Shown here in pieces: positions 1 to 64,000 of a DNA stretch of 64,000 nucleotides. The position numbers were made by a program, and so were the translations under genes. The number at the start of each line of letters is the position of its first letter. Position 1 is the first letter of the stretch. Below the pieces are notes generated by a model, which searched no databases, was not told the DNA's origin, and saw only the letters and a list, made by a program, of their open reading frames with translations. The stretch is from Streptomyces formicae (GTDB lineage Bacteria; Actinomycetota; Actinomycetes; Streptomycetales; Streptomycetaceae), in contig NZ_CP022685.1 of the NCBI RefSeq assembly GCF_002556545.1, forward strand, positions 3,100,001-3,164,000, given 5' to 3'.

Positions 1-11
1 CGTACGCCCCC

Positions 12-758
12 TCACCCCACCCCCCGCATCCCCTGCCCCGCCCGCTCCCCGATGCCCCGGAAGTGGTCCGCCATCGCCCGTTGCGCGCGGACCACGTCCC
101 GGGCGCGCAGCGCGGTCACGATGTCCCGGTGCCTGCGCACCGTCACGTCCGGCGCCGGATCGTTCGACCAGCCGCGCGCGCCCGCGACCCGGTGGAAGAC
201 GTGCCAGAACGCGCCGAGCAACTGCGGCACCAGCTCGTTGCCCAGCGAGCGGTAGAGCGTCTCGTGGAACTCCCGGTCCAGCTCGGGGAAGGCCATGCCG
301 GTCCCCGCCGCGCGCTCCATGCGCCCCACCAGCTCCTCCAGGGCGCACAGTTCGGCGTCGGTGAGCGACCCCGCGACCCGTCGCATCAGGCCCTCCTCCA
401 GGACCTCGCGCACCTCAAGGATCTCCGCGAGGGCGTGGTCGTCGTCGCGGACCCCGACGAGCGCCCGGAAGGTCAGACCGTCGGCGAGCGGGGTGAGGGA
501 CGCCTGCCCGACATACGTTCCGTAGCCGTGCCGGATCTCCACGATGTCCAGGGCCTGGAGCGCCTTGAGCGCCTCGCGCACGGAGTTGCGGCTGACGCCG
601 AGCGCCTCCATCAGCTCGGTCTCCGTGGGCAGCGGGGACCCCGGCCGCAGCCCTCTCTCCAGGATCAACTGCACGACCGCACGCCGCACTTGACCGCTCA
701 CACGCCGCTCTCGGACTGGCTCCATGGGCATGCGAGTCATCGTAGGCACGGGTGACAT
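12..758 (-). CDS. FadR-type GntR family transcriptional regulator
   Basis: A likely repressor of the divergent ABC transporter operon. The N-terminal 70 residues form a GntR winged helix: RRAVVQLILERGLRPGSPL is followed by TETELMEALGVSRNSVREAL and a GYGTYV wing. The C-terminal about 160 residues are all-helical and of FCD (FadR C-terminal) type, with D-x-x-FH near ELDREFHETLY and a later MADHF segment supplying possible metal-binding histidines. The start at 758 (ATG) sits 11 nt after a GGAGG; a GTG at 770 lies directly on that Shine-Dalgarno and is less likely. Length (about 248 residues) is normal for the family. The effector is unknown, but the neighbouring DapA-like enzyme and peptide-type importer suggest a small carboxylic acid or derived sugar acid (inference). 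Confidence 0.9.
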   Translation of the reverse strand: MSPVPTMTRMPMEPVRERRVSGQVRRAVVQLILERGLRPGSPLPTETELMEALGVSRNSVREALKALQALDIVEIRHGYGTYVGQASLTPLADGLTFRALVGVRDDDHALAEILEVREVLEEGLMRRVAGSLTDAELCALEELVGRMERAAGTGMAFPELDREFHETLYRSLGNELVPQLLGAFWHVFHRVAGARGWSNDPAPDVTVRRHRDIVTALRARDVVRAQRAMADHFRGIGERAGQGMRGVG

Positions 759-872
759 CCCACGTCCCACCTCCGGTACGACTTCGCCGCATTCGGATCC
801 CTGCGCGATCTCTTGACCGGGTCCCTGACCGCTCCTATCGTCGCCACGCCACCACGACGTAGGACGTGGGAT
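757..872. promoter_or_regulatory. Divergent control region with an 11-bp motif in opposite orientations
   Basis: The 11-mer ATCCCACGTCC at 757-767 and its exact reverse complement GGACGTGGGAT at 862-872 flank the gap between the GntR gene and the ABC operon. One copy covers the GntR start region; the other lies 17 nt before the first ABC gene. Two oppositely oriented exact copies of an 11-mer 95 bp apart are unlikely by chance and would suit a regulator that bridges both promoters. Binding by the adjacent GntR protein is inference. Confidence 0.45.
813..841 (+). promoter_or_regulatory. Vegetative-type promoter for the ABC operon
   Basis: TTGACC (813-818) and TATCGT (836-841) are separated by 17 bp, close to the Streptomyces housekeeping sigma consensus. 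Transcription would start near 848, giving a leader of about 40 nt that contains the GGACGTGGGAT motif at 862-872. Confidence 0.55.
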
Positions 873-889
873 CTCTCAAGGGAGACACA

Positions 890-2533
890 GTGAGCGACCA
901 GACCCCCCGGACCACGGACCACGGAGTCGCGCCGGACCGCCGCTCCTTCCTCAAGTACACCGGTGCCCTCGGTGCGGCCGCCGCCATCACCACCACGCTC
1001 TCCGCCTGCTCGTCGGGGCCCGAGTCGACGAACGAGACCGGGGGCGGCGGCAAGGGCGGCGACGCCACGCTCACGGCCGTCATCGGCTATGGGAACGACG
1101 GCAGTTGGGATCCGACGCAGACCGCGTCGGCCTTCGCGATGGCGGGCAACGAGCACATCTACGAGGGCCTGCTCGGCACCGACCCGATCACCCGCGAGCC
1201 CTACCCCGCGCTCGCCACCCAGCTCCCCGCCGACCTGAAGGCGACCACCTGGAAGTTCGCGCTGCGCCCCGGCGCCAAGTGGCACGACGGCAAGCCCGTC
1301 ACCGCCGACGACGTGGTCTTCGTCTTCGAGCGGATCCTCGACCCGAAGACGCAGACCCTGGCCAAGGGCTTCTTCGCGAGCTGGCTGAAGGAGGTGAAGA
1401 AGGTCGACGCGACGAACGTCGAGCTGATCCTCAAGTTCCCCTTCCCCGACGGCGCGGCCCGCCTCTCCCTCGCCAAGATCATGCCGAAGCACGTCTTCTC
1501 GAAGCCGGGCGCCTGGGACGACGCGACCAAGGGCAAGGCGGTGGGCTCGGGGCCCTACCGGCAGACCGCGCACCACGCGAAGTCGAACACCACCTTCGAG
1601 GCGTTCGGCGACTACAACGGCCCGCGCAAGGCCGCCTTCAAGAAGATGAACTGGCTGACCATCGTGGACGCCGCGCCGCGCGTGGCGAAGATCTCGGGCG
1701 GCAGCGCGGACGCGGAGATCGCCGACAACATCCCGTACGCCAACATCGAGCAGCTCAAGAAGGGCGGCCTGACCGTCGAGGGCGGCGCGGGCATGAACAA
1801 CCTGTTCCTGCTCTTCAACACCGCGCACAAGCCGTTCGACGACGTACGCGTGCGCCAGGCCCTGCACTACGCCATCGACCGCGAGAAGATGATCGAGGCC
1901 GCGCTCAAGGGCCACGGCAAGGCGTCGACGTCCTTCCTCAACGAGTCCAACCCCTCCTACCGGCCCGCCAAGACGGTCTACGGGTACGACCTGGCCAAGG
2001 CGAAGAAGCTCCTCAAGGACGCCGGGGTCGAGAGTCTGAAGATCAACCTCATGGCGGTGAACGTGAGTTGGATCGTGGACTGCCTGCCGACCATCCAGGA
2101 CGGCTGGAAGAAGCTCGGCGTGGACGTCACCCTCGATCCGCAGGAGACCACCGCCGTCTTCACCAAGCTGGACCAGAAGAAGGACTTCCAGGTCGTCGCG
2201 GCCGCCTCCAACCCCAACCAGTTCGGGCTCGACGCGGACCTGATCATGCACTACAACTACGGCCCCGAGAACATCTGGATGGGCTACGCGCGCTGGGCCG
2301 ACGCCTCCGTCGCCAAGAAGCTCTTCAAGGACATGGACCAGGCCACCCGCGAGCCCGAGGCGTCCAAGAAGCGGGCCATGATCCAGGACTACATCGACGT
2401 CGTCGCGGAGCAGGCCGTGCTCTATCCGGTCGTGCACAACGAACTCATGACGGCCTGGGACCCCAAGAAGATCACCGGCGTCAAGGCCCAGCCGTATCCC
2501 GGGATCAATCTGCTCCAGGCCAAGTGGGCCTGA
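890..2533 (+). CDS. Peptide-type ABC transporter substrate-binding lipoprotein (SBP family 5)
   Basis: Extracellular solute-binding protein of the DppA/OppA family, 547 residues. The N-terminus is a Tat signal with RRSFLK at residues 17-22, followed by a hydrophobic alanine-rich stretch and a lipobox LSAC with Cys40, so it should be exported folded and lipid-anchored. Family features include AFAMAGNEHIYEGLLG, the W-x-F-x-L-R segment (KATTWKFALRPGAKWHDGKP) and VRQALHYAIDREKMIE. The GTG at 890 follows AAGGGAGA by 5 nt; upstream in-frame ATG at 866 has no ribosome site. First gene of a five-gene operon ending in a DapA-like enzyme. The family transports peptides, but also nickel and many sugar or amino-acid derivatives, so substrate is open. 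Confidence 0.93.
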   Translation: MSDQTPRTTDHGVAPDRRSFLKYTGALGAAAAITTTLSACSSGPESTNETGGGGKGGDATLTAVIGYGNDGSWDPTQTASAFAMAGNEHIYEGLLGTDPITREPYPALATQLPADLKATTWKFALRPGAKWHDGKPVTADDVVFVFERILDPKTQTLAKGFFASWLKEVKKVDATNVELILKFPFPDGAARLSLAKIMPKHVFSKPGAWDDATKGKAVGSGPYRQTAHHAKSNTTFEAFGDYNGPRKAAFKKMNWLTIVDAAPRVAKISGGSADAEIADNIPYANIEQLKKGGLTVEGGAGMNNLFLLFNTAHKPFDDVRVRQALHYAIDREKMIEAALKGHGKASTSFLNESNPSYRPAKTVYGYDLAKAKKLLKDAGVESLKINLMAVNVSWIVDCLPTIQDGWKKLGVDVTLDPQETTAVFTKLDQKKDFQVVAAASNPNQFGLDADLIMHYNYGPENIWMGYARWADASVAKKLFKDMDQATREPEASKKRAMIQDYIDVVAEQAVLYPVVHNELMTAWDPKKITGVKAQPYPGINLLQAKWA

Positions 2534-2580
2534 CCCACGGCCAGTTCACGTGCTCGTAGCCAGCTCAGGAGTCGTACGCC

Positions 2581-3540
2581 GTGACCGCTGTCCTCAGAAT
2601 CCTGGCCCGCCGCATCGCCCTGCTCGTCCCGCTGCTGCTCGGCATCGTCCTGTTCGTGTTCCTCGTGATGCGGTTCTCGGACGTCGACCCGGCCTCCGCG
2701 TTCTTCCAGGGCGCGAACCCGACGCCCGAGCAGCTCCACCAGTTCCGGGAGGACAACGGCCTGCTCGACCCGCTGCCCGTGCGCTACGTCGCCTTCGTCG
2801 GCGACCTGCTCCAGGGCGACATGGGCATCAGCGTCCTCAACCGCTCCCCCGTGCTCGACCAGGTCACCACCGCGCTGCCGCTCACGATGCAGCTCACCTT
2901 CCTGGGCCTCGGCATCGCGGTCGTCCTCTCGCTCACCCTCGGCGTGACCGCCGCGATCTACCGCGACAGGCTGCCCGACCAGCTGATCCGCGTCGTCTCG
3001 CTGACCGGCGTCGCGGCGCCGGGATTCTGGCTGGCGCTCCTGATGATCCAGTACCTGGCCGTGGACCTCGGCTGGTTCCCCACCGGCGGCTACATCAACC
3101 CCGGCGACTCCTTCACCGGCTGGCTCAAGACCATGACGCTGCCCGCCTTCGCGCTCTCCCTGCCGGTGGCGGCGGGCCTCACCCGCATCATCCGCACCGC
3201 CGTGGTCGAGGAGCTCGACAAGGACTACGTCCGTACGGCCATCGGCAGCGGACTGCCCCCGGTCGTGGTCGTCGGCCGCAACGTCCTGCGCAACGCCCTC
3301 ATCAACCCGCTCACCGTCCTCGGCCTGCGCGTCGGCTACCTGCTCGGCGGCGCGGTCGTCATCGAGACGATCTTCTCGCTGCCCGGCATGGGGAAGCTGA
3401 TGATCGACGCCGTGAAGAACGGCGACCCGGCCGTCGTGCAGGGCGTCGTCATCACCACCGCCGTCGGCTTCGTCGTCGTCAACCTCGTCATCGACGTCCT
3501 CCATCTCCTGGTCAATCCGCGCCTGAGGGGGGCGAGTTGA
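2581..3540 (+). CDS. ABC transporter permease, DppB family
   Basis: Inner-membrane permease of a dipeptide/oligopeptide-type importer, 319 residues, GTG start. About six membrane helices: residues 9-30, 100-122, 138-160, 180-200, 250-270 and 285-310. The cytoplasmic EAA loop that docks the ATPase is visible around residues 215-245 (DKDYVRTAIGSGLPP and following). It has the DppB-type long periplasmic loop after helix 1. It begins 47 nt after the binding-protein gene and its stop codon overlaps the next start by one base (TGATG at 3538-3542), so translation of the two permeases is probably coupled. Confidence 0.93.
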   Translation: MTAVLRILARRIALLVPLLLGIVLFVFLVMRFSDVDPASAFFQGANPTPEQLHQFREDNGLLDPLPVRYVAFVGDLLQGDMGISVLNRSPVLDQVTTALPLTMQLTFLGLGIAVVLSLTLGVTAAIYRDRLPDQLIRVVSLTGVAAPGFWLALLMIQYLAVDLGWFPTGGYINPGDSFTGWLKTMTLPAFALSLPVAAGLTRIIRTAVVEELDKDYVRTAIGSGLPPVVVVGRNVLRNALINPLTVLGLRVGYLLGGAVVIETIFSLPGMGKLMIDAVKNGDPAVVQGVVITTAVGFVVVNLVIDVLHLLVNPRLRGAS

Positions 3541-5606
3541 TGGTCACCTCACGCAAGGCGCTGGCCGACCGCCTCGCCGTCCCCGGCATCCGGATCCGCT
3601 CGCTGCGCAAGCTGCCCGTCCTGTCCCGCGTCGCGGTCGGCGTCGTCGGCCTGGTCGTCCTGGTGGCGCTCTTCGCGCCGCTCATCGCCCCGCACGACCC
3701 GCTCGACCAGCAGACCCAGGCCGACGGCACGGGCCACCCCTCCGCCGACCACTGGATGGGGCAGGACAGCCTCGGCCGCGACATCCTCAGCAGGCTGATG
3801 TACGGGGCCCGTTGGTCCCTCGCCATCGGGCTCGGTGCCACCCTGCTCGCCCTCGTCGTGGGCGCGCTCATCGGGGCGATCGCCGCGACCTCGCGCAAGG
3901 CCGTCGACGAGACGCTGATGCGCTGCCTCGACGTCGTCATGGCCTTCCCCGGCATCGCGCTCGCCGCCGTGCTCGTCGCGGTCTTCGGCGGCGGCATCGT
4001 CGTCCTCATCTGCGCCATCGCGTTCCTGTTCACGCCGCCGATCGCCCGCGTCGTACGCGCCAACGTGATGGACCAGGACGGCGAGGACTACGTCGTCGCC
4101 GAACGCATCATCGGCGCCCGTACGCCGCACATCCTGATCCGCCACGTCGCCGTCAACTGCGCCGCGCCGATCCTCGTCTTCTGTACGGTGCAGGTCGCCG
4201 AGGCCATCGTCTTCGAGGCGTCGCTCTCCTTCATCGGCGCGGGCGTACGGCCGCCGGACCCGTCCTGGGGCAGCGTCATCGCCGACGGCAAGAACATGGT
4301 CCTGATCGGCGGCTGGTGGGCGACGGTCTTCCCCGGCCTCCTGATGCTGCTCACCGTCCTCGCCCTCAACATCCTCTCCGAGGGCGTCTCCGACGCGTGG
4401 GCCGCGCCCTCCACCCGCGAGGTCTCCCCGCGCGAGGCGGCGCGGGCCCACGACGAGGACCCCCTGGAGGCCGCCGAGCCCGGCAGCGGCGAGGTCCTCG
4501 CGCTGCCCGGCCTGACCGAGGCGGCCGCACGCCTGCGCTCCCGGGCCCGCCCGCTGCCCGAAGGCGCCCCGGTCCTCACCGTCACCGACCTCGCCGTCGG
4601 CTTCGACGAGCGCCACGGCGGGGTGGACATCGTCGACGGCATCAGCTTCGACGTGCGTCCCGGTGAAGTCCTCGGCCTGGTCGGCGAGTCGGGCTGCGGG
4701 AAGTCGCTGACCGCCCTGACCGTGATGGGCCTCCAGCCCAGGGGCGCCCGGGTGCGCGGCCGCGTCGCCTTCGGCGGCCGGGAGCTGACCGGCCTGCCGA
4801 TGCGGGCCCGCCGCGGGCTCCTCGGCCACGACATGGCGATGATCTACCAGGACGCCCTGTCCTCGCTGAATCCCGCCATGACGGTCCGCTCCCAGCTCAA
4901 ACAGGTCGTACGCCGAGGTGGCCGCCGCACCCCCGTCGAACTCCTCGAACTGGTGGGCCTCGACCCGGAACGCACCCTGCGCAGCTACCCGCACGAGCTC
5001 TCCGGCGGCCAGCGCCAGCGCGTCCTGATCGCCATGGCCCTCTCCCGCGACCCCCGGCTGATCGTCGCGGACGAGCCCACCACCGCGCTCGACGTCACCG
5101 TCCAGGCGCAGATCATCCAGCTGCTCCTGCGCCTGCGCGAGGAGCTGGGCTTCGCGCTGATCCTCGTCTCGCACGACCTGGCACTCGTCGCCGACGTCAC
5201 CGACCGGGTGGTGGTGATGTACGGCGGCCAGATCGTCGAGACGGGCGTCACCGCCGACCTCGTGGAGACCCCGACCCACCACTACACGCGCGGCCTGCTC
5301 GGCTCGGTCCTCTCCCTGGAGTCGGCGGCCCAACGCTTGACGCAGATCAGGGGCGTGGTCCCGTCCCCCGCGGACTTCCCGCGGGGCTGCCGGTTCGCGG
5401 ACAGGTGCCCCTTGGCTTCGGCGGTGTGCCGTACGACAACGCCGGAACTCCTGGGCGCGGAGAGACACGCGACGGCATGCCACCACCCGGCGCAGGTGCG
5501 GGTGAGCCCCGTAAGGGGCGCGGGGAACTGCGCGACCAGCCCCAGCGAACCCGCACCCGAGATCCCCACAGCCCGCAGCTCCACAACAGACAGCGAGCCG
5601 AAATGA
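3540..5606 (+). CDS. Fused ABC permease (DppC) and ATP-binding protein (DppD)
   Basis: A single 688-residue protein joining two subunits usually encoded separately. Residues 1 to about 300 are a DppC-type permease (first helix about 38-58, EAA loop about 183-207). After a linker of about 40 residues comes an ABC ATPase with Walker A GESGCGKS near 381, signature LSGGQRQR near 487, Walker B IVADEPTTALD near 509 and the H-loop LVSHDLA. The cysteine-containing oligo_HPY tail follows (about 612-640). Residues from about 656 on are encoded by a copy of a dispersed intergenic repeat and probably carry no function. The fusion is uninterrupted in frame; similar fusions are known in actinobacteria. ATG overlaps the upstream stop; the stop overlaps the next start (ATGA). 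Confidence 0.93.
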   Translation: MVTSRKALADRLAVPGIRIRSLRKLPVLSRVAVGVVGLVVLVALFAPLIAPHDPLDQQTQADGTGHPSADHWMGQDSLGRDILSRLMYGARWSLAIGLGATLLALVVGALIGAIAATSRKAVDETLMRCLDVVMAFPGIALAAVLVAVFGGGIVVLICAIAFLFTPPIARVVRANVMDQDGEDYVVAERIIGARTPHILIRHVAVNCAAPILVFCTVQVAEAIVFEASLSFIGAGVRPPDPSWGSVIADGKNMVLIGGWWATVFPGLLMLLTVLALNILSEGVSDAWAAPSTREVSPREAARAHDEDPLEAAEPGSGEVLALPGLTEAAARLRSRARPLPEGAPVLTVTDLAVGFDERHGGVDIVDGISFDVRPGEVLGLVGESGCGKSLTALTVMGLQPRGARVRGRVAFGGRELTGLPMRARRGLLGHDMAMIYQDALSSLNPAMTVRSQLKQVVRRGGRRTPVELLELVGLDPERTLRSYPHELSGGQRQRVLIAMALSRDPRLIVADEPTTALDVTVQAQIIQLLLRLREELGFALILVSHDLALVADVTDRVVVMYGGQIVETGVTADLVETPTHHYTRGLLGSVLSLESAAQRLTQIRGVVPSPADFPRGCRFADRCPLASAVCRTTTPELLGAERHATACHHPAQVRVSPVRGAGNCATSPSEPAPEIPTARSSTTDSEPK
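5507..5541 (+). repeat. Dispersed repeat copy A (inside a coding region)
   Basis: A 35-bp element beginning CCCCGTAAGGGGCGCGGGGA, identical over 35 bp to copy B at 16257-16291. It contains a CCCC-GTAA-GGGG hairpin and a second GC-rich arm. Here it is translated as part of the C-terminal tail of the permease-ATPase fusion (peptide PVRGAGNCATSP). Confidence 0.85.
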
Positions 5607-6637
5607 CCACCCCCATCGTGGAGCTGCGAGAGACGCACGTAGTGCACAGGGCCCGCTCCGGCACCCTCCTGTCCCGCGACAGGGTGTACGCCCTGACAGG
5701 CGCCAACCTGTCCATCGCCCCAGGCGAAACCATCGGCGTCGTAGGAGAATCGGGCTGCGGCAAATCAACCCTGGCCAAAACCCTCGTAGGCGTCCAGCGC
5801 CCGACGTCCGGCACGGTGTCGTTCCAGGGCCACGACCTGTGGACGATGAACCCCGCCGCCCGCCGCACGGCGATCGGCACACGCACGGGCATGATCTTCC
5901 AGGACCCGTCCACCGCCCTGAACCGCAGACTCTCCATCAGGCAGATCCTCCGGGACCCCCTGGACGTGCACAAACGCGGATCGGCCAGGGAACGCGACTC
6001 CCGCGTAAGGGAGTTGATGGACCTCGTCGGCCTGCCGAAGGTCCTCGCCGACGGGCTCCCCGGTCAACTGTCCGGCGGACAACGCCAACGCGTCGCCATC
6101 GCCCGCGCCCTGGCCCTCGAACCGGACCTGGTCGTGGCCGACGAGCCGACCAGCGCGCTCGACGTGTCGGTCCGCGCCCAGATCCTCAACCTCCTCCTCG
6201 ATCTCAAGGAACGTCTCGGCCTCGCCCTGGTCTTCGTCTCGCACGACATCCAGACGGTCCGCAGGATGAGCGACCGCGTCGTGACGATGTACCTCGGCAG
6301 GATCGTCGAGGAGTCGCCCGCCGCCGAGATCCTGGACCGGGCCCGGCACCCCTACACCCGCGCCCTGTTCTCCGCGACACCCGGACTCCTCGACCCCATC
6401 GACCCGATCCCGCTGGTCGGACCCGTGCCCTCGGCGACCCACCCGCCGAGCGGCTGCCCGTTCCGCACCCGCTGCTGGAAGGCCGACGAGGTGTGCGCGA
6501 CGGCGATGCCGAACCCGGAACCGGCCGGTCCCGCGCACACGTTCCGTTGCCACCACCCCGTGGGCGAAGGACAGTCGACCCACGAGCTCGTCACCCAGGC
6601 CGCCGCCACGGCCCCGCCCTCCAGGGAGCATCCATGA
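5603..6637 (+). CDS. ABC transporter ATP-binding protein, DppF/OppF family
   Basis: Second ATPase of the importer, 344 residues. Walker A GESGCGKS near residue 48, signature LSGGQRQR near 156, Walker B VVADEPTSALD near 176, H-loop FVSHDIQTV, and the C-terminal oligo_HPY region with GCPFRTRCWKADEVC near 290-310. The ATG at 5603 overlaps the upstream stop (ATGA), which sets the start despite a longer open frame upstream. With the fused DppCD it would form the heterodimeric motor. Its own stop overlaps the next start, so all the distal genes of the operon are translationally coupled. Confidence 0.94.
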   Translation: MTTPIVELRETHVVHRARSGTLLSRDRVYALTGANLSIAPGETIGVVGESGCGKSTLAKTLVGVQRPTSGTVSFQGHDLWTMNPAARRTAIGTRTGMIFQDPSTALNRRLSIRQILRDPLDVHKRGSARERDSRVRELMDLVGLPKVLADGLPGQLSGGQRQRVAIARALALEPDLVVADEPTSALDVSVRAQILNLLLDLKERLGLALVFVSHDIQTVRRMSDRVVTMYLGRIVEESPAAEILDRARHPYTRALFSATPGLLDPIDPIPLVGPVPSATHPPSGCPFRTRCWKADEVCATAMPNPEPAGPAHTFRCHHPVGEGQSTHELVTQAAATAPPSREHP

Positions 6638-7563
6638 CTCTGCCCGCCCCGCTCACCGGTGTCGTCCCGCCCGTCTGCACTCCCCTGACACCGGACCGCG
6701 AGGTGGACACCGCATCGCTCGTCAGGCTCGTCGACCATCTCGTCGCGGGCGGCGTGGACGGCCTGTTCGTCCTCGGCTCGACCTCGGAGGTCGCCTACCT
6801 CACCGACCGGCAGCGCGCGCTGGTGCTCGACACGGTCGTACGCCATGTGGGCGGCCAACTTCCGGTCCTCGCGGGCGCGATCGACATGACGACGCCCCGC
6901 GTCCTCGACCACGTGCGGGCGCTCGGCGCGGGCGGCGCGGACGCGGTGGTGGTGACCGCGCCCTTCTACACCCGCACGCACCCCGCCGAGATCGCCCGTC
7001 ACTTCCGCCTGGTCGCGCGCGGCTCCGAGGTGCCGGTCCTCGCGTACGACCTGCCGATGGCCGTCCACACGAAGCTGTCGCCCGAACTGGTCCTCGAACT
7101 CGCGGCGGAGGGCGTCCTCGCGGGCCTGAAGGACTCCAGCGGCGACGAGGGCGGCTTCCGGCGCGTCCTCATCGGCAGGCGCCCGGGCCCCGGCTCCTTC
7201 AGTGTGCTCACCGGCTCCGAGGTGACGGTCGACGCGGCGCTCGCGATGGGCGCGGACGGGGTGGTGCCGGGGCTCGGGAACGTCGACCCCGAGGGGTACG
7301 TACGCCTGTACCGCGCCTGCCGCTCGGGCGACTGGGCCCTCGCCCGGACCGAACAGGAGCGGCTGTGCGGCCTGTTCGGCATGGTGACGACGGGCGACCC
7401 GGCGCGCATGGGCGGCAGCTCGTCGGCGCTCGGCGCCTTCAAGGCGGCGCTGCGGCTGCGCGGCATCATCGACTGCTCCGCGACCGCCGAACCGCAGATC
7501 CCGCTGTCGACGGAGGACGTCGAGCGGGTGGGCAAGTACGTGGCGGCGGCGGGGCTGATGTGA
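6634..7563 (+). CDS. Dihydrodipicolinate synthase / N-acetylneuraminate lyase family protein
   Basis: Class I aldolase-type TIM barrel, 309 residues. The substrate carboxylate loop reads GSTSE (about residues 47-51; GTTGE in DapA, GSTGE in sialate lyases). The catalytic tyrosine is in AYDLP near 138 and the Schiff-base lysine in GLKDSSGD near 165. Pyruvate-dependent aldol cleavage or synthesis, or dehydration of a keto acid, is expected. Biosynthetic DapA is unlikely because the gene is the last, ATGA-overlapped member of an import operon under a GntR regulator. Sialic acid, hydroxyproline-derived keto acids or 5-keto-4-deoxyglucarate are plausible substrates; the last would fit the glucarate dehydratase at 29.5 kb, though the two are not linked. 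Confidence 0.88.
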   Translation: MTLPAPLTGVVPPVCTPLTPDREVDTASLVRLVDHLVAGGVDGLFVLGSTSEVAYLTDRQRALVLDTVVRHVGGQLPVLAGAIDMTTPRVLDHVRALGAGGADAVVVTAPFYTRTHPAEIARHFRLVARGSEVPVLAYDLPMAVHTKLSPELVLELAAEGVLAGLKDSSGDEGGFRRVLIGRRPGPGSFSVLTGSEVTVDAALAMGADGVVPGLGNVDPEGYVRLYRACRSGDWALARTEQERLCGLFGMVTTGDPARMGGSSSALGAFKAALRLRGIIDCSATAEPQIPLSTEDVERVGKYVAAAGLM

Positions 7564-7569
7564 CGCCCC

Positions 7570-7590
7570 GCCCGGCTCGTGGCGCCGGGC
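7570..7590. terminator. Bidirectional hairpin between convergent genes
   Basis: Perfect 7-bp stem GCCCGGC (7570-7576) / GCCGGGC (7584-7590) with a 7-nt loop, placed exactly between the stop of the DapA-like gene and the stop of the response regulator gene. No U-run, as is usual in Streptomyces. Confidence 0.6.
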
Positions 7591-8271
7591 TCAGGGGGAC
7601 GCGACCGAACCCGGTGCCACGAGGCCCGACTCGTAGGCGATGATCACCAGTTGGGCCCTGTCCCTGGCGCTCAGCTTGCCCATGATGCGGCTCACATGGG
7701 TCTTCGCGGTCAGGGGGCTCAGGCCGAGCGTCTCGGCTATTTCCGTGTTGTTCAGGCCGCGCGCGACCAGCCGCAGCACCTGGCGCTCCCGCTCCGTGAG
7801 CCCCTCGGGGCCGCCCGCGCCGGTCAGTTCGGCGGCGTCGGGGGCTCGCAGTACCCGGGCGATCAGCCGTGCCGTGGGTCCTGGCGAGAGCAGGGATTCG
7901 CCGGTGGCCACCGTGCGGATGGCGTCCAGGAGTTCGGCGGGTCTGGTGTCCTTGACCAGGAAGCCGGACGCGCCCGCGCGCAGCGCGTCGACGACGTGCT
8001 CGTCCGTGTCGTACGTCGTGAGCATCAGGACCTTCACGCCCGCCAGGTCCTCGTCCGCCGCGAGCAGCCGCGTCGCCTCGATGCCGTCGAGGTCGGGCAT
8101 GCGGATGTCCATGACGACGAGGTCGGCCCGCTCGGAGCGGGCGAGTTCGACCGCCGAGCGCCCCGTGCCCGCCTGCCCGACGACCTCCATGTCGGGCGCG
8201 GATTCGACGAGCATCGCGAACGCGGCACGCACCAGCGTCTGGTCGTCGGCGAGCAGCACGCGGATCGTCAT
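7591..8271 (-). CDS. Two-component response regulator, NarL/LuxR family
   Basis: 226 residues. N-terminal receiver domain with LLADDQ, phospho-acceptor aspartate in VVMDIRMPD near residue 54, and the conserved lysine in FLVKDTRP near 104. C-terminal LuxR-type helix-turn-helix from about 155 (LTERERQVLRLVARGLNNTE through AKTHVSRIMGKL). It lies 25 nt downstream of the histidine kinase gene on the same strand and is its obvious partner. The MMPL exporter immediately upstream is a candidate target (inference from neighbourhood). Confidence 0.95.
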   Translation of the reverse strand: MTIRVLLADDQTLVRAAFAMLVESAPDMEVVGQAGTGRSAVELARSERADLVVMDIRMPDLDGIEATRLLAADEDLAGVKVLMLTTYDTDEHVVDALRAGASGFLVKDTRPAELLDAIRTVATGESLLSPGPTARLIARVLRAPDAAELTGAGGPEGLTERERQVLRLVARGLNNTEIAETLGLSPLTAKTHVSRIMGKLSARDRAQLVIIAYESGLVAPGSVASP

Positions 8272-8296
8272 GCCGGGCCTTCCGTCGTAGGGATCG

Positions 8297-9550
8297 TCAT
8301 GTCAGGCCGCCCAGGGACACCGGGGCGAGGGGCAGCACCGCCGACACCATGAAGCCCCCGTCGGGCCGGGGCCCCGCCTCCAGGGTCCCGCCGACCGTGC
8401 GGGCCCGCTCGCGCATCCCGACGAGCCCGAACCCCGGCGCGTGGGAGGGGGCTCGGGCGCCGACGCCGTCGTCGGTGACCGTCACGTTCAGCGCGGCGTC
8501 CGCGACGCGCACCGCGACCCGGACGGTGAGGTCGGGTCCCGCGTGCCGTACGGCGTTGGTGAGCGCCTCCTGCACGATGCGGTAGGCGGCCGCCCCTACC
8601 ACGGGCGGCGCGTCGCAGGCGGTGACCGAGAGGTCCACCTCGGCGCCCGCCGTGCGGGCCGCCTCCGCGAGGTCGGGCAGCCCGTCGAGCCCGGGCAGCG
8701 GCCCCCTGGCCTCGTCGTCGGCGCCTTCGGCCCCCGACCTCAACACCTCAAGAGTGGCGCGGAGTTCGCCCCGCGCGCTGCGGCAGGTCTCAGCGACGTC
8801 GTCCAGCGCCTTGGCGACGGCCGCCCGGTCGAGGCGGTCGGGGTCGGCGGTCAGGACGTGCGCGGCCACCGACGTCTGGACGCCGACCAGGGTGATGCTG
8901 TGCGCGAGCAGGTCGTGCAGGTCGCGGGCGACCCGCAGCCGCTCCTCCGCGACCCTGCGCCTGGCCTCCTCCTCGCGGGTGCGCTCCGCGCGCACGGCCC
9001 GTTCCAGGACGGAGGCGACGTACTGCCGGTGCATGCGCACGTACACGCCGAGCAGCAGGAACGCCACGATCCAGCCGGATATCCGCAGCGACTCCGCGCC
9101 CTCGGCCATCCCTTCGGAGAACTTCAGGCTGAGCATCACGGTGAGCACGCTCGCGCCGACGAGGACGGCGTACAGCGGGCGGCGGCGCGAGGCGACCGTG
9201 TAGAGGGCGCACATCGAGACCGCCATGGGGGCGGTGTGGTTGACGTCGAGCAGGTGGTACGACATCAGGATCGCGATCAGCGCGAGCATGACGCCGAGCG
9301 GCGCGCGCCGCCGCCACACGATGACGACGTGGGCCGCGACGAGCAGCGACCAGCCCGCCACGCCCGGCGGCTCGCCGTTGTCGCGCACGACGCCGACGAC
9401 GGCGCCGCTGCTCGCGAACATCACCAGGGCGAACAGCACGTCGGTGCGGAGCCTGCCCGCGGGCCCCGGCATGCCGGCCACCCGCTCGACCAGGCGGGGT
9501 CGCACCGCGTCGGAAAGAGTCCTCGCGTCCACCGCCTCATCTTCGGGCAC
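8297..9550 (-). CDS. Sensor histidine kinase, HisKA_3 (NarX/DesK-like) family
   Basis: About 417 residues. The first about 170 residues hold several hydrophobic segments (LFALVMFASSGAVVGVV, WSLLVAAHVVIVW, VMLALIAILMSYHLL and others), so an integral-membrane sensor with very short loops. The dimerisation/phosphoacceptor helix carries ARDLHDLLAHS near residue 208. The ATPase domain has QEALTNAVRHAG, VTDDGVGA and GFGLVGMRERARTVGG. The GTG at 9550 is placed after GGAGG, but this Shine-Dalgarno is buried in a 12-bp stem; internal starts at 9532 (GTG) or 9472 (ATG) are possible. The stimulus is unknown; envelope stress is common for this architecture. Confidence 0.93.
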   Translation of the reverse strand: MPEDEAVDARTLSDAVRPRLVERVAGMPGPAGRLRTDVLFALVMFASSGAVVGVVRDNGEPPGVAGWSLLVAAHVVIVWRRRAPLGVMLALIAILMSYHLLDVNHTAPMAVSMCALYTVASRRRPLYAVLVGASVLTVMLSLKFSEGMAEGAESLRISGWIVAFLLLGVYVRMHRQYVASVLERAVRAERTREEEARRRVAEERLRVARDLHDLLAHSITLVGVQTSVAAHVLTADPDRLDRAAVAKALDDVAETCRSARGELRATLEVLRSGAEGADDEARGPLPGLDGLPDLAEAARTAGAEVDLSVTACDAPPVVGAAAYRIVQEALTNAVRHAGPDLTVRVAVRVADAALNVTVTDDGVGARAPSHAPGFGLVGMRERARTVGGTLEAGPRPDGGFMVSAVLPLAPVSLGGLT

Positions 9551-9552
9551 GC

Positions 9553-9582
9553 GGGTGCCCCTCCGGGAGGGGAGGGGCACCC
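9553..9582 (-). promoter_or_regulatory. 12-bp stem-loop that encloses the kinase ribosome-binding site
   Basis: GGGTGCCCCTCC (9553-9564) and GGAGGGGCACCC (9571-9582) pair perfectly over 12 bp with a 6-nt loop. It lies between the MMPL stop (9595) and the kinase GTG (9550). On the transcript the GGAGG used by the kinase is within the downstream arm, so it can act as terminator of the MMPL gene, as a translation lock, or both. Confidence 0.65.
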
Positions 9583-9594
9583 TGGGCGGGCGGG

Positions 9595-11694
9595 TCAAGG
9601 CGTCGGCACCCGTACGGGATCGGGCCGTGGCTCGGCCGCCGCCTGCGGCCTGGACAGCGCGCCGGGCCACCACACCTTCCTGCCGAGCGCCACGCTCGCG
9701 CTCGTCACCAGGTACGTACGCACCAGGAACGTGTCGAGCAGCACGCCGACCGCGATGACGAAGCCCAGTTCGACGAGTTGGACCAGCGGCATGTTGGTGA
9801 GCACGGCGAACGTCGCGGCGAGCACGAGGCCCGCGGAGGCGATGACGCCACCGGTGGTGCGCAGTGCGGTGAGCGCGGCCGTCCCCGGTGCGGCCCCGTT
9901 CAAGCACTCCTCACGCATCCGGTGCATCAGGAAGATCCCGTAGTCGACCCCGAGTGCGACGAGGAAGACGAACGAGAGGAGCCCGAGCCCCGGGTCGGTG
10001 CCGTCGAACCCGAAGAGCGGTTCGAAGACGAGCCCCGCGATGCCGAGCGAGGCGCCCCAGACGGCGACCACGGCGCCGAGCAGCAGCAGCGGTGCGACGA
10101 GGCTGCGGAGCAGGGCGACGAGGATCAGGAGCACGGCGGCGAGCACCAGCGGCACCACGATCGTTCGGTCCCGCGCGTTGGTGTCCTTCAGGTCGAGCTG
10201 CTGGGCGCTCGACCCGCCCACGTACGATCCGTCGAGTCCGTCCCGCAGTGCCTCGATGGTGGCGGTCTCCCCCGCCGACTCGGGCGGCGCGGACGCGAAG
10301 ACGGAGATCTCCGTCCACCCCTCGGCCGTACGCCCCCGCTCCGCGCTCGCGACGCCCTCGGTGTCCCGGATCCCGGCGAGCGAGTCGGCGGCCCGCGCGG
10401 CCGGGGTCATCACGGTGATGGGCTGGGTGCCCTGTTCCAAATAGGCGGCGGCGACGGTCTCCATGGCCGCCACGGAGTCCGGCTTCTCGGTGAAGGAGTC
10501 CTCCTGCTTGAGCGCGCCCGGCAGGTTGAACGCGCCGAGCGCGAGCGCCCCGAGCAGCACGGCGCCGCTCGCGAGCACGGTGAGCGGCCGTCGCCCCGCC
10601 GAACTCCCCATCGCCGCGAAGAGGCTCCGCCGCTGCGTGACCGCGCTGCCGAAGGCGGGCACGAGCGGCCAGAACACGCGCCGCCCGAGCAGGACGAGGA
10701 TCGCGGGCAGCAGCGTCAGCATCGTGGCGAGCGCGCAGAGCACCCCGACGGTGCCGAGCGGCCCCATGCCCCTGCTGCTGTTGAGGTCGGCGGCGAGCAG
10801 GCAGAGCAGGCCCGCGGCGACGGTCCCCGACGAGGCGAGCACGGCGGGCCCGCAGCCGCGCAGGGCGGCAGCCATGGCGTCGTAGGGCCGCTCGATCCTC
10901 CGCAGCTCCTCGCGGTAGCGGGAGACGATGAGCAGCGCGTAGTCGGTGCCCGCGCCGAACACGAGGATGGTCATGACGCCCGAGCTCTGCCCGGTGACGG
11001 CGGTCCCGAAGGTCTGGTGGAGTCCGTAGGCGACGCCCATCGCGAAGTAGTCCGCGATCCCCGCGACGGCGAGCGGCACGAGCCACAGGAACGGGCTGCG
11101 GTAGATCAGGATGAGCAGCAGTGCGACGACCCCGGCGGTGGTATAGAGCAGCGGCCCGCCCAGCGAGTTGTAGACCTCCCCCGCGTCGGTGTCGAGCGCC
11201 CCCGCCCCGCCGACGTCGACGCTCAACCCGCCCGTGCCCCGGGCGACTTCGCGCACGCTCTCGACGAGCGCGTCCCGCTTGTCCTCGTCCTGGCCCGGCT
11301 CGGTGGTGGCGACCGGGTAGATGAGGGTGGTGCCGTCATCGGAGGGCACGCCCTTGGGTTCCGCGACGAGCTCGTGGGCAGCGGCCACCTCGCCGACCTG
11401 CTCGTCCGCGAGGCTCCGGTCGGCGGCGGTGAGCCCGCCGTCCCTGTGGTAGACGAACACCAGCTCGGTGGCCTCGCCCCCCGGCAACTGGTCCTGGATC
11501 TCGGCGACTTCGGTGGAGTCGGCGCTCGCGGGCAGGTAGTCGACGGGCCGGTCCTTCTGCACGTCGGCGAGTTTCGCCGCGAACGGCGAGGCGAGCGCGA
11601 GGACGACGACCCACATCCCCAGGAACACCCAGGGCACCACGCGCCTGCTGCGCCCCGGCGGCGCTCCGGTCCTTACGGTCTGTGCGGCCCCCAT
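9595..11694 (-). CDS. MMPL/RND family membrane transporter
   Basis: About 699 residues with two MMPL repeats. Helix 1 follows a basic N-terminus (residues 20-40); a large extracytoplasmic loop (about 45-165) precedes helices 2-6, then a second large loop (about 380-500) and helices 8-12. Characteristic segments include FGAGTDYALLIVSRYREEL in the first half and the equivalent VALGVDYGIFLMHRMREE in the second, the paired GxxxDY motifs of this family used for proton coupling. Actinobacterial homologues export lipids, siderophores or antibiotics. ATG at 11694 follows GAAGGAGA by 6 nt and is preferred over the in-frame codon at 11733. The two-component pair follows immediately downstream on the same strand. 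Confidence 0.92.
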   Translation of the reverse strand: MGAAQTVRTGAPPGRSRRVVPWVFLGMWVVVLALASPFAAKLADVQKDRPVDYLPASADSTEVAEIQDQLPGGEATELVFVYHRDGGLTAADRSLADEQVGEVAAAHELVAEPKGVPSDDGTTLIYPVATTEPGQDEDKRDALVESVREVARGTGGLSVDVGGAGALDTDAGEVYNSLGGPLLYTTAGVVALLLILIYRSPFLWLVPLAVAGIADYFAMGVAYGLHQTFGTAVTGQSSGVMTILVFGAGTDYALLIVSRYREELRRIERPYDAMAAALRGCGPAVLASSGTVAAGLLCLLAADLNSSRGMGPLGTVGVLCALATMLTLLPAILVLLGRRVFWPLVPAFGSAVTQRRSLFAAMGSSAGRRPLTVLASGAVLLGALALGAFNLPGALKQEDSFTEKPDSVAAMETVAAAYLEQGTQPITVMTPAARAADSLAGIRDTEGVASAERGRTAEGWTEISVFASAPPESAGETATIEALRDGLDGSYVGGSSAQQLDLKDTNARDRTIVVPLVLAAVLLILVALLRSLVAPLLLLGAVVAVWGASLGIAGLVFEPLFGFDGTDPGLGLLSFVFLVALGVDYGIFLMHRMREECLNGAAPGTAALTALRTTGGVIASAGLVLAATFAVLTNMPLVQLVELGFVIAVGVLLDTFLVRTYLVTSASVALGRKVWWPGALSRPQAAAEPRPDPVRVPTP

Positions 11695-11818
11695 GACGGG
11701 TCTCCTTCGGCAGGGCTGACTGTTCGGGGTCAACCCTTCCGGTGGCGGGGCGCCGATCCGTCGGACGTGGGAGCGAGTTGGGGCGTACGGCGTGGGGAGG
11801 CCGGGGCCGGTGATTACT

Positions 11819-11837
11819 CCCGGCGGAGTACGCCGGG
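11819..11837 (-). terminator. Hairpin terminator after the TerB-like gene
   Basis: Seven-bp stem CCCGGCG (11819-11825) / CGCCGGG (11831-11837) with a 5-nt loop, six bases past the stop of the TerB-like gene and before the MMPL gene. Confidence 0.5.
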
Positions 11838-11842
11838 GGTGC

Positions 11843-12583
11843 TCAGGACGGCGTCCGCGCCGCCACCAGGAGCCGGGCCACGTCGTCCGTGCCGATCGTC
11901 AGCGCGCACCCCGCCGTGCTGAGCACGTCGCGCTCCGCGGGGGTGTAGGGCCCGTCGGCGAGGGCGATCCGCGCGCCCTGGAGGAGCAGCGCCTCGCGGC
12001 CCGCGGGGGCGAGGTGCGGGGCGAGCGGGCCGAGTGCCTCGTGCAGTTCGATGGCGAGGCCGGGGACGGCGGGGCCGCAGTCGGGCTCGGTGGCGCGCCC
12101 GGTGTCGGCGGCGAGCGCGTCGACGAGGGCGCCGAGCTGTTCCCGGGTGCAGTCGTCGAAGCCCGCGCCGCGCAGGGTGCCGACGGCGGTCTCCAGGGTG
12201 GTGCGCGAGGCGGCGCCGCCGGTGGACAGGACGGCGAGGACGACGGTGTGGACGGCGTCGCGGAGCATCGCGGAGAGCCGGGTGGTGGTGGGGTGGTCGA
12301 GGACGTCGGGGTCGAACAGGTCCTGGCAGGCGGCGCACCGGATGACGGGGCCCGCGCTGCCGCGCGGCACGAGGGGCAGGCCGAGCAGGACGAAGCGGCG
12401 CCGCCCGGTGAGCCGCTGGTAGTTGCGGTCGCCGCCGCAGGCGGGACAGAAGAACTCGCCGTCGCCGACGCAGTCCCAGGCGGTGTTCATGCCGATCACG
12501 CGCCTGAAGAGGGCATGGCCGCGTGTGACGGGCCTGCCGCAGATGCGCGTTTTCCGGCCGTTTCGTCCCCGAGCTGGCAGCAC
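11843..12583 (-). CDS. TerB-like protein with N-terminal zinc ribbon
   Basis: About 246 residues. Two CxxC knuckles, CPAC at 46-49 and CAAC at 83-86, form a zinc ribbon separated by a short beta segment. The remaining about 150 residues are helical and resemble the TerB/DjlA-type acidic helical domain annotated in Streptomyces as tellurite-resistance TerB family, ending in ALADGPYTPAERDVLSTAG, a TerB-like motif. The GTG at 12583 is chosen because GGAGG lies 6 nt upstream. Function in Streptomyces is not established; a role in metal or envelope stress is only a family-level guess. No ter-cluster genes adjoin it. Confidence 0.8.
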   Translation of the reverse strand: MLPARGRNGRKTRICGRPVTRGHALFRRVIGMNTAWDCVGDGEFFCPACGGDRNYQRLTGRRRFVLLGLPLVPRGSAGPVIRCAACQDLFDPDVLDHPTTTRLSAMLRDAVHTVVLAVLSTGGAASRTTLETAVGTLRGAGFDDCTREQLGALVDALAADTGRATEPDCGPAVPGLAIELHEALGPLAPHLAPAGREALLLQGARIALADGPYTPAERDVLSTAGCALTIGTDDVARLLVAARTPS

Positions 12584-12702
12584 CACGCACCTCCGTAACT
12601 CCCCGGCTGCATTGCCGCGTTGGCGTGATGTTAGCCACATTGATGATGCGGCGTCAGCACCTCGCACAGGAGATCGAGCGGGACATGGCCGGGAGACGAC
12701 GA

Positions 12703-12733
12703 CGCCCCGCCCGCCTGATCGGCGGGCGGGGCG
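12703..12733 (-). terminator. Strong hairpin terminator of leuA
   Basis: A perfect 13-bp stem CGCCCCGCCCGCC (12703-12715) / GGCGGGCGGGGCG (12721-12733) with a 5-nt loop, 21 nt beyond the leuA stop. Confidence 0.75.
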
Positions 12734-12754
12734 GGAAAAGCGCCGGTGAGAGGG

Positions 12755-14674
<1,920 letters not shown>

Positions 14675-14787
14675 TCAGATTCAGGCCAAAAGGTGCGGTA
14701 TCCCACGGAGACGGTCAGGAAGGGGTCACCTTGCGGCCCCCGAATACCTCTATTTCACTAATCATGGTTGCAGGTAGTGACAGCGGC

Positions 14788-15888
14788 ATGACCCAGTGCC
14801 ACATTGCCGCCATGACCGCCAACCCAGCGGGCTTCGAGCCCGTTTTCTGCAGCATCGTGCCGCCGCACGTCCTGGACACCCTCGCCCAGAGCCAGGACCC
14901 GGCACTCGCCGCTCCCGCCCGCCGCACCCTCCAGCGGGACGCCTTCGAGCGCACCCAGCGCCGCCTGACGACCGTCGTCGGCGCACCCAGCGTGACCCCG
15001 CCCAAGGAAGCCGTCGCGGACAAGCCGCACCGCACCATCTACGACGCCAGGCACCGCACGGAGCTGCCGGGCCGCAAGGTGCGCGGCGAGGGCGACAAGC
15101 CCGGCAAGGACGCCACCGTCAACCGCGCGTACGCGGGCCTGGGCGCGACCTTCGAGCTCTACCAGAAGACCTACGCGCGCAACTCCATCGACGGCAGCGG
15201 CCTGCCGCTGAACGCCACCGTGCACTACTCCGAGGAGTACAACAACGCCTTCTGGAACGGCGAGCAGATGGTGTTCGGCGACGGTGACGGCGAGATCTTC
15301 CTCGACTTCACCATCCCGGTCGACGTCATCGGCCACGAGCTGACGCACGGCGTCACGCAGTACACCGCGAACCTCACGTACTTCGGGCAGCCCGGCGCCC
15401 TGAACGAGTCCCTTTCGGACGTCTTCGGTTCGATGATCAAGCAGTACACGCTCGGCCAGACCTCCCAGGAGGCCGACTGGCTGATCGGCGCGGGCCTGCT
15501 CGCCCCGCGCGTGACCGGCAAGGCCCTGCGCTCCATGAAGGAGCCGGGCACCGCGTACGACGACGACGTGCTCGGCAAGGACCCGCAGCCCGCCGACATG
15601 GACCACTACGTCAGGACGGGCCGCGACAACGGCGGCGTGCACATCAACTCCGGCATCCCCAACCGCGCCTTCTACCTGGTCTCCGAGGCCCTCGGCGGCC
15701 ACTCCTGGGAGCGCGCGGGCGAGATCTGGTACGCCGTCCTGACCGGCGGCGAGCTGGCGCAGGACGCCTCGTTCAGCGACTTCGCGAAGCTGACGGTAGC
15801 CGCGGCGCGCGCGAAGTACGGCGACGGCGACGAGCTCAAGGCCGTCATCGACGCGTGGTCCACGGTCAAGGTCCCCGCCACCGACTGA
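14788..15888 (+). CDS. M4-family (protealysin-like) neutral metalloprotease
   Basis: Zinc endopeptidase of thermolysin type, about 366 residues. Active site HELTH near residue 183 (zinc ligands and catalytic glutamate), third ligand in GALNESLSDVFGS near 206, and the substrate/catalytic His region DNGGVHINSGIPN. There is no secretion signal; instead a short N-terminal propeptide carries CSIVPPHVLDTLA, which matches the protealysin-type precursor rather than the long FTP propeptide, so it is probably cytoplasmic or non-classically released. Starts at 14764, 14788 and 14812 are all possible; none has a strong ribosome site. The emfourin-like inhibitor gene follows at 15933. Confidence 0.93.
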   Translation: MTQCHIAAMTANPAGFEPVFCSIVPPHVLDTLAQSQDPALAAPARRTLQRDAFERTQRRLTTVVGAPSVTPPKEAVADKPHRTIYDARHRTELPGRKVRGEGDKPGKDATVNRAYAGLGATFELYQKTYARNSIDGSGLPLNATVHYSEEYNNAFWNGEQMVFGDGDGEIFLDFTIPVDVIGHELTHGVTQYTANLTYFGQPGALNESLSDVFGSMIKQYTLGQTSQEADWLIGAGLLAPRVTGKALRSMKEPGTAYDDDVLGKDPQPADMDHYVRTGRDNGGVHINSGIPNRAFYLVSEALGGHSWERAGEIWYAVLTGGELAQDASFSDFAKLTVAAARAKYGDGDELKAVIDAWSTVKVPATD

Positions 15889-15898
15889 CGGACGTGCT

Positions 15899-15916
15899 AC
15901 CGGCCGGACGGCCGGT
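15899..15916 (+). terminator. Hairpin between protease and inhibitor genes
   Basis: ACCGGCC / GGCCGGT stem of 7 bp with a GGAC loop, just past the protease stop and 17 nt before the inhibitor start. It could reduce, rather than block, read-through and so set the protease:inhibitor ratio. Confidence 0.4.
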
Positions 15917-15932
15917 GGAGTAGACAGGACCC

Positions 15933-16199
15933 ATGCGTATCCAGGTGAAGCGCACGGGAGGGTTCGCGGGCATCGACCGGCACGCCGAGGTGGACACCTC
16001 GACGCTGGCCGATGCCCCCGAATGGCACGCCCTGGCCGAACAGGCCATGGCCGAGGGCCGGAGCACCCCGCCGATAGGGGTGCCGGACGGCTTCAACTAC
16101 CAGCTGACCGTGGACGGGAAGACGGTGTACTGCTCGGACCCCCGGCTCAGCGAGCCGCAGCGCAAGCTGATCTCGCGGGTCCTGAAGGAGGGTGCGTAA
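15933..16199 (+). CDS. Emfourin-type protealysin inhibitor
   Basis: 88 residues, MRIQVKRTGGFAGIDRHAEV at the start, then VDTSTL, GVPDGFNYQLTVDGKTVYCS and a helical C-terminus. It matches the small emfourin family that inhibits M4 proteases of the protealysin group and is encoded beside them. Located 44 nt after the protease stop on the same strand, consistent with cognate control of intracellular activity. AGGA precedes the ATG. No signal peptide, in agreement with a cytoplasmic partner. Confidence 0.85.
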   Translation: MRIQVKRTGGFAGIDRHAEVDTSTLADAPEWHALAEQAMAEGRSTPPIGVPDGFNYQLTVDGKTVYCSDPRLSEPQRKLISRVLKEGA

Positions 16200-16204
16200 G
16201 GGCG

Positions 16205-16308
16205 CCCCGCAAGGGGCGCGGGGCTGTGACACGCGCGGCTCCGCCGCGTAGGCGCGCCCCGTAAGGGGCGCGGGGAACTGCGCGACCAGCCACAGCGGGC
16301 CCGCAGAT
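16205..16308 (+). repeat. Dispersed repeat copy B, with a partial copy before it
   Basis: The full element is at 16257-16291 and is identical over 35 bp to copy A at 5507-5541; a related partial copy (CCCCGCAAGGGGCGCGGGGC) begins at 16205. It lies after the emfourin gene and probably forms its transcription terminator. Confidence 0.8.
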
Positions 16309-16356
16309 CCCCTAGAAACCTGAGCCCTGTTCATCTTTTTCCCGCACGGCCGTTGA

Positions 16357-16380
16357 CTTCCGTACTCGACAGTACGGAAG
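16357..16380 (+). promoter_or_regulatory. Perfect 10-bp palindrome before the GH1 gene
   Basis: CTTCCGTACT (16357-16366), spacer CGAC, AGTACGGAAG (16371-16380). The right arm ends 9 nt before the ATG and includes the GGAAG that would serve as the ribosome site. A GTTGAC stretch overlaps the left arm. Best read as a repressor operator (LacI- or TetR-like symmetry), although the same bases could fold in RNA and hide the ribosome site. Confidence 0.65.
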
Positions 16381-16389
16381 ATCCCGCCC

Positions 16390-17742
16390 ATGGCAGCGAA
16401 CGCGGCGATACCCCAGTTCCCCCACGACTTCCTGTGGGGCGTGTCCACATCGGCCCACCAGATCGAGGGCGCCGCCGACGAGCGCGGCGCCTCGGTGTGG
16501 GACGCGTTCACCGCCGTCCCCGGCAACGTCAAGGACGGCAGCACGGCCGCCGTCGCCTGCGACCACTACCACCGCTACCGCGAAGACGTCGCGCTCATCA
16601 GGGAGTTGGGCGTCGGCGCCTACCGCTTCTCGGTCTCCTGGCCGCGCGTCCTGCCCACCGGATCCGGCTCGGTGCACACGGCGGGCCTGGACTTCTACGA
16701 CCGCCTCGTCGACGAGCTGTGCGCGTCGGGCATCCGCCCCGTGCCCACCCTCTTCCACTGGGACACCCCGCTGGTGGTGCAGGAGGCGGGCGGCTGGCTG
16801 AAGCGGGAGACGGCCGAGCGGTTCGCCGAGTACGCCGCCGTGGTCGCCGCCAGGCTCGGCGACCGCGTCACCCGGTGGATCACCCTCAACGAACCCGCCG
16901 AACACACCCTGCTCGGCCACGCGCTCGGCCAGCACGCCCCCGGCGAGCGGCTCCTCTTCGACGCGCTGCCCGTCGCCCACCACCAGCTGCTCGCGCACGG
17001 CCTCGCCGTACAGGCGCTGCGCGCGGCGGGCGCGAGTGACATCGGCATCGCCAACTCGCACGGCCCGACCTGGCCCGCCTCGACCGACGCGCAGGACACG
17101 GCGGCGGCCGACTTCTACGACGTCCTGCTCAACCGGCTCTTCGCGGACCCGCTGCTGCTCGGCCACTACCCGGAAGGCATCGGCGAGTTGATGCCCTCGC
17201 CCGACCTGGCGGCGGACCTGCGGACCATCGCGGAGCCGCTCGACTGGTACGGGATCAACTTCTACCAGCCGACGAAGGTGGGCGCCCCGCTCCCCGAAGG
17301 CACCGCCGCCGAGTTCTCCGGCGTCACCCTGCCGCCCGAACTCCCCTTCTCCCCCAGGGAGATCGAGGGCTACCCGGTGACCGACTTCGGCTGGCCGGTG
17401 GTCCCCGACGCGCTCACCGAACTCCTCACCGCCTTCCGCGACCGCTACAAAGAGGCCCTGCCTCCCCTGGTCATCACCGAGAACGGCTGCTCGTACGAGG
17501 GGCTCGACGACCAGGAACGGATCGCCTACCTCGACGGTCATCTCCGGGCGCTGCACCGGGCGTTGGAGGCGGGCGTGGACGTGCGCGGGTACTTCGTCTG
17601 GTCCCTCCTGGACAACTTCGAATGGGCCGAGGGCTACCGGCGGCGCTTCGGCCTCGTCCACGTCGACTACGACACCCTGACCCGCACCCCGAAGGCGTCC
17701 TACCACTGGCTGCGCGAGGCCCTGCGGGCGCAGCGCCCATGA
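16390..17742 (+). CDS. Beta-glucosidase, glycoside hydrolase family 1
   Basis: Retaining beta-glycosidase, 450 residues, no signal peptide, hence acts on imported disaccharides such as cellobiose or aryl-glucosides. The family N-terminal signature FPHDFLWGVSTSAHQIEGA is present. The acid/base glutamate is in TLNEP near residue 166, the nucleophile in VITENG near 363. SLLDNFEWAEGYRRRFGLVHVDY is the conserved C-terminal segment. The stop overlaps the ATG of the following MFS gene (ATGA), so enzyme and transporter are co-translated, probably under control of the palindrome at 16357-16380. Confidence 0.95.
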   Translation: MAANAAIPQFPHDFLWGVSTSAHQIEGAADERGASVWDAFTAVPGNVKDGSTAAVACDHYHRYREDVALIRELGVGAYRFSVSWPRVLPTGSGSVHTAGLDFYDRLVDELCASGIRPVPTLFHWDTPLVVQEAGGWLKRETAERFAEYAAVVAARLGDRVTRWITLNEPAEHTLLGHALGQHAPGERLLFDALPVAHHQLLAHGLAVQALRAAGASDIGIANSHGPTWPASTDAQDTAAADFYDVLLNRLFADPLLLGHYPEGIGELMPSPDLAADLRTIAEPLDWYGINFYQPTKVGAPLPEGTAAEFSGVTLPPELPFSPREIEGYPVTDFGWPVVPDALTELLTAFRDRYKEALPPLVITENGCSYEGLDDQERIAYLDGHLRALHRALEAGVDVRGYFVWSLLDNFEWAEGYRRRFGLVHVDYDTLTRTPKASYHWLREALRAQRP

Positions 17743-18977
17743 CCGACACCGCGCTGCGGGAGCCGACCGAGCGGGTCGGCAGGGGCTGGACCGGCGCCCT
17801 CTCCCTCGCCAACGGCGCGATCTGGGTGGGCTGGTACGGCCCGCTGCAGATCCTCCTCGCCGTCCAGGCGGAGGACCTCGCGCCCGCGGGCACCTCGAAG
17901 GAGACGGTGCTCGCCTGGGTCACGGGCGTCGGCGCGGTGGTGTCCCTGGCCTCGAACCCGCTCTTCGGCGCGCTCTCGGACCGCACGACGTCGCGCCGGG
18001 GCCGCCGCACCCCGTGGATCGTGGCGGGCACGGCGGGCGGCGCGGCCTCCCTGCTGCTGCTCTCCGCCGCGGACTCCCTCTGGTCGATGGCGGCGGGCTG
18101 GTGCCTGGTCCAGCTGACCCTGAACGCCGCCTTCGCCGCGGTCACGGCCGCCGTCCCCGACCGCGTGCCACGCGCCCAGCGCGGCTCGGTCGGCGGCTGG
18201 CTCGGCGCGGCGCAGCTGCTCGGCGTGGTGGTGGGCACGGGGCTCGCGACGGCGGCGGGCGGCACGGTGGCGGGGTACGCGGCGTGCGCGGTCTTCACCG
18301 TCGCGGGCGTGCTCCCCTACGTCGTACGCCACCGCGACCTGCGCCTGGCGCGCGCCGACCGGCCGCCGTGGAACGGGCGGGAGTTCCTCGCGGGCTTCTG
18401 GCTGAGCCCGCGGCGCCACCCCGACCTGGCCTGGGCGTGGCTCACCCGGTTCCTGATCAACGTCAGCAACTCGGTGGTCCTGCTCTACCTGCTGTACTTC
18501 CTGCGCGACAGGATCGGGTACGCGGACCCCGAGCAGGGCGTCCTCGTCCTCACCGCGGTGAACGGCGTGACGATGCTGGCCACCGTCGTGGTCGGCGGCG
18601 CCTGGTCGGACCGGGTGGGCCGCCGCAAGCCCTTCGTGATCTGGTCGGGCTCACTGATGGCGGCGGCGACGGGCCTGCTCGCGCTCTGGCAGACCTGGCC
18701 CGGCGCGATCGTCGCCGCGGCGGTCCTCGGCATCGGCTTCGGCGTCTTCACGTCCGTGGACTTCGCCCTGATGACCGACGTCCTGCCGAAGGCCCTGGAC
18801 CGGGGCAAGGACCTCGGCGTCATCAACATCGCCAACTCCCTGCCCCAGGTCGCGGCCCCGGCGATCGCGGCACCGATCGTGACGTACCTGGGGGGCTACC
18901 GGGTGCTGTACCTGACGGCGGCGGTGGTGGGTCTTGCGGGGGCGGTGCTGGTCCGCCGGATCAAGGGCGTGAGCTGA
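17739..18977 (+). CDS. MFS transporter (SLC45/sugar-type)
   Basis: 412 residues with about 12 membrane helices. The inter-helix motif 2-3 reads GALSDRTTSRRGRRTPWIVAG and is repeated in the second half as GGAWSDRVGRRKPFVIWSG, typical of the GPH/SLC45-like sugar transporters. Coupled by ATGA overlap to the GH1 gene, so uptake of the glycosidase substrate (a beta-glucoside or oligosaccharide) is likely. No lac-type repressor is encoded next to it. Confidence 0.9.
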   Translation: MTDTALREPTERVGRGWTGALSLANGAIWVGWYGPLQILLAVQAEDLAPAGTSKETVLAWVTGVGAVVSLASNPLFGALSDRTTSRRGRRTPWIVAGTAGGAASLLLLSAADSLWSMAAGWCLVQLTLNAAFAAVTAAVPDRVPRAQRGSVGGWLGAAQLLGVVVGTGLATAAGGTVAGYAACAVFTVAGVLPYVVRHRDLRLARADRPPWNGREFLAGFWLSPRRHPDLAWAWLTRFLINVSNSVVLLYLLYFLRDRIGYADPEQGVLVLTAVNGVTMLATVVVGGAWSDRVGRRKPFVIWSGSLMAAATGLLALWQTWPGAIVAAAVLGIGFGVFTSVDFALMTDVLPKALDRGKDLGVINIANSLPQVAAPAIAAPIVTYLGGYRVLYLTAAVVGLAGAVLVRRIKGVS

Positions 18978-18980
18978 GGG

Positions 18981-19015
18981 CCCCGTAAGGGGCGCGGGGA
19001 ACCGCGCGCCGAGCC
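18981..19015 (+). repeat. Dispersed repeat copy C
   Basis: Related element, CCCCGTAAGGGGCGCGGGGA followed by a CCGCGCG arm, filling the gap between the convergent MFS and era genes. Its two hairpins probably act as a bidirectional terminator. It shares the downstream extension ACGACGCACCCGC with copy E at 58005. Confidence 0.75.
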
Positions 19016-19042
19016 ACGACGCACCCGCGGCCGAAGAACGCC

Positions 19043-19996
19043 CTAGAACCCGAGCTTGCGGAGCTGGCGAGGATCCCGCTGCCAGTCCTTCGCCACCTTG
19101 ACGTGCAGATCAAGAAAGACCGGCGTCCCCAGCAACGCTTCGATCTGCTTGCGGGACTTGATCCCGACGTCCTTCAGCCGCTTGCCCTTGGGACCGATGA
19201 TGATCCCCTTCTGGCTGGGCCGCTCGATGTAGACGAACGCGTGGATGTCCAGGAGCGGCTTGTCGGCGGGGCGGTCCTCGCGCGGCAGCATCTCCTCGAC
19301 GACGACGGCGATGGAGTGCGGCAGCTCGTCCCGCACGCCTTCGAGCGCGGCCTCGCGGATCAGCTCGGCGACCATGACCTGCTCGGGCTCGTCCGTGAGG
19401 TCGCCCTCGGGGTAGAGCGCGGGGCCCTCGGGGAGCAGCGGCACGATGAGATCGGCGAGCAGGTCCACCTGCTTGTCGCCGACGGCCGACACCGGGACGA
19501 TCTCGGCCCACTCGAAGCCGAGCTCCACGGCGAGCTGGTCGATGGCGATGAGCTGCTCGGCGAGGGTCTTGCCGTCGACGAGGTCGGTCTTCGTGACGAT
19601 CGCGATCTTCGGCGTCTTCTTGATGGAGGCGAGCTCCTTGGCGATGAACCGGTCGCCGGGGCCGAGCTTCTCGTTCGCGGGCAGACAGAAGCCGATCACG
19701 TCGACCTCGGCCCAGGTGGTCCGCACCACGTCGTTGAGGCGCTCGCCGAGCAGCGTGCGCGGCTTGTGAAGGCCGGGGGTGTCCACCAGGATCAGCTGCG
19801 CGTCGTCGCGGTGCACGATGCCGCGCACGGTGTGCCGCGTGGTCTGCGGCTGGTCGGCGGTGATCGCCACCTTCTTGCCGACCAGAGCGTTCGTCAGGGT
19901 GGACTTGCCCGCGTTGGGGCGGCCGACGAAGCAGGCGAAACCGGCCCGGTGGGCGGCCTCGGACGACGCGGCTGAAGACGGATTACGAACGCTCAT
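19043..19996 (-). CDS. era: GTPase Era
   Basis: Ribosome-assembly GTPase that binds 16S rRNA near its 3' end. About 317 residues. GTPase motifs: G1 GRPNAGKST, G2 T in QTTRHTV, G3 DTPGLHKP, G4 TKTDLVD, G5 VSAVG. The C-terminal KH domain contains IIIGPKGKRLKDVGIKSRKQ. An in-frame ATG at 20005 gives three more residues; 19996 is preferred from memory of homologue length. Transcribed leftward after the deaminase-like gene, with a hairpin between the two. Confidence 0.96.
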   Translation of the reverse strand: MSVRNPSSAASSEAAHRAGFACFVGRPNAGKSTLTNALVGKKVAITADQPQTTRHTVRGIVHRDDAQLILVDTPGLHKPRTLLGERLNDVVRTTWAEVDVIGFCLPANEKLGPGDRFIAKELASIKKTPKIAIVTKTDLVDGKTLAEQLIAIDQLAVELGFEWAEIVPVSAVGDKQVDLLADLIVPLLPEGPALYPEGDLTDEPEQVMVAELIREAALEGVRDELPHSIAVVVEEMLPREDRPADKPLLDIHAFVYIERPSQKGIIIGPKGKRLKDVGIKSRKQIEALLGTPVFLDLHVKVAKDWQRDPRQLRKLGF

Positions 19997-20077
19997 GGCG
20001 CCCATTGTCCCTGATCTCCGGAGCCCTGCCGCACCGCGCGCGAAATCTCGGCCCCTCCGGCGATCGAGGAGCGGGGT

Positions 20078-20094
20078 CCGGGGCAGCGCCCCGG
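20078..20094 (-). terminator. Hairpin between the deaminase-like gene and era
   Basis: CCGGGGC (20078-20084) / GCCCCGG (20088-20094), 7-bp stem with a 3-nt loop, immediately after the stop of the deaminase-like gene. May be a partial terminator or an mRNA-processing structure. Confidence 0.5.
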
Positions 20095-20098
20095 GACA

Positions 20099-20452
20099 TC
20101 AGCCCGCTTCCCCCCGCACGCGAACCTCGCCGTCCGCCCCGGCGAGGAACACCGGCGTCCCGGCCCCGCCCAGGTCCCGTACGGCCGCGAGATCCTCATC
20201 CCGCAGGGCCGTCTCGCCGGAGACCACCGCCGCCGCCTCGAGGGACTCCGCCCCGGACGCCACCGCCATGGCCACCGCGGTCCGCAGGGCGGAAAGCCGG
20301 AGCGAGTCGAGCGCGACGGTCCCGGCCACATACGTACGCCCGGTCTCGTCCCGGACAGCGGCCCCCTCCGGCACCCCGTTACGGGCCCGTGCGGAACGGG
20401 CCAGGGTGACGATCTTGCGGTCCTCGGGGTCCAGCGCGGCGCTCTCAGTCAT
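20099..20452 (-). CDS. Cytidine-deaminase-like protein lacking catalytic residues
   Basis: 117 residues with the overall cytidine deaminase layout (start MTESAALDPEDRKIV, then a beta strand with TYVAGTVA, then a helix). In active enzymes the helix begins C-A-E-R-T-A; here the same position reads LSALRTAV, so the zinc-binding cysteine and the proton-shuttling glutamate are Ser and Leu. The second zinc motif PCxxC is also missing. The protein is therefore predicted to be catalytically dead. Its place directly upstream of era resembles the cdd-era linkage common in bacteria. Confidence 0.75.
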   Translation of the reverse strand: MTESAALDPEDRKIVTLARSARARNGVPEGAAVRDETGRTYVAGTVALDSLRLSALRTAVAMAVASGAESLEAAAVVSGETALRDEDLAAVRDLGGAGTPVFLAGADGEVRVRGEAG

Positions 20453-20478
20453 GCCCCGAGCATACGGAGCACGCCCCG

Positions 20479-21402
20479 CTACCCCGCCACCGGATAGATG
20501 GAGCCCCGCCGCCCCTCGGGCGAGGCGAGCCACGCCAGCTTCCCGGCCGTGTCGACGGCGTCGCCCCCGTCGGGCCCTGCCCCCGGCATCGGCGTGTGCA
20601 TCACGATCGTGAGGTCGGGCCGTGCGGGCACCTTCAACTGCGTCGACTCCAGGAAGAGCGTCCCCACCACGGGGTGCTCGATCTCCTTGGCGACCTGCCC
20701 GCCGGGCAGGATGTCCCGCCGCTCCCACAGCTCCGCGAACTCCGCGCTCGTCGCCTTCGCCTCCTCGATCACCGCGGAGAACCCGTCGTCCTCGGGGAGC
20801 TCCGAGCACGCGGCCCGGTACATCGCCACGACCTGCGGAGCGTTGCGCTGCCAACTCGTCGCGCGGGCACGGTAGATGGGGTCGCTGAAGAAGGTGAGCA
20901 GACAGTTCTCCGAGGTCTCGGAGCGCATGCCGAGCACGGAGGCCGCCGCGTCGTTGTACATGACGCAGTTCCAGTACGCGTCCATGATGTGGGCCGGGTA
21001 CGGCATCCAGTTGTTGATGAGCCGGTGCAGTCCCTCGCACATGCCCCAGTCGTCCTGCGCGACCTCGGGGGCCGGGGGGTTGAGCCCGGCCAGGACGTAC
21101 AGATGACGGCGCTCGGCGCTGCTCAGCTTCAGCACGCGCGCGACGGAGTCCAGGACCTGCGGCGAGACGGAGATGTCCCTGCCCTGCTCCAGCCACTGGT
21201 ACCAGGAGGCACCGACACCGGCGAGCACGGCGACCTCCTCGCGGCGCAGACCGGGCGTGCGCCTGCGGGCCCCGCCGTCCGGAAGCCCTGCCTCCGCCGG
21301 GCTGACCCGCGCGCGGCGGCTCATCAGGAACTCGCGCAGTTCACTGAGGCGGTGCGCCTTGGACGCGTCCGCGTGCGTCGTCGCGACCGACGGTGTGGCC
21401 AT
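20479..21402 (-). CDS. XRE-family regulator with MmyB-like ligand-binding domain
   Basis: 307 residues. Helix-turn-helix from about residue 45 (GLRREEVAVLAGVGASWYQW then LEQGRDISVSPQVLD). Residues 110-290 match the MmyB/MLTR ligand-binding fold, with NNWMPYPAHIMDAYWNCVMYN near 135-155. GGGGGAG lies 7 nt before ATG 21402. It is divergent from a DHA2 exporter, the standard arrangement for a regulator controlling a drug transporter. The proteins of this type bind small hydrophobic ligands; the ligand here is unknown. Confidence 0.92.
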   Translation of the reverse strand: MATPSVATTHADASKAHRLSELREFLMSRRARVSPAEAGLPDGGARRRTPGLRREEVAVLAGVGASWYQWLEQGRDISVSPQVLDSVARVLKLSSAERRHLYVLAGLNPPAPEVAQDDWGMCEGLHRLINNWMPYPAHIMDAYWNCVMYNDAAASVLGMRSETSENCLLTFFSDPIYRARATSWQRNAPQVVAMYRAACSELPEDDGFSAVIEEAKATSAEFAELWERRDILPGGQVAKEIEHPVVGTLFLESTQLKVPARPDLTIVMHTPMPGAGPDGGDAVDTAGKLAWLASPEGRRGSIYPVAG

Positions 21403-21423
21403 GTGGCGCTCCCCCAAGCCTGA

Positions 21424-21442
21424 CTGGTGTTCCGACCACCAG
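21424..21442. promoter_or_regulatory. Inverted repeat in the XRE/exporter divergent region
   Basis: CTGGTG (21424-21429), 7-nt spacer, CACCAG (21437-21442), in the middle of the 90-bp region between the two divergent genes. It is a plausible operator for the XRE regulator. Confidence 0.4.
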
Positions 21443-21492
21443 CATAAGTTCCCGCTCCCCACGTCTATTCCGGCCATCGCAAGCTCTTGACC

Positions 21493-22920
21493 ATGGCGAT
21501 CGACACCACCACTGCCCCGTCCCCCCAGGCCGCCCCACCGGCGCCGCGTCCGCACGCCCCCAAGCTCTCCTCCCGCGACAAGCTCGTCCTCTTCGTACTC
21601 TGCGCCGCGCAGTTCATGGTCTCGCTGGACTTCTCCGTGCTGAACGTGGCGCTGCCCGTGCTCGGCGCCGACCTCGGCATGAACCAGTCCGCGCTGCAGT
21701 GGGCGGTGACCGCCTTCGCCCTGCCGTCGGGCGGCTTCCTGCTGCTCTTCGGCCGGTTCGGTGACCTCTTCGGGCGCCGGAAGCTGTTCCTCGCGGGCCT
21801 CGCGCTCTTCGGCCTCGCCTCGCTGCTCGCCACGTTCGCGTGGGACCCGGCGTCGTTCCTGACCGGCCGTGCGCTCCAGGGCGTGGGCGCGGCGGCCATC
21901 GTGCCGACCGGCATGTCCCTGCTGACGACGACGTTCCCCGAGGGCCCCCAGCGCGACCGGGCGCTCGGCATCTCCGGCACGCTCCTCTCGCTCGGCTTCA
22001 CGGTCGGCATGGTGCTCGGCGGCGTACTGACGGACACCCTCGGCTGGCGCTCCACGATGGGCCTGCTGACCGTCTTCGCACTGCTCGTCCTGCCGCTGGC
22101 GCCCGGCCTGCTCCCCGAGTCCCGCACCCCGGACCGCCCGCGTCTCGACATCCCCGGCGCCGTCACGGTCACCGGCGGTCTGCTCGCCCTGATCTACGCC
22201 CTGTCCACGGCGGCCGAGCGCGGCTTCGGCGGCGCCGACGTCCTCGTCACGCTGGTGGCGGGCGTCGCCCTCCTCGCTGCTTTCGGCTGGATCGAGTCGC
22301 GCGCCGCGGCGCCGCTGGTCTCCCTGCCGATGCTGCGCCGGCGCACGGTGGCGTGGGGCAACCTGGGCGGCCTGGTCACGTTCTCGATGATGACGACGGT
22401 CGTGTTCGTCCTCACCCTCTACTTCCAGGAGATCCTGCACCTCTCCGCCTTCAGGACCGGCCTGGTCTTCGGCGTGCAGGGCGTCGTCTCCGTGCTGGCG
22501 GGCATCTACGCCCCCAAGGTCATCGGCCGCTTCGGCGCACGCCGCACCCTCGTCGGGTCCCTCGCGGGACAGGGCGCGCTCGGCGCGGCGCTGCTCGGCA
22601 TCTCCGAGGGCGGCTGGTCGGTGTGGCTGGCCACGGCCGCGGTGTCGCTGGCGAGCATGTGCCACCTGGGCGCGATCATCTCGTACGGCGTGACGGTCAC
22701 CTCGGGCGTCCCCGACGAGGAGCAGGGCCTGGCGACGGGCCTGGTCACCTCGACGCAGCAGGTCGGCATCACGATCGGCATCCCGCTGCTCGGTGTCCTC
22801 GCGACGACGAACGCGGACCTCCTCACCGGCACGCGGACGGTGCTCCTCATCGACGCGGCGGTGGTGCTCGCCGCGGCGGCCGCGGTGGCGGTGGGGCTCG
22901 GCGGGCGCAGGCGCGCGTGA
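21493..22920 (+). CDS. DHA2-family MFS multidrug exporter (EmrB/QacA type)
   Basis: 475 residues with about 14 membrane helices, the DHA2 topology. Helix 1 reads FVLCAAQFMVSLDFSVLNVA, a signature of this family (D embedded in helix 1). Motif A is GRFGDLFGRRKLFLAG. The antiporter motif C region GFTVGMVLGGVLTD is in helix 5. Proton-driven efflux of cationic or antibiotic compounds is expected. The divergent XRE regulator probably controls it. No obvious Shine-Dalgarno precedes the ATG, so a short-leader transcript is possible. Confidence 0.92.
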   Translation: MAIDTTTAPSPQAAPPAPRPHAPKLSSRDKLVLFVLCAAQFMVSLDFSVLNVALPVLGADLGMNQSALQWAVTAFALPSGGFLLLFGRFGDLFGRRKLFLAGLALFGLASLLATFAWDPASFLTGRALQGVGAAAIVPTGMSLLTTTFPEGPQRDRALGISGTLLSLGFTVGMVLGGVLTDTLGWRSTMGLLTVFALLVLPLAPGLLPESRTPDRPRLDIPGAVTVTGGLLALIYALSTAAERGFGGADVLVTLVAGVALLAAFGWIESRAAAPLVSLPMLRRRTVAWGNLGGLVTFSMMTTVVFVLTLYFQEILHLSAFRTGLVFGVQGVVSVLAGIYAPKVIGRFGARRTLVGSLAGQGALGAALLGISEGGWSVWLATAAVSLASMCHLGAIISYGVTVTSGVPDEEQGLATGLVTSTQQVGITIGIPLLGVLATTNADLLTGTRTVLLIDAAVVLAAAAAVAVGLGGRRRA

Positions 22921-22936
22921 GCCCGCCGAGCCCCGG

Positions 22937-22979
22937 CGTGACGTCGGCCCGGCCCCGTCAGGGCCGGGCCGACGTCACG
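22937..22979. terminator. Very strong bidirectional terminator, shared with the DUF397 coding end
   Basis: Nineteen-bp perfect stem (arms 22937-22955 and 22961-22979) with the 5-nt loop CGTCA at 22956-22960. The DUF397 stop codon (22958-22960, read on the minus strand) lies in the loop, so the last residues of that protein are encoded by the right arm. It separates the convergent exporter and DUF397 genes. Confidence 0.85.
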
Positions 22980-23170
22980 TCACGCGGGGATGGACAGGCG
23001 AACGAGGAGAGAAACGCGCCCCAGGCGTCCGGGCCCACCGCGAGAACCGCACCCCGGGTGCGCGCGGAGTCACGGACCAGGACCGTCTTCCCGGTCCAGG
23101 CGATCTCCACGCAGTCGTTGTCCTGAGCCCCGCTCGCACTGCTCTTGCGCCATGCCCATGTGCTGCCCAC
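22958..23170 (-). CDS. DUF397 domain small protein
   Basis: 70 residues: WRKSSASGAQDNDCVEIAW, then VLVRDSARTRGAVLAV and WGAFL, the hallmarks of DUF397. Such proteins are encoded next to XRE regulators with a DUF5753 domain in Streptomyces (WhiJ-type systems) and are thought to modulate them. GTG 23170 follows GGAGGAG. The C-terminal residues after FACP (RDVTSARP) derive from a terminator stem and are unlikely to be functional. It lies 154 bp downstream of its XRE partner. Confidence 0.9.
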   Translation of the reverse strand: MGSTWAWRKSSASGAQDNDCVEIAWTGKTVLVRDSARTRGAVLAVGPDAWGAFLSSFACPSPRDVTSARP

Positions 23171-23324
23171 GCCGCTCCTCCACCCCGGGTGCGGAAGACC
23201 AGCCGGCCCGGCGCGGCTGGTGCAGAGGCACGTAGCACCTCTTCCAGGATAACGGCGCGTCATACAGATCTGAACGACCGGTTTCGGGCCAAGGTCCGGC
23301 GGCCCGGGGGAGGTTGAGGGAGCG

Positions 23325-24221
23325 TCAAGCCGCCTCGACGGGCGGCAGCAGCCTCTCCAGGTCGTCGGTTCCCTCTTCGACCCTGACCGCCAGCGCCTTG
23401 AGGATGTCCACGGTGCGCTCCTTGATGGCGAGGTCCTCCAGCTCCCAGAACCTCTCCAGGTAACGCCCGCTCTCCTCGGGCGCGTTGGTGCTGTACGAAT
23501 CGCCGCGCGGGTTCTCCAGGTAGAGCGAGTCGGGCATCTCGTCGGCCTCGAACTCGAAGAGCGTGAAGGGCCCCTGGATCCCCGGATGCGCGCCGACGCT
23601 GAACGGCAGGATCTGGATGGTGAACTTCGGCAGGGCCGCCAGCTCCGCGAGCCGTTCCAACTGGCGCCGCATGACGCCGCGTCCGCCGACCTGACGGCGC
23701 AGGATCGCCTCGTCGAGGATGTAGAAGACCTCGCGGTCGCCCGACGTCAGCATGTCCTGCCGGGAGAGCCGCACCTCGATGGCCCGCTCGACCCCTTCGT
23801 CGGTCCCCTTGTCGTACGCCCGCATGATGGCGCGGCCGTACTCCTCGGTCTGCAAAGGTCCTGGCAGCTGGAGGGAGTTGTACGACCGGACGATCGACGC
23901 CGACGACTCCAGCGCGAGGAATTGCAGGAACTCCTTGCTGTACAGGTCGCGGAACTCGGCGTACGGCATCTTCCTGCTGCCCCGCGCGAGATCGAGCAGC
24001 TCCTCGATCTTGCGGCGGTCCCGGATCCCGTACGCATCGAGAAGGGGGCGCAGGTCGTTGACCGAGATGCCGACCTCGCCGGCCTCGATGCGGATCAGCT
24101 TGGAGGGGCTCCACTCCATTTTCGCCGCGACCTGACGCTGGGTCAGGCGGGCGCCGGTACGCGCCTTGCGGAGCTCGGTGCGCAGCCGCAGCCGCTGAAG
24201 TGCCGCACTTGGCGCGCTCAT
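23325..24221 (-). CDS. XRE-family regulator with DUF5753 domain
   Basis: 298 residues. Helix-turn-helix at about 15-75 (RTGARLTQRQVAAKMEWSPS, KLIRIEAGEVGIS). The remaining domain is DUF5753, with SYNSLQLPGPLQTEEYGRAI near 115 and RQDMLTSG, FYILDEAIL and YLENPRGDSY further on. This is the WhiJ-like regulator class of Streptomyces that pairs with DUF397 proteins and affects development or antibiotic production. Upstream of it are repeated CGACAGT motifs that may be autoregulatory. Confidence 0.94.
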   Translation of the reverse strand: MSAPSAALQRLRLRTELRKARTGARLTQRQVAAKMEWSPSKLIRIEAGEVGISVNDLRPLLDAYGIRDRRKIEELLDLARGSRKMPYAEFRDLYSKEFLQFLALESSASIVRSYNSLQLPGPLQTEEYGRAIMRAYDKGTDEGVERAIEVRLSRQDMLTSGDREVFYILDEAILRRQVGGRGVMRRQLERLAELAALPKFTIQILPFSVGAHPGIQGPFTLFEFEADEMPDSLYLENPRGDSYSTNAPEESGRYLERFWELEDLAIKERTVDILKALAVRVEEGTDDLERLLPPVEAA

Positions 24222-24642
24222 GATGGCTCCACCCCCAACCGGACCGTGCGAGGTGCAACATAGCAGACTAGAAGCTTACTCATCGAGACCTTCCGGGACG
24301 ACAGTTCACGCCACTGTCAGGGGACCTCGGCCCTCCGGAGGCCGCAACCCGGGAGGGCCGTTCGGGCCGACAGTTCTCGGAAAGCTATATCGCACATGGC
24401 GAGGCTTCCTTCGGCGAGCTGTCCGACAGTACTACCCATGTGGCGATGTGCAGGCTACTCTATTGCAGAGGGTAGCCTGCTCAACTGACCATCGGCGCAA
24501 GGAGGTTGAGAACCGAACCGACGCGGCGCGGACTCACTCCACCGAGTGTTCACGAGCCACCGGATTCCCCCTTCCTGGCGCCACCCGTTCGTGGATCGCC
24601 GCGGTATCCACGACAGCGTGGACCAGGAAGGAGATCAGCCCG
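24222..24642. promoter_or_regulatory. 420-bp divergent non-coding region with repeats and a hairpin
   Basis: This gap separates the XRE-DUF5753 gene (left, minus) from a 43-residue ORF (right, plus). It is less GC-rich than its surroundings. It holds three CGACAGT motifs (24299, 24369, 24424), an inverted repeat GACAGT-N7-ACTGTC at 24300-24318, and a long hairpin at 24450-24480. I see no further convincing coding sequence in it. Confidence 0.6.
24450..24480 (+). promoter_or_regulatory. Long stem-loop upstream of the 43-residue ORF
   Basis: GCAGGCTAC (24450-24458) pairs with GTAGCCTGC (24472-24480); the stem continues inward with CTCT/AGAG past one bulged G. No U-run follows. It could be a terminator, an operator, or an RNA structure in the leader of the small gene 160 nt downstream. 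Confidence 0.5.
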
Positions 24643-24774
24643 ATGGCCGAGAAGCCGGACGGGCGCCGCACCATCCGCGTGTGGACCGAACGGGCCGCTC
24701 TGGCAGCCCCGTGGGCCAGTGTCCTCGTCGCGATCCAGGAGATCGTCGACCGATGGGTGCTCCCCCACGTATGA
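24643..24774 (+). CDS. Small hypothetical protein (43 residues)
   Basis: Starts MAEKPDGRRTIRVWTERAAL and ends EIVDRWVLPHV. AAGGAG lies about 10 nt upstream of ATG 24643, and a terminator-like hairpin follows 30 nt after the stop, which together argue for a real gene. The N-terminal half is basic; residues 18-36 form an amphipathic to hydrophobic helix (AALAAPWASVLVAIQEIV). I do not recognise a family. It may belong with the divergent XRE-DUF397 unit, as small third components are known in such loci, but that is a guess. Confidence 0.5.
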   Translation: MAEKPDGRRTIRVWTERAALAAPWASVLVAIQEIVDRWVLPHV

Positions 24775-24804
24775 ATGAGGGATCCACACGCCACAAAGGA
24801 CTGA

Positions 24805-24824
24805 CCCCGACCTGAGGGCCGGGG
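24805..24824 (+). terminator. Hairpin after the 43-residue ORF
   Basis: CCCCGACC (24805-24812) TGAG GGCCGGGG (24817-24824): an 8-bp stem with one A-C mismatch. Placed 30 nt after the small ORF. Confidence 0.55.
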
Positions 24825-24999
24825 CCAGGATGCGGCGGACGCCTTCGCACAGACGTTTCCACTCCGAGTTCCCTTGCCCGGCAGCCCGGAGTGGGAGCGT
24901 TCGGGATCCGCCGGTACTTCCATTCTGCCGCCCCACCACCCCGATGGCGAGGGGCTGTTGGGACACTCTGCCAAGAGCGCGCTCCGTACCGCGCGCCCC

Positions 25000-25356
25000 T
25001 CAGGGCCGGTCGAGCCGCAACCGCTCCGCGCGTGGCAGTCCCGCCACCACCAAGTCGTACGAATCCTCGATGAGTTCGCGCACCTGGCGGTCCGGCAGCT
25101 CCGCGTCGACCGTCACCGTGTTCCAGTGCCGCTTGTTCATGTGCCAGCCCGGCACGATCTCCGGATGGGCCGCCCGCAGCTGGAGGGCCATCTCCGGATC
25201 GCACTTCAGGTTGACGGTGAGCGGGCGCCGGTCGAGCGCGGTGAGCGCGAACAACTTTCCCGCGACCTTGAAGACCGAGGTCTCCGGGGTGAAGGGGAAC
25301 TCCTCCACCGCGTCGTTGAACGACAGGCAGAACGTCCGCAGCTCGTCGGGCGTCAC
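25000..25356 (-). CDS. MmcQ/YjbR family protein
   Basis: 118 residues of the small CyaY-like MmcQ/YjbR fold. Recognisable segments: PDELRTFCLSFNDAVEEFPF near the start, VFKVAGKLFALTAL, LTVNLKCDPEMALQLRA, and GWHMNKRHWNTVTVD followed by an ELIEDSYDLV helix. DNA binding is sometimes assigned, without firm evidence. The GTG start overlaps the stop of the CorC-like gene (GTGA at 25353-25356), so it is the translationally coupled last gene of the phoH-ybeY-corC operon. Confidence 0.88.
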   Translation of the reverse strand: MTPDELRTFCLSFNDAVEEFPFTPETSVFKVAGKLFALTALDRRPLTVNLKCDPEMALQLRAAHPEIVPGWHMNKRHWNTVTVDAELPDRQVRELIEDSYDLVVAGLPRAERLRLDRP

Positions 25357-26660
25357 CCGGACTCCCCCTCCTCGGCCTCGTCCGCACCGGACGCCACCGG
25401 CTCCACGAGCACGGTGACGATCTTGTTCCTGCGGCCCCCCGCGGACTCCGCGGTGAGCCGCAGCGCCCGCCCGTCGGGCAGCGGCACGACCGCGGAGGCG
25501 TCCGCGATCGGGACGCGTCCCAGGGCCTTGGCGAGCAGTCCGCCGACCGTCTCCACGTCCTCGTCGTCGAACTCGTCGAGGCCGAACAGCTCGCCGAGGT
25601 CGCCGATGTCGAGCCGCGCGGTGACGCGGTAGCACCCGTCGGCGAGCTCCTCCACCGGGGGCAGCTCGCGGTCGTACTCGTCGGTGATCTCGCCGACGAT
25701 CTCTTCGAGGATGTCCTCGATGGTCACGATCCCCGCCGTGCCGCCGTACTCGTCGATCACCACGGCCACGTGGTTGCGCTCCTGCTGCATCTCGCGCAGC
25801 AGGTCGCCCGCGTTCTTCGTGTCGGGCACGAAGGTCGCGGGGCGCATCGCCGTCGAGACCAGCTCCGACTCGCTGTCGCGGTTGATGTGCGTCTTGCGGG
25901 CCAGGTCCTTCAGGTACACCATGCCGACGATGTCGTCCTCGCTCTCCCCCGTCACGGGGATGCGCGAGAAGCCGGAGCGCAGGGCGAGGGTGAGCGCCTG
26001 GCGGATCGTCTTGAAACGCTCGATGGCCACCAGGTCCGTGCGGGGCACCATGACCTCGCGCACGAGGGTGTCGCCGAGCTCGAAGACGGAGTGGACCATG
26101 CGCCGCTCCTCGTCCTCGATCAGGGACTCCTTCTCGGCGAGGTCGACCATCGCGCGCAGCTCCGCCTCGGAGGCGAAGGGGCCGCGACGGAAGCCCTTGC
26201 CGGGCGTGAGCGCGTTGCCGATGAGGATCAGGAGCGGTGGGATCGGGCCCATCACGCGGGCCAGCGGGAGCAGGACGTACGCCGCGGCGGTGGCCGTGTT
26301 CAGCGGGTGCTGACGGCCGATCGTGCGCGGCGAGACGCCCACGGCGACATAGCTGACGAGGACCATCACGCCGATGGCGACCGCGAGGGCCTGCCAGGTC
26401 TCGTCGAACTCCTGGAGACAGGCGTACGTCACCAAGGCTGCGGCCGCCATCTCGCAGGCGACCCGCACGAGGAGGGCCACGTTGAGGTAGCGGGTCGGGT
26501 CGGCGGCGACCTGCGCGAGCTTCGCGCTGCCGCGCCGCCCCGAGCGCACGGCCCCGTCCGCGCGGAAGCTGGAGACGCGCGCGATGCCCGCCTCCGCGCA
26601 GGCCGCGAGCCAGGCGACGACGACCAGGGCGACGGCCCCGGCGATCAGCGACAAGCTCAT
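25353..26660 (-). CDS. CNNM/CBS-domain transporter-like protein (CorC/HlyC family)
   Basis: 435 residues. Residues 1-190 form the DUF21/CNNM membrane domain with four hydrophobic segments (SLIAGAVALVVVAWLAAC at the start). Two CBS domains span about 205-325 (VMVPRTDLVAIERFKT..., ...VVIDEYGGTAGIVTIEDILE). The CorC_HlyC domain occupies about 340-425. The family is linked to Mg2+/Co2+ efflux and was misnamed hemolysin. It sits 4 nt after ybeY and is co-transcribed with it. Confidence 0.94.
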   Translation of the reverse strand: MSLSLIAGAVALVVVAWLAACAEAGIARVSSFRADGAVRSGRRGSAKLAQVAADPTRYLNVALLVRVACEMAAAALVTYACLQEFDETWQALAVAIGVMVLVSYVAVGVSPRTIGRQHPLNTATAAAYVLLPLARVMGPIPPLLILIGNALTPGKGFRRGPFASEAELRAMVDLAEKESLIEDEERRMVHSVFELGDTLVREVMVPRTDLVAIERFKTIRQALTLALRSGFSRIPVTGESEDDIVGMVYLKDLARKTHINRDSESELVSTAMRPATFVPDTKNAGDLLREMQQERNHVAVVIDEYGGTAGIVTIEDILEEIVGEITDEYDRELPPVEELADGCYRVTARLDIGDLGELFGLDEFDDEDVETVGGLLAKALGRVPIADASAVVPLPDGRALRLTAESAGGRRNKIVTVLVEPVASGADEAEEGESG

Positions 26661-26664
26661 GGCG

Positions 26665-27162
26665 CTACGAGACGGTGGGCGCCGGGGACGGGCCGGTCAG
26701 GCCCTTCTCGGCGCGCCAGCCGTCGACGATGGCCGCTTGGAGGCCGAACATCTCGGCCTTCTCGTCCGGCTCCTCGTGGTCGTACCCGAGCAGGTGCAGC
26801 ACTCCGTGGACGGTCAGGAGCTGGAGCTCCTCGTCCATGGAGTGCTGCGTCGGGGCGTCCTTGCCCTGCTGCGTCGCGACCTCGGGGCAGAGCACGATGT
26901 CCCCGAGGAGGCCCTGCGGGGGCTCGTCGTCGTCCTTCAGGGGCGGCCGCAGCTCGTCCATGGGGAAGGACATGACGTCCGTGGGCCCGGGCAGGTCCAT
27001 CCACTGGATGTGCAGCTGCTCCATGGCGTCGGCGTCCACGACGATCACCGAGAGCTCGGAGAGCGGGTGGATGCGCATCCGCGCGAGGGCGTAGCGGGCG
27101 ATGTCGAGGATCGCCTGCTCGTCGACCTCGGTTCCGGATTCGTTGTTGACGTCGATCGACAT
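26665..27162 (-). CDS. ybeY: Endoribonuclease YbeY
   Basis: rRNA maturation factor, 165 residues. The zinc site is H-x3-H-x5-H within [16 protein letters not shown] (about residues 115-130), conserved exactly. It helps 16S rRNA 3'-end maturation and 70S quality control, and works together with Era, which is encoded 7 kb away in this window. Located 12 nt downstream of phoH and 4 nt upstream of the CorC-like gene, a conserved bacterial operon order. Confidence 0.97.
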
Positions 27163-27174
27163 GGTGGTGCTGGT

Positions 27175-28191
27175 CTACTTCCCGTCGCGGCTGTCGTGCT
27201 GCTCGTACGCGTCGACGATACGGCCGACCAGCTTGTGCCGTACGACATCGTGGGACGTGAGCCGCGAGAAGTGGATGTCCTCGACGCCGTCGAGGATCTG
27301 CTGCACCTCGCGCAGACCGCTCTTGGTGCCGCCCGGCAGGTCGACCTGGGTGACGTCACCGGTGATGACGATCTTCGAGTCGAAGCCGAGGCGGGTGAGG
27401 AACATCTTCATCTGCTCGGCGCTGGTGTTCTGCGCCTCGTCCAGGATGATGAACGCGTCGTTCAGCGTCCTGCCGCGCATGTACGCCAGCGGGGCGACCT
27501 CGATCGTGCCCGCCGCCATCAGACGGGGGATGGAGTCGGGGTCGAGCATGTCGTGCAGCGCGTCGTACAACGGGCGCAGATAGGGGTCGATCTTCTCGTA
27601 GAGCGTGCCGGGCAGGAAGCCGAGGCGCTCTCCGGCCTCGACGGCGGGGCGGGTCAGGATGATGCGGTTGACCTGCTTGGACTGGAGCGCCTGGACCGCC
27701 TTGGCCATGGCCAGGTAGGTCTTTCCGGTGCCCGCGGGTCCGATGCCGAAGACGATGGTGTGCTTGTCGATCGCGTCGACGTACCGCTTCTGGTTGAGGG
27801 TCTTGGGGCGGATGGTGCGGCCGCGGGACGAGAGGATGTTCTGCGTGAGCACCTCGGCCGGGGTCTCCGGCGAGCCGTCTCCGTTCTCGTCCGCCCTCAG
27901 CATGGCGATCGAGCGTTCCACTGCGTCCTCCGTCATCGGCTGCCCGGTGCGCAGCACGAGCATCATCTCGTCGAAAAGGCGTTGGATGAGGGCGACTTCG
28001 TGGGCGTCGCCCACGGCGCTGACCTCATTGCCCCGGACATGGATGTCGGCCGCCGGGAAGGCCGTCTCGATGACGCGCAGCAGGGCGTCGCCGGAGCCGA
28101 GGACGGTCACCATCGGGTGCTTCGCCGGAACGGTGAAGTGGGCTCGCGCCTGGCCGTGCTCGGGGGTCTGAGCTGTGGGTGTCTGAGTCAT
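27175..28191 (-). CDS. PhoH family ATPase
   Basis: 338 residues. Walker [12 protein letters not shown] near 160 and Walker [11 protein letters not shown] near 240, as in the PhoH/PhoL group (RNA-helicase-like ATPases). An N-terminal extension of about 130 residues carries a KH-like region ([13 protein letters not shown]). First gene of the phoH-ybeY-corC-mmcQ operon. The physiological role is in RNA metabolism or ribosome quality control by association with YbeY; phosphate regulation shown in E. coli need not apply here. Confidence 0.95.
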
Positions 28192-28315
28192 GGGCCGGCT
28201 CTGAAGGCCGCTCGATCCTCCTCGTGCGGGGCTTGGGGCCGCATCTCAGCCTTGCACTGCCAAGAGTACGACGGGGCACCGACAACACCGAGAGGTTTTC
28301 GGGACCTCCCCGGGC

Positions 28316-29422
28316 TCACGCCGAGCGGCCGAAGCCGATCGTCGGCACCGCGCGGCGCAGCGGCCACGGCCTCGCGGCCGCCGGAAGGAGGTCCTCCAGG
28401 AAGCGGTAGCGGCGCAGCGCCACCGGGTCCTGGTCGTCGACCTCGCGCACCGTGCGCCACCAGGCGCCCACCTCGGCCCAGCCCGGCGCCGACAGGGAGC
28501 CGCCGAACTCCTGCACGGAGAGCGCCGCCGTGAGCCCCGCGAAGGCGAGGCGGTCGGCGAGCGGCCAGCCCGCCAGGGTCCCGGTGACGAAGCCCGCGAC
28601 GAAGACGTCGCCCGCCCCGGTGGGGTCGAGGGCCTCGACCTCGATCGCGGGCACCTCCGCGGTCTCGCCGGTGCGCCCGTCCACCGCGTACGCGCCCTCC
28701 GCGCCGAGGGTCACCACGGCCAGCGGCACGTGCTCGGTCAGCGCCCGCGCGGCCGCCCTGGGGCAGGAGGTGCCGGTGTAGCGCATGGCCTCCGTGGCGT
28801 TCGGCAGGAACGCCTCGCAGTGCTCCAGGTCGGCGAGCCCGGCCAGGTCCCACCGCCCGGTGTCGTCCCAGCCGACGTCGGCGAAGATCCGGGTGCCGCC
28901 GCGGGCCGCCTCGGCGATCCACGGCGCGCGCGTGCCCGGCGTCAGCGCGGCGACGGCGGCACGCGCGCGTGGCGGCCGGTGCGGGGCCCCGCCGTCCGGC
29001 GCGTCGGCGTCGGGCGGCGGCTCGTGGCCGTGGCTGACCATGGTGCGCTCGCCCTCGTACGCCATGGAGACGGTCACCGGGGAGTGCCAGCCGGGCACGG
29101 TCCGCGACGTCGCGAGGTCGATGCCCTCGCCCTGTTCGAGGGCGTCCCAGCAGTACTCCCCGTAGTGGTCGTCCCCGAAGGCGGCGGCCAAGGAGGTGTG
29201 CAGGCCGAGCCTGGCGAGCGCGGTCGCCATGTTGGCGACGCCGCCGGGGCTCGACCCCATGCCGCGCGCCCAGGACTCGGTCCCGCGCACCGGCGCGGAA
29301 TCGAGCCCGGTGAAGATGATGTCGAGGAAGACCGTGCCGGTGAGGTAGACGTCGCAGGCCGGATCACCGGCTCTGCGGGCAGACTTCAGCGGGTCGACGG
29401 TGGGCTGGGCTGGTACGACCAT
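28316..29422 (-). CDS. PfkB family carbohydrate kinase
   Basis: 368 residues of the ribokinase fold. The N-terminal GG motif appears as SSPGGVANMATALARLG near 55-70, and the C-terminal ATP/catalytic signature DPTGAGDVFVAGF near 270 contains the catalytic aspartate. A histidine/proline-rich insert (about 140-165, PPPDADAPDGGAPHRPP) is unusual and looks like a tolerated surface loop. It starts 39 nt after the glucarate dehydratase-like gene on the same strand, so a 2-keto-3-deoxy sugar acid or related sugar is a possible substrate. Confidence 0.88.
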   Translation of the reverse strand: MVVPAQPTVDPLKSARRAGDPACDVYLTGTVFLDIIFTGLDSAPVRGTESWARGMGSSPGGVANMATALARLGLHTSLAAAFGDDHYGEYCWDALEQGEGIDLATSRTVPGWHSPVTVSMAYEGERTMVSHGHEPPPDADAPDGGAPHRPPRARAAVAALTPGTRAPWIAEAARGGTRIFADVGWDDTGRWDLAGLADLEHCEAFLPNATEAMRYTGTSCPRAAARALTEHVPLAVVTLGAEGAYAVDGRTGETAEVPAIEVEALDPTGAGDVFVAGFVTGTLAGWPLADRLAFAGLTAALSVQEFGGSLSAPGWAEVGAWWRTVREVDDQDPVALRRYRFLEDLLPAAARPWPLRRAVPTIGFGRSA

Positions 29423-29461
29423 GGAGGCAACGTAACCGACGATCCTTCTGGGAGCCCCGGG

Positions 29462-30757
29462 TTACCAGCGTGGCACCGCCGGAGTCACCCACTCCGGATC
29501 CACCGCGCGCATGGCCGCGGCGTCGTCCCTCTCCCGCATCGCGCGGTGCTCCTCGTCCCGCCACCGGGCGTGCAGGACGGCGAGCGCGTCCCGGTCGAGC
29601 TCGACGCCGAGCCCGGGGGTGTCGGTGACCGCGACCCGTCCGTCCACGAACCGCGTCCGCGAGGTCAGCACGTCCTCCGACTGCCACGGGTAGTGCGAGT
29701 CGCAGGCGAAGTCGAGCGCGGGCACGGTCGCCGCCACCTGCGTCATCGCGGCCAGGCTGATGCCCAGGTGCGTGTTGGAGTGCATCGAGATCCCGACCCC
29801 GAACGTGCGGCAGAGCGCGGCAAGTTCACGGGTGCGCCGCAGGCCGCCCCAGTAGTGGTGGTCGGAGAGCACCACCTGCACGGCGCCGGTGGCGAACGCC
29901 TCGGGTATCTCCTCGAAGGTGGTCACGCACATGTTCGTGGCCAGCGGCACGGAGGTGCCCGCGGCGACCCGGGCCATCGCGGGCGTGCCGAGCGCCGGGT
30001 CCTCCAGGTACTCCAGTACGTCCGCGAGCTCGGCGGCGACCTTCAGCGAAGTCTCCACCGACCAGGCCCCGTTGGGGTCGAGCCGCAGCGGCCGCCCGGG
30101 GAACGCGTCGGCCAGCGCGCGGATCGCGGCGATCTCCTCGTCCGGCGGGAAGACACCGCCCTTGAGCTTGAAGGAGGAGAACCCGTACCGCTCGGCGAAG
30201 AGCCGCGCCTGCGCAACGACGCCGGCAGGGTCCAGGGCCGCGCCCCAGGGGTCGTCGCCCTCGGCACCGGGGTGCGCGGCCCACTTGTAGAACAGATAGG
30301 CGCTGTACTCCACGGCGTCCCGCACCTTGCCGCCGAGCAGCGCGTGCACGGGCAGGCCGAGCGCCTTGCCGAGCGCGTCGAGGCACGCCACCTCGAACCC
30401 GGAGACGACGGAGAGCCGCAGCTTGTCGGCGGTCTGCACACCGCGAAGACCGCCGACGTCCACGGAGTCGTCGACCCGCGCGCCGTCCACGGCCACCTCG
30501 TCCGCGAGTGTGAACAGCCCGTTCAGATCGGCGACTTCCCGCCCGACCAGCCGCTCGGCGAACGGCCGTGCGAGCTCCAGATACTTGCCGTCCCCGTACG
30601 TCTCCCCGATCCCCACCACACCACCGGCCGTGACCACCTCGATGATCAGGCGCGGGGTGTAGGGCTGATGCACGCCCTGGGTGTTGAGGAGCGGCGGATC
30701 AGCGACGAGAACGGGAGTGAGACGGACGTCCGTGATAACCAGGCCCTGTCCATACAT
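29462..30757 (-). CDS. gudD: Glucarate dehydratase-like enolase-superfamily enzyme
   Basis: 431 residues. Enolase-superfamily barrel with base motif SFKLKGGVFPP (KxK) near 200, metal ligands in LRLDPNGAWS near 228, and catalytic histidine in MHSNTHLGISLAAM near 331, the pattern of glucarate dehydratases. LDFACDSHYPWQSEDV is also typical. It would convert D-glucarate to 5-keto-4-deoxyglucarate. The ATG at 30757 sits 8 nt after a good -10 box, so the message is probably leaderless; an in-frame GTG at 30778 lies upstream of the predicted transcript start. Confidence 0.85.
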   Translation of the reverse strand: MYGQGLVITDVRLTPVLVADPPLLNTQGVHQPYTPRLIIEVVTAGGVVGIGETYGDGKYLELARPFAERLVGREVADLNGLFTLADEVAVDGARVDDSVDVGGLRGVQTADKLRLSVVSGFEVACLDALGKALGLPVHALLGGKVRDAVEYSAYLFYKWAAHPGAEGDDPWGAALDPAGVVAQARLFAERYGFSSFKLKGGVFPPDEEIAAIRALADAFPGRPLRLDPNGAWSVETSLKVAAELADVLEYLEDPALGTPAMARVAAGTSVPLATNMCVTTFEEIPEAFATGAVQVVLSDHHYWGGLRRTRELAALCRTFGVGISMHSNTHLGISLAAMTQVAATVPALDFACDSHYPWQSEDVLTSRTRFVDGRVAVTDTPGLGVELDRDALAVLHARWRDEEHRAMRERDDAAAMRAVDPEWVTPAVPRW

Positions 30758-30765
30758 GAGAACGC

Positions 30766-30794
30766 AGACTAGGTACACGAACAGCGACCGTCAA
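30766..30794 (-). promoter_or_regulatory. Promoter for the glucarate dehydratase gene (leaderless)
   Basis: On the minus strand TTGACG (30794-30789) and TAGTCT (30771-30766) are spaced by 17 bp. The -10 box ends 8 nt before the ATG, so transcription would begin at or next to the start codon. This is one of the best consensus promoters in the window. Confidence 0.7.
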
Positions 30795-30805
30795 TGGCGA
30801 ACCAA

Positions 30806-32002
30806 CTAGCCGGAGAGCTCGGCCTCGATCAGGTCCGCGGCCCGAGTCGTACCCCCCTCACCCCGGGCTTCCGCCTTCAACCGCGCGGAGCGCAGGGCAA
30901 CCTCAGGATCCGACGTCAAGGCGAGCAACGCCGCCCGCAACGCGTCGCCCGTCGCGTCAGCGGTGTCGAGACGCCGGGCGACCCCCAACTCCACCAGGCG
31001 ATCCGCGTTCATCGGCTGCTCCGCCCCCTGGGGCACGGCGATCATCGGCACCCCGCAGAAGAGCCCTTCGGAACTGCTCCCCATGCCCGCATGGGTGACG
31101 AACGCGTCGGCCTGCTCCAGGATCGCCAACTGCGGCACCCAGGAACGGACTTCGACATTGACCGGAAGATCACGCCCGAGCTCCGCAGGATCCACGTGCT
31201 TGCCGATCTGCAACACCACGTGCCACCCGGGAAGGTCCCCGAAGGCGGCCACGCACTGCCGGTAGAACTCCGGCTGCTGGGTGTACGAGGAGCCGAGCGA
31301 GACCAGGAGCACCTTCTCCGCCCCCGCGGGCCGCGCCCAGCTCTCCTGCTCGGCGCGACCGCCGAAGCACGGCCCGACGAAGTCGATCCGCTCCGGATCG
31401 ACCGTGTCGGCGTGCGGCTGCATGGCGCGCGGGATCGTGGCGATGCCGCGCGGGGGCATCCCGGAGAACTCCGCCACGTCCAGGGTGGTGGCCCCGCACC
31501 CGGCGAGCCACTCCTTGAAGCGGGCCTCCAGGGCGTCGGCGCCCGGCAGTTGACCGAGGTACGCGCCGACGTCCTCCTGGTAGCTGCCCCAGGCCACGAA
31601 GGTCGGCGACAGCTGCACGAGCGGGCGCCCCTGCGCCTCGGCGAGCGCCCGGGCGACATAGGCGCCGATGTCGTAGAGATAGAGGTCGGCGGGGTCCTCG
31701 TCGTACGCCGCGTGGAGCTGCGGGAGCACCGCCATCGCGTCGTCGAGGAAGAGCGAGCTGGCCTCGATCGGGTCGTCGGGCCAGATGTTGTCGCGGAAGG
31801 GGAGCGTGGAGTCGTACGGGACGAGTTCGGCGCCCGTGGGCTCGATGAGAGCGGCGGTGGCCGGGTCGTTGGCGTACGTCACGCGGTGGCCGCGCGCCGC
31901 CAGCTCGCGGATGACTTCGAGGCCGGGCAGCACGTGGCTGACCATCGGCACGCCGATCATGGCGATGTGGGCGCGGCGACGGGGAAGTCGGCTGGATGAC
32001 AT
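30806..32002 (-). CDS. Macrolide-type glycosyltransferase (MGT/OleD family)
   Basis: 398 residues, GT1 family, GT-B fold. N-terminal IAMIGVPMVSHVLPGLEVIRE carries the catalytic His (SHVLP), and the donor-binding block is HAGMGSSSEGLFCGVPMIAV followed by PQGAEQPMNADR near 300-325. This is the group of UDP-glucose-dependent enzymes that inactivate macrolides in Streptomyces (Mgt, OleD, OleI). There is no biosynthetic cluster nearby, so it is probably a stand-alone resistance or detoxification enzyme. AAGGA lies 7 nt before ATG 32002. A leader peptide with alternative stem-loops is found upstream. Confidence 0.9.
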   Translation of the reverse strand: MSSSRLPRRRAHIAMIGVPMVSHVLPGLEVIRELAARGHRVTYANDPATAALIEPTGAELVPYDSTLPFRDNIWPDDPIEASSLFLDDAMAVLPQLHAAYDEDPADLYLYDIGAYVARALAEAQGRPLVQLSPTFVAWGSYQEDVGAYLGQLPGADALEARFKEWLAGCGATTLDVAEFSGMPPRGIATIPRAMQPHADTVDPERIDFVGPCFGGRAEQESWARPAGAEKVLLVSLGSSYTQQPEFYRQCVAAFGDLPGWHVVLQIGKHVDPAELGRDLPVNVEVRSWVPQLAILEQADAFVTHAGMGSSSEGLFCGVPMIAVPQGAEQPMNADRLVELGVARRLDTADATGDALRAALLALTSDPEVALRSARLKAEARGEGGTTRAADLIEAELSG

Positions 32003-32037
32003 GAGAGTTCCTTCGCGTACAGAAAGCTACGGATGAG

Positions 32038-32097
32038 GACACGGCGGCCCGCCGCCACGGCCCTCGAGGGGCGGGCGGGGGCCGAAAGGGCCGTGTC
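32038..32097 (-). promoter_or_regulatory. Alternative stem-loops in the glycosyltransferase leader
   Basis: On the transcript, a segment starting at the leader stop codon (TGACACGGCCC) can pair either with GGGCCGTG (CACGGCCC at 32056-32063 with 32088-32095 on the plus map) or with the more distal GCCGTGTC (32038-32045 with 32090-32097). The second pairing encloses a further GCCCGCC/GGCGGGC stem. The two structures exclude each other. Confidence 0.6.
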
Positions 32098-32125
32098 AGC
32101 CGTAGATCTGCGCGATGGTGTCCAT
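32096..32125 (-). CDS. Candidate leader peptide of the macrolide glycosyltransferase
   Basis: A nine-codon ORF, MDTIAQIYG, followed by TGA, ending 93 nt before the glycosyltransferase ATG. Its stop codon overlaps the first arm of a set of competing stem-loops. A promoter-like TTCGAC-18-TACGGT would start transcription at the A of its ATG, giving a leaderless leader. Short peptides whose translation stalls with a macrolide regulate erm and similar genes; whether this one stalls ribosomes is inference. I do not recall this sequence as a described leader. Confidence 0.55.
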   Translation of the reverse strand: MDTIAQIYG

Positions 32126-32132
32126 GAACGGG

Positions 32133-32162
32133 ACCGTAACCCACCGCCCGCGATCAGTCGAA
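32133..32162 (-). promoter_or_regulatory. Predicted promoter of the glycosyltransferase leader
   Basis: TTCGAC (32162-32157) and TACGGT (32138-32133) on the minus strand with an 18-bp spacer; the -10 box ends 7 nt before the leader ATG. It overlaps the end of the adenosine deaminase-like gene. Confidence 0.45.
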
Positions 32163-33155
32163 CGAATAAGCCTCGACCTCGGCGAGGTACTTCGCGCGCA
32201 GCGCCTCGTCCGCCGCGTCGCGGTCGAGGAAGGACGCCTCGAAGGAGTTCCGCGCGAGCGTCCGGAGCCGCTCGTGGTCGATGCCGAGCGCCTCGCGCAC
32301 CGCGTGGAAGGTGTCTTCGACGTATCCGCCGAAGTACGCCGGGTCGTCGGAGTTGACCGTGCACATCAGGCCCGCGTCGAGCATCCGGGCCAGCGGGTGC
32401 TCCTCCAGGACGTCGATGGCGCGCAGCCGGACGTTGGAGAGCGGGCAGAGCGTCAGCGGCACCCGGTCCCGCACCAGGCGCTCGACCAGGTCCTGGTCCT
32501 CCATGCAGCGCAGACCGTGGTCGATGCGCTCGACCCGCAGCACGTCGAGGGCCTCGGTGATGTAGGCGGGCGGCCCCTCCTCGCCCGCGTGCGCCACGAG
32601 CCGGAGTCCGAGCGCGGCCGCCGCCTTGTACACCTCGCGGAACTTGACGGGCGGGTGGCCGACCTCGGCGGAGTCCAGGCCCACGCCGATGATCCTGTCG
32701 AGGTACGGCTTCGCCGCCTCCAGCGTCTCCAGGGCCGACTCCGCGGACTGGTCGCGCAGGAAGCACATGATGAGCCGCGTGGAGACGCCGTGCCGCTCCT
32801 CGCTGCGCTCCAGGGCGCGGGAGAGGCCCTCGATGACGGTGCCGATGGGGACGCCGCGCGCCATGTGGGCCTGCGGGTCGAAGAAGATCTCCGCGTGCCG
32901 CACGCCCTGTGCGGCCGCGCGCGCGAGATAGGCGTCCGCGAGCTCCTCGAAGTCGGCCTCGGTGCGCAGCACCGCCATCAGGCCGTAGTAGAGGTTCAGG
33001 AAGGTCTGGAGGTCGTCGAAGAGATAGGCCCTGCGCAGCTCTTCGGTGTCCGCGTACGGGAGTTCGACGCCGTTGCGCGCGGCGAGGGCGAAGGCGAGCT
33101 CGGGTTCGAGGGTGCCTTCGATGTGGAGGTGGAGTTCGGCCTTGGGGATCGGCAT
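32154..33155 (-). CDS. Adenosine/adenine deaminase family protein
   Basis: 333 residues, TIM-barrel metal-dependent deaminase. Motifs: KAELHLHIEGTL near 5-16 (two zinc-binding His), HAGEEGPPAYI near 197 (His and catalytic Glu), IDHGLRCMED (His), and NSDDPAYFGG near 282 (zinc Asp). The segment RHAEIFFDPQAHMARG near 115 resembles adenine deaminases of the Aah1 type more than true adenosine deaminases, so adenine or another 6-aminopurine may be the substrate. Gene stands alone between RNase Z and the glycosyltransferase. Confidence 0.88.
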   Translation of the reverse strand: MPIPKAELHLHIEGTLEPELAFALAARNGVELPYADTEELRRAYLFDDLQTFLNLYYGLMAVLRTEADFEELADAYLARAAAQGVRHAEIFFDPQAHMARGVPIGTVIEGLSRALERSEERHGVSTRLIMCFLRDQSAESALETLEAAKPYLDRIIGVGLDSAEVGHPPVKFREVYKAAAALGLRLVAHAGEEGPPAYITEALDVLRVERIDHGLRCMEDQDLVERLVRDRVPLTLCPLSNVRLRAIDVLEEHPLARMLDAGLMCTVNSDDPAYFGGYVEDTFHAVREALGIDHERLRTLARNSFEASFLDRDAADEALRAKYLAEVEAYSFD

Positions 33156-33206
33156 GGTGCGGTCTCGCTCAGTTCTGTGCTGGAGCCCGGAGGGCTCGGG
33201 TGGTGC

Positions 33207-34142
33207 TCAGGTCCGCTTGGGCAGGGGGACGCGCGACAGGTCGCGGGCGATGGTGAGTTCGCCCTCGAACCCGGCGGCGCGGGCCTGCTGTTCATAACGG
33301 CTCGGGTCGGGGTAGCGCTGGCTGAAGTGCGTGAGGACGAGATGGCGCACGCCCGCGTCGACGGCCACCCGGGCGGCCTGACCAGCCGTCAAGTGGCCGT
33401 GGTCGGTGGCGAGTCGCTCGTCCTCGTCGAGGAAGGTCGACTCGATGACGAGCATGTCGCAGCCCTCGGCGAGCGCGTGCACGCCGTCGCAGAGCCGGGT
33501 GTCCATCACGAAGGCGAACCGCTGTCCGCGCCGCACCTCGCTGACCTCGTCGAGCGTGACGCCGCCGAGGCGGCCCTCCTGCTGGATGCGTCCCACGTCG
33601 GGCCCGGTGATGCCGTGCTCGGCGAGCAGCTCGGGCAGCATGCGCCGCCCGTCGGGCTCGACGAGGCGGTAGCCGTACGACTCGACGGGGTGCGAGAGCC
33701 TCATCGCGTCGAGGGTGTACGAGGGGGCGGTGGCCAGCGGCCCGTCGGCGGCGACCGGCGCCTCGGTGAGGGAGACGGTCTCGCGGTACGCCGTCGCGTA
33801 CCGCAGCCGGTCAAAGAAGTGCTGGCCCGATGCCGGGTAGTGGGCGGTGACCGGGTGCGGGACCCGGTCGAGGTTGATGCGCTGGATGACGCCCGCGAGA
33901 CCGAGGGAGTGGTCGCCGTGGAAGTGCGTGACGCAGATCCGGTGCAGGTCGTGGGCGGCGACCCCGGCGCGCAGCATCTGCCGCTGCGTGCCCTCGCCGG
34001 GGTCGAACATGATGCCCTGGCCGTCCCAGAGCAGGACGTAGCCGTTGTGGTTGCGGTGCCTGGTGGGGACCTGGCTCGCGGTGCCGAGCACCACCAACTC
34101 GCGTACGGACAAGGAGGGGTGCCCCGCTATCCGGGAGGCCAC
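33207..34142 (-). CDS. rnz: Ribonuclease Z
   Basis: tRNA 3'-processing endonuclease of the metallo-beta-lactamase fold, up to 311 residues. Core motifs: [17 protein letters not shown] near the N-terminus, [14 protein letters not shown] (metal site) near 67-80, and [13 protein letters not shown] with the HST-type motif (HFS) near 280. The GTG at 34142 lies inside the HIT gene end; homologues I remember begin at MSVREL, corresponding to a TTG at 34112. The start is therefore uncertain. Located directly after the HIT-protein gene, whose stop it overlaps if the longer start is used. Confidence 0.9.
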
Positions 34143-34480
34143 TGGAGGCCGCGGCCGCCCAGGACGTGCGCGTGCGCGTGGAAGACGGTCTGCCCGGCGC
34201 CCGAGCCGGTGTTGAAGACGATGCGGTAGCTCTCCGACTTCTCGTCGGCGGCGACCTCACCGGCCTCGCGCAGCACGTCGGCGGCGATCTTCGGCTCGGC
34301 CGCGGCGAGCGAGGCGGCGTCCGGGTAGTGCGCCTTGGGGATCACCAGGACGTGGGTCGGCGCCTGCGGGTTGATGTCGCGGAAGGCGACGGTCGTCTCC
34401 GTCTCCCGCACGACGGTCGCGGGCACCTCGCCCGCGACGATCTTGCAGAACAGGCAGTCGCTCTGCGCTTCACCCGCCAT
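34127..34480 (-). CDS. HIT (histidine triad) family protein
   Basis: 117 residues. [16 protein letters not shown] near the N-terminus (with a CxxC), then [20 protein letters not shown], and the triad [14 protein letters not shown] near 97-110. Hint-type nucleoside phosphoramidase or dinucleotide hydrolase is expected. GGAGG lies 7 nt before ATG 34480. The HAHAH triad replaces the more usual HLHLH. Confidence 0.95.
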
Positions 34481-34553
34481 GGGTCGACCTCCTAGGTAAC
34501 AGTGATCAGTACAGACGAAAGCGTATCGCCCACTGTTGCGGGCAGGCGTTCCG

Positions 34554-37500
34554 CTAGTCCCCCGGCAGGACCGGCGCCGACTTGGCGGGGCTCTCCTCAA
34601 GCGCGGCCAACGCGAGCCGAACCGCTTCGTCCAGCTGCGGATCACGCCCCGCCGCGTAGTCGTCCGGCGTGGTCACGACCTCCACGTCGGGATCGACCCC
34701 GTGGTTCTCGACGCCCCAGTCGTACCCCTCCAGCCAGAAGGCGTACTTCGGCTGGGTCACCAGCGTGCCGTCCACCAGGTGGTAGCGGCTGTCGATGCCG
34801 ACCACGCCGCCCCAGGTGCGGGTGCCCACCACGGGCCCGATGCCGAGCGCCCTGATCGCGGCGTTCACGATGTCGCCGTCGGAGCCGGAGAACTCGTTGG
34901 CGACGGCGACGACGGGGCCGCGCGGCGCGTCCATGGGGTAGCTGAGCGCCCGCGACCCGCGCGGCAGGTCCCAGCCGACGACGCGGCGCGCCAGCTTCTC
35001 CACGACGAGCTGCGAGGTGTGGCCGCCGCGGTTCTCGCGGACGTCCACGACCAGGCCCTCGCGGGCCACCTCGATGCGCAGGTCGCGGTGGATCTGCGCC
35101 CAGCCGGGCGCCTGCATGTCGGGGACGTGCAGATAGCCGAGGCGGCCCCCGGAGCGCTCGTGGACGTAGGCGCGGCGGTCCGCGACCCAGGCGTGGTAGC
35201 GCAGCGGTTCCTCGTCGTCGACGGGGACCACCACGGCGTGCCGCGGGTCGCCGCCGCCCGAGGGCGAGACGGTCAGCTCGACGGGCTTGCCCGCGGTGCC
35301 CGCGAGGAGCGGCCCGGGGCCCGCCACGGTGTCGACGGGCCTGCCGTTGACCGCGAGCACCGCGTCACCGGGGCGCACCGCGACGCCGGGCGCGGCGAGC
35401 GGCGAGCGGGCTGCCGGGTCGGACGTCTCCGAGGGGAGCACCCGGTCGATGCGCCACAGTCCGTCGTCGCCGCGCGAGAGGTCCGCGCCGAGCAGCCCCT
35501 GCCGGGTCGCCGCGCTGCCCCCGCCGCCACCGGGGACGACGTAGGCGTGCGAGGTGCCGAGCTCGCCGTGCACCTCCCACAGCAGGTCGACCAGGTCGTC
35601 GTGGGTGGCGACGCGGTCGAGCACGGGGCGGTAGCGCTCCAGGACGCCGTCCCAGTCGACGCCGCCCATGTCGGGCCGCCAGAAGTTGTCCCGCATGAGG
35701 CGGCCCGTCTCGTCGTACATCTGGCGCCACTCGGCGGCCGGGTCGACGGTCTGGCGGACCCGCGAGAGGTCGACGGTGATGTTCGAGTCGCTGTCCTCGT
35801 CGCCGGAGGCGCGCCGGTCGCTCGGCACCACCTTCAGCTTGCCGTCGGTCCACAGGAGCACCCGCTTGCCGTCGCCGGTGACCGCGAAGTGGTCGGCGTC
35901 GGCGGCGAGTTCCTCGACGCGGTGCTGCGCCAGGTCGTACCGCTCCAGCTCGGTCTTGGGGTCCGGGTCGGACGGCGTGGCGCGGGATGCGCCGAGCACG
36001 CCGCGCACCGGGTGGCGCAGCCAGAGCAGCCCGTCCTTGGCGGCCCGCAGGGTGGTGTAGCGGGCGGCCTCGACGGGGAACGGCACGATGCGGTCGGCGA
36101 GGCCGTCGAAGTCGATGCGGGTGACGGGGGCGCCCTCGCTGTCCGGCGTCTCCGCGCCCGCGCCGTCCTGCGCCTCGAAGGGCCTGCCGTGCCGCTGCGG
36201 CCCGAACGGCGAGGGCGTGGTCGCGCCGAGCGTGATCAGGTACGGCCGCGAGCCGCCGACGAACGCCAGGTCGAAGACGTGCTCGTCGTAGACCGGGTCG
36301 AAGGCGCGCGCGGAGAGGAAGGCCAGGTGCTTGCCGTCGAGCGTGAACGCCGGGGCGTAGTCGCGGAAGCGCAGCGGGGTGGCCTCGGTGACCGAGAGGT
36401 CGGCGGTGTTGGCGAGCTTGAGCTGGCGCAGCGGGCGCGGGCCCGGGTGCGACCAGGCGAGCCACGCCGAGTCGGGCGAGAAGACGAGACCGCTGACCTC
36501 GCCGTCCTCGCTGCGGTCGACCTCGCGGACCTCGCCGCTCTCCCGCTCGACGAGCAGGACGCGGCCGTCGTGCGAGGCGACGGCGGCGCGGGAGCCGTCG
36601 GGGGCCATGGCGAGCGCGAGGACGCGGCCGAGCTGTCCCGCGGCGAGCCTGCGGGGTGTCGCGCCGGGCGCGACGCCGGTGGCCGGGGCGAATTCGAGGG
36701 CCTCGTCGCCCTCCGCGTCGGTGACCCAGACGACGTGCTGCTCGCCGCCCACGCGGAAGGTGCGGGGCAGCCTGGCGCGCACGCCGTGCGTGGCGGCGAG
36801 CGCGCGGGCGGGCCCCTCGCGGTGCGTGACCCAGTGCACGGAGCCGCGCACGGAGACGGCGCTGCCGCGCCCGGTGTGGTCGGGCGCCGCCGCGCCGAGC
36901 CAGCGGGCCGCGGTGACGGGGTGCGGTTGCAGATCGGTGCGCTGCCCGCCGAGGCGGACGTCGAGGCGGCGCGGTTCGGCGTCCACCAGGTCGTCCAGGA
37001 GCCAGAGTTCACCCGCGGACGCGTACACGACGCGGGTGCCGTCGGTGGCGGCGTGCCGTGCGTAGAAGCCGTCCACGGGAGTGTGCCCGCGCAGGTCGGA
37101 GCCGTCGGGCAGCGAGGAGTAGAGGGCGCCGACGCCCTCGTGGTCGGAGAGGAAGGCGATCCGCTCCCCCACCCACAGCGGATGCTCGATGTTCCCCGCG
37201 AGGTCTTCGTGAAGCCGTACGAAGGGCTGCTCCTGCTCCCCGTCGGGCGTGCGGATCCACAACTTGCCCGCGGTGCCGCCCCGGTAGCGCTTCCACCAGG
37301 CGGCCTCGCGTCCCATCGGCGCGGAGAGCAGCAGCACCTGTCCTTCGGGGCCGTGCGCGACGTCGCCCACGACGCCGTACGGCAGGGTGGCCGCGGGTCC
37401 GCCGTCGAGCGGCACGGCACGCGCCCAGGTGCGGCGCATCGACGCCTGGTCGGCCGAGCTCACCGCGAGGACCTGCCCGTCGGGCGTCCAGCCGCGCACG

Positions 37501-37781
37501 CCGGTCTTCCAACTGCCCCAGTACGTCAGCCTCTTGGCGGGGCCGCCGTCGACGGGCGCGACGTGCACCTCGGGTGCGCCGTCGCGGGTGGAGGCCCAGG
37601 CGACGGTGGTGCCGTCCGGGGAGATCCTGGGGTGGCTCACGGGCATGTTGTCGGCGCTGACGCGCCAGGCGCGGCCGCCGTCGAGGGGGGCGACCCAGAC
37701 GTCGTCCTCAGCCGTGAACGCGGTCAACTCGCCGTGGATGTGCGGATACCGGAGATACGCGGAGTGCGCTGCCTGTGTCAC
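34554..37781 (-). CDS. Tricorn protease homologue (S41 family)
   Basis: 1,075 residues, large cytosolic serine peptidase complex. N-terminal about 650 residues form two beta-propeller domains (repeated P-D-G-x-x-v-a motifs such as ISPDGTTVAWAS and FSPDSAWLAWSH). The catalytic part has C1 with GTSHAYV (Ser-His of the tetrad), a PDZ domain (GVAVRPGDAVLAVNGRPVDT) and C2 with EFSGSDGD (nucleophile Ser in GSDGD) and VENHGVDPDVEV (Glu). All tetrad positions known from the Thermoplasma enzyme are present, so it should be active. Tricorn trims peptides released by proteasomes. Confidence 0.95.
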   Translation of the reverse strand: MTQAAHSAYLRYPHIHGELTAFTAEDDVWVAPLDGGRAWRVSADNMPVSHPRISPDGTTVAWASTRDGAPEVHVAPVDGGPAKRLTYWGSWKTGVRGWTPDGQVLAVSSADQASMRRTWARAVPLDGGPAATLPYGVVGDVAHGPEGQVLLLSAPMGREAAWWKRYRGGTAGKLWIRTPDGEQEQPFVRLHEDLAGNIEHPLWVGERIAFLSDHEGVGALYSSLPDGSDLRGHTPVDGFYARHAATDGTRVVYASAGELWLLDDLVDAEPRRLDVRLGGQRTDLQPHPVTAARWLGAAAPDHTGRGSAVSVRGSVHWVTHREGPARALAATHGVRARLPRTFRVGGEQHVVWVTDAEGDEALEFAPATGVAPGATPRRLAAGQLGRVLALAMAPDGSRAAVASHDGRVLLVERESGEVREVDRSEDGEVSGLVFSPDSAWLAWSHPGPRPLRQLKLANTADLSVTEATPLRFRDYAPAFTLDGKHLAFLSARAFDPVYDEHVFDLAFVGGSRPYLITLGATTPSPFGPQRHGRPFEAQDGAGAETPDSEGAPVTRIDFDGLADRIVPFPVEAARYTTLRAAKDGLLWLRHPVRGVLGASRATPSDPDPKTELERYDLAQHRVEELAADADHFAVTGDGKRVLLWTDGKLKVVPSDRRASGDEDSDSNITVDLSRVRQTVDPAAEWRQMYDETGRLMRDNFWRPDMGGVDWDGVLERYRPVLDRVATHDDLVDLLWEVHGELGTSHAYVVPGGGGGSAATRQGLLGADLSRGDDGLWRIDRVLPSETSDPAARSPLAAPGVAVRPGDAVLAVNGRPVDTVAGPGPLLAGTAGKPVELTVSPSGGGDPRHAVVVPVDDEEPLRYHAWVADRRAYVHERSGGRLGYLHVPDMQAPGWAQIHRDLRIEVAREGLVVDVRENRGGHTSQLVVEKLARRVVGWDLPRGSRALSYPMDAPRGPVVAVANEFSGSDGDIVNAAIRALGIGPVVGTRTWGGVVGIDSRYHLVDGTLVTQPKYAFWLEGYDWGVENHGVDPDVEVVTTPDDYAAGRDPQLDEAVRLALAALEESPAKSAPVLPGD

Positions 37782-37863
37782 GGCGTCCAGCCTAGGCAGC
37801 CGCCGGGCGGCCCGGCAGCGTTTCTGATCACTTCGCAGGGGGCCGGGCGGCCGGAGCCCGCTC

Positions 37864-38511
37864 TCACTTGCCCGGCAGGCAGTTGCAGGTCGGCTGGGGC
37901 GGCGGGGCGGTGGCGGTCACGGTGACGGTCGTGGTGGGCGCGGGCTGCGGCTTGTGGTGCGAGGGCGGCGGCTGGTGGGAGACGGGCGGGTTGGAGGGCT
38001 TGCCGCCCCCGTCGTGCCCGCCGTTCCCGTTGCCGTTCCCGCCGTTGCCATTGCCGTCGCCGTTGTCGTCGCCGGAGTCGCAATTGCCCAGCACGTCGAC
38101 GCTGAACCACTGCTTGCCGTCGATCTTGGCGGTGAGATTGCCGCGGACGCACGCCCCGTCGACGACGGCGTGCACCCTGCCCTTGATGGTGATGTCCTTG
38201 CCGTCGTCGGTCTCGCCCTGGCAGTCCACCTTGACGACGGCCTTCTTCGTCGGCTTGCCGCTCTGGGGCGTGACCCGGCCCTCGAAGCGCCCCGTACAGC
38301 TGAGCCATGACACGTCGGCGTGCTGGCGCTCCAGCTCCTTGGTGCCCATCTCGTCGGTGGTGAGCGCGACCGCGGAGGTGTTCAACTGCCCGTCCACGGG
38401 ATCGCACGCGGTGACGCCGATCGCGGCCGCCCCGGCGAGCGCGACGGCGTACAGAACCGGTGAACGCCGCTTCAGCGAGTACGTGCCGCTTAACCGCCTC
38501 AATGCCCCCAT
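37864..38511 (-). CDS. Putative secreted lipoprotein with Gly/Asn-rich and Pro-rich tail
   Basis: 215 residues. Signal sequence with lipobox VTAC, lipidated Cys36. Residues 37-140 are a compact domain with three cysteines (WLSCTGRFEG, VDCQGETDDG, GACVRGNL) and VDVLGNCD, so one or two disulfides are likely. Then a low-complexity DDNGDGNGNGGNGNGNGG stretch and a proline/histidine-rich region precede a final CNCLPGK. I recognise no family for the domain. ATG 38511 is preferred to the upstream in-frame codon at 38571 because it starts a normal signal peptide. Confidence 0.7.
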   Translation of the reverse strand: MGALRRLSGTYSLKRRSPVLYAVALAGAAAIGVTACDPVDGQLNTSAVALTTDEMGTKELERQHADVSWLSCTGRFEGRVTPQSGKPTKKAVVKVDCQGETDDGKDITIKGRVHAVVDGACVRGNLTAKIDGKQWFSVDVLGNCDSGDDNGDGNGNGGNGNGNGGHDGGGKPSNPPVSHQPPPSHHKPQPAPTTTVTVTATAPPPQPTCNCLPGK

Positions 38512-38615
38512 AGGCGGCAGAGTGCCACTGCGCACGCCCGGGCGGTAGACCGCATGCGGCCATCTGTCCATCGGCGGCCCGACGGGTCCTCAGGAGGCCG
38601 CCATCCGGCAGTGGT

Positions 38616-39356
38616 TCAGGACCAGCGACCCGTGCGACCGAGCAGCAGCGCGGTCGCCGCGGTGCCCGCCGTCGACGTACGCAGCACACTGCGGCCGAGT
38701 CGGTACGGCTTCGCGCCCGCCTCGGCGAACGCCGCCAACTCGTCCGGGGACACGCCCCCTTCGGGCCCGACCACCAGGACGATGTGCCCGCTCGCCGGAA
38801 GTTCCGCGGTGGCCAGCGGCTCGCTGCCCTCCTCGTGCAGGACGGCGGCGAAGTCGGCCTCCGCCAGCAGCGCGGCGACCTGCTTGGTGGACGCGGCGTC
38901 GAGCACCTCGGGGAAGCGCACCCGGCGCGACTGCTTGCCCGCCTCGCGCGCGGTGGCCCGCCACTTGGCGAGGGCCTTGAGACCGCGCTCGCCCTTCCAC
39001 TGCGTGATGCAGCGCGACGCGGTCCACGGCACGACGGCGTCCACGCCGGTCTCCGTCATGGTCTCGACGGCCAGCTCGCCACGGTCGCCCTTGGGCAGCG
39101 CCTGTACGACGGTGACGCGGGGCGACTCCGCGGGCTCCTCGGCGTAGGAGTCCAGCTTCACCACCAGCCGGTCCTTGCCCTCGGTGTCGAGGACCACGCA
39201 CTGCGCCCAGCGCCCCGCGCCGTCGGTCAGGACGACGTCCTCGCCTGCGCGCAGCCGCTTCACCGATACGGCGTGCCGTCCCTCGGGCCCGTCCAGCACG
39301 TAGCGTCCGCCGTCGCCCGCGTCGAAGTGCTCGACGACGAAGACGGGGGCGGTCAC
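38616..39356 (-). CDS. rsmE: 16S rRNA m3U1498 methyltransferase
   Basis: 246 residues, SPOUT-class methyltransferase. N-terminal PUA-like domain (RHAVSVKRLRAGEDVVLTDG), and knotted C-terminal SAM site with VLVVGPEGGVSPDELAAF near 190 and YRLGRSVLRTSTAGTAA near 220, the RsmE motifs. Methylates N3 of U1498 of 16S rRNA in the assembled subunit. The ATG overlaps the stop of the upstream nitronate monooxygenase gene (ATGA, 39353-39356). Confidence 0.97.
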   Translation of the reverse strand: MTAPVFVVEHFDAGDGGRYVLDGPEGRHAVSVKRLRAGEDVVLTDGAGRWAQCVVLDTEGKDRLVVKLDSYAEEPAESPRVTVVQALPKGDRGELAVETMTETGVDAVVPWTASRCITQWKGERGLKALAKWRATAREAGKQSRRVRFPEVLDAASTKQVAALLAEADFAAVLHEEGSEPLATAELPASGHIVLVVGPEGGVSPDELAAFAEAGAKPYRLGRSVLRTSTAGTAATALLLGRTGRWS

Positions 39357-40435
39357 GCCTCTTCTCCCCGCGCCTCGGACACCAGCGCGGCCCTGGCCTC
39401 TGCCAGCTCGGCCACCAGGACCTCGACGAGCTGCCCGGCGGGCAGCTCACGGGCGAGCCGGTGCCCCTGCCCCGCCCAGAGCGCCATGCCCTGCGCGTCA
39501 CCGGCCTTGGCCGCGGCCTTGCGCAGGCCGCTGGTGAGGTGGTGGACCTGGGGGTAGGCGGCGGGGGCGTACGGACCGTGCTCGCGCATGAAGCGGTTGA
39601 CCAGGCCGCGCGCCGGGCGTCCGGAGAACGCCCGGGTCAGCTCGGTCCGCACGAACAGCGGGTTGGTCATGGCCTGCTTGTGCAGGGGGTTAGCGCCCGA
39701 CTCGGGGGTGACGAGGAACGCCGTGCCGAGCTGCGCGGAGTCGGCGCCCGCCGCGAGGACGGCGGCGATCTGCGCGCCGCGCATCAGCCCTCCCGCGGCG
39801 ACGACGGGGATCTGCACGGTCTCGCGGACCTGCGTGATCAGGGAGAGCAGCCCGATGCCCGCGCCGTCGGTCTCGGGGTTGTCCCGGTGGGTGCCCTGGT
39901 GGCCGCCCGCCTCGACGCCCTGCACGCACACGGCGTCGGCGCCGGACCACTGGGCGGTCTGGGCCTCCTCGGGCGTGGTCACGGTGACGACGGTGAGGGT
40001 GCCGACGCGCGCGAACGCGTCGAAGACGTCGCGGGTGGGGCACCCGAAGGTGAAGGAGACGAGCGGCACCGGATCGTCGAGCAGGATCGCGAGCTTGGCG
40101 TCGTACCCGTCGTCACGCCCGCTGTCGGGGTCGCCGAGCTGCGTCTCGTACCAGGTGGCCTCACCGGCGAGCTGGTTGCGGTACACGTCGACGGCGGCGG
40201 CGTCCGCGTACTCGGGCTGCGGCATGAAGAGGTTGACGCCGAAGGGCTTCGACGTGAGCCCCCGCAGCTGTTTGATCTCCTGGTACATCCCGTCGGCGGT
40301 CTTGTACCCGGCGGCGAGGAACCCGAGCCCACCGGCCTCGGCGACGGCGGCGGCCAACTGCGGCCCCGAGGCGCCACCCGCCATGGGCGCCTGCACGATC
40401 GGATGGCGGCAGAGATCGGTCAGTGCGGAGGACAT
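39353..40435 (-). CDS. Nitronate monooxygenase family flavoprotein
   Basis: 360 residues, FMN-dependent TIM barrel. IVQAPMAGGASGPQLAAAV at the N-terminus, GVEAGGHQG (catalytic His and FMN) near 185, VVAAGGLMRGAQIAAVLAAG near 225 and QLGTAFLVTPES near 250. Detoxifies propionate-3-nitronate or related nitronates; some family members are enoyl-ACP reductase FabK-like. Overlaps rsmE by four bases, which suggests co-translation. Confidence 0.93.
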   Translation of the reverse strand: MSSALTDLCRHPIVQAPMAGGASGPQLAAAVAEAGGLGFLAAGYKTADGMYQEIKQLRGLTSKPFGVNLFMPQPEYADAAAVDVYRNQLAGEATWYETQLGDPDSGRDDGYDAKLAILLDDPVPLVSFTFGCPTRDVFDAFARVGTLTVVTVTTPEEAQTAQWSGADAVCVQGVEAGGHQGTHRDNPETDGAGIGLLSLITQVRETVQIPVVAAGGLMRGAQIAAVLAAGADSAQLGTAFLVTPESGANPLHKQAMTNPLFVRTELTRAFSGRPARGLVNRFMREHGPYAPAAYPQVHHLTSGLRKAAAKAGDAQGMALWAGQGHRLARELPAGQLVEVLVAELAEARAALVSEARGEEA

Positions 40436-40491
40436 GACGGCATCGTGCCACGTCCGACACAACCCACCGAATCGTGCCCGCCAGGGGGGTG

Positions 40492-40526
40492 CCCCGTAAG
40501 GGGCGCGGGGAACTGCGCGAGCAACC
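40492..40526 (+). repeat. Dispersed repeat copy D
   Basis: CCCCGTAAGGGGCGCGGGGA followed by ACTGCGCGAGCAACC, related to copies A and B (about 32 of 35 bases). It lies between the nitronate monooxygenase start and the dnaJ stop, where it can terminate dnaJ transcription. Confidence 0.75.
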
Positions 40527-40621
40527 CCCACCCCCCGCAGCCAAAGCGCGAAGCGCAAAAAGCAAGCCCCCCGGCACGGAATCCGCGACCGAGGGGCCAA
40601 GCAACAACACCGCTCCAGGCG

Positions 40622-41761
40622 CTACCGCCCGTTGAACGCGTCCTTGAGCCGAGAGAACAACCCCTGCTGCCCCGGCTGGAACTGCCCCGTGGGCCGCTCC
40701 TCGCCCCGCAGCTGCGCAAGCTCCCGCAGCAACCGTTCCTGCTCGGGATCGAGCTTGCTCGGCGTGAGGACCTCGACGTGCACGATGAGGTCACCACGGC
40801 CACCGCCCCGCAGGTGCGTGACACCGCGGCCGTGCAGCGGAACCGACTGACCGGACTGCGTGCCCGGCCTGATGTCGATCTCCTCCAGGCCGTCCAGCGT
40901 CTCCAGCGGCACCTTCGTGCCGAGCGACGCCGCCGTCATCGGGATGGTGACGGTGCAGTGCAGATCGTCCCCGCGCCGCTGGAAGACGGCGTGCGGCAGC
41001 TCGTGGATCTCGACGTAGAGGTCACCGGCGGGGCCGCCGCCGGGGCCGACCTCGCCCTCGCCCGCGAGCTGGATCCGCGTGCCGTTGTCGACACCCGCGG
41101 GGATCTTCACGGTCAGCGTCCGCCGCGACCGGATGCGGCCGTCACCGGCGCACTCCGGGCAGGGCGTGGGCACGACCGTGCCGAAGCCCTGGCACTGCGG
41201 GCACGGGCGCGACGTCATGACCTGCCCGAGGAAGGACCGCGTGACCTGCGACACCTCGCCGCGACCGCGGCACATGTCACACGTCTGAGCGGACGTCCCC
41301 GGCGCCGCGCCTTCACCACTGCACGTCGTACACACCACGGCGGTGTCGACCTGGATGTCCTTGGTGGTGCCGAAGGCGGCCTCGTTGAGGTCGATCTCCA
41401 GACGGATCATGGCGTCCTGGCCGCGGCGCGTGCGCGACCGGGGGCCACGCTGCGACGCCGTACCGAAGAACGCGTCCATGATGTCCGAGAAGTTGCCGAA
41501 GCCACCGGCCCCGAAACCGCCCGCACCGCCACCGCCGCCCGCCTGGGACAGCGGGTCGCCGCCGAGGTCGTAGACCTGCTTCTTCTGCGGGTCCGACAAC
41601 ACCTCGTACGCGGCGTTGATCTCCTTGAAGCGCTCCTGAGTCTTCGGATCCGGATTCACATCCGGGTGAAGCTCACGCGCCAGCCTCCGGAAGGCCTTCT
41701 TGATCTCGTCCTGGGAAGCGTCGCGGCGCACGCCTAGTACGGCGTAGTAGTCCGTGGCCAC
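40622..41761 (-). CDS. dnaJ: Molecular chaperone DnaJ
   Basis: 379 residues with all classical DnaJ regions: J domain with HPD in ARELHPDVN near 32-40, a Gly-rich linker, four zinc-finger repeats CTTCSGEG, CDMCRGRG, CPQCQGFG and CPECAGDG (about 145-215), and C-terminal substrate-binding domains. Co-chaperone of DnaK. The GTG start abuts the hrcA stop (TAA then GTG), so hrcA and dnaJ form a bicistronic unit; this is the second dnaJ of Streptomyces, under HrcA rather than with dnaK (from memory of the genus). Confidence 0.97.
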   Translation of the reverse strand: MATDYYAVLGVRRDASQDEIKKAFRRLARELHPDVNPDPKTQERFKEINAAYEVLSDPQKKQVYDLGGDPLSQAGGGGGAGGFGAGGFGNFSDIMDAFFGTASQRGPRSRTRRGQDAMIRLEIDLNEAAFGTTKDIQVDTAVVCTTCSGEGAAPGTSAQTCDMCRGRGEVSQVTRSFLGQVMTSRPCPQCQGFGTVVPTPCPECAGDGRIRSRRTLTVKIPAGVDNGTRIQLAGEGEVGPGGGPAGDLYVEIHELPHAVFQRRGDDLHCTVTIPMTAASLGTKVPLETLDGLEEIDIRPGTQSGQSVPLHGRGVTHLRGGGRGDLIVHVEVLTPSKLDPEQERLLRELAQLRGEERPTGQFQPGQQGLFSRLKDAFNGR

Positions 41762-42778
41762 TTACGACTCCGCCAGGATCTGTCCGACGTAACGTGCCAC
41801 TGCGCGTACTGCTCCCATCGTTCCCGGATAGTCCATGCGGGTCGGTCCGACCACGCCGAGTTTGGCTACTGCCTCGCTGCCCGAACCGTAGCCGACCGAG
41901 ACCACGGACGTGGAGCTGAGGCCCTCATGGGCGTTCTCATGACCGATCCGTACGGCCATGCCCGAATCCTGCACCTCACCAAGCAACTTGAGGAGCACGA
42001 CCTGCTCCTCCAGGGCCTCGAGAACGGGCCGGATGGTGAGGGGAAAGTCATGTCCGAAGCGGGTGAGATTGGCGGTTCCGCCGATCATCAGCCGCTCCTC
42101 GGTCTCCTCGACGAGTGTTTCGAGGAGGGTGGAGAGGACGGTCGCGACGGTGCCGCGGTCCTCCGCCTCGAAGGCCTCGGGCAGGTCCTGCACGAGCTGC
42201 GGCACGTCCGCGAAGCGGCGTCCCGCGACCCTGCTGTTGAGCCGGGCCCGCAGATCGGCGAGCGAGGTCTCGCCGAACGGCGCCGGGCAGTCGATCATGC
42301 GCTGCTCGACCCGGCCCGTGTCCGTGATCAGTACGAGCATCAGCCGGGCGGGAGCCAGCGAGAGCAGCTCCACGTGCCGCACCGTCGACCGCGTGAGCGA
42401 CGGGTACTGCACGACCGCGACCTGCCTGGTCAGCTGCGCGAGCAGGCGCACCGTGCGCCCCACGACGTCGTCGAGGTCGACGGCGCCGTCGAGGAAGTTC
42501 TGGATCGCCCTGCGCTCCGGCGCGGTCATCGGCTTGACGCCCGCGAGCTTGTCGACGAAGAGTCGGTAGCCCTTGTCCGTCGGGATGCGCCCCGCGCTGG
42601 TGTGCGGCTGGGCGATGAACCCCTCCTCCTCCAGCGCGGCCATGTCGTTGCGGACCGTCGCGGGAGAGACCCCGAGACTGTGCCGCTCCGTCAGCGCCTT
42701 GGAGCCGACCGGCTCCTCGGTGCCTACGTAGTCGTGGACGATGGCGCGCAGCACCTCGAGCCTGCGTTCATTCAGCAT
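41762..42778 (-). CDS. hrcA: Heat-inducible transcription repressor HrcA
   Basis: 338 residues. N-terminal winged helix with [36 protein letters not shown] shortened here to its key part [10 protein letters not shown], followed by [13 protein letters not shown], the HrcA signature near 70. The C-terminal domain includes [19 protein letters not shown]. Represses class I heat-shock genes by binding CIRCE. GGAGG lies 6 nt before ATG 42778. A CIRCE-like operator lies 55 nt upstream, so the hrcA-dnaJ operon is autoregulated. Confidence 0.97.
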
Positions 42779-42832
42779 CGCGCACACCTCCAGCCGTCGT
42801 ACGTGTCGTCGAGCCCCGCCGAGCCCCCTTGC

Positions 42833-42859
42833 CTGGCACTCGCCACAGGTGAGTGCCAG
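42833..42859. promoter_or_regulatory. CIRCE operator
   Basis: CTGGCACTC-N9-GAGTGCCAG (42833-42841 and 42851-42859). This is a perfect inverted repeat with the canonical 9-bp spacer, matching CIRCE core GCACTC-N9-GAGTGC. It lies upstream of hrcA and also 121 bp upstream of the divergent MBL gene. Confidence 0.9.
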
Positions 42860-42979
42860 CTGTCGAAAGGTCAGTGTACGGCCGTGAGGTACGGCCCCGG
42901 CAAGGGCGGACCCGCCGAAGTCACGCACGCGTGTCGGACAGCGGCTGCCGAACACGGCGCGTACGGATAGCGTCACCGT

Positions 42980-43723
42980 ATGGACGTGGCGCTGGCATGG
43001 GAAGCGGCGGGCTGGGAACGACTCGCACCGCGTGTGGGGCGGTGCCGCCTGCCGGTCTGGGACTGCACGGCGGGGCTCGTCGTCGGCGACGACGCGGCCC
43101 TCATGATCGAGGCCGGGTCGACCCTGGCCGAGGGCGCGGCGCTGCGGACCCGCGCCAAGGAGCTCATCGGGGGCGGGCGGCGGGTCACGCACCTCGTGTT
43201 GACGCACCCGCACTTCGACCACGTCCTGGGGGCCGCGGCCTTCGCGGGCGTGGAGGTGTACGGGGCGGTGGGCATCGACACGGTCTTCGACAAGGGCCGC
43301 GACGAGCTGCGCGCCGACGCGGTGCGCCACGGCGTGACCCCGGACGCGGCGGCCGAGGCGGCCGATCTCCTCGTCCGCCCGCGCCACCTGGTCTGCGGCG
43401 AGTGGACCCTCGACCTCGGCGGCGGGGTGCGGGTGCTGCTCGCCAACGTCGGTCCCGGCCACAGCGGGCACGACCTCGCGGTCCTCGTCCCGGGGGCCGA
43501 CGGGGGCCCCGAGATCGTGTTCTGCGGCGATCTGGTCGAGGAATCGGACGAGCCGCAGGCGGGGCCCGACGCCGTACCGGAGCGATGGCCCGCGGCGCTT
43601 GACCGGCTCCTGGAACTCGGCGGCGAGGACGCGCTCTACGTGCCGGGGCACGGTGCGGTGGTGGATGCGGCTTTTGTCCGTGCGCAGCGCGCCACACTGG
43701 CAGATCGCTTCGGCGTGTCGTAG
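42980..43723 (+). CDS. MBL-fold metallo-hydrolase
   Basis: 247 residues. Metal-binding motif [10 protein letters not shown] near 75 (HxHxDH with Phe), then [19 protein letters not shown] (His) near 155, [11 protein letters not shown] (Asp) near 180 and LYVPGHGAV (His) near 220. This is the glyoxalase-II/beta-lactamase-like set of ligands. Substrate unknown. Divergent from hrcA; the CIRCE element is upstream of both, so heat control of this gene is possible but unproven. Confidence 0.9.
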
Positions 43724-43758
43724 CGGAGCTCCTTGCCACTCTTCTTATCGTCGGGAGA

Positions 43759-44580
43759 ATGCGCCAGTACTCCGCCGATCTCACGCCCCCTTGGAAGAAG
43801 CCGAAGCCCGTGCCCGAGGTGGCGGCGGACGCCGGCCTCGTGGTCGAGGAGCTGAGCACCGGATTCTGCGGTGCGGTGATCCGATGCGAGAAGACCGCCG
43901 AGGGGCCGACGGTGACGCTGGAGGACCGCTTCGGCAAGCACCGCGTCTTCCCGATGGCGCCCCGCGGCTTCCTCCTCGAAGGCCGTACGGTCACGTTGGT
44001 CCGCCCCGCGACGGGCGCGGCCGCTCCTCCCGTACGTCCCTCACGCACTGCCTCCGGCTCGGTGGCGGTACCCGGGGCGCGGGCCAGGGTCGCGCGCGCC
44101 GGGCGCATCTATGTCGAGGGGCGCCACGACGCCGAACTCGTCGAGCGCGTCTGGGGCGACGACCTGCGCATCGAGGGTGTCGTCGTCGAGTACCTGGAGG
44201 GCATCGACGACCTGCCCGCGATCGTCGCGGAGTTCCGTCCCGGCCCCGACGCCCGCCTCGGCGTCCTCGTCGACCACCTGGTCCCCGGCTCCAAGGAGTC
44301 CCGCATCGCGGCGGAGATCTCCACGGCGGACGCGCTGGTGGTGGGCCACCCCTACATCGACGTGTGGGAGGCGGTGAAGCCCTCCTCGGTCGGCATCGCT
44401 GCGTGGCCCCGGGTGCCGAGGGGGCAGGACTGGAAGACGGGGGTCTGCCGGGCCCTCGGGTGGCCGGAGAACACGGGGGCCGCGTGGCAACGGATCCTGG
44501 GCTCGGTGCGCAGCTACCGGGATCTCGAGCCGGAACTTCTGGGGCGGGTGGAAGAGTTGATCGACTTCGTCACGGAGTAA
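43759..44580 (+). CDS. DUF3097 family protein
   Basis: 273 residues, conserved in actinobacteria. N-terminal RQYSADLTPPWKKPKPVPEV and VTLEDRFGKHRVFPMAPRGF are typical. The C-terminal half, starting RARVAAGRIYVEGRHDAELV in outline (IYVEGRHDAELVERVWG), then GVVVEYLEGIDDLP and GVLVDHLVPGSKE, resembles a TOPRIM-like fold with acidic VEGxxDA and D-x-D type residues. That suggests a nucleic-acid-processing role, which is inference. Located 35 nt after the MBL gene on the same strand. Confidence 0.85.
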   Translation: MRQYSADLTPPWKKPKPVPEVAADAGLVVEELSTGFCGAVIRCEKTAEGPTVTLEDRFGKHRVFPMAPRGFLLEGRTVTLVRPATGAAAPPVRPSRTASGSVAVPGARARVARAGRIYVEGRHDAELVERVWGDDLRIEGVVVEYLEGIDDLPAIVAEFRPGPDARLGVLVDHLVPGSKESRIAAEISTADALVVGHPYIDVWEAVKPSSVGIAAWPRVPRGQDWKTGVCRALGWPENTGAAWQRILGSVRSYRDLEPELLGRVEELIDFVTE

Positions 44581-45064
44581 CTGGCCCCTGGGCCTTGACC
44601 GGATTCCCCTCCGCGGGGAGCGCACCTGCGCCCGGTGGCCCGGCCCGCCTGTACCTCATCACGAAACCACCCCACCACGAACAACCCCGCCGCCCCGCGA
44701 CGGCCACGCCCACCCACCCATCCACCCGTAGCTCCGCACCGAACCGCCCCACCAGAAACAACCCCGCCGCTCCGCGACGGTCACACCCGCCCGCCCACCC
44801 GTAACTCCGCACCGGACACCCCCACCCGGAGCCCGCTCCGTCGCTCCGCGACGGGTCCCCTCCTGCCCGAGATCCCCGCTTCTGTACCGAATCGCCGCCA
44901 ACGGCGCCCCGCCCCCACAGGAGACTCCCACCCGGCGGGTGGGAGAACGGGTGGAGCGGGTGGGTACGAGGGCCGCCCGCAGGGCGGAAAAGGGCAAGCG
45001 CCGAGCCGACCCCGCCGCAGGGCGGAGGCGAAGAAGGGCAAGCGCCGAGCCGACCCCGCCCCGC
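44581..45064. other. 484-bp intergenic region with short repeats
   Basis: This gap lies between the convergent DUF3097 and hemW genes. It has no credible gene; long open frames in it are low-complexity Pro/Arg translations. It contains a tandem pair of about 75-bp units (44665-44741 and 44742-44814) and a second pair sharing GGGCAAGCGCCGAGCCGACC (about 44992 and 45034). Confidence 0.7.
44665..44814 (+). repeat. Tandem pair of about 75-bp imperfect repeats
   Basis: Both units run from AACC[A/G]CCCCACCA through AACAACCCCGCCGC and CCGCGACGG to CTCCGCACCG. The unit at 44665 has a 4-5 bp insertion relative to 44742. A third partial match (GCTCCGCGACGG) follows at about 44842. Confidence 0.7.
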
Positions 45065-46306
45065 TCAGTCCACCAAGCCCCGAACCACCCCATCCGCCAA
45101 CAACCGCCCGCGCAGCGTCAGCACCGCACGCCCCACCGCGAAGGGCCCCTCCTCCAACAGCCCGTCACCCAGCGCCCGCCGCGCCGCCGCAAGCCCGGCC
45201 GGACGGAGGAGATCCAGCGGGCACCCGTCGCGGAGGCGGAGTTCGAGGAGGATGCGCTCGACCCGCCGGTCCTCGTCCGCGAGGACCTCCCGCCCGGCCC
45301 CGGGCGACCGCCCCTCCGCCAGCGCCCCCGCATACGCCCCGGGATGCTTGACGTTCCACCACCGCACCCCGCCCACGTGGCTGTGGGCTCCGGGACCGGC
45401 CCCCCACCAGTCGGCCCCGCGCCAGTACAGCTCGTTGTGCAGGCAGCGCCCCGCCTCCGAGGTGGCCCAGTTGGACACCTCGTACCAGTCGTAGCCCGCC
45501 TGCCCGAGAACCTCGTCCGCGATGAGGTACCGGTCCGCGTGAACGTCGTCGTCGGTCATCGGGACCTCGCCGCGCCGGATCCGCCGGGCGAGCTGCGTGC
45601 CCTCCTCGACGATCAGCGCGTAGGCGCTCACATGGTCAGGACCGGCCCCGAGCGCGGCCTGGAGCGAGGCGCGCCAGTCGTCGTCGCTCTCCCCCGGGGT
45701 CCCGTAGATCAGGTCCAGGTTCACGTGGTCGAACCCCGCCGCCCGCGCCTCGGCGACGCACGCCTCGGGCCGCCCGGGCGTATGCGTGCGGTCGAGCACC
45801 TTCAGGACGTGCTGCCTGGCGCTCTGCATGCCGAAGGAGATCCGGTTGAAGCCACCGGCCCGCAGCTCACTCAGGTACGCGGGATCGACCGATTCCGGAT
45901 TCGCCTCGGTGGTGATCTCCGCGTCGTCGGCGAGTCCGAACTCGTCGCGTACGGCCGCCAGCATGCGCACCAGGTCGGCGGCCGCGAGCAGCGTGGGCGT
46001 ACCGCCGCCGACGAAGACGGTCCGCACGGGGCGGGGGTCGTCGCCGAGGACCTTCCTGGCGAGGCGCACCTCGTCGATCAGGGTGTCCGCGTAGTTGTCG
46101 CGGGAGGCGAGCACGCCGCCGGAGCCGCGCAGCTCGGTCGCCGTATAGGTGTTGAAGTCGCAGTAGCCGCAGCGCGTGGCGCAGTACGGAACGTGGAGGT
46201 AGAAGCCGAGCGGGCGCGCGGCCGCGCCGTCCAGGGCGGACGCGGGCAGCGCCCCGTCCTCGGGCATGGGCTCACCATCGGGCAGTGCGGAAGGCATGCC
46301 TTCCAT
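45065..46306 (-). CDS. hemW: Radical SAM protein HemW (coproporphyrinogen III oxidase-like)
   Basis: 413 residues. Radical SAM cluster motif CATRCGYC with Cys42, Cys46 and Cys49, preceded by GFYLHVPY. The glycine-rich FVGGGTPTLL, the NPES region (TTEANPESVDPAYL) and ISFGMQSA follow. It is probably the heme chaperone HemW rather than the oxygen-independent oxidase HemN, because the fourth-cysteine pattern of HemN (CxxxCxxCxC) is absent (the residue after FN is not Cys). ATG 46306 or 46297. Confidence 0.92.
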   Translation of the reverse strand: MEGMPSALPDGEPMPEDGALPASALDGAAARPLGFYLHVPYCATRCGYCDFNTYTATELRGSGGVLASRDNYADTLIDEVRLARKVLGDDPRPVRTVFVGGGTPTLLAAADLVRMLAAVRDEFGLADDAEITTEANPESVDPAYLSELRAGGFNRISFGMQSARQHVLKVLDRTHTPGRPEACVAEARAAGFDHVNLDLIYGTPGESDDDWRASLQAALGAGPDHVSAYALIVEEGTQLARRIRRGEVPMTDDDVHADRYLIADEVLGQAGYDWYEVSNWATSEAGRCLHNELYWRGADWWGAGPGAHSHVGGVRWWNVKHPGAYAGALAEGRSPGAGREVLADEDRRVERILLELRLRDGCPLDLLRPAGLAAARRALGDGLLEEGPFAVGRAVLTLRGRLLADGVVRGLVD

Positions 46307-46377
46307 TGTCCCGCACCGCGGAATCCCTCACCGCCCCGGAGCACGCCGCCCCCGAGAAGCCCCGCCCCCGGGCCCCC

Positions 46378-48294
46378 TCAGTCCGCCTGCAACACCAACA
46401 ACGCCATGTCGTCGTCCAGCGGCCGCTCCGAGAACTCGTGCACGAGCCGCCTGATCCGCTCCGCCACCAGCTCCGCGTCGAGCCCCGCGCAGCCGGCGAG
46501 CGCCTTGGCGAGCCCGTCGGCGTCGTCGAACTGGAGCCGTCCCTGGCGGCGCTCGGTCACGCCGTCGGTGACGCACAGGAGCGTGTCGCCGGTCCGCAGC
46601 TCGAAGGTCTCACTCGTGTACGTCACGTCGTCGACGACGCCGAGCAGCATCTGCGGACTGGCCGCGGGCCGCACCTCGCCCTCGGGCGTGAGCAGCAGCG
46701 GCAGCGGGTGTCCCGCGCACGCCACCGTGCAGCGGACGCCGCCTTCGAAGGGGACCAGCTCGCCGTAGAGCAGCGAGAGGAAGCGCGAGGTGGGCCCCTC
46801 GGGCAGCACGCCCTGGCCGCCCGCGACCGCGACGACCGCGGCCGCGGCGGCCGCCGCCTCCGCCGCGTCGTCGAGCAGGAGCTGGTTGAGGTGGCCGAGG
46901 ACCTCGGCCACCCCATACCGCTCGCGGGCGAGCAGTCGCAGCCAGGGGCGGGCGAGGCCGATGACGACGGCGGCCTCGGGACCCTTGCCCTGGACGTCGC
47001 CGAGCGCGAAGCCCCAGCGCCCCTCGCCCGCCTGGAACACGTCGTAGAAGTCACCGCCGGGTCCGCCCTTGTCCCGTGGCTCGTACACGAGGCCGCTCTG
47101 CATGCCCGGGATGTCCGCGATCCTGCTGGGCAGCAGTCCGCGCTGGAGGACCTGGCTGATGGTCGCCTGTCTCTGGTAGCGGCGTGCGGTGCTGATGGCG
47201 AGCGCGACCCGGCGGCTGAAGTCCTCGACGAGGCCGGTGACCTCGTCGGGGAAGCGCACCAGACCGGCCCGGCCGATCACCAGCGTGCCGAGCGCCCGGC
47301 CGCCCGCGGTGAGGCGGTACGCGAGCGCCGCGCCCGAGCCCTCGCCGGTGAGCGCCTCGCCGGGCCAGGGGACGGGGTAGGCGCCGCCCACGGCGAGCGG
47401 CAGCCGCGGCGGCTCCTTCTCCAGGACGCGCCGCAGTTCCTCTATGCGGTGCTCGCTGGTGTGCCAGACGCGGGCGAGCCGCTCGCCCGTGCCGCCGCCC
47501 GCCGCGCCGCGCCCCGGTCCCTCCGACGCGTCGTCGAGCCAGACCGCGCACCAGTCCGCGAGCCGGGGCACGAGCAGTTGTCCGGCGAGGGCCGCCACCA
47601 GGTCCTCGTCGAACTGCCCGGCCAGCAGGTCGGACGCCTCGGCGAGGAAGGAGAGCGCGCCCCGGTTGATCCAGTCCGTGTCGTGCGTGGCCCGCTTGGG
47701 CAGCGGGGCGAGGATCTCGGCGGCCCGCAGCCCGCGCTGCAACGCCTGTTCGCTCGCGTACGCCTCGATCTCCTGGACGGCCCGCACGCCGTCGACGGGC
47801 AGCCGGGCCCAGACGGTCTTGGTGCCCGTGCGGTAGGTGATGCCCCAGGAGTCGGAGAGGGTGGCGACGAGGTGCAGGCCGCGGCCGTACTCCGGGGTGC
47901 CGGGCGGTAGCTGGCCCTGCTCACCGCGGACCGCGCGGGAGGGGTGGTGGTCGGACACCTCGATGAGCAGGGTCTCCGTGCTCTCGCCCGGATCCGCCTC
48001 GTCGAGCCTGCACAGGAGTTCCACGGCGGTGCCCGCGTGCACGACGGCGTTGGTCACCAACTCGCTGACCAGCAGCACCGCGTCGTCGGCGAGGCGGTCG
48101 GTGATGCCCGCGGCGGCGGGCACGCCGAGCTCGGTCCAGTCGGCGAGCGCGGCGCGCACGAACCGGCGCGCGGCGGCGGGCGCCAGAGGGTTTCCGGGCA
48201 GCGACGTCCGCACCACTGCCGGGGGCCCCGGCATGGGGCCAGAATGAGCAGAGGCACGGAAAACGGTCTCCCGTTGCATCGGAATGGACCCCAC
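46378..48294 (-). CDS. SpoIIE-family PP2C phosphatase with GAF and ATPase domains
   Basis: About 638 residues. N-terminal anti-sigma-like ATPase domain (LVSELVTNAVVHAG near 80, GRGLHLVATLSDSWG near 140), a central GAF-like region (about 200-390) and a C-terminal SpoIIE/RsbU phosphatase (GGDFYDVFQAGEGRW near 415, FALGDVQGKGPEAAV, LCVTDGVTERR near 585). One protein therefore combines kinase-like and phosphatase modules that control anti-sigma antagonists. GTG 48294 follows GGAG by 7 nt. Divergent from the HAMP-array kinase; the two may share control. Confidence 0.92.
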   Translation of the reverse strand: MGSIPMQRETVFRASAHSGPMPGPPAVVRTSLPGNPLAPAAARRFVRAALADWTELGVPAAAGITDRLADDAVLLVSELVTNAVVHAGTAVELLCRLDEADPGESTETLLIEVSDHHPSRAVRGEQGQLPPGTPEYGRGLHLVATLSDSWGITYRTGTKTVWARLPVDGVRAVQEIEAYASEQALQRGLRAAEILAPLPKRATHDTDWINRGALSFLAEASDLLAGQFDEDLVAALAGQLLVPRLADWCAVWLDDASEGPGRGAAGGGTGERLARVWHTSEHRIEELRRVLEKEPPRLPLAVGGAYPVPWPGEALTGEGSGAALAYRLTAGGRALGTLVIGRAGLVRFPDEVTGLVEDFSRRVALAISTARRYQRQATISQVLQRGLLPSRIADIPGMQSGLVYEPRDKGGPGGDFYDVFQAGEGRWGFALGDVQGKGPEAAVVIGLARPWLRLLARERYGVAEVLGHLNQLLLDDAAEAAAAAAAVVAVAGGQGVLPEGPTSRFLSLLYGELVPFEGGVRCTVACAGHPLPLLLTPEGEVRPAASPQMLLGVVDDVTYTSETFELRTGDTLLCVTDGVTERRQGRLQFDDADGLAKALAGCAGLDAELVAERIRRLVHEFSERPLDDDMALLVLQAD

Positions 48295-48396
48295 TGTGCG
48301 GCTCCTGAGCAGTTCGGTCGAATACGCCTCAGGCGACACCCACAGAGTGACAGACTGACCACGCCCATAAGCACCGAGTTACCGAAGTGGGCCACT

Positions 48397-51300
48397 ATGA
48401 GTGAGAACAGTGCTACGCCCGCGCTCGGCCATGCCAAGATTCCGGCACCCGCGCAGACCAGGACTTCTACCGCCGCGCCGCCCGGTCCCCCCGGCGGCCC
48501 CACCGCGAGCCCCGGTCGCGCCACAGGCGCCACCACGGGCTCCGCCGTGGCCACCGACGCGGAGCTGCGCCCGCTGCTCGCCGCCATGCGGGCCGCGCGC
48601 GACGGGGACTTCTCGAAGGTCGCTCCCGTGGGCGAGGGCCTGACGGCCGAGCTCTACTCGACGCTGAACGAGATGCTCGACCGCTCGCTCCACTTCGACG
48701 GCGAACTCGTGCGCGTACGCCGGGAGATCATCCGGCACGGCCGCCTGGACGAACGGTTCTCGCCGAGCCCCGGGCAGGGCAGGTGGGCCGCGCGCGTCAA
48801 CGAGATCAACACGCTGCTCGACTCGCTGGTCGCCCCCGCGGCCAACGCCACCCGCGTCCTGAACGCGGTGGCGGGCGGCGACCTCACCCAGCGTGTCGAC
48901 CTGCACGACGGCACCCGCGAGCTCCGGGGCGATCTGCGCCGCCTCGGCCGCGCCGTCAACACGATGGTCGACCAGCTGTCCCTCTTCACGGGAGAGGTGA
49001 CCCGCGTCGCGCGCGAGGTCGGCACGGAGGGCCGGCTCGGCGGGCGCGCCAAGGTGCGCGGCCTGTCCGGCAGTTGGCGGGACGTGACCGAGGCCGTGAA
49101 CACGATGGCGGCGCGGCTCACCGCCCAGGTGCGCGACATCGCCCTGGTGACCACGGCGGTGGCGCAGGGCGACCTGACCCGCACGGTCACCGTGGAGGCG
49201 ACGGGCGAGCTGCTCGAACTGAAGCTCACCGTGAACACGATGGTGGAGCAGCTCTCCGCGTTCGCCGCCGAGGTGACCCGCGTGGCCCGCGAGGTGGGCA
49301 CGGAGGGCCAGTTGGGCGGCCGCGCGCAGGCGCGTGGCGTGTCGGGCGTGTGGAAGGACCTCACCGACAACGTCAACTTCATGGCCTCGAACCTCACCTC
49401 GCAGGTCCGCAACATCGCCCAGGTCACCACGGCCGTCGCCAACGGTGACCTGAGCCAGAAGATCACCGTCGACGCCCGGGGCGAGATCCTGGAGCTGAAG
49501 TCGACGGTGAACACGATGGTGGACCAGCTCTCCGCCTTCGCCGACGAGGTCACCCGCGTCGCCCGCGAGGTCGGCACCGAGGGAAACCTCGGCGGGCGCG
49601 CTCAGGTCCGTGGCGTGTCGGGCGTCTGGAAGGACCTCACCGACAACGTCAACTTCATGGCCGACAACCTCACCTCCCAGGTGCGCAACATCGCGCTCGT
49701 GTCGACGGCCGTCGCCCAGGGCGACCTCGGCAAGAAGATCACCGTCGAGGCGAAGGGCGAGATCCTCGAACTGAAGTCGACGATCAACACGATGGTCGAC
49801 CAGCTCTCCGCCTTCGCCGACGAGGTCACCCGCGTCGCCCGCGAGGTCGGCACGGAAGGAAACCTCGGCGGCCAGGCCCAGGTCCGTGGCGTGTCCGGCG
49901 TGTGGAAGGACCTCACCGACAACGTCAACTTCATGGCCTCGAACCTCACCTCGCAGGTCCGCAACATCGCCCAGGTCACCACGGCCGTCGCCAACGGCGA
50001 CCTGTCCAAGATGATCACGGTCACGGCCCGGGGCGAGATCCTGGAGCTGAAGGACACCGTCAACACCATGGTGGAACAGCTGCGCGCCTTCGCCGACGAG
50101 GTGACCCGCGTGGCCCGCGAGGTCGGCACGGACGGCAGGCTCGGCGGCCGCGCGCAGGTCCTCGGCGTCTCGGGCGTCTGGAAGGACCTCACCGACAACG
50201 TCAACTACATGGCGGACAACCTCACCGGGCAGGTCCGCAACATCGCGCAGGTCGCGACGGCCGTGGCCCAGGGCGACCTCTCCAAGAAGATCGACGTGGA
50301 CGCGCGCGGCGAGATCCTGGAGCTGAAGACCACCATCAACACCATGGTGGACACGCTGTCCTCGTTCTCCTCCGAGGTCACCCGCGTGGCCCGCGAGGTC
50401 GGCTCCGAGGGCCAACTGGGCGGCCAGGCACGGGTCGAGGGCGTGTACGGCACGTGGAAGCGCCTGACGACGAACGTGAACGAGCTGGCGCTGAACCTGA
50501 CCACCCAGGTCCGCGCCATCGCCGAGGTCGCGTCCGCCGTGGCCCAGGGCGACATGACCCGCGCGATCACGGTCGAGACGCGGGGCGAGGTCTCCGAGCT
50601 CAAGGACAACATCAACCTCATGGTCTCCAACCTCAGGGAGACCACCCGCGCCAAGGACTGGCTGGAGTCCAACCTGGCCCGTCTCGCGGGCCTGATGCAG
50701 GGCCACCGCGACCTGATGGAGGTCGCCGACCTGATCCTGCGCGAGCTGACCCCACTGGTGAACGCGCAGTACGGCGCGTTCTTCCTGGCCGACCCGGACA
50801 CGGCGGAGGCCCCGGCGCCCACCCAGGTCACCGCGAAGGGCCTCGCCTTCATCGCCGGGTACGGCTCCGCGCAGGGCTCGGTCGTCGACACGGGCGGCAT
50901 GCCCGCCCAGGGTCTCGTACGCCAGGCGGCCCTGGAGAAGAAGCGCATCCTCGTCGAGGAGGTGCCTCCGGAGTACATCAAGATCCATTCGGGGCTCGGG
51001 GACGCCGCGCCCGCCACCGTCGTGATCATCCCGATCCTCTTCGAGGACAAGCTCCTCGGCGTCATCGAGCTGGCCACGTTCTCCCGCTTCTCCGATGTCC
51101 ACCTGGCCTTCTTCGACCAGTTCGTGAACACCATCGGCGTCGCGATCAACACCATCATCGCCAACTCCCGTACGGAGTCCCTGCTCGGCGAGTCGCAGCG
51201 CCTGGCCACCCAGCTCCAGGAGCGCTCGGACGAACTCCAGCGCCAGCAGGCCGAGTTGCGCCGCTCGAACGCCGAACTGGAGGAGAAGGCGGCCCTGCTC

Positions 51301-52680
51301 GCCACCAGCTCCCAGTACAAGTCGGAGTTCCTCGCCAACATGTCGCACGAGCTGCGCACCCCGCTGAACTCGCTGCTCATCCTGGCCAGGCTGCTCTCCG
51401 ACAACCCCGACAACCACCTCTCCGACCAGGAAGTGCAGTTCGCGACCACGATCCACCGCTCGGGTTCCGACCTCCTCCAGCTCATCAACGACATCCTGGA
51501 CCTGTCGAAGATCGAGGCGGGCCGGATGGACGTACGCCCCAAGAAGCTCCCGCTGATCAAGGTCCTCGACTACGTCCACGCGACGTTCCGCCCGCTCACC
51601 CTCGACCGCGGTCTCGCCTTCGAGGTGACGGTCGGCGAGGACGTACCGCGCGAGATGTTCTCCGACGAGCAGCGCCTCCAGCAGATCCTGCGCAACCTCC
51701 TGTCGAACGCGGTCAAGTTCACCTCGTCGGGCCGTGTGGAGCTGCGCGTCAGCCGCGTCAAGGACACCTCGGGCGAGCGGCTCCTGCACGACAACGACGA
51801 CCTGCTCTGCTTCGCTGTCAGGGACACCGGCATCGGCATCCCCTCCGAGCAACTCCCGGTGATCTTCGAGGCGTTCCAGCAGGCGGACGGCACCACCAAC
51901 CGCAAGTACGGCGGCACGGGACTCGGCCTCTCCATCAGCCGGGAGATCGCGGGCCTCCTCGGCGGCCGCATCACCGCCGAGAGCCACCCCGGCCAGGGCT
52001 CGACCTTCGCGCTGTACGTCCCGGTCGTCCACCCCGGCCACGGCGCGGCCGCCATCGCCTACGCGGCCTCGCGCACCCAGCTCGTGCCCGAACCCCTCGA
52101 ACACGCGGCACTGCGCCCGCACACCGCCCTGGAGCCGGACGACAGCTGGCCGACCCCGACCAAACTGGAGGAGTGGAAGGAAGGGCGCGCGGGCCGCATA
52201 CTGCCGAACCGCAGGGTGCTCATCGTCGACGACGACATCCGCAACGTCTTCGCGCTCACGCACGTGCTGAGCCGCGTCGGCATGCCCGTCCTCTACGCGG
52301 AGAACGGCCGCGAGGGCATTGAGACCCTGGAGCGCAATCCCGACGTCGACATCGTCCTGATGGACATCATGATGCCGGAGATGGACGGCTACGAGACCAT
52401 GACCGCCATCCGCCGCAGCCCGCGCTGGCGGGGTCTGCCCATCGTCGCCCTCACCGCGAAGGCGATGCCCGGGGACCGCGAGAAGGCCATTTCCCAGGGC
52501 GCCACCGACTACGTACCCAAACCCGTGGATGTGGATCAGTTGCTCGGCGTCATCTGTGCCCTCCTGGACCCCGAGGGCACGACCGCCGCCGGACAGGCCG
52601 CTTCCCCCGACTCAGCATCCGTCGTCCCGGAACAGTCAGACGCTCCAGGAGGGAGCTCTGTTCCGTCGACAACCGAGTGA
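48397..52680 (+). CDS. Soluble HAMP-array hybrid histidine kinase
   Basis: 1,427 residues, no membrane helix. After a Pro/Ala-rich start (residues 1-50) come HAMP-type repeats: a divergent one at about 110-185, then six 92-residue units encoded at 48958-50613, each with NTMV...[12 protein letters not shown]...[14 protein letters not shown]...AVAQGDL. A GAF domain (about 755-910), a coiled coil ([20 protein letters not shown]), HisKA ([14 protein letters not shown] near 983), HATPase ([28 protein letters not shown]) and a receiver ([25 protein letters not shown]) follow. Architecture resembles class III (Nik1-type) osmosensing kinases. The upstream ATG has a weak ribosome site, so the exact start is uncertain. 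Confidence 0.94.
48958..50613 (+). repeat. Six in-frame 276-bp coding repeats (HAMP units)
   Basis: Units begin at 48958, 49234, 49510, 49786, 50062 and 50338, each exactly 276 bp (92 codons). The middle four are most alike; first and last are more diverged, as expected for an array that grows and shrinks in its centre. Confidence 0.9.
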
Positions 52681-52690
52681 GGCACCGACC

Positions 52691-53275
52691 ATGAGTGCAG
52701 AGGCCCCGACCGACAACCGCGCGAGCATCCTCCTCGTCGACGACATGGAGGACAACCTGATGGCACTGGAAGCCGTCCTCGGATCGTTGAACGAACCCTT
52801 GGTACGCGCCCGTTCGGGCGAGGAAGCCATGAAGGCGATTTTGCGGCAACGATTCGCCGTGATCCTCCTCGACGTCCGGATGCCGGGCATGGACGGCTTC
52901 GAGACCGCGTCGAACATCAAGCGCCTCGACCAGACGAAGGACGTGCCCATCATCTTCCTGACGGGCACCGACAACGACGCCGGTTACGCCTTCCGCGGCT
53001 ATGCGACGGGGGCGGCGGACTACCTCACCAAGCCCTTCGACCCCTGGGTACTGCGCGCCAAGGTCACTGTCTTCCTCGAACTGCACCGCAAGAACCGGCA
53101 GTTGGAGCGGATACTGGCCCGCGAGCAGCGCCAGTTCGACGAGCTGGCCGCCCGCCTCTCCGCGATCGAGACCCACATGGCGGCAAGCAGCCTCAAGGAC
53201 GTGCTCGAACTACGCCGCCACGTGACCCACATGGAGGAACTGGTGCAGGAAATGCGCCGAGGGCGAGGCGTCTGA
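52691..53275 (+). CDS. Single-domain response regulator with coiled-coil tail
   Basis: 194 residues. Receiver domain residues 10-130 with ILLVDDMEDNL, phospho-acceptor in VILLDVRMPGMDGFE near 60, FLTGTDN (Thr) and YLTKPFDPW (Lys) near 115. The C-terminal about 60 residues (HRKNRQLERILAREQRQFDE onward) are predicted coiled coil without DNA-binding domain. It starts 10 nt after the hybrid kinase stop, so it is probably the phosphotransfer partner or an adaptor to another protein such as the SpoIIE-type phosphatase. Confidence 0.93.
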   Translation: MSAEAPTDNRASILLVDDMEDNLMALEAVLGSLNEPLVRARSGEEAMKAILRQRFAVILLDVRMPGMDGFETASNIKRLDQTKDVPIIFLTGTDNDAGYAFRGYATGAADYLTKPFDPWVLRAKVTVFLELHRKNRQLERILAREQRQFDELAARLSAIETHMAASSLKDVLELRRHVTHMEELVQEMRRGRGV

Positions 53276-53345
53276 ACCACTCGACACCCCGCCCGCGTAC
53301 GACCATCGGGCTCGCGCCCGCGGCGCCCCGCCCGCCCCGCCGGGC

Positions 53346-55235
53346 TCACGCCTCGCGCGAGCCCGCGTACATCTCCTCGATCAGGTGCTTGTACTCCCGC
53401 TCCACCACCGGACGCTTCAGCTTCAGGCTGGGCGTCAACTCCCCGTGCTCGACGTCGAGATCGCGCGGCAGGAGCCGGAACTTCTTGAGGGTCTGCCAGC
53501 GCTGCAGGCCCTCGTTGAGCTCCTTCACATAGCCCTCGATGAGCTCGACCGTGACGGGGGCGGCGCACACTTCGGCGTACGACTTGCCCTCCAGACCGTT
53601 CTCCTTGGCCCAGTCGAGGATCGCGGGCTCGTCCAGGGAGATCAGCGCGGTGCAGAAGTTCCGGTCGGCGCCGTGCACCAGGATGTTGGAGACGTACGGG
53701 CACACGGCCTTGAACTGGCCCTCGACCTCGGCGGGCGCGATGTACTTGCCGCCGGACGTCTTGATGAGGTCCTTCTTGCGGTCGGTGATCCGCAGATACC
53801 CGTCGACGGACAGCTCGCCGATGTCGCCGGTGTGGAACCAGCCGTCGGACTCCAGGACTTCGGCGGTCTTCTCGGGCAGCCCGTGGTAGCCCTCCATGAT
53901 GCCGGGGCCGCGCAGCAGGATCTCGCCGTCGTCCGCGATGCGCACCTCGGTGCCGGGCAGCGGCTTGCCGACGGTGCCGGTGCGGTACGCCTCCCCGGGG
54001 TTCACGAAGGAGGCCGCCGACGACTCGGTGAGCCCGTAGCCCTCCAGGATGTGGATCCCGGCTCCGGCGAAGAAGTACCCGATGTCGGGCGCGAGCGCCG
54101 CGGAACCCGACACCGCGGCCCGCAGCCGTCCGCCGAACGCCTCGCGCAGCTTGGAGTAGACGAGCGCGTCGGCGACCTTGTGCTTGGCCCCGAGCCCGAA
54201 GGGGACCGAGGCGGTGCCGGTCCTGCGGAAGTTGTCCTGGCTGGCCTTGGCGTACTCGCGGGCGACGTCGGCGGCCCACTGGAAGATCTTGTACTTGGCC
54301 CCGCCACCGGCCCGCGCCTTGGCCGCGACACCGTTGTAGACCTTCTCGAAGATGCGCGGCACCGCGGCCATGTACGTCGGCTGGACCACCGGGAGATTCT
54401 CGATGATCTTGTCCACGCGGCCGTCGACGGCGGTGACGTGCCCGAGGTCGATGTGCGCGGAGGTCAGCACCTTGCCGAAGACGTGCGCGAGCGGCAGCCA
54501 CAGGTACTGCACGTCGTCGGGGCCGAGCAGCCCGGTCGCCACGATGGCCTTCGCCATGTACGACCAGTTGTCGTGCGGCAGCCGCACGCCCTTGGGCTTG
54601 CCGGTGGTTCCCGAGGTGTAGATCAGCGTGGCGAGCTGGTCGGCGGCGATCGCCCCGACCCGCTCCTTGACGAGGTCGGGGTTCTGTTCGAGGAGCGCGG
54701 CGCCGCGCAGTTCGAGCTCGGCGAGCGTGAGCACCCAGCCCTCGGGGTCGCTCTCCTCCTTGGTGACGCCCTCGGAGTCGAACACCACGACGTGCCGCAG
54801 CTCCGGCAGCTCGGCCCGCTTCTCGCGCGCCTTGGCGAGCTGCGCCGCGTCCTCGGCGATGAGCACCCGGCTCTCGGAGTCGGCCAGGATGTAGGCGGAC
54901 TCCTCGGCGTTGGTCTGCGGATAGACGGTGGTGGTGGCCGCGCCCGCGCACATGATGCCGAGGTCGGCGAGGATCCACTCGATCCGGGTGGACGAGGCGA
55001 GGGCGACGCGGTCCTCGGGGTTCAGACCGAGGTCGATCAGGCCCGCGGCGATCGCGTCGACGCGGTGGGCGGTCCCCGCCCAGCTCAGCGACTTCCACTC
55101 GTCGGGACCCGTGCCGGAGGCCGCCGGCACGGGATAGCGGTAGGCCTCGGCATCCGGCGTGGCCGCCACGCGCTCCAGGAAGAGATGCGCCACGGAGGGC
55201 GGTCGGTTCTCGATCAAGGTCTGTGTGTCGCTCAC
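53346..55235 (-). CDS. Long-chain fatty acid-CoA ligase (AMP-forming)
   Basis: 629 residues. ATP/AMP motif LIYTSGTTGKPKGVRLPH near 190, GYGLTESSA near 410 (A5-like), HTGDIGELSVDGYLRITDRK near 480 and KTSGGKYIAPAEVEG near 500 with the catalytic lysine region. Activates fatty acids for beta-oxidation or lipid synthesis (FadD15/FAA1-like, long form). GTG 55235 follows GGAGG by 5 nt and fits homologues starting SDTQTL. No partner genes adjoin it. Confidence 0.93.
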   Translation of the reverse strand: MSDTQTLIENRPPSVAHLFLERVAATPDAEAYRYPVPAASGTGPDEWKSLSWAGTAHRVDAIAAGLIDLGLNPEDRVALASSTRIEWILADLGIMCAGAATTTVYPQTNAEESAYILADSESRVLIAEDAAQLAKAREKRAELPELRHVVVFDSEGVTKEESDPEGWVLTLAELELRGAALLEQNPDLVKERVGAIAADQLATLIYTSGTTGKPKGVRLPHDNWSYMAKAIVATGLLGPDDVQYLWLPLAHVFGKVLTSAHIDLGHVTAVDGRVDKIIENLPVVQPTYMAAVPRIFEKVYNGVAAKARAGGGAKYKIFQWAADVAREYAKASQDNFRRTGTASVPFGLGAKHKVADALVYSKLREAFGGRLRAAVSGSAALAPDIGYFFAGAGIHILEGYGLTESSAASFVNPGEAYRTGTVGKPLPGTEVRIADDGEILLRGPGIMEGYHGLPEKTAEVLESDGWFHTGDIGELSVDGYLRITDRKKDLIKTSGGKYIAPAEVEGQFKAVCPYVSNILVHGADRNFCTALISLDEPAILDWAKENGLEGKSYAEVCAAPVTVELIEGYVKELNEGLQRWQTLKKFRLLPRDLDVEHGELTPSLKLKRPVVEREYKHLIEEMYAGSREA

Positions 55236-55460
55236 GACATCCTCCGGGCCCACGGCAGTGCGGCGAACTGGCTGGCGGCTGCTTCTTACATCCCTGTCGG
55301 CTACTTGTTTAACTTGCGAGTAACCTACGAGCAGTGATCAGAGTAGAGCGCCGACGCCCGGTGCGTAAGGGGCTTCTGCCTGTCACTTTCTCCGGACGAC
55401 CCGTACGGGAAGGGCCCGCGACGCCGAAGCGCCACGGGCCCGTTCCAGCGTGCCGTGTGG

Positions 55461-57332
<1,872 letters not shown>

Positions 57333-57415
57333 GCAGGGTCCTGTCTCTTGAGGCGCCACTCGCCTCGGGTCGGATCTATACGTAGCCTCCATCGTCCCAT
57401 GGGCGGGGCACTGCG

Positions 57416-57465
57416 CTCGGTTTGGGCCGGTGAGCGGGGTGCGGCACTCGGTTTGGGCGGGTGAG
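57416..57465. repeat. 19-bp direct repeat upstream of rpsT
   Basis: CTCGGTTTGGGCCGGTGAG at 57416-57434 recurs as CTCGGTTTGGGCGGGTGAG at 57447-57465 (18 of 19 bases). It lies in the lepA-rpsT divergent region; the second copy supplies a possible -35 box of rpsT. Confidence 0.65.
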
Positions 57466-57482
57466 AGGGCTGCTGGTACCGT
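57453..57482 (+). promoter_or_regulatory. Possible rpsT promoter
   Basis: TTGGGC (57453-57458) and TACCGT (57477-57482) with 18-bp spacing, about 100 bp before rpsT. Weaker than the other promoters listed. Confidence 0.35.
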
Positions 57483-57537
57483 GGACAGCTGTGTCTCGTA
57501 GCCCTCTCAAGCATCGAGGCGCGTGTCATAACACTCA

Positions 57538-57559
57538 TCTGCAGTACCTCTGCAGTACC
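57538..57559 (+). repeat. 11-bp tandem repeat in the rpsT leader
   Basis: TCTGCAGTACC is repeated twice without spacer (57538-57548 and 57549-57559), ending 21 nt before the rpsT start. It may be a regulatory element or replication slippage. Confidence 0.7.
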
Positions 57560-57580
57560 TGAACCTGAAAAGGCTCTTTC

Positions 57581-57841
57581 GTGGCGAACATCAAGTCCCA
57601 GATCAAGCGGATCAAGACCAACGAGAAGGCGCGTCAGCGCAACAAGGCGGTCAAGTCTTCCCTGAAGACCGCGATCCGCAAGGCCCGCGAGGCCGTTGCC
57701 GCCGGTGACACCCAGAAGGCCGCCGAGCTCACGCGTGAGGCCACGCGCCAGCTCGACAAGGCCGTCTCCAAGGGCGTCATCCACAAGAACCAGGCCGCCA
57801 ACAAGAAGTCGGCGCTTGCTTCGAAGGCCGCGTCCCTCTAA
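57581..57841 (+). CDS. rpsT: 30S ribosomal protein S20
   Basis: 86 residues, [20 protein letters not shown] then an alanine/lysine-rich helical body ([34 protein letters not shown]), the classic S20 sequence. Primary 16S rRNA-binding protein. GTG start at 57581 with AAAGG about 9 nt before. Followed by a 10-bp terminator stem. Divergent from lepA. Confidence 0.98.
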
Positions 57842-57955
57842 GGGCTCAAGCCCTTGCCCCGGTTCGCCGGGGCGTTGATCAATCCTCCCGCGAGGGTAAT
57901 TCGAGCCCTCTACCTCGAATCGCGGACAGACCACGCAGTACGCCACGCTGCGACG

Positions 57956-57981
57956 ATGCCCCCGGCCCACTCCGGGGGCAT
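57956..57981 (+). terminator. rpsT terminator
   Basis: ATGCCCCCGG (57956-57965) / CCGGGGGCAT (57972-57981), a perfect 10-bp stem with a 6-nt loop, followed by TGCTGTGT. About 115 nt after rpsT; the gap between contains nothing else that I can identify. Confidence 0.75.
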
Positions 57982-58004
57982 TGCTGTGTCCGGGGGCTTG
58001 GGGC

Positions 58005-58038
58005 CCCCTCAGGGGCGCGGGGAACCGCGCGCCGAGCC
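58005..58038 (+). repeat. Dispersed repeat copy E
   Basis: CCCC-TCA-GGGGCGCGGGGA followed by ACCGCGCGCCGAGCC, closest to copy C at 18981. It lies between the convergent rpsT and holA genes. Confidence 0.7.
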
Positions 58039-58102
58039 ACGACGCACCCGCAGCCCCGAAACCACCGGATCCGGAACCGGCAGGTGGATGCTCGGTCTCC
58101 TC

Positions 58103-59086
58103 TCAGCGACGGGACCTCGCCGCACGGGCGATGGCGACGACCGCCTTCTCCAGGGCGTACTCCGGGTCGTCGCCGCCCCCCTTGACCCCCGCGTCAGCCG
58201 CCGCGACAGCGGTCAGCGCGGCGGCGACCCCGTCCGGGGTCCAGCCCCGCATCTGCTGCCGGACCCGGTCGATCTTCCAGGGCGGCATCCCCAGCTCGCG
58301 GGCGAGGTCGGCCGGACGCCCGCCCCGCGCCGAGGACAGCTTCCCGATCGCCCGCACGGCCTGTGCCAACGCGCTGGTGATCAGCACGGGGGCGACGCCG
58401 GTCGACAGCGACCAGCGCAACGCTTCGAGCGCCTCGGCGGCGCGGCCCTCGACGGCCCGGTCGGCCACCGTGAAGCTGGAGGCCTCCGCACGGCCCGTGT
58501 AGTACCGGCCGACGATCGCCTCGTCGATCGTGCCCTCGATGTCCGCCGTCAGCTGCGAGACCGCGGAGGCGAGCTCGCGCAGGTCGCTGCCGATCGAGTC
58601 GACCAGGGCCTGGCACGCCTCGGGGGTGGCCGAGCGGCCCAGGGCGCGGAACTCGCTCCGCACGAACGAGAGCCGGTCCGCGGGCTTGGTCATCTTGGGG
58701 CAGGCGACCTCGCGCGCCCCGGCCTTGCGCGCGGCGTCGAGCAGGCCCTTGCCCTTGGCGCCGCCCGCGTGCAGCAGGACGAGGGTGATCTCCTCGACGG
58801 GCGCGCCGAGATACGCCTTCACGTCCTTGATCGTGTCCGCCGACAGGTCCTGCGCGTTCCGCACGACGACGACCTTGCGCTCGGCGAAGAGCGAGGGGCT
58901 CGTCAGCTCGGCGAGCGTGCCGGGCTGGAGCTGGTCGGAGCTGAGGTCGCGCACGTCCGTGTCCGCGTCGGCGGCGCGGGCGGCCGCGACCACCTGCTGC
59001 ACGGCGCGGTCGAGGAGCAGGTCCTCCTGCCCCACGGCGAGCGTGAGAGGAGCGAGCGGATCGTCGTTTGCTGTCTTCCTGGCCAT
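58103..59086 (-). CDS. holA: DNA polymerase III subunit delta
   Basis: 327 residues. Clamp-loader delta subunit that opens the beta clamp. N-terminal domain APLTLAVGQEDLLLDRAVQQ and VVVRNAQDLS; helical middle ADRLSFVRSEFRALG and LRELASAVSQLTADIEGTID; the C-terminal collar ends [24 protein letters not shown] 59086 (MARKTANDDPLAP) is taken as start; a longer open frame upstream overlaps the opposite-strand 81-residue ORF and is not expected. The gene converges on rpsT. Confidence 0.93.
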   Translation of the reverse strand: MARKTANDDPLAPLTLAVGQEDLLLDRAVQQVVAAARAADADTDVRDLSSDQLQPGTLAELTSPSLFAERKVVVVRNAQDLSADTIKDVKAYLGAPVEEITLVLLHAGGAKGKGLLDAARKAGAREVACPKMTKPADRLSFVRSEFRALGRSATPEACQALVDSIGSDLRELASAVSQLTADIEGTIDEAIVGRYYTGRAEASSFTVADRAVEGRAAEALEALRWSLSTGVAPVLITSALAQAVRAIGKLSSARGGRPADLARELGMPPWKIDRVRQQMRGWTPDGVAAALTAVAAADAGVKGGGDDPEYALEKAVVAIARAARSRR

Positions 59087-59170
59087 CGCGGTCAAGCATC
59101 CCACGCGGCACTGACAGCCCGTCCCGTACGGCCCTCCCGTACGACCCCTCCCATGCCGGACAATGGGCGG

Positions 59171-59416
59171 GTGAACGACGTACGACATGTCCTGGTGCTG
59201 CCCGACCGCGACGCCGCGGAGGAAGTGGCCGAAGAGCTCCCCGACCGTTTCGGTGTCACCGAGGAACCCCAGCTCGTGCGCGACGCGCTGGCGGGCGAGG
59301 ACGACGCCGAGGACGCCCAGTGGCTGGTCGTGGTCGAGGACCCCGATGCCCGCCTGGACCGGGCCGCCCTCGATGAGCTGGCGACGGAGCACGAGGGCTG
59401 GCTGGAGGCCCCTTGA
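59171..59416 (+). CDS. Conserved small acidic hypothetical protein
   Basis: 81 residues from GTG 59171 (MNDVRHVLVLPDRDAAEEVA), strongly acidic, with LAGEDDAEDAQWLVVVEDPD and ELATEHEGWLEAP. An ATG at 59153 gives six more residues. Alternating beta/helix pattern suggests a small alpha-beta fold. It resembles proteins next to holA in other Streptomyces, but no function is known to me. Divergent from holA with about 84 bp between, so it may share its promoter region. Confidence 0.7.
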   Translation: MNDVRHVLVLPDRDAAEEVAEELPDRFGVTEEPQLVRDALAGEDDAEDAQWLVVVEDPDARLDRAALDELATEHEGWLEAP

Positions 59417-59421
59417 GGGGT

Positions 59422-59446
59422 GGGCCCGCGCGGGGCGCGCGGGCCC
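59422..59446. terminator. Bidirectional terminator
   Basis: GGGCCCGCGC (59422-59431) / GCGCGGGCCC (59437-59446), perfect 10-bp stem with 5-nt loop, between the small acidic-protein gene and the convergent YceI gene. Confidence 0.75.
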
Positions 59447-59452
59447 GAGGGG

Positions 59453-60343
59453 TCAGCTCTTGGGGATGACCTGGACGTCGAGGTCGATCGTGATGCTGTG
59501 CCCCACGGCCGCGATGCCACGCGCGAGCATCGTCTGCCAGGTGATCGTGAAGTCGTCGCGGTGCAGCTCGGTGGTGGCGCGGCAGGCGACGCGGGTCTCG
59601 CCCTCGAGGCCCTGGCCCACCCCGAGGTACTCGGTGTCGAGCGTGACCGTGCGCGTCACTCCGTGCAGCGTCAGGCCGCCCGAGATCGCCCAGCGGCTGC
59701 CGCCCTTGTGTACGAAGCGGTCGCTGTAGAACTCCATCGTCGGGAAGCGCTCGACGTCCAGGAAGTCGCCCGAGCGCAGGTGGTCGTCGCGCATCTTGAC
59801 CGCGGTGTCGATGGAGGCCGCGTCGATGACGACGTGCATGGCGGAGTCCTCCATGCGCTCCCCCACGCGAATGGCGCCCGCGAAGCTGTTGAACCTGCCG
59901 TGGATGCGGGCCAGGCCGATGTGCCGCGCGGTGAAGGCCACCGAGGAGTGCAGGGGGTCGAGGTCCCAGTCACCGGGCTCGGGCAGCGCCGGAGGCTGGG
60001 CGACCTGGAGCATGACGTCGCCCAGCGAGGCGTGCGCGCCCTCCCCGACCGTGGCACTCGCCCGGAACGGGGTGAACCCCTCCGCCGAGACCGCGAGCCG
60101 GTACTCCCCGGCAGGCACGGTCGTGACGAACGAGCCGAACGGGTCCGTGCCCCCGGTGACCACCTTGCGCCCCGCGGCGTCGCTGACGGCCAGCTCCGCG
60201 TTCCGCACCGGCTCGTTGACCGGGTCGAGCACCCGGCAGCTGAGCACCCCCGCGCTCGCCGGCACCGGCACCGCCGACAAGGGCCCCGTCCGACCGGTCC
60301 TGCTCGTACGGTTTCCCAGCCATCGGCCGAACACCTGCGACAC
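59453..60343 (-). CDS. YceI family protein with N-terminal carboxypeptidase-regulatory-like domain
   Basis: 296 residues. Residues 30-105 form a beta-sandwich of carboxypeptidase regulatory type (VLDPVNEPVRNAELAVSDAA, TDPFGSFVTTVPAGEYRLAV). Residues 112-294 are a YceI lipocalin-like barrel (WDLDPLHSSVAFTARHIGLA, VKMRDDHLRSGDFLDVERFP, GLTLHGVTRTVTLD), which binds polyisoprenoids or other amphiphiles. There is no signal peptide, so unlike E. coli YceI it seems cytoplasmic. GTG start at 60343 without a clear ribosome site. Confidence 0.9.
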   Translation of the reverse strand: MSQVFGRWLGNRTSRTGRTGPLSAVPVPASAGVLSCRVLDPVNEPVRNAELAVSDAAGRKVVTGGTDPFGSFVTTVPAGEYRLAVSAEGFTPFRASATVGEGAHASLGDVMLQVAQPPALPEPGDWDLDPLHSSVAFTARHIGLARIHGRFNSFAGAIRVGERMEDSAMHVVIDAASIDTAVKMRDDHLRSGDFLDVERFPTMEFYSDRFVHKGGSRWAISGGLTLHGVTRTVTLDTEYLGVGQGLEGETRVACRATTELHRDDFTITWQTMLARGIAAVGHSITIDLDVQVIPKS

Positions 60344-60385
60344 ACCCCCGCGCTACTTGACATCACCTGCGCACTGCAACGATTA

Positions 60386-60414
60386 GGCATTCGATCACCG
60401 TTGCGGCATTCGAT
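60386..60414. repeat. Direct repeat upstream of the YceI gene
   Basis: GGCATTCGAT at 60386-60395 and again at 60405-60414, 19 bp apart (about two helical turns). A candidate operator; the surrounding region is less GC-rich and is likely to be the promoter. Confidence 0.5.
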
Positions 60415-60552
60415 GCAACACGGACGCACATCACTGGAATGCTGTCGATGCGCTGGAAGTGTCGCGAGTAGCCCGAATTGGTCGCTCAGCTTCACGTTTC
60501 AGCAGGTCACGGCGGGGTTCCCCGCGGTAGCAGACATCGCTGCCCACCCTCC

Positions 60553-61743
60553 TCACAGTCGGGGCACCGCACGCCCCTTCCCGGTGGCCTTGCCGGACGT
60601 CCTGCAGAACTCCGCGTCGACGATGCCGCCCAGATCGTTCCAGTCGCCGTTCACGTTGTAGGCGAGGGTGTGGCGGCCGTCGGCGGTGGACACGGCCTCC
60701 GTGCCGGAGCCGGGAGTTCCGCCGCTGTGGCTCCACAGCTTCGCGTCGCAGCTCGTCCTGACCTCGTACAGACCGAGTCCGTAGCCGGAGTACAGGCCGT
60801 CCCCGGGCGCGGGCACCGTCGTCTGCATCTCGGCGAGCTGCTTCGCGGGCATCAGCTTGCCGCGCAGCAGCGCGCTGAAGAACCGGTTGAGGTCGCCGGT
60901 CGTGGATATCCCTTCACCGGCCGCCCAGCCCCAGGACATGTTGTTCTCGGTGACGTCGTAGATCTTGGTCGCCGCGGGGTCCCGGCTCAGCTTGGAGTAA
61001 GCACGGCTGCTCGGCTTCGGCAGGAAGGGGTCGGTGCCGGGCAGGCTGGTGTTCCGCAGGCCGAGCGGTTCGATGACGCGCTCGCGGACCTCGTGCCGGT
61101 AGCCGTGCCCACTGATCTTCTCGATGATCAACCCGGCGAGTATGTAACCGGTGTTGGAGTACGAGTGCCTGGCGCCGGGCGCGAAGTCCGGCTCGTGCGC
61201 CAGCGCAACCCGCACCAACTCCCGCGGGCTGTGGGTGTCGTACCGGTGCGCGGGGAATCCCGCCTGCAGGTTCCGGTTGAGGAACTCCTTGTCCTCGGTG
61301 TAGTTGAAGATCCCGCTGGTGTGGTTGAGCAACTGCCGCACGGTGATCGCGCGTCCGTCGTTGCCGTTGCCCCGCACGACACCGGGCAGCCAGTGCTCCA
61401 CCGTGTCATCGAGGTCGAGCCGCCCCTCCGCCTCCATCTGCAACAGCACGGTCGCCACGAACGTCTTGGTGATGCTGCCCATCCGGAACCGGTCGTCGGC
61501 TCCTCGCGGTGCGCCCGTCCGTAAGTTCCCCACCCCCGAAGTGCCCTTCCAGACGGCGCCCTTCTCGACCGCCGCCGCGGTGACACCGGGGGTGCCCCCG
61601 GCCACGACGGCGTCCATCGCGCGCCGGGTCGCCTCGTGCCCCTTCCCCGACTCGGCGTGGGCGGGCACCGCGAAGGCGGTGACGGCCACCGCGGCGGCGG
61701 CCAGCCCCGCCATGCCCGTGCGCACTCGTCGACGTACTCCCAT
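60553..61743 (-). CDS. Secreted serine hydrolase (class C beta-lactamase / DD-carboxypeptidase-like)
   Basis: 396 residues. Sec signal peptide (RRRVRTGMAGLAAAAVAVTA, cleavage after AHA near residue 30). Catalytic motifs: SxxK as SITK near 90, YxN as YSN near 182 (ARHSYSNTGYILAG), and HSGG near 340 in place of KTG. This is the S12 group of D-Ala-D-Ala carboxypeptidases and esterases. GAGGGAG lies 6-8 nt before the ATG. Its 5' UTR contains unusual interlocked repeats. Confidence 0.93.
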   Translation of the reverse strand: MGVRRRVRTGMAGLAAAAVAVTAFAVPAHAESGKGHEATRRAMDAVVAGGTPGVTAAAVEKGAVWKGTSGVGNLRTGAPRGADDRFRMGSITKTFVATVLLQMEAEGRLDLDDTVEHWLPGVVRGNGNDGRAITVRQLLNHTSGIFNYTEDKEFLNRNLQAGFPAHRYDTHSPRELVRVALAHEPDFAPGARHSYSNTGYILAGLIIEKISGHGYRHEVRERVIEPLGLRNTSLPGTDPFLPKPSSRAYSKLSRDPAATKIYDVTENNMSWGWAAGEGISTTGDLNRFFSALLRGKLMPAKQLAEMQTTVPAPGDGLYSGYGLGLYEVRTSCDAKLWSHSGGTPGSGTEAVSTADGRHTLAYNVNGDWNDLGGIVDAEFCRTSGKATGKGRAVPRL

Positions 61744-61761
61744 TCCGTACTCCCTCGTCTT

Positions 61762-61799
61762 CAGCCCAGCTGTCGCCAGTCATCTGGGCTGGCGACAGC
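61762..61799 (-). promoter_or_regulatory. Interlocked inverted repeats in the serine hydrolase 5' UTR
   Basis: Repeat one: GCTGTCGCCAG (61769-61779) with CTGGCGACAGC (61789-61799), 11 bp. Repeat two: CAGCCCAG (61762-61769) with CTGGGCTG (61784-61791), 8 bp. The arms alternate, so the two stems cannot both form as simple hairpins; they would be exclusive or a pseudoknot. The region ends 19 nt before the ATG. Confidence 0.7.
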
Positions 61800-61800
61800 C

Positions 61801-61921
61801 CATCCGTTCTCATCCGTTCTCACCGGAAGGGACCTCCCCTTGGAGCAGCGCAGTTGACCCGCGCCCCAACGTTGGCCAAAGTCACGCGGTTGGCCGAGAG
61901 TTCCGCTTCGAGTTCCGCTTC
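61801..61921. repeat. Two short tandem repeats upstream of the serine hydrolase
   Basis: CATCCGTTCT is repeated twice at 61801-61820, and GAGTTCCGCTTC twice at 61898-61921. Both are in the 192-bp gap between comEC and the serine hydrolase gene. Confidence 0.7.
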
Positions 61922-61935
61922 GCCACGGGGTCGCC

Positions 61936-64000
61936 CTAGGGCGGCCGGGTGGCCACTTCGAGTCGCGGCGCCGTCCGCGACCCCGCGTCCACTACCGCGA
62001 TCGCGCCCCGCGTGTCCGTACGCAGCACCTCCGCGCCCCCGCCCCGCAGCGCGTCGACCGTGCGCGGCGACGGATGGCCGTACGAGTTGTCCGCCCCGCA
62101 CGAGATCAGCGCGAGCCTCGGTGCCGCTCTGCGCAGCAGTTCCGGATCCTGGTGGGCCGAGCCGTGGTGGGCGACCTTGAGCACGTCCACGGAGCCGAGC
62201 AACGCGGCGGCCGGGCTGCGCAACAGGGCTCGCTGGGAGGGTGGTTCGAGATCACCGAGGAGCAGCAGCTCCAGCCCTCCGGTCCGCACGAGCAGGGTGA
62301 CGCTGGCGTCGTTCGGCCCTTCGGGTCGCGGCGTGGTCAGCTCCGGTGATTCCGGCGGGGGCCAGAGCACCCGCCAGTCCAGCGCCCCCGCGCGGCGCCG
62401 CTCGCCCGCTGCCGCCCTGGTCACGGGGACCCCCTCGGCGGCCGCCCGCTCCCGCACGAACGCGGCCTGCTCCCTCGGTTCCTCGAACCCCGTGGTCTGG
62501 ATCTCGCCCACCTCGCGCCCTCGCAGCACACCCGGCAGCCCCGCCACATGGTCCGCGTGGAAATGCGTGAGAAGGACGAGGGGGATGCGCGTGATGCCGA
62601 GCGAGCGCAGACAGCGGTCGACCGCCACGGGGTCCGGCCCCACGTCGACGACCACCGCCGCTCCATCGCCCGTCGCGAGCACGGTGGCATCCCCCTGCCC
62701 CACGTCGCACATCACCATCCGCCATCCCGCGGGCGGCCAGCCCGCGATGACGCGGGTCAGGGGCGGGGGCTGGACGATCACCAGGAGGAGCAGCAGCGCG
62801 CAGGCGGCGCAGAGCCACGGGCGGCGCACGAGCCGCGTCCCCAGGAGGACGACGCCCGCCGTGGCGAGCGCCAGCAGCAGTCCGCCGGGCCAGCCGCCCG
62901 GCCAGTCGAACCCGCTCCCCGGCAACGCCGCACCGCTCCTGGCGATCTCAGCAATCCATCCCGTCGGCCAACTCGCGCACCAGGAAAGGGCCTTGGCGAG
63001 GGGCATCGCCACGGGCGCGGATGCCAGCGCGGCGAAGCCGAGCACGGTGGCGGGAGCGACGGCGAACTCCGCGAGGAGATTGCACGGCACGGCGACCAGA
63101 CTCACCCGGGCCGCGAGGACGGCCACGACAGGTGCGCACACCGCCTGCGCCGCTGCCGCGGCGGCCAGGGCGTCGGCGAGCCTCGGCGGCACCCGGCGCC
63201 CGCGCAGGGCCGCGCTCCAGCGCGGCGCGAGGGTCAGCAGCGCTCCGGTGGCGAGCACGGAGAGCAGGAAGCCGTAGCTCCGCGACAGCCACGGGTCGTA
63301 CAGGACCAGCAGCAGCACGGCGGCAGCCAGCGCCGGGATCAGGGAGCGGCGCCGCCCGGTCGCCAAGGCCAGCAGGGCGATCAGTCCGCACGCCGCGGCC
63401 CGCAGCACGCTCGGGTCCGGTCGGCAGACGATGACGAAGCCGAGGGTGAGGGCCCCGCCGCACAGCGCGGTGGTGCGCAGCGGGAGACCCGCCTTCGCTG
63501 CGAGGCCCCGGCGCTCGGACCGCTGGGCGAGTCCCGGCGGCCCGATGAGCAGGGCGAGCACGATCGTCAGGTTGGCACCGCTGACGGCGAGCAGGTGCGT
63601 GAGGTCGGTGTCCCGGAACGCCTGGTCCAGCTCGGGCGGCACCCGCGAGGTGTCACCGATCACCAGCCCCGGCAGGAGCGCCCTGGCATCGGACGGCAGC
63701 CCGTCCGTGGCCTCGCGCAGCCCGGCCCGCAACTCCCCCGCCAGGCGCTGCGCTCCGCTCGGCTGCCCGGTCACGTGCGGCGCGCGCTCGCCGGACACCT
63801 TGAGTACGGCCGCGACCTCGTCGCTCTCCGGCAGCGGTGGCTCGAGCCGCGCGTGCACCCGCAGCCGCGTCGAGGGCAGCAGCGCGAGCCACTCGGCTTC
63901 GGGGCGCGCGCCCCGCTCCGTCGCCGGACCGCTCTCGCTCGTCCTTGCGTCCGTCCTAGCGTTCGTCCTTGCGTCCGTCCTTGCGTTCGTCCGCACGATG
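61936..64000 (-). CDS. comEC: ComEC/Rec2 family DNA-uptake channel protein (partial)
   Basis: Only the 3' part lies in the window; the open frame continues past the right edge. At least 686 residues: an OB-like segment (RLRVHARLEPPLPES), the competence domain with LLPGLVIGDTSRVPPELDQA and DLTHLLAVSGANLTIVLALL and many membrane helices (about 200-440), then a C-terminal metallo-beta-lactamase domain (VLLTHFHADHVAGLPG near 490, KVAHHGSAHQD near 640). ComEC translocates single-stranded DNA during transformation; its role in Streptomyces is unclear. The upstream region near the window edge has 12-bp tandem repeats. Confidence 0.92.
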   Translation of the reverse strand, partial: IVRTNARTDARTNARTDARTSESGPATERGARPEAEWLALLPSTRLRVHARLEPPLPESDEVAAVLKVSGERAPHVTGQPSGAQRLAGELRAGLREATDGLPSDARALLPGLVIGDTSRVPPELDQAFRDTDLTHLLAVSGANLTIVLALLIGPPGLAQRSERRGLAAKAGLPLRTTALCGGALTLGFVIVCRPDPSVLRAAACGLIALLALATGRRRSLIPALAAAVLLLVLYDPWLSRSYGFLLSVLATGALLTLAPRWSAALRGRRVPPRLADALAAAAAAQAVCAPVVAVLAARVSLVAVPCNLLAEFAVAPATVLGFAALASAPVAMPLAKALSWCASWPTGWIAEIARSGAALPGSGFDWPGGWPGGLLLALATAGVVLLGTRLVRRPWLCAACALLLLLVIVQPPPLTRVIAGWPPAGWRMVMCDVGQGDATVLATGDGAAVVVDVGPDPVAVDRCLRSLGITRIPLVLLTHFHADHVAGLPGVLRGREVGEIQTTGFEEPREQAAFVRERAAAEGVPVTRAAAGERRRAGALDWRVLWPPPESPELTTPRPEGPNDASVTLLVRTGGLELLLLGDLEPPSQRALLRSPAAALLGSVDVLKVAHHGSAHQDPELLRRAAPRLALISCGADNSYGHPSPRTVDALRGGGAEVLRTDTRGAIAVVDAGSRTAPRLEVATRPP
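63940..63987 (-). repeat. Four 12-bp tandem repeats within comEC
   Basis: CGTCCTTGCGTC, CGTCCTAGCGTT, CGTCCTTGCGTC and CGTCCTTGCGTT follow one another. In the comEC frame they encode four-residue repeats ART(N/D). They lie at the beginning of the visible comEC frame. Confidence 0.8.

Follow-up and report, generated by a model that had tools for sequence, protein, structure and literature searches.

In Streptomyces formicae a nine-codon open reading frame stands ahead of a gene for a macrolide-family glycosyltransferase (MGT), which raises the question of whether this frame is a leader peptide that controls the gene in response to macrolides and by what route it would do so. The preliminary description of the window, the whole 64,000-nucleotide stretch of DNA analysed and the one to which all positions refer, had placed the frame MDTIAQIYG-TGA upstream of the MGT start, and it is present there on the minus strand (Table 1) in the gene order adenosine deaminase, leader ORF and MGT. 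The MGT product scored 374.7 bits with TIGR01426, above the cut-off of 260, which identifies it as a macrolide family glycosyltransferase, while NF033129, the NCBIfam model of the macrolide-inactivating glycosyltransferase subfamily, gave 483.7 bits and its cut-off of 700 was not reached. The best solved relatives of the protein were Kcn28 and OleD chains. Inducible mgt/lrm resistance was reportedly described in S. lividans in 1991. An enolase-superfamily gene (29462-30778, minus strand), glucarate-dehydratase-like at a score below cut-off, starts 27 nt past the MGT stop and may be co-transcribed with MGT.

Table 1. Features of the leader region and neighbouring genes in the window.
Feature	Position	Strand	Basis or remark
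Leader ORF MDTIAQIYG-TGA, 9 codons	32096-32125	minus	predicted leaderless; Q[I/L]YG-stop family
-35-like hexamer TTCGAC	32157-32162	minus	inside 3' end of adenosine deaminase gene
-10 hexamer TACGGT	32133-32138	minus	7 nt ahead of leader ATG
P1 5' strand, codons of I-A-Q-I-Y-G (RBS-proximal helix)	32100-32115	minus	fold, family conservation and clade consensus fold
P1 3' strand CCGTAG..TCTG..CGCGA, reaching into SD GAAGGA	32013-32032	minus	folds
P2 5' strand GACACGGC, overlaps leader stop codon	32090-32097	minus	folds
P2 3' strand GCCGTGTC	32038-32045	minus	folds
GC-rich inner hairpin, between P2 strands	32046-32083	minus	folds
MGT Shine-Dalgarno (SD) sequence GAAGGA	32009-32014	minus	sequence and fold
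MGT, macrolide-family glycosyltransferase, 398 aa, presumed target gene	30806-32002 (start 32002)	minus	TIGR01426
Adenosine deaminase gene, upstream, same strand; 3' end holds leader promoter	32154-33155	minus	

Conservation and predicted promoter of the leader

The preliminary description had left it to relatives to show whether the leader is conserved, and it is kept upstream of MGT in 53 of 80 relatives (the best 80 of 182 confirmed, from named genomes), comprising 47 with the strict CARNTNTAYGGN-stop and six near variants ending in PIYG, PIYE (twice), QIYS, QICG and RIYS. The strict pattern occurred at 48 of 88 loci, the window's own included. A permissive pattern (CAR, any NTN, TAY, GGN and any stop) returned these 48 loci, all of the form CAG-[ATC 39, CTC 8, ATG 1]-TAC-GGC-TGA, and the stop was therefore UGA at 48 of 48 strict loci even though any stop was permitted. 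Judged by record titles, the leader-bearing taxa were Streptomyces, Kitasatospora, Actinoalloteichus, Nocardia, a Rhodococcus record, Actinopolymorpha, Parafrankia and Sphaerimonospora.

A set of 72 leader rows, 65 of them distinct, was pooled from the pattern searches with a TANNNT box required 5-9 nt before the start. The 65 peptides were seven (3), eight (28) or nine (34) residues long and ended in QIYG (46), QLYG (12) or other tetrapeptides (7), a constancy that is partly built in since the rows were found by tetrapeptide patterns. Residues ahead of Q[I/L]YG varied widely, the leucine codon was CTC in 12 of 12 cases with CTG having been permitted, and the isoleucine codon was ATC in 51 of 52 (one ATA). 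A further variant, MFFQILLYG, was found at L053. On these comparative grounds the leader ORF is real and conserved, and we infer that it is translated. By eye, L064 carried upstream of MGT a short leader-like ORF, MDFPR-stop, together with a TAAGGT box and a degenerate arm, and is possibly a decaying or reduced version of the leader.

The promoter-like TTCGAC-18-TACGGT of the preliminary description, with its +1 at the leader ATG, was recovered as both hexamers at the 18-nt spacing, and a promoter scan whose consensus is E. coli-type listed no promoter at the leader. TANNNT was located 6-7 nt ahead of the start codon at all 48 strict loci, which are 46 rows of the pooled set plus L011 and L033, set aside there solely for a missing gene anchor. 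The 65 rows, whose selection had required a box at some spacing from 5 to 9 nt, divide into 48 with a spacing of 7 nt and 17 with 6 nt, and in 2 of them an SD-like tetramer preceded the leader. This close spacing of box and start codon, together with the scarcity of SD-like sequence, predicts that the leader is translated from a leaderless transcript that starts at its ATG. The only terminator-like site of a strict consensus scan was located at 32171-32187 (minus strand), in the 3' end of the adenosine deaminase gene and just upstream of the leader promoter.

The WblC promoter, as set out in the passages of PMC7157823 devoted to it, has GAAAWY 3 bp upstream of the -35 element, a 16-19 bp spacer and TANNNT. 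GAAA was found at the corresponding position in 30 of the 65 rows, and strict GAAAWY in 14, compared with 0-1 of 65 at nine shifted positions, so that WblC-type promoters are suspected in the family. The window's own promoter has an AT-rich GCTTAT at this position and no GAAA.

Pairing of leader codons with the ribosome-binding region

The leader region of the window folded at -67.6 kcal/mol against a shuffle mean of -47.8 (z -5.09), and none of 200 shuffles was as good. Chance, that is a short ORF beside GC-rich hairpins in a GC-rich intergenic stretch, draws on the fact that short ORFs and GC stems are common in such genomes; set against this z score, the cross-genus conservation, the promoter spacing and the compensatory changes described below, it is scarcely credible.

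The preliminary description had proposed a switch between two mutually exclusive stems, GACACGGC/GCCGTGTC and CACGGCCC/GGGCCGTG, and these were followed through the window clade, which has seven members. Both stems can be drawn and keep most of their pairs among these relatives, the first retaining 8, 8, 7, 8, 8, 8 and 6 of 8 pairs and the second 8, 8, 7, 8, 6, 7 and 7 of 8. Only GACACGGC/GCCGTGTC was populated in folding, with a mean ensemble pair probability of 0.94-1.0 in five of the seven and 0 in L002 and L006, while that of CACGGCCC/GGGCCGTG was 0 in all seven, and enforcing the latter in the window gave -56.9 versus -66.0, a cost of about 9 kcal/mol. The two-stem switch is accordingly not supported, the second stem keeping 6-8 of 8 pairs and never being populated. 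The consensus fold of the seven sequences lengthens the RBS-proximal helix P1 by pairing codons 3-6 with the SD region, and P2, GACACGGC/GCCGTGTC, closes the inner hairpin; the RNAalifold covariation term was unfavourable (+1.19), with two-sided changes in 3 of 35 pairs.

The earlier pairing scheme had overlooked the main helix, P1, in which leader codons face an arm next to the ribosome-binding site (RBS). This helix is independent of the CACGGCCC/GGGCCGTG stem. In the window fold it consists of 32100-32105 paired with 32027-32032 and is extended towards the SD sequence by CAGA/TCTG and TCGCG/CGCGA. Across the family, the CAG-ATC-TAC-GGC codons pair with a GCCGTAGACCTG-like stretch immediately followed by the ribosome-binding motif (GAAACGAG and variants).

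Pairs were counted from this ribosome-binding motif as an anchor, picked irrespective of pairing and placed in 55 of the 65 rows, the ten rows outside the count including all seven of the window clade. On average 10.18 of 12 positions were paired in the 55 rows and 51 of them had at least 9 pairs, whereas partners slid by 1-6 nt gave means of 1.6-5.7 and other 12-mers between leader and arm a mean of 4.4, with 0.14% reaching 9 pairs. The four rows with fewer than 9 pairs were L024, L031, L072 and L076. A MAFFT alignment of 59 sequences put the 3' arm of the window clade out of register and was for this reason not used for pair counts.

Compensatory changes, which the preliminary description had suggested looking for in its own two stems, were found on both sides of P1 in three lineages: CCG..GAG with CTC..CGG in L044 and L046, which belong to one genus, CGG with CCG in L072, although total pairing there is only 8 of 12, and an ATG codon with a matching C in L007. 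At L053 the helix was rebuilt using codons further upstream. For the N-terminal codons, leaders paired only slightly better with their own RBS zone than with swapped ones, 104 of 10,000 permutations being as good in a comparison uncorrected for relatedness. At least 9 of 12 arm pairs were present in 58 of 65 leader-bearing MGT genes and in 6 of 34 leader-lacking ones, the latter taken as the best of all offsets and the comparison omitting L053, L140 (same upstream sequence as L049), L160 and L161; the 3' arm thus appears to go together with the leader.

P1 is, by these comparative counts, a conserved helix of the leader family. The first base of the I/L codon was mostly mispaired (A-C in 30 and C-C in 7 of 55 rows), yet a search permitting any NTN returned only I, L or M at that codon, so that something besides pairing seems to constrain the 5' strand. 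This argues, short of proof, for a constraint on the peptide sequence as well. Comparison among relatives lends good support to the earlier proposal that a leaderless leader peptide acts on MGT by way of RNA pairing, and the proposal withstood the refuting condition set in the preliminary description, a lack of conservation of leader and stems between related species. What is conserved across the family favours a two-state switch with the leader codons as one strand of the RBS-proximal helix.

Proposed control of MGT and competing explanations

The reading we favour, with a probability of roughly 0.6, is a ribosome-mediated attenuator in which macrolide-dependent stalling on the leader would free the RBS region of MGT, with control probably exerted on translation initiation. 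An HrdB- or WblC-type promoter would give a leaderless transcript starting at the leader ATG. When no drug is present, ribosomes would complete the 7-9 codon leader and leave, and the freed Q-I-Y-G codons, in some clades with the preceding codons too, would pair with the 12 nt that directly precede the MGT SD sequence, a pairing expected to hinder 30S binding and keep MGT low. A macrolide in the exit tunnel would, by analogy with known leader peptides, probably stall the ribosome at Q[I/L]YG-stop, with the end of the leader peptide in the P site and perhaps UGA in the A site. The stalled ribosome would mask the P1 5' strand and free the RBS-proximal strand for MGT translation, and the enzyme, judged by its family, would glycosylate and inactivate the drug.

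When a ribosome was modelled on the leader end, the stretch -30 to -17 of MGT opened in 56 of 62 rows (the 65 minus three with a wrong start codon) and closed in none, and the SD sequence opened in 31 and closed in 3. Both stretches were picked once a wider one (-15 to +3) had stayed unchanged (0.477 free, 0.481 stalled and 0.483 with a control block). At the window locus the modelled SD sequence did not open (0.27 to 0.16), and the stretch upstream of it did (0.27 to 0.53). We therefore favour control of translation initiation with moderate confidence.

The same leader and sensing could instead act by premature termination of transcription, I-shaped or Rho-dependent, with P1/P2 or untranslated RNA stopping the polymerase unless a ribosome is stalled. 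This seems unlikely and is kept as the main rival because terminators without a U tract have been reported in Streptomyces and the wblC and are5sc uORFs have been reported to act on transcription. The strict consensus scan found no T-tract terminator-like site between leader and MGT, the sequence past P1 is the ribosome-binding site and is not U-rich, and no competing hairpin was populated in the window clade. GC-rich stems lacking a U tract can, however, end transcripts in Streptomyces, and U-less 3' ends occur in S. clavuligerus, according to the sections of PMC8269248 on transcript ends. The S. coelicolor are5sc uORF region and the wblC uORF act on transcription in the accounts excerpted from PMC12421871 and PMC7157823, while tiaA, in the portion of PMC12421871 that treats it, responded in translation reporters only.

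Under the favoured attenuator the signal would be a macrolide. This is a sound inference, and probably correct, because MGT passes TIGR01426, its best solved relatives are Kcn28 and OleD, and the peptide length and leader geometry resemble those of ErmCL and MsrDL. The leader might rather sense another ribosome-targeting drug (lincosamides, streptogramins or chloramphenicol) or general translation stress, and not macrolides specifically; the WblC-type boxes (GAAA 30/65 against 0-1/65) suggest broad promoter induction, and the same MGT clade is found elsewhere behind a Vat-like acetyltransferase or an ABC-F gene. We regard this as improbable, given that in the genomes searched the leader was found only before a macrolide-type glycosyltransferase and that the ABC-F neighbour scores best, if below cut-off, with TlrC/CarA/OleB/SrmB of macrolide producers. 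The conserved end comprises residues 4-9, which known arrest peptides place within reach of a tunnel-bound macrolide. Lincosamide-type drugs stalled S. coelicolor uORFs at the start codon in the experiments related in part of PMC12421871, a mode that would not need Q[I/L]YG.

The leader might also be an attenuator that responds to an amino acid or to tRNA charging, or might couple translation alone and sense no drug. The leaderless amino-acid attenuators of S. lividans, described in the relevant passages of PMC8079986, offer a parallel. Such a role is very improbable here, since no codon is repeated in a run, the peptide varies freely ahead of Q[I/L]YG and the downstream gene is not biosynthetic.

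Gene context, precedents and significance

Within the genomes searched, the leader family was found before one MGT clade only. In 150 genomes of the genus there were 29 pattern matches in 26 genomes, of which 20 were leaders with a promoter, all 20 preceding MGT; the other nine were not before MGT and lacked a leader ORF with a promoter. The pattern matched 18 times in 296 genomes taken from the class; eight of these matches were, by eye, leaders before MGT (four in one other family and two already in the genus set) and ten were non-leaders. No QIYG leader was found ahead of genes other than MGT in the 150 genus and 296 class genomes, and in the window genome the pattern occurs once. The OleD-like MGT paralogue of that genome (L082, C1:7384985, 56% identical) had no Q[I/L]YG leader that could be seen. 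By eye, an apparent MarR-type gene precedes it, and its ATG follows a TAAGGT box at a distance of 7 nt, a spacing which suggests that this paralogue is itself leaderless.

Thirty MGT loci with 67-100% identity to the query comprised 19 with the strict leader, one variant (MHFLEIYG), nine without a leader and one unreadable. In the nine, judged by eye, MGT follows an acetyltransferase (six) or an ABC-F gene (three), and in such arrangements leader and arm are usually both absent. Within this clade, MGT was preceded by an acetyltransferase at L026, L035, L037, L041, L045, L049, L054, L057, L059, L061, L073 and L074 and by an ABC-F gene at L080, L154, L156 and L162, assignments made by eye save for L037 and L154, which were checked. 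These loci have no strict leader, but most retain a GAAACGAGTGATC-like ribosome-binding motif. The L037 acetyltransferase matches the Vat family most closely (245 bits against a cut-off of 300) and has a divergent TetR-family gene beside it (Pfam TetR_N and TetR_C_11 above cut-off). For the L154 ABC-F protein the closest family was TlrC/CarA/OleB/SrmB, known from macrolide producers (531 bits against a cut-off of 800). The strict leader pattern was absent ahead of the acetyltransferase in the acetyltransferase-MGT operons, near variants being sought by eye only. At L061, one of the six leader-lacking genes that reach 9 pairs, a full leader-pairing arm, GCCGTAGACCTG, lies without a leader between acetyltransferase and MGT and looks like a relic, as if an operon gene had entered between leader and target.

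Rfam gave no match within positions 31800-32400 at E values up to 1, and no description of a Q[I/L]YG leader was found in the open-access literature, the body of papers covered. Drug-sensing leader peptides are a known kind; new here would be the leaderless ORF with its own codons facing the RBS, the end motif and the target. In ermCL-ermC, as summarised in the part of PMC13410324 concerned with it, a short leader peptide precedes the resistance gene, RNA structure hides the RBS of that gene and macrolide stalling exposes it, as would be expected here by analogy. The present leader differs in being predicted leaderless, in pairing its own codons beside the RBS with no competing stem populated, in its Q[I/L]YG-stop end and in having a glycosyltransferase as target.

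MsrDL-msrD has a very short leader, MYLIFM, on which erythromycin stalls the ribosome at the stop codon (PMC10314930, in its account of MsrDL), and here too the leader is short, at 7-9 residues, with the conserved ones abutting the stop. From the same account, however, msrD is controlled by an intrinsic terminator and the MsrDL stop is mostly UAA, as against UGA in 48 of 48 cases here. The are5sc and tiaA uORFs of S. coelicolor are likewise conserved tiny uORFs of Streptomyces antibiotic-resistance genes, but those presented in the pertinent part of PMC12421871 are MLV and MVGDDDISG, have ribosome-binding sites and stall at the start codon with LSAP drugs, not erythromycin.

The wblC/whiB7 uORF (Lee et al. 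2022, as cited in excerpts of PMC7157823 and PMC12421871) also senses translation stress in Streptomyces, and the same promoter class is suspected here; that riboregulator controls a regulator, works by transcription attenuation and responds to many drugs. The S. lividans amino-acid attenuators also have leader ORFs that are leaderless, and behind several of these lie hairpins with no clear U tract; in the passages of PMC8079986 that list them they differ in carrying codons for the sensed amino acid and in having biosynthetic, transport or tRNA-ligase targets.

A further-reaching proposal is that Q[I/L]YG-stop is a new macrolide arrest motif which would act at termination (UGA) on a leaderless ORF whose codons hide the RBS. 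In such a two-state sensor a single stretch would supply the arrest peptide, the stop context and the strand that masks the RBS; the sensor would serve one MGT clade across several actinomycete families and would lie behind a WblC-type promoter. We offer this tentatively, as a possibility that stands somewhat short of even odds.

With a leader switch in one arrangement and an operon with an acetyltransferase or ABC-F gene in the other, a single resistance gene seems to have come under two different controls. If the proposed attenuation is true, the 65 distinct leader regions with matching RNA arms would be a natural set for asking how a leaderless ORF senses and whether arrest occurs at termination, and an arrest sequence would be added to the short list of macrolide-sensing peptides. 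It would also account for the induction of a macrolide-inactivating enzyme in soil actinomycetes only when the drug is present.
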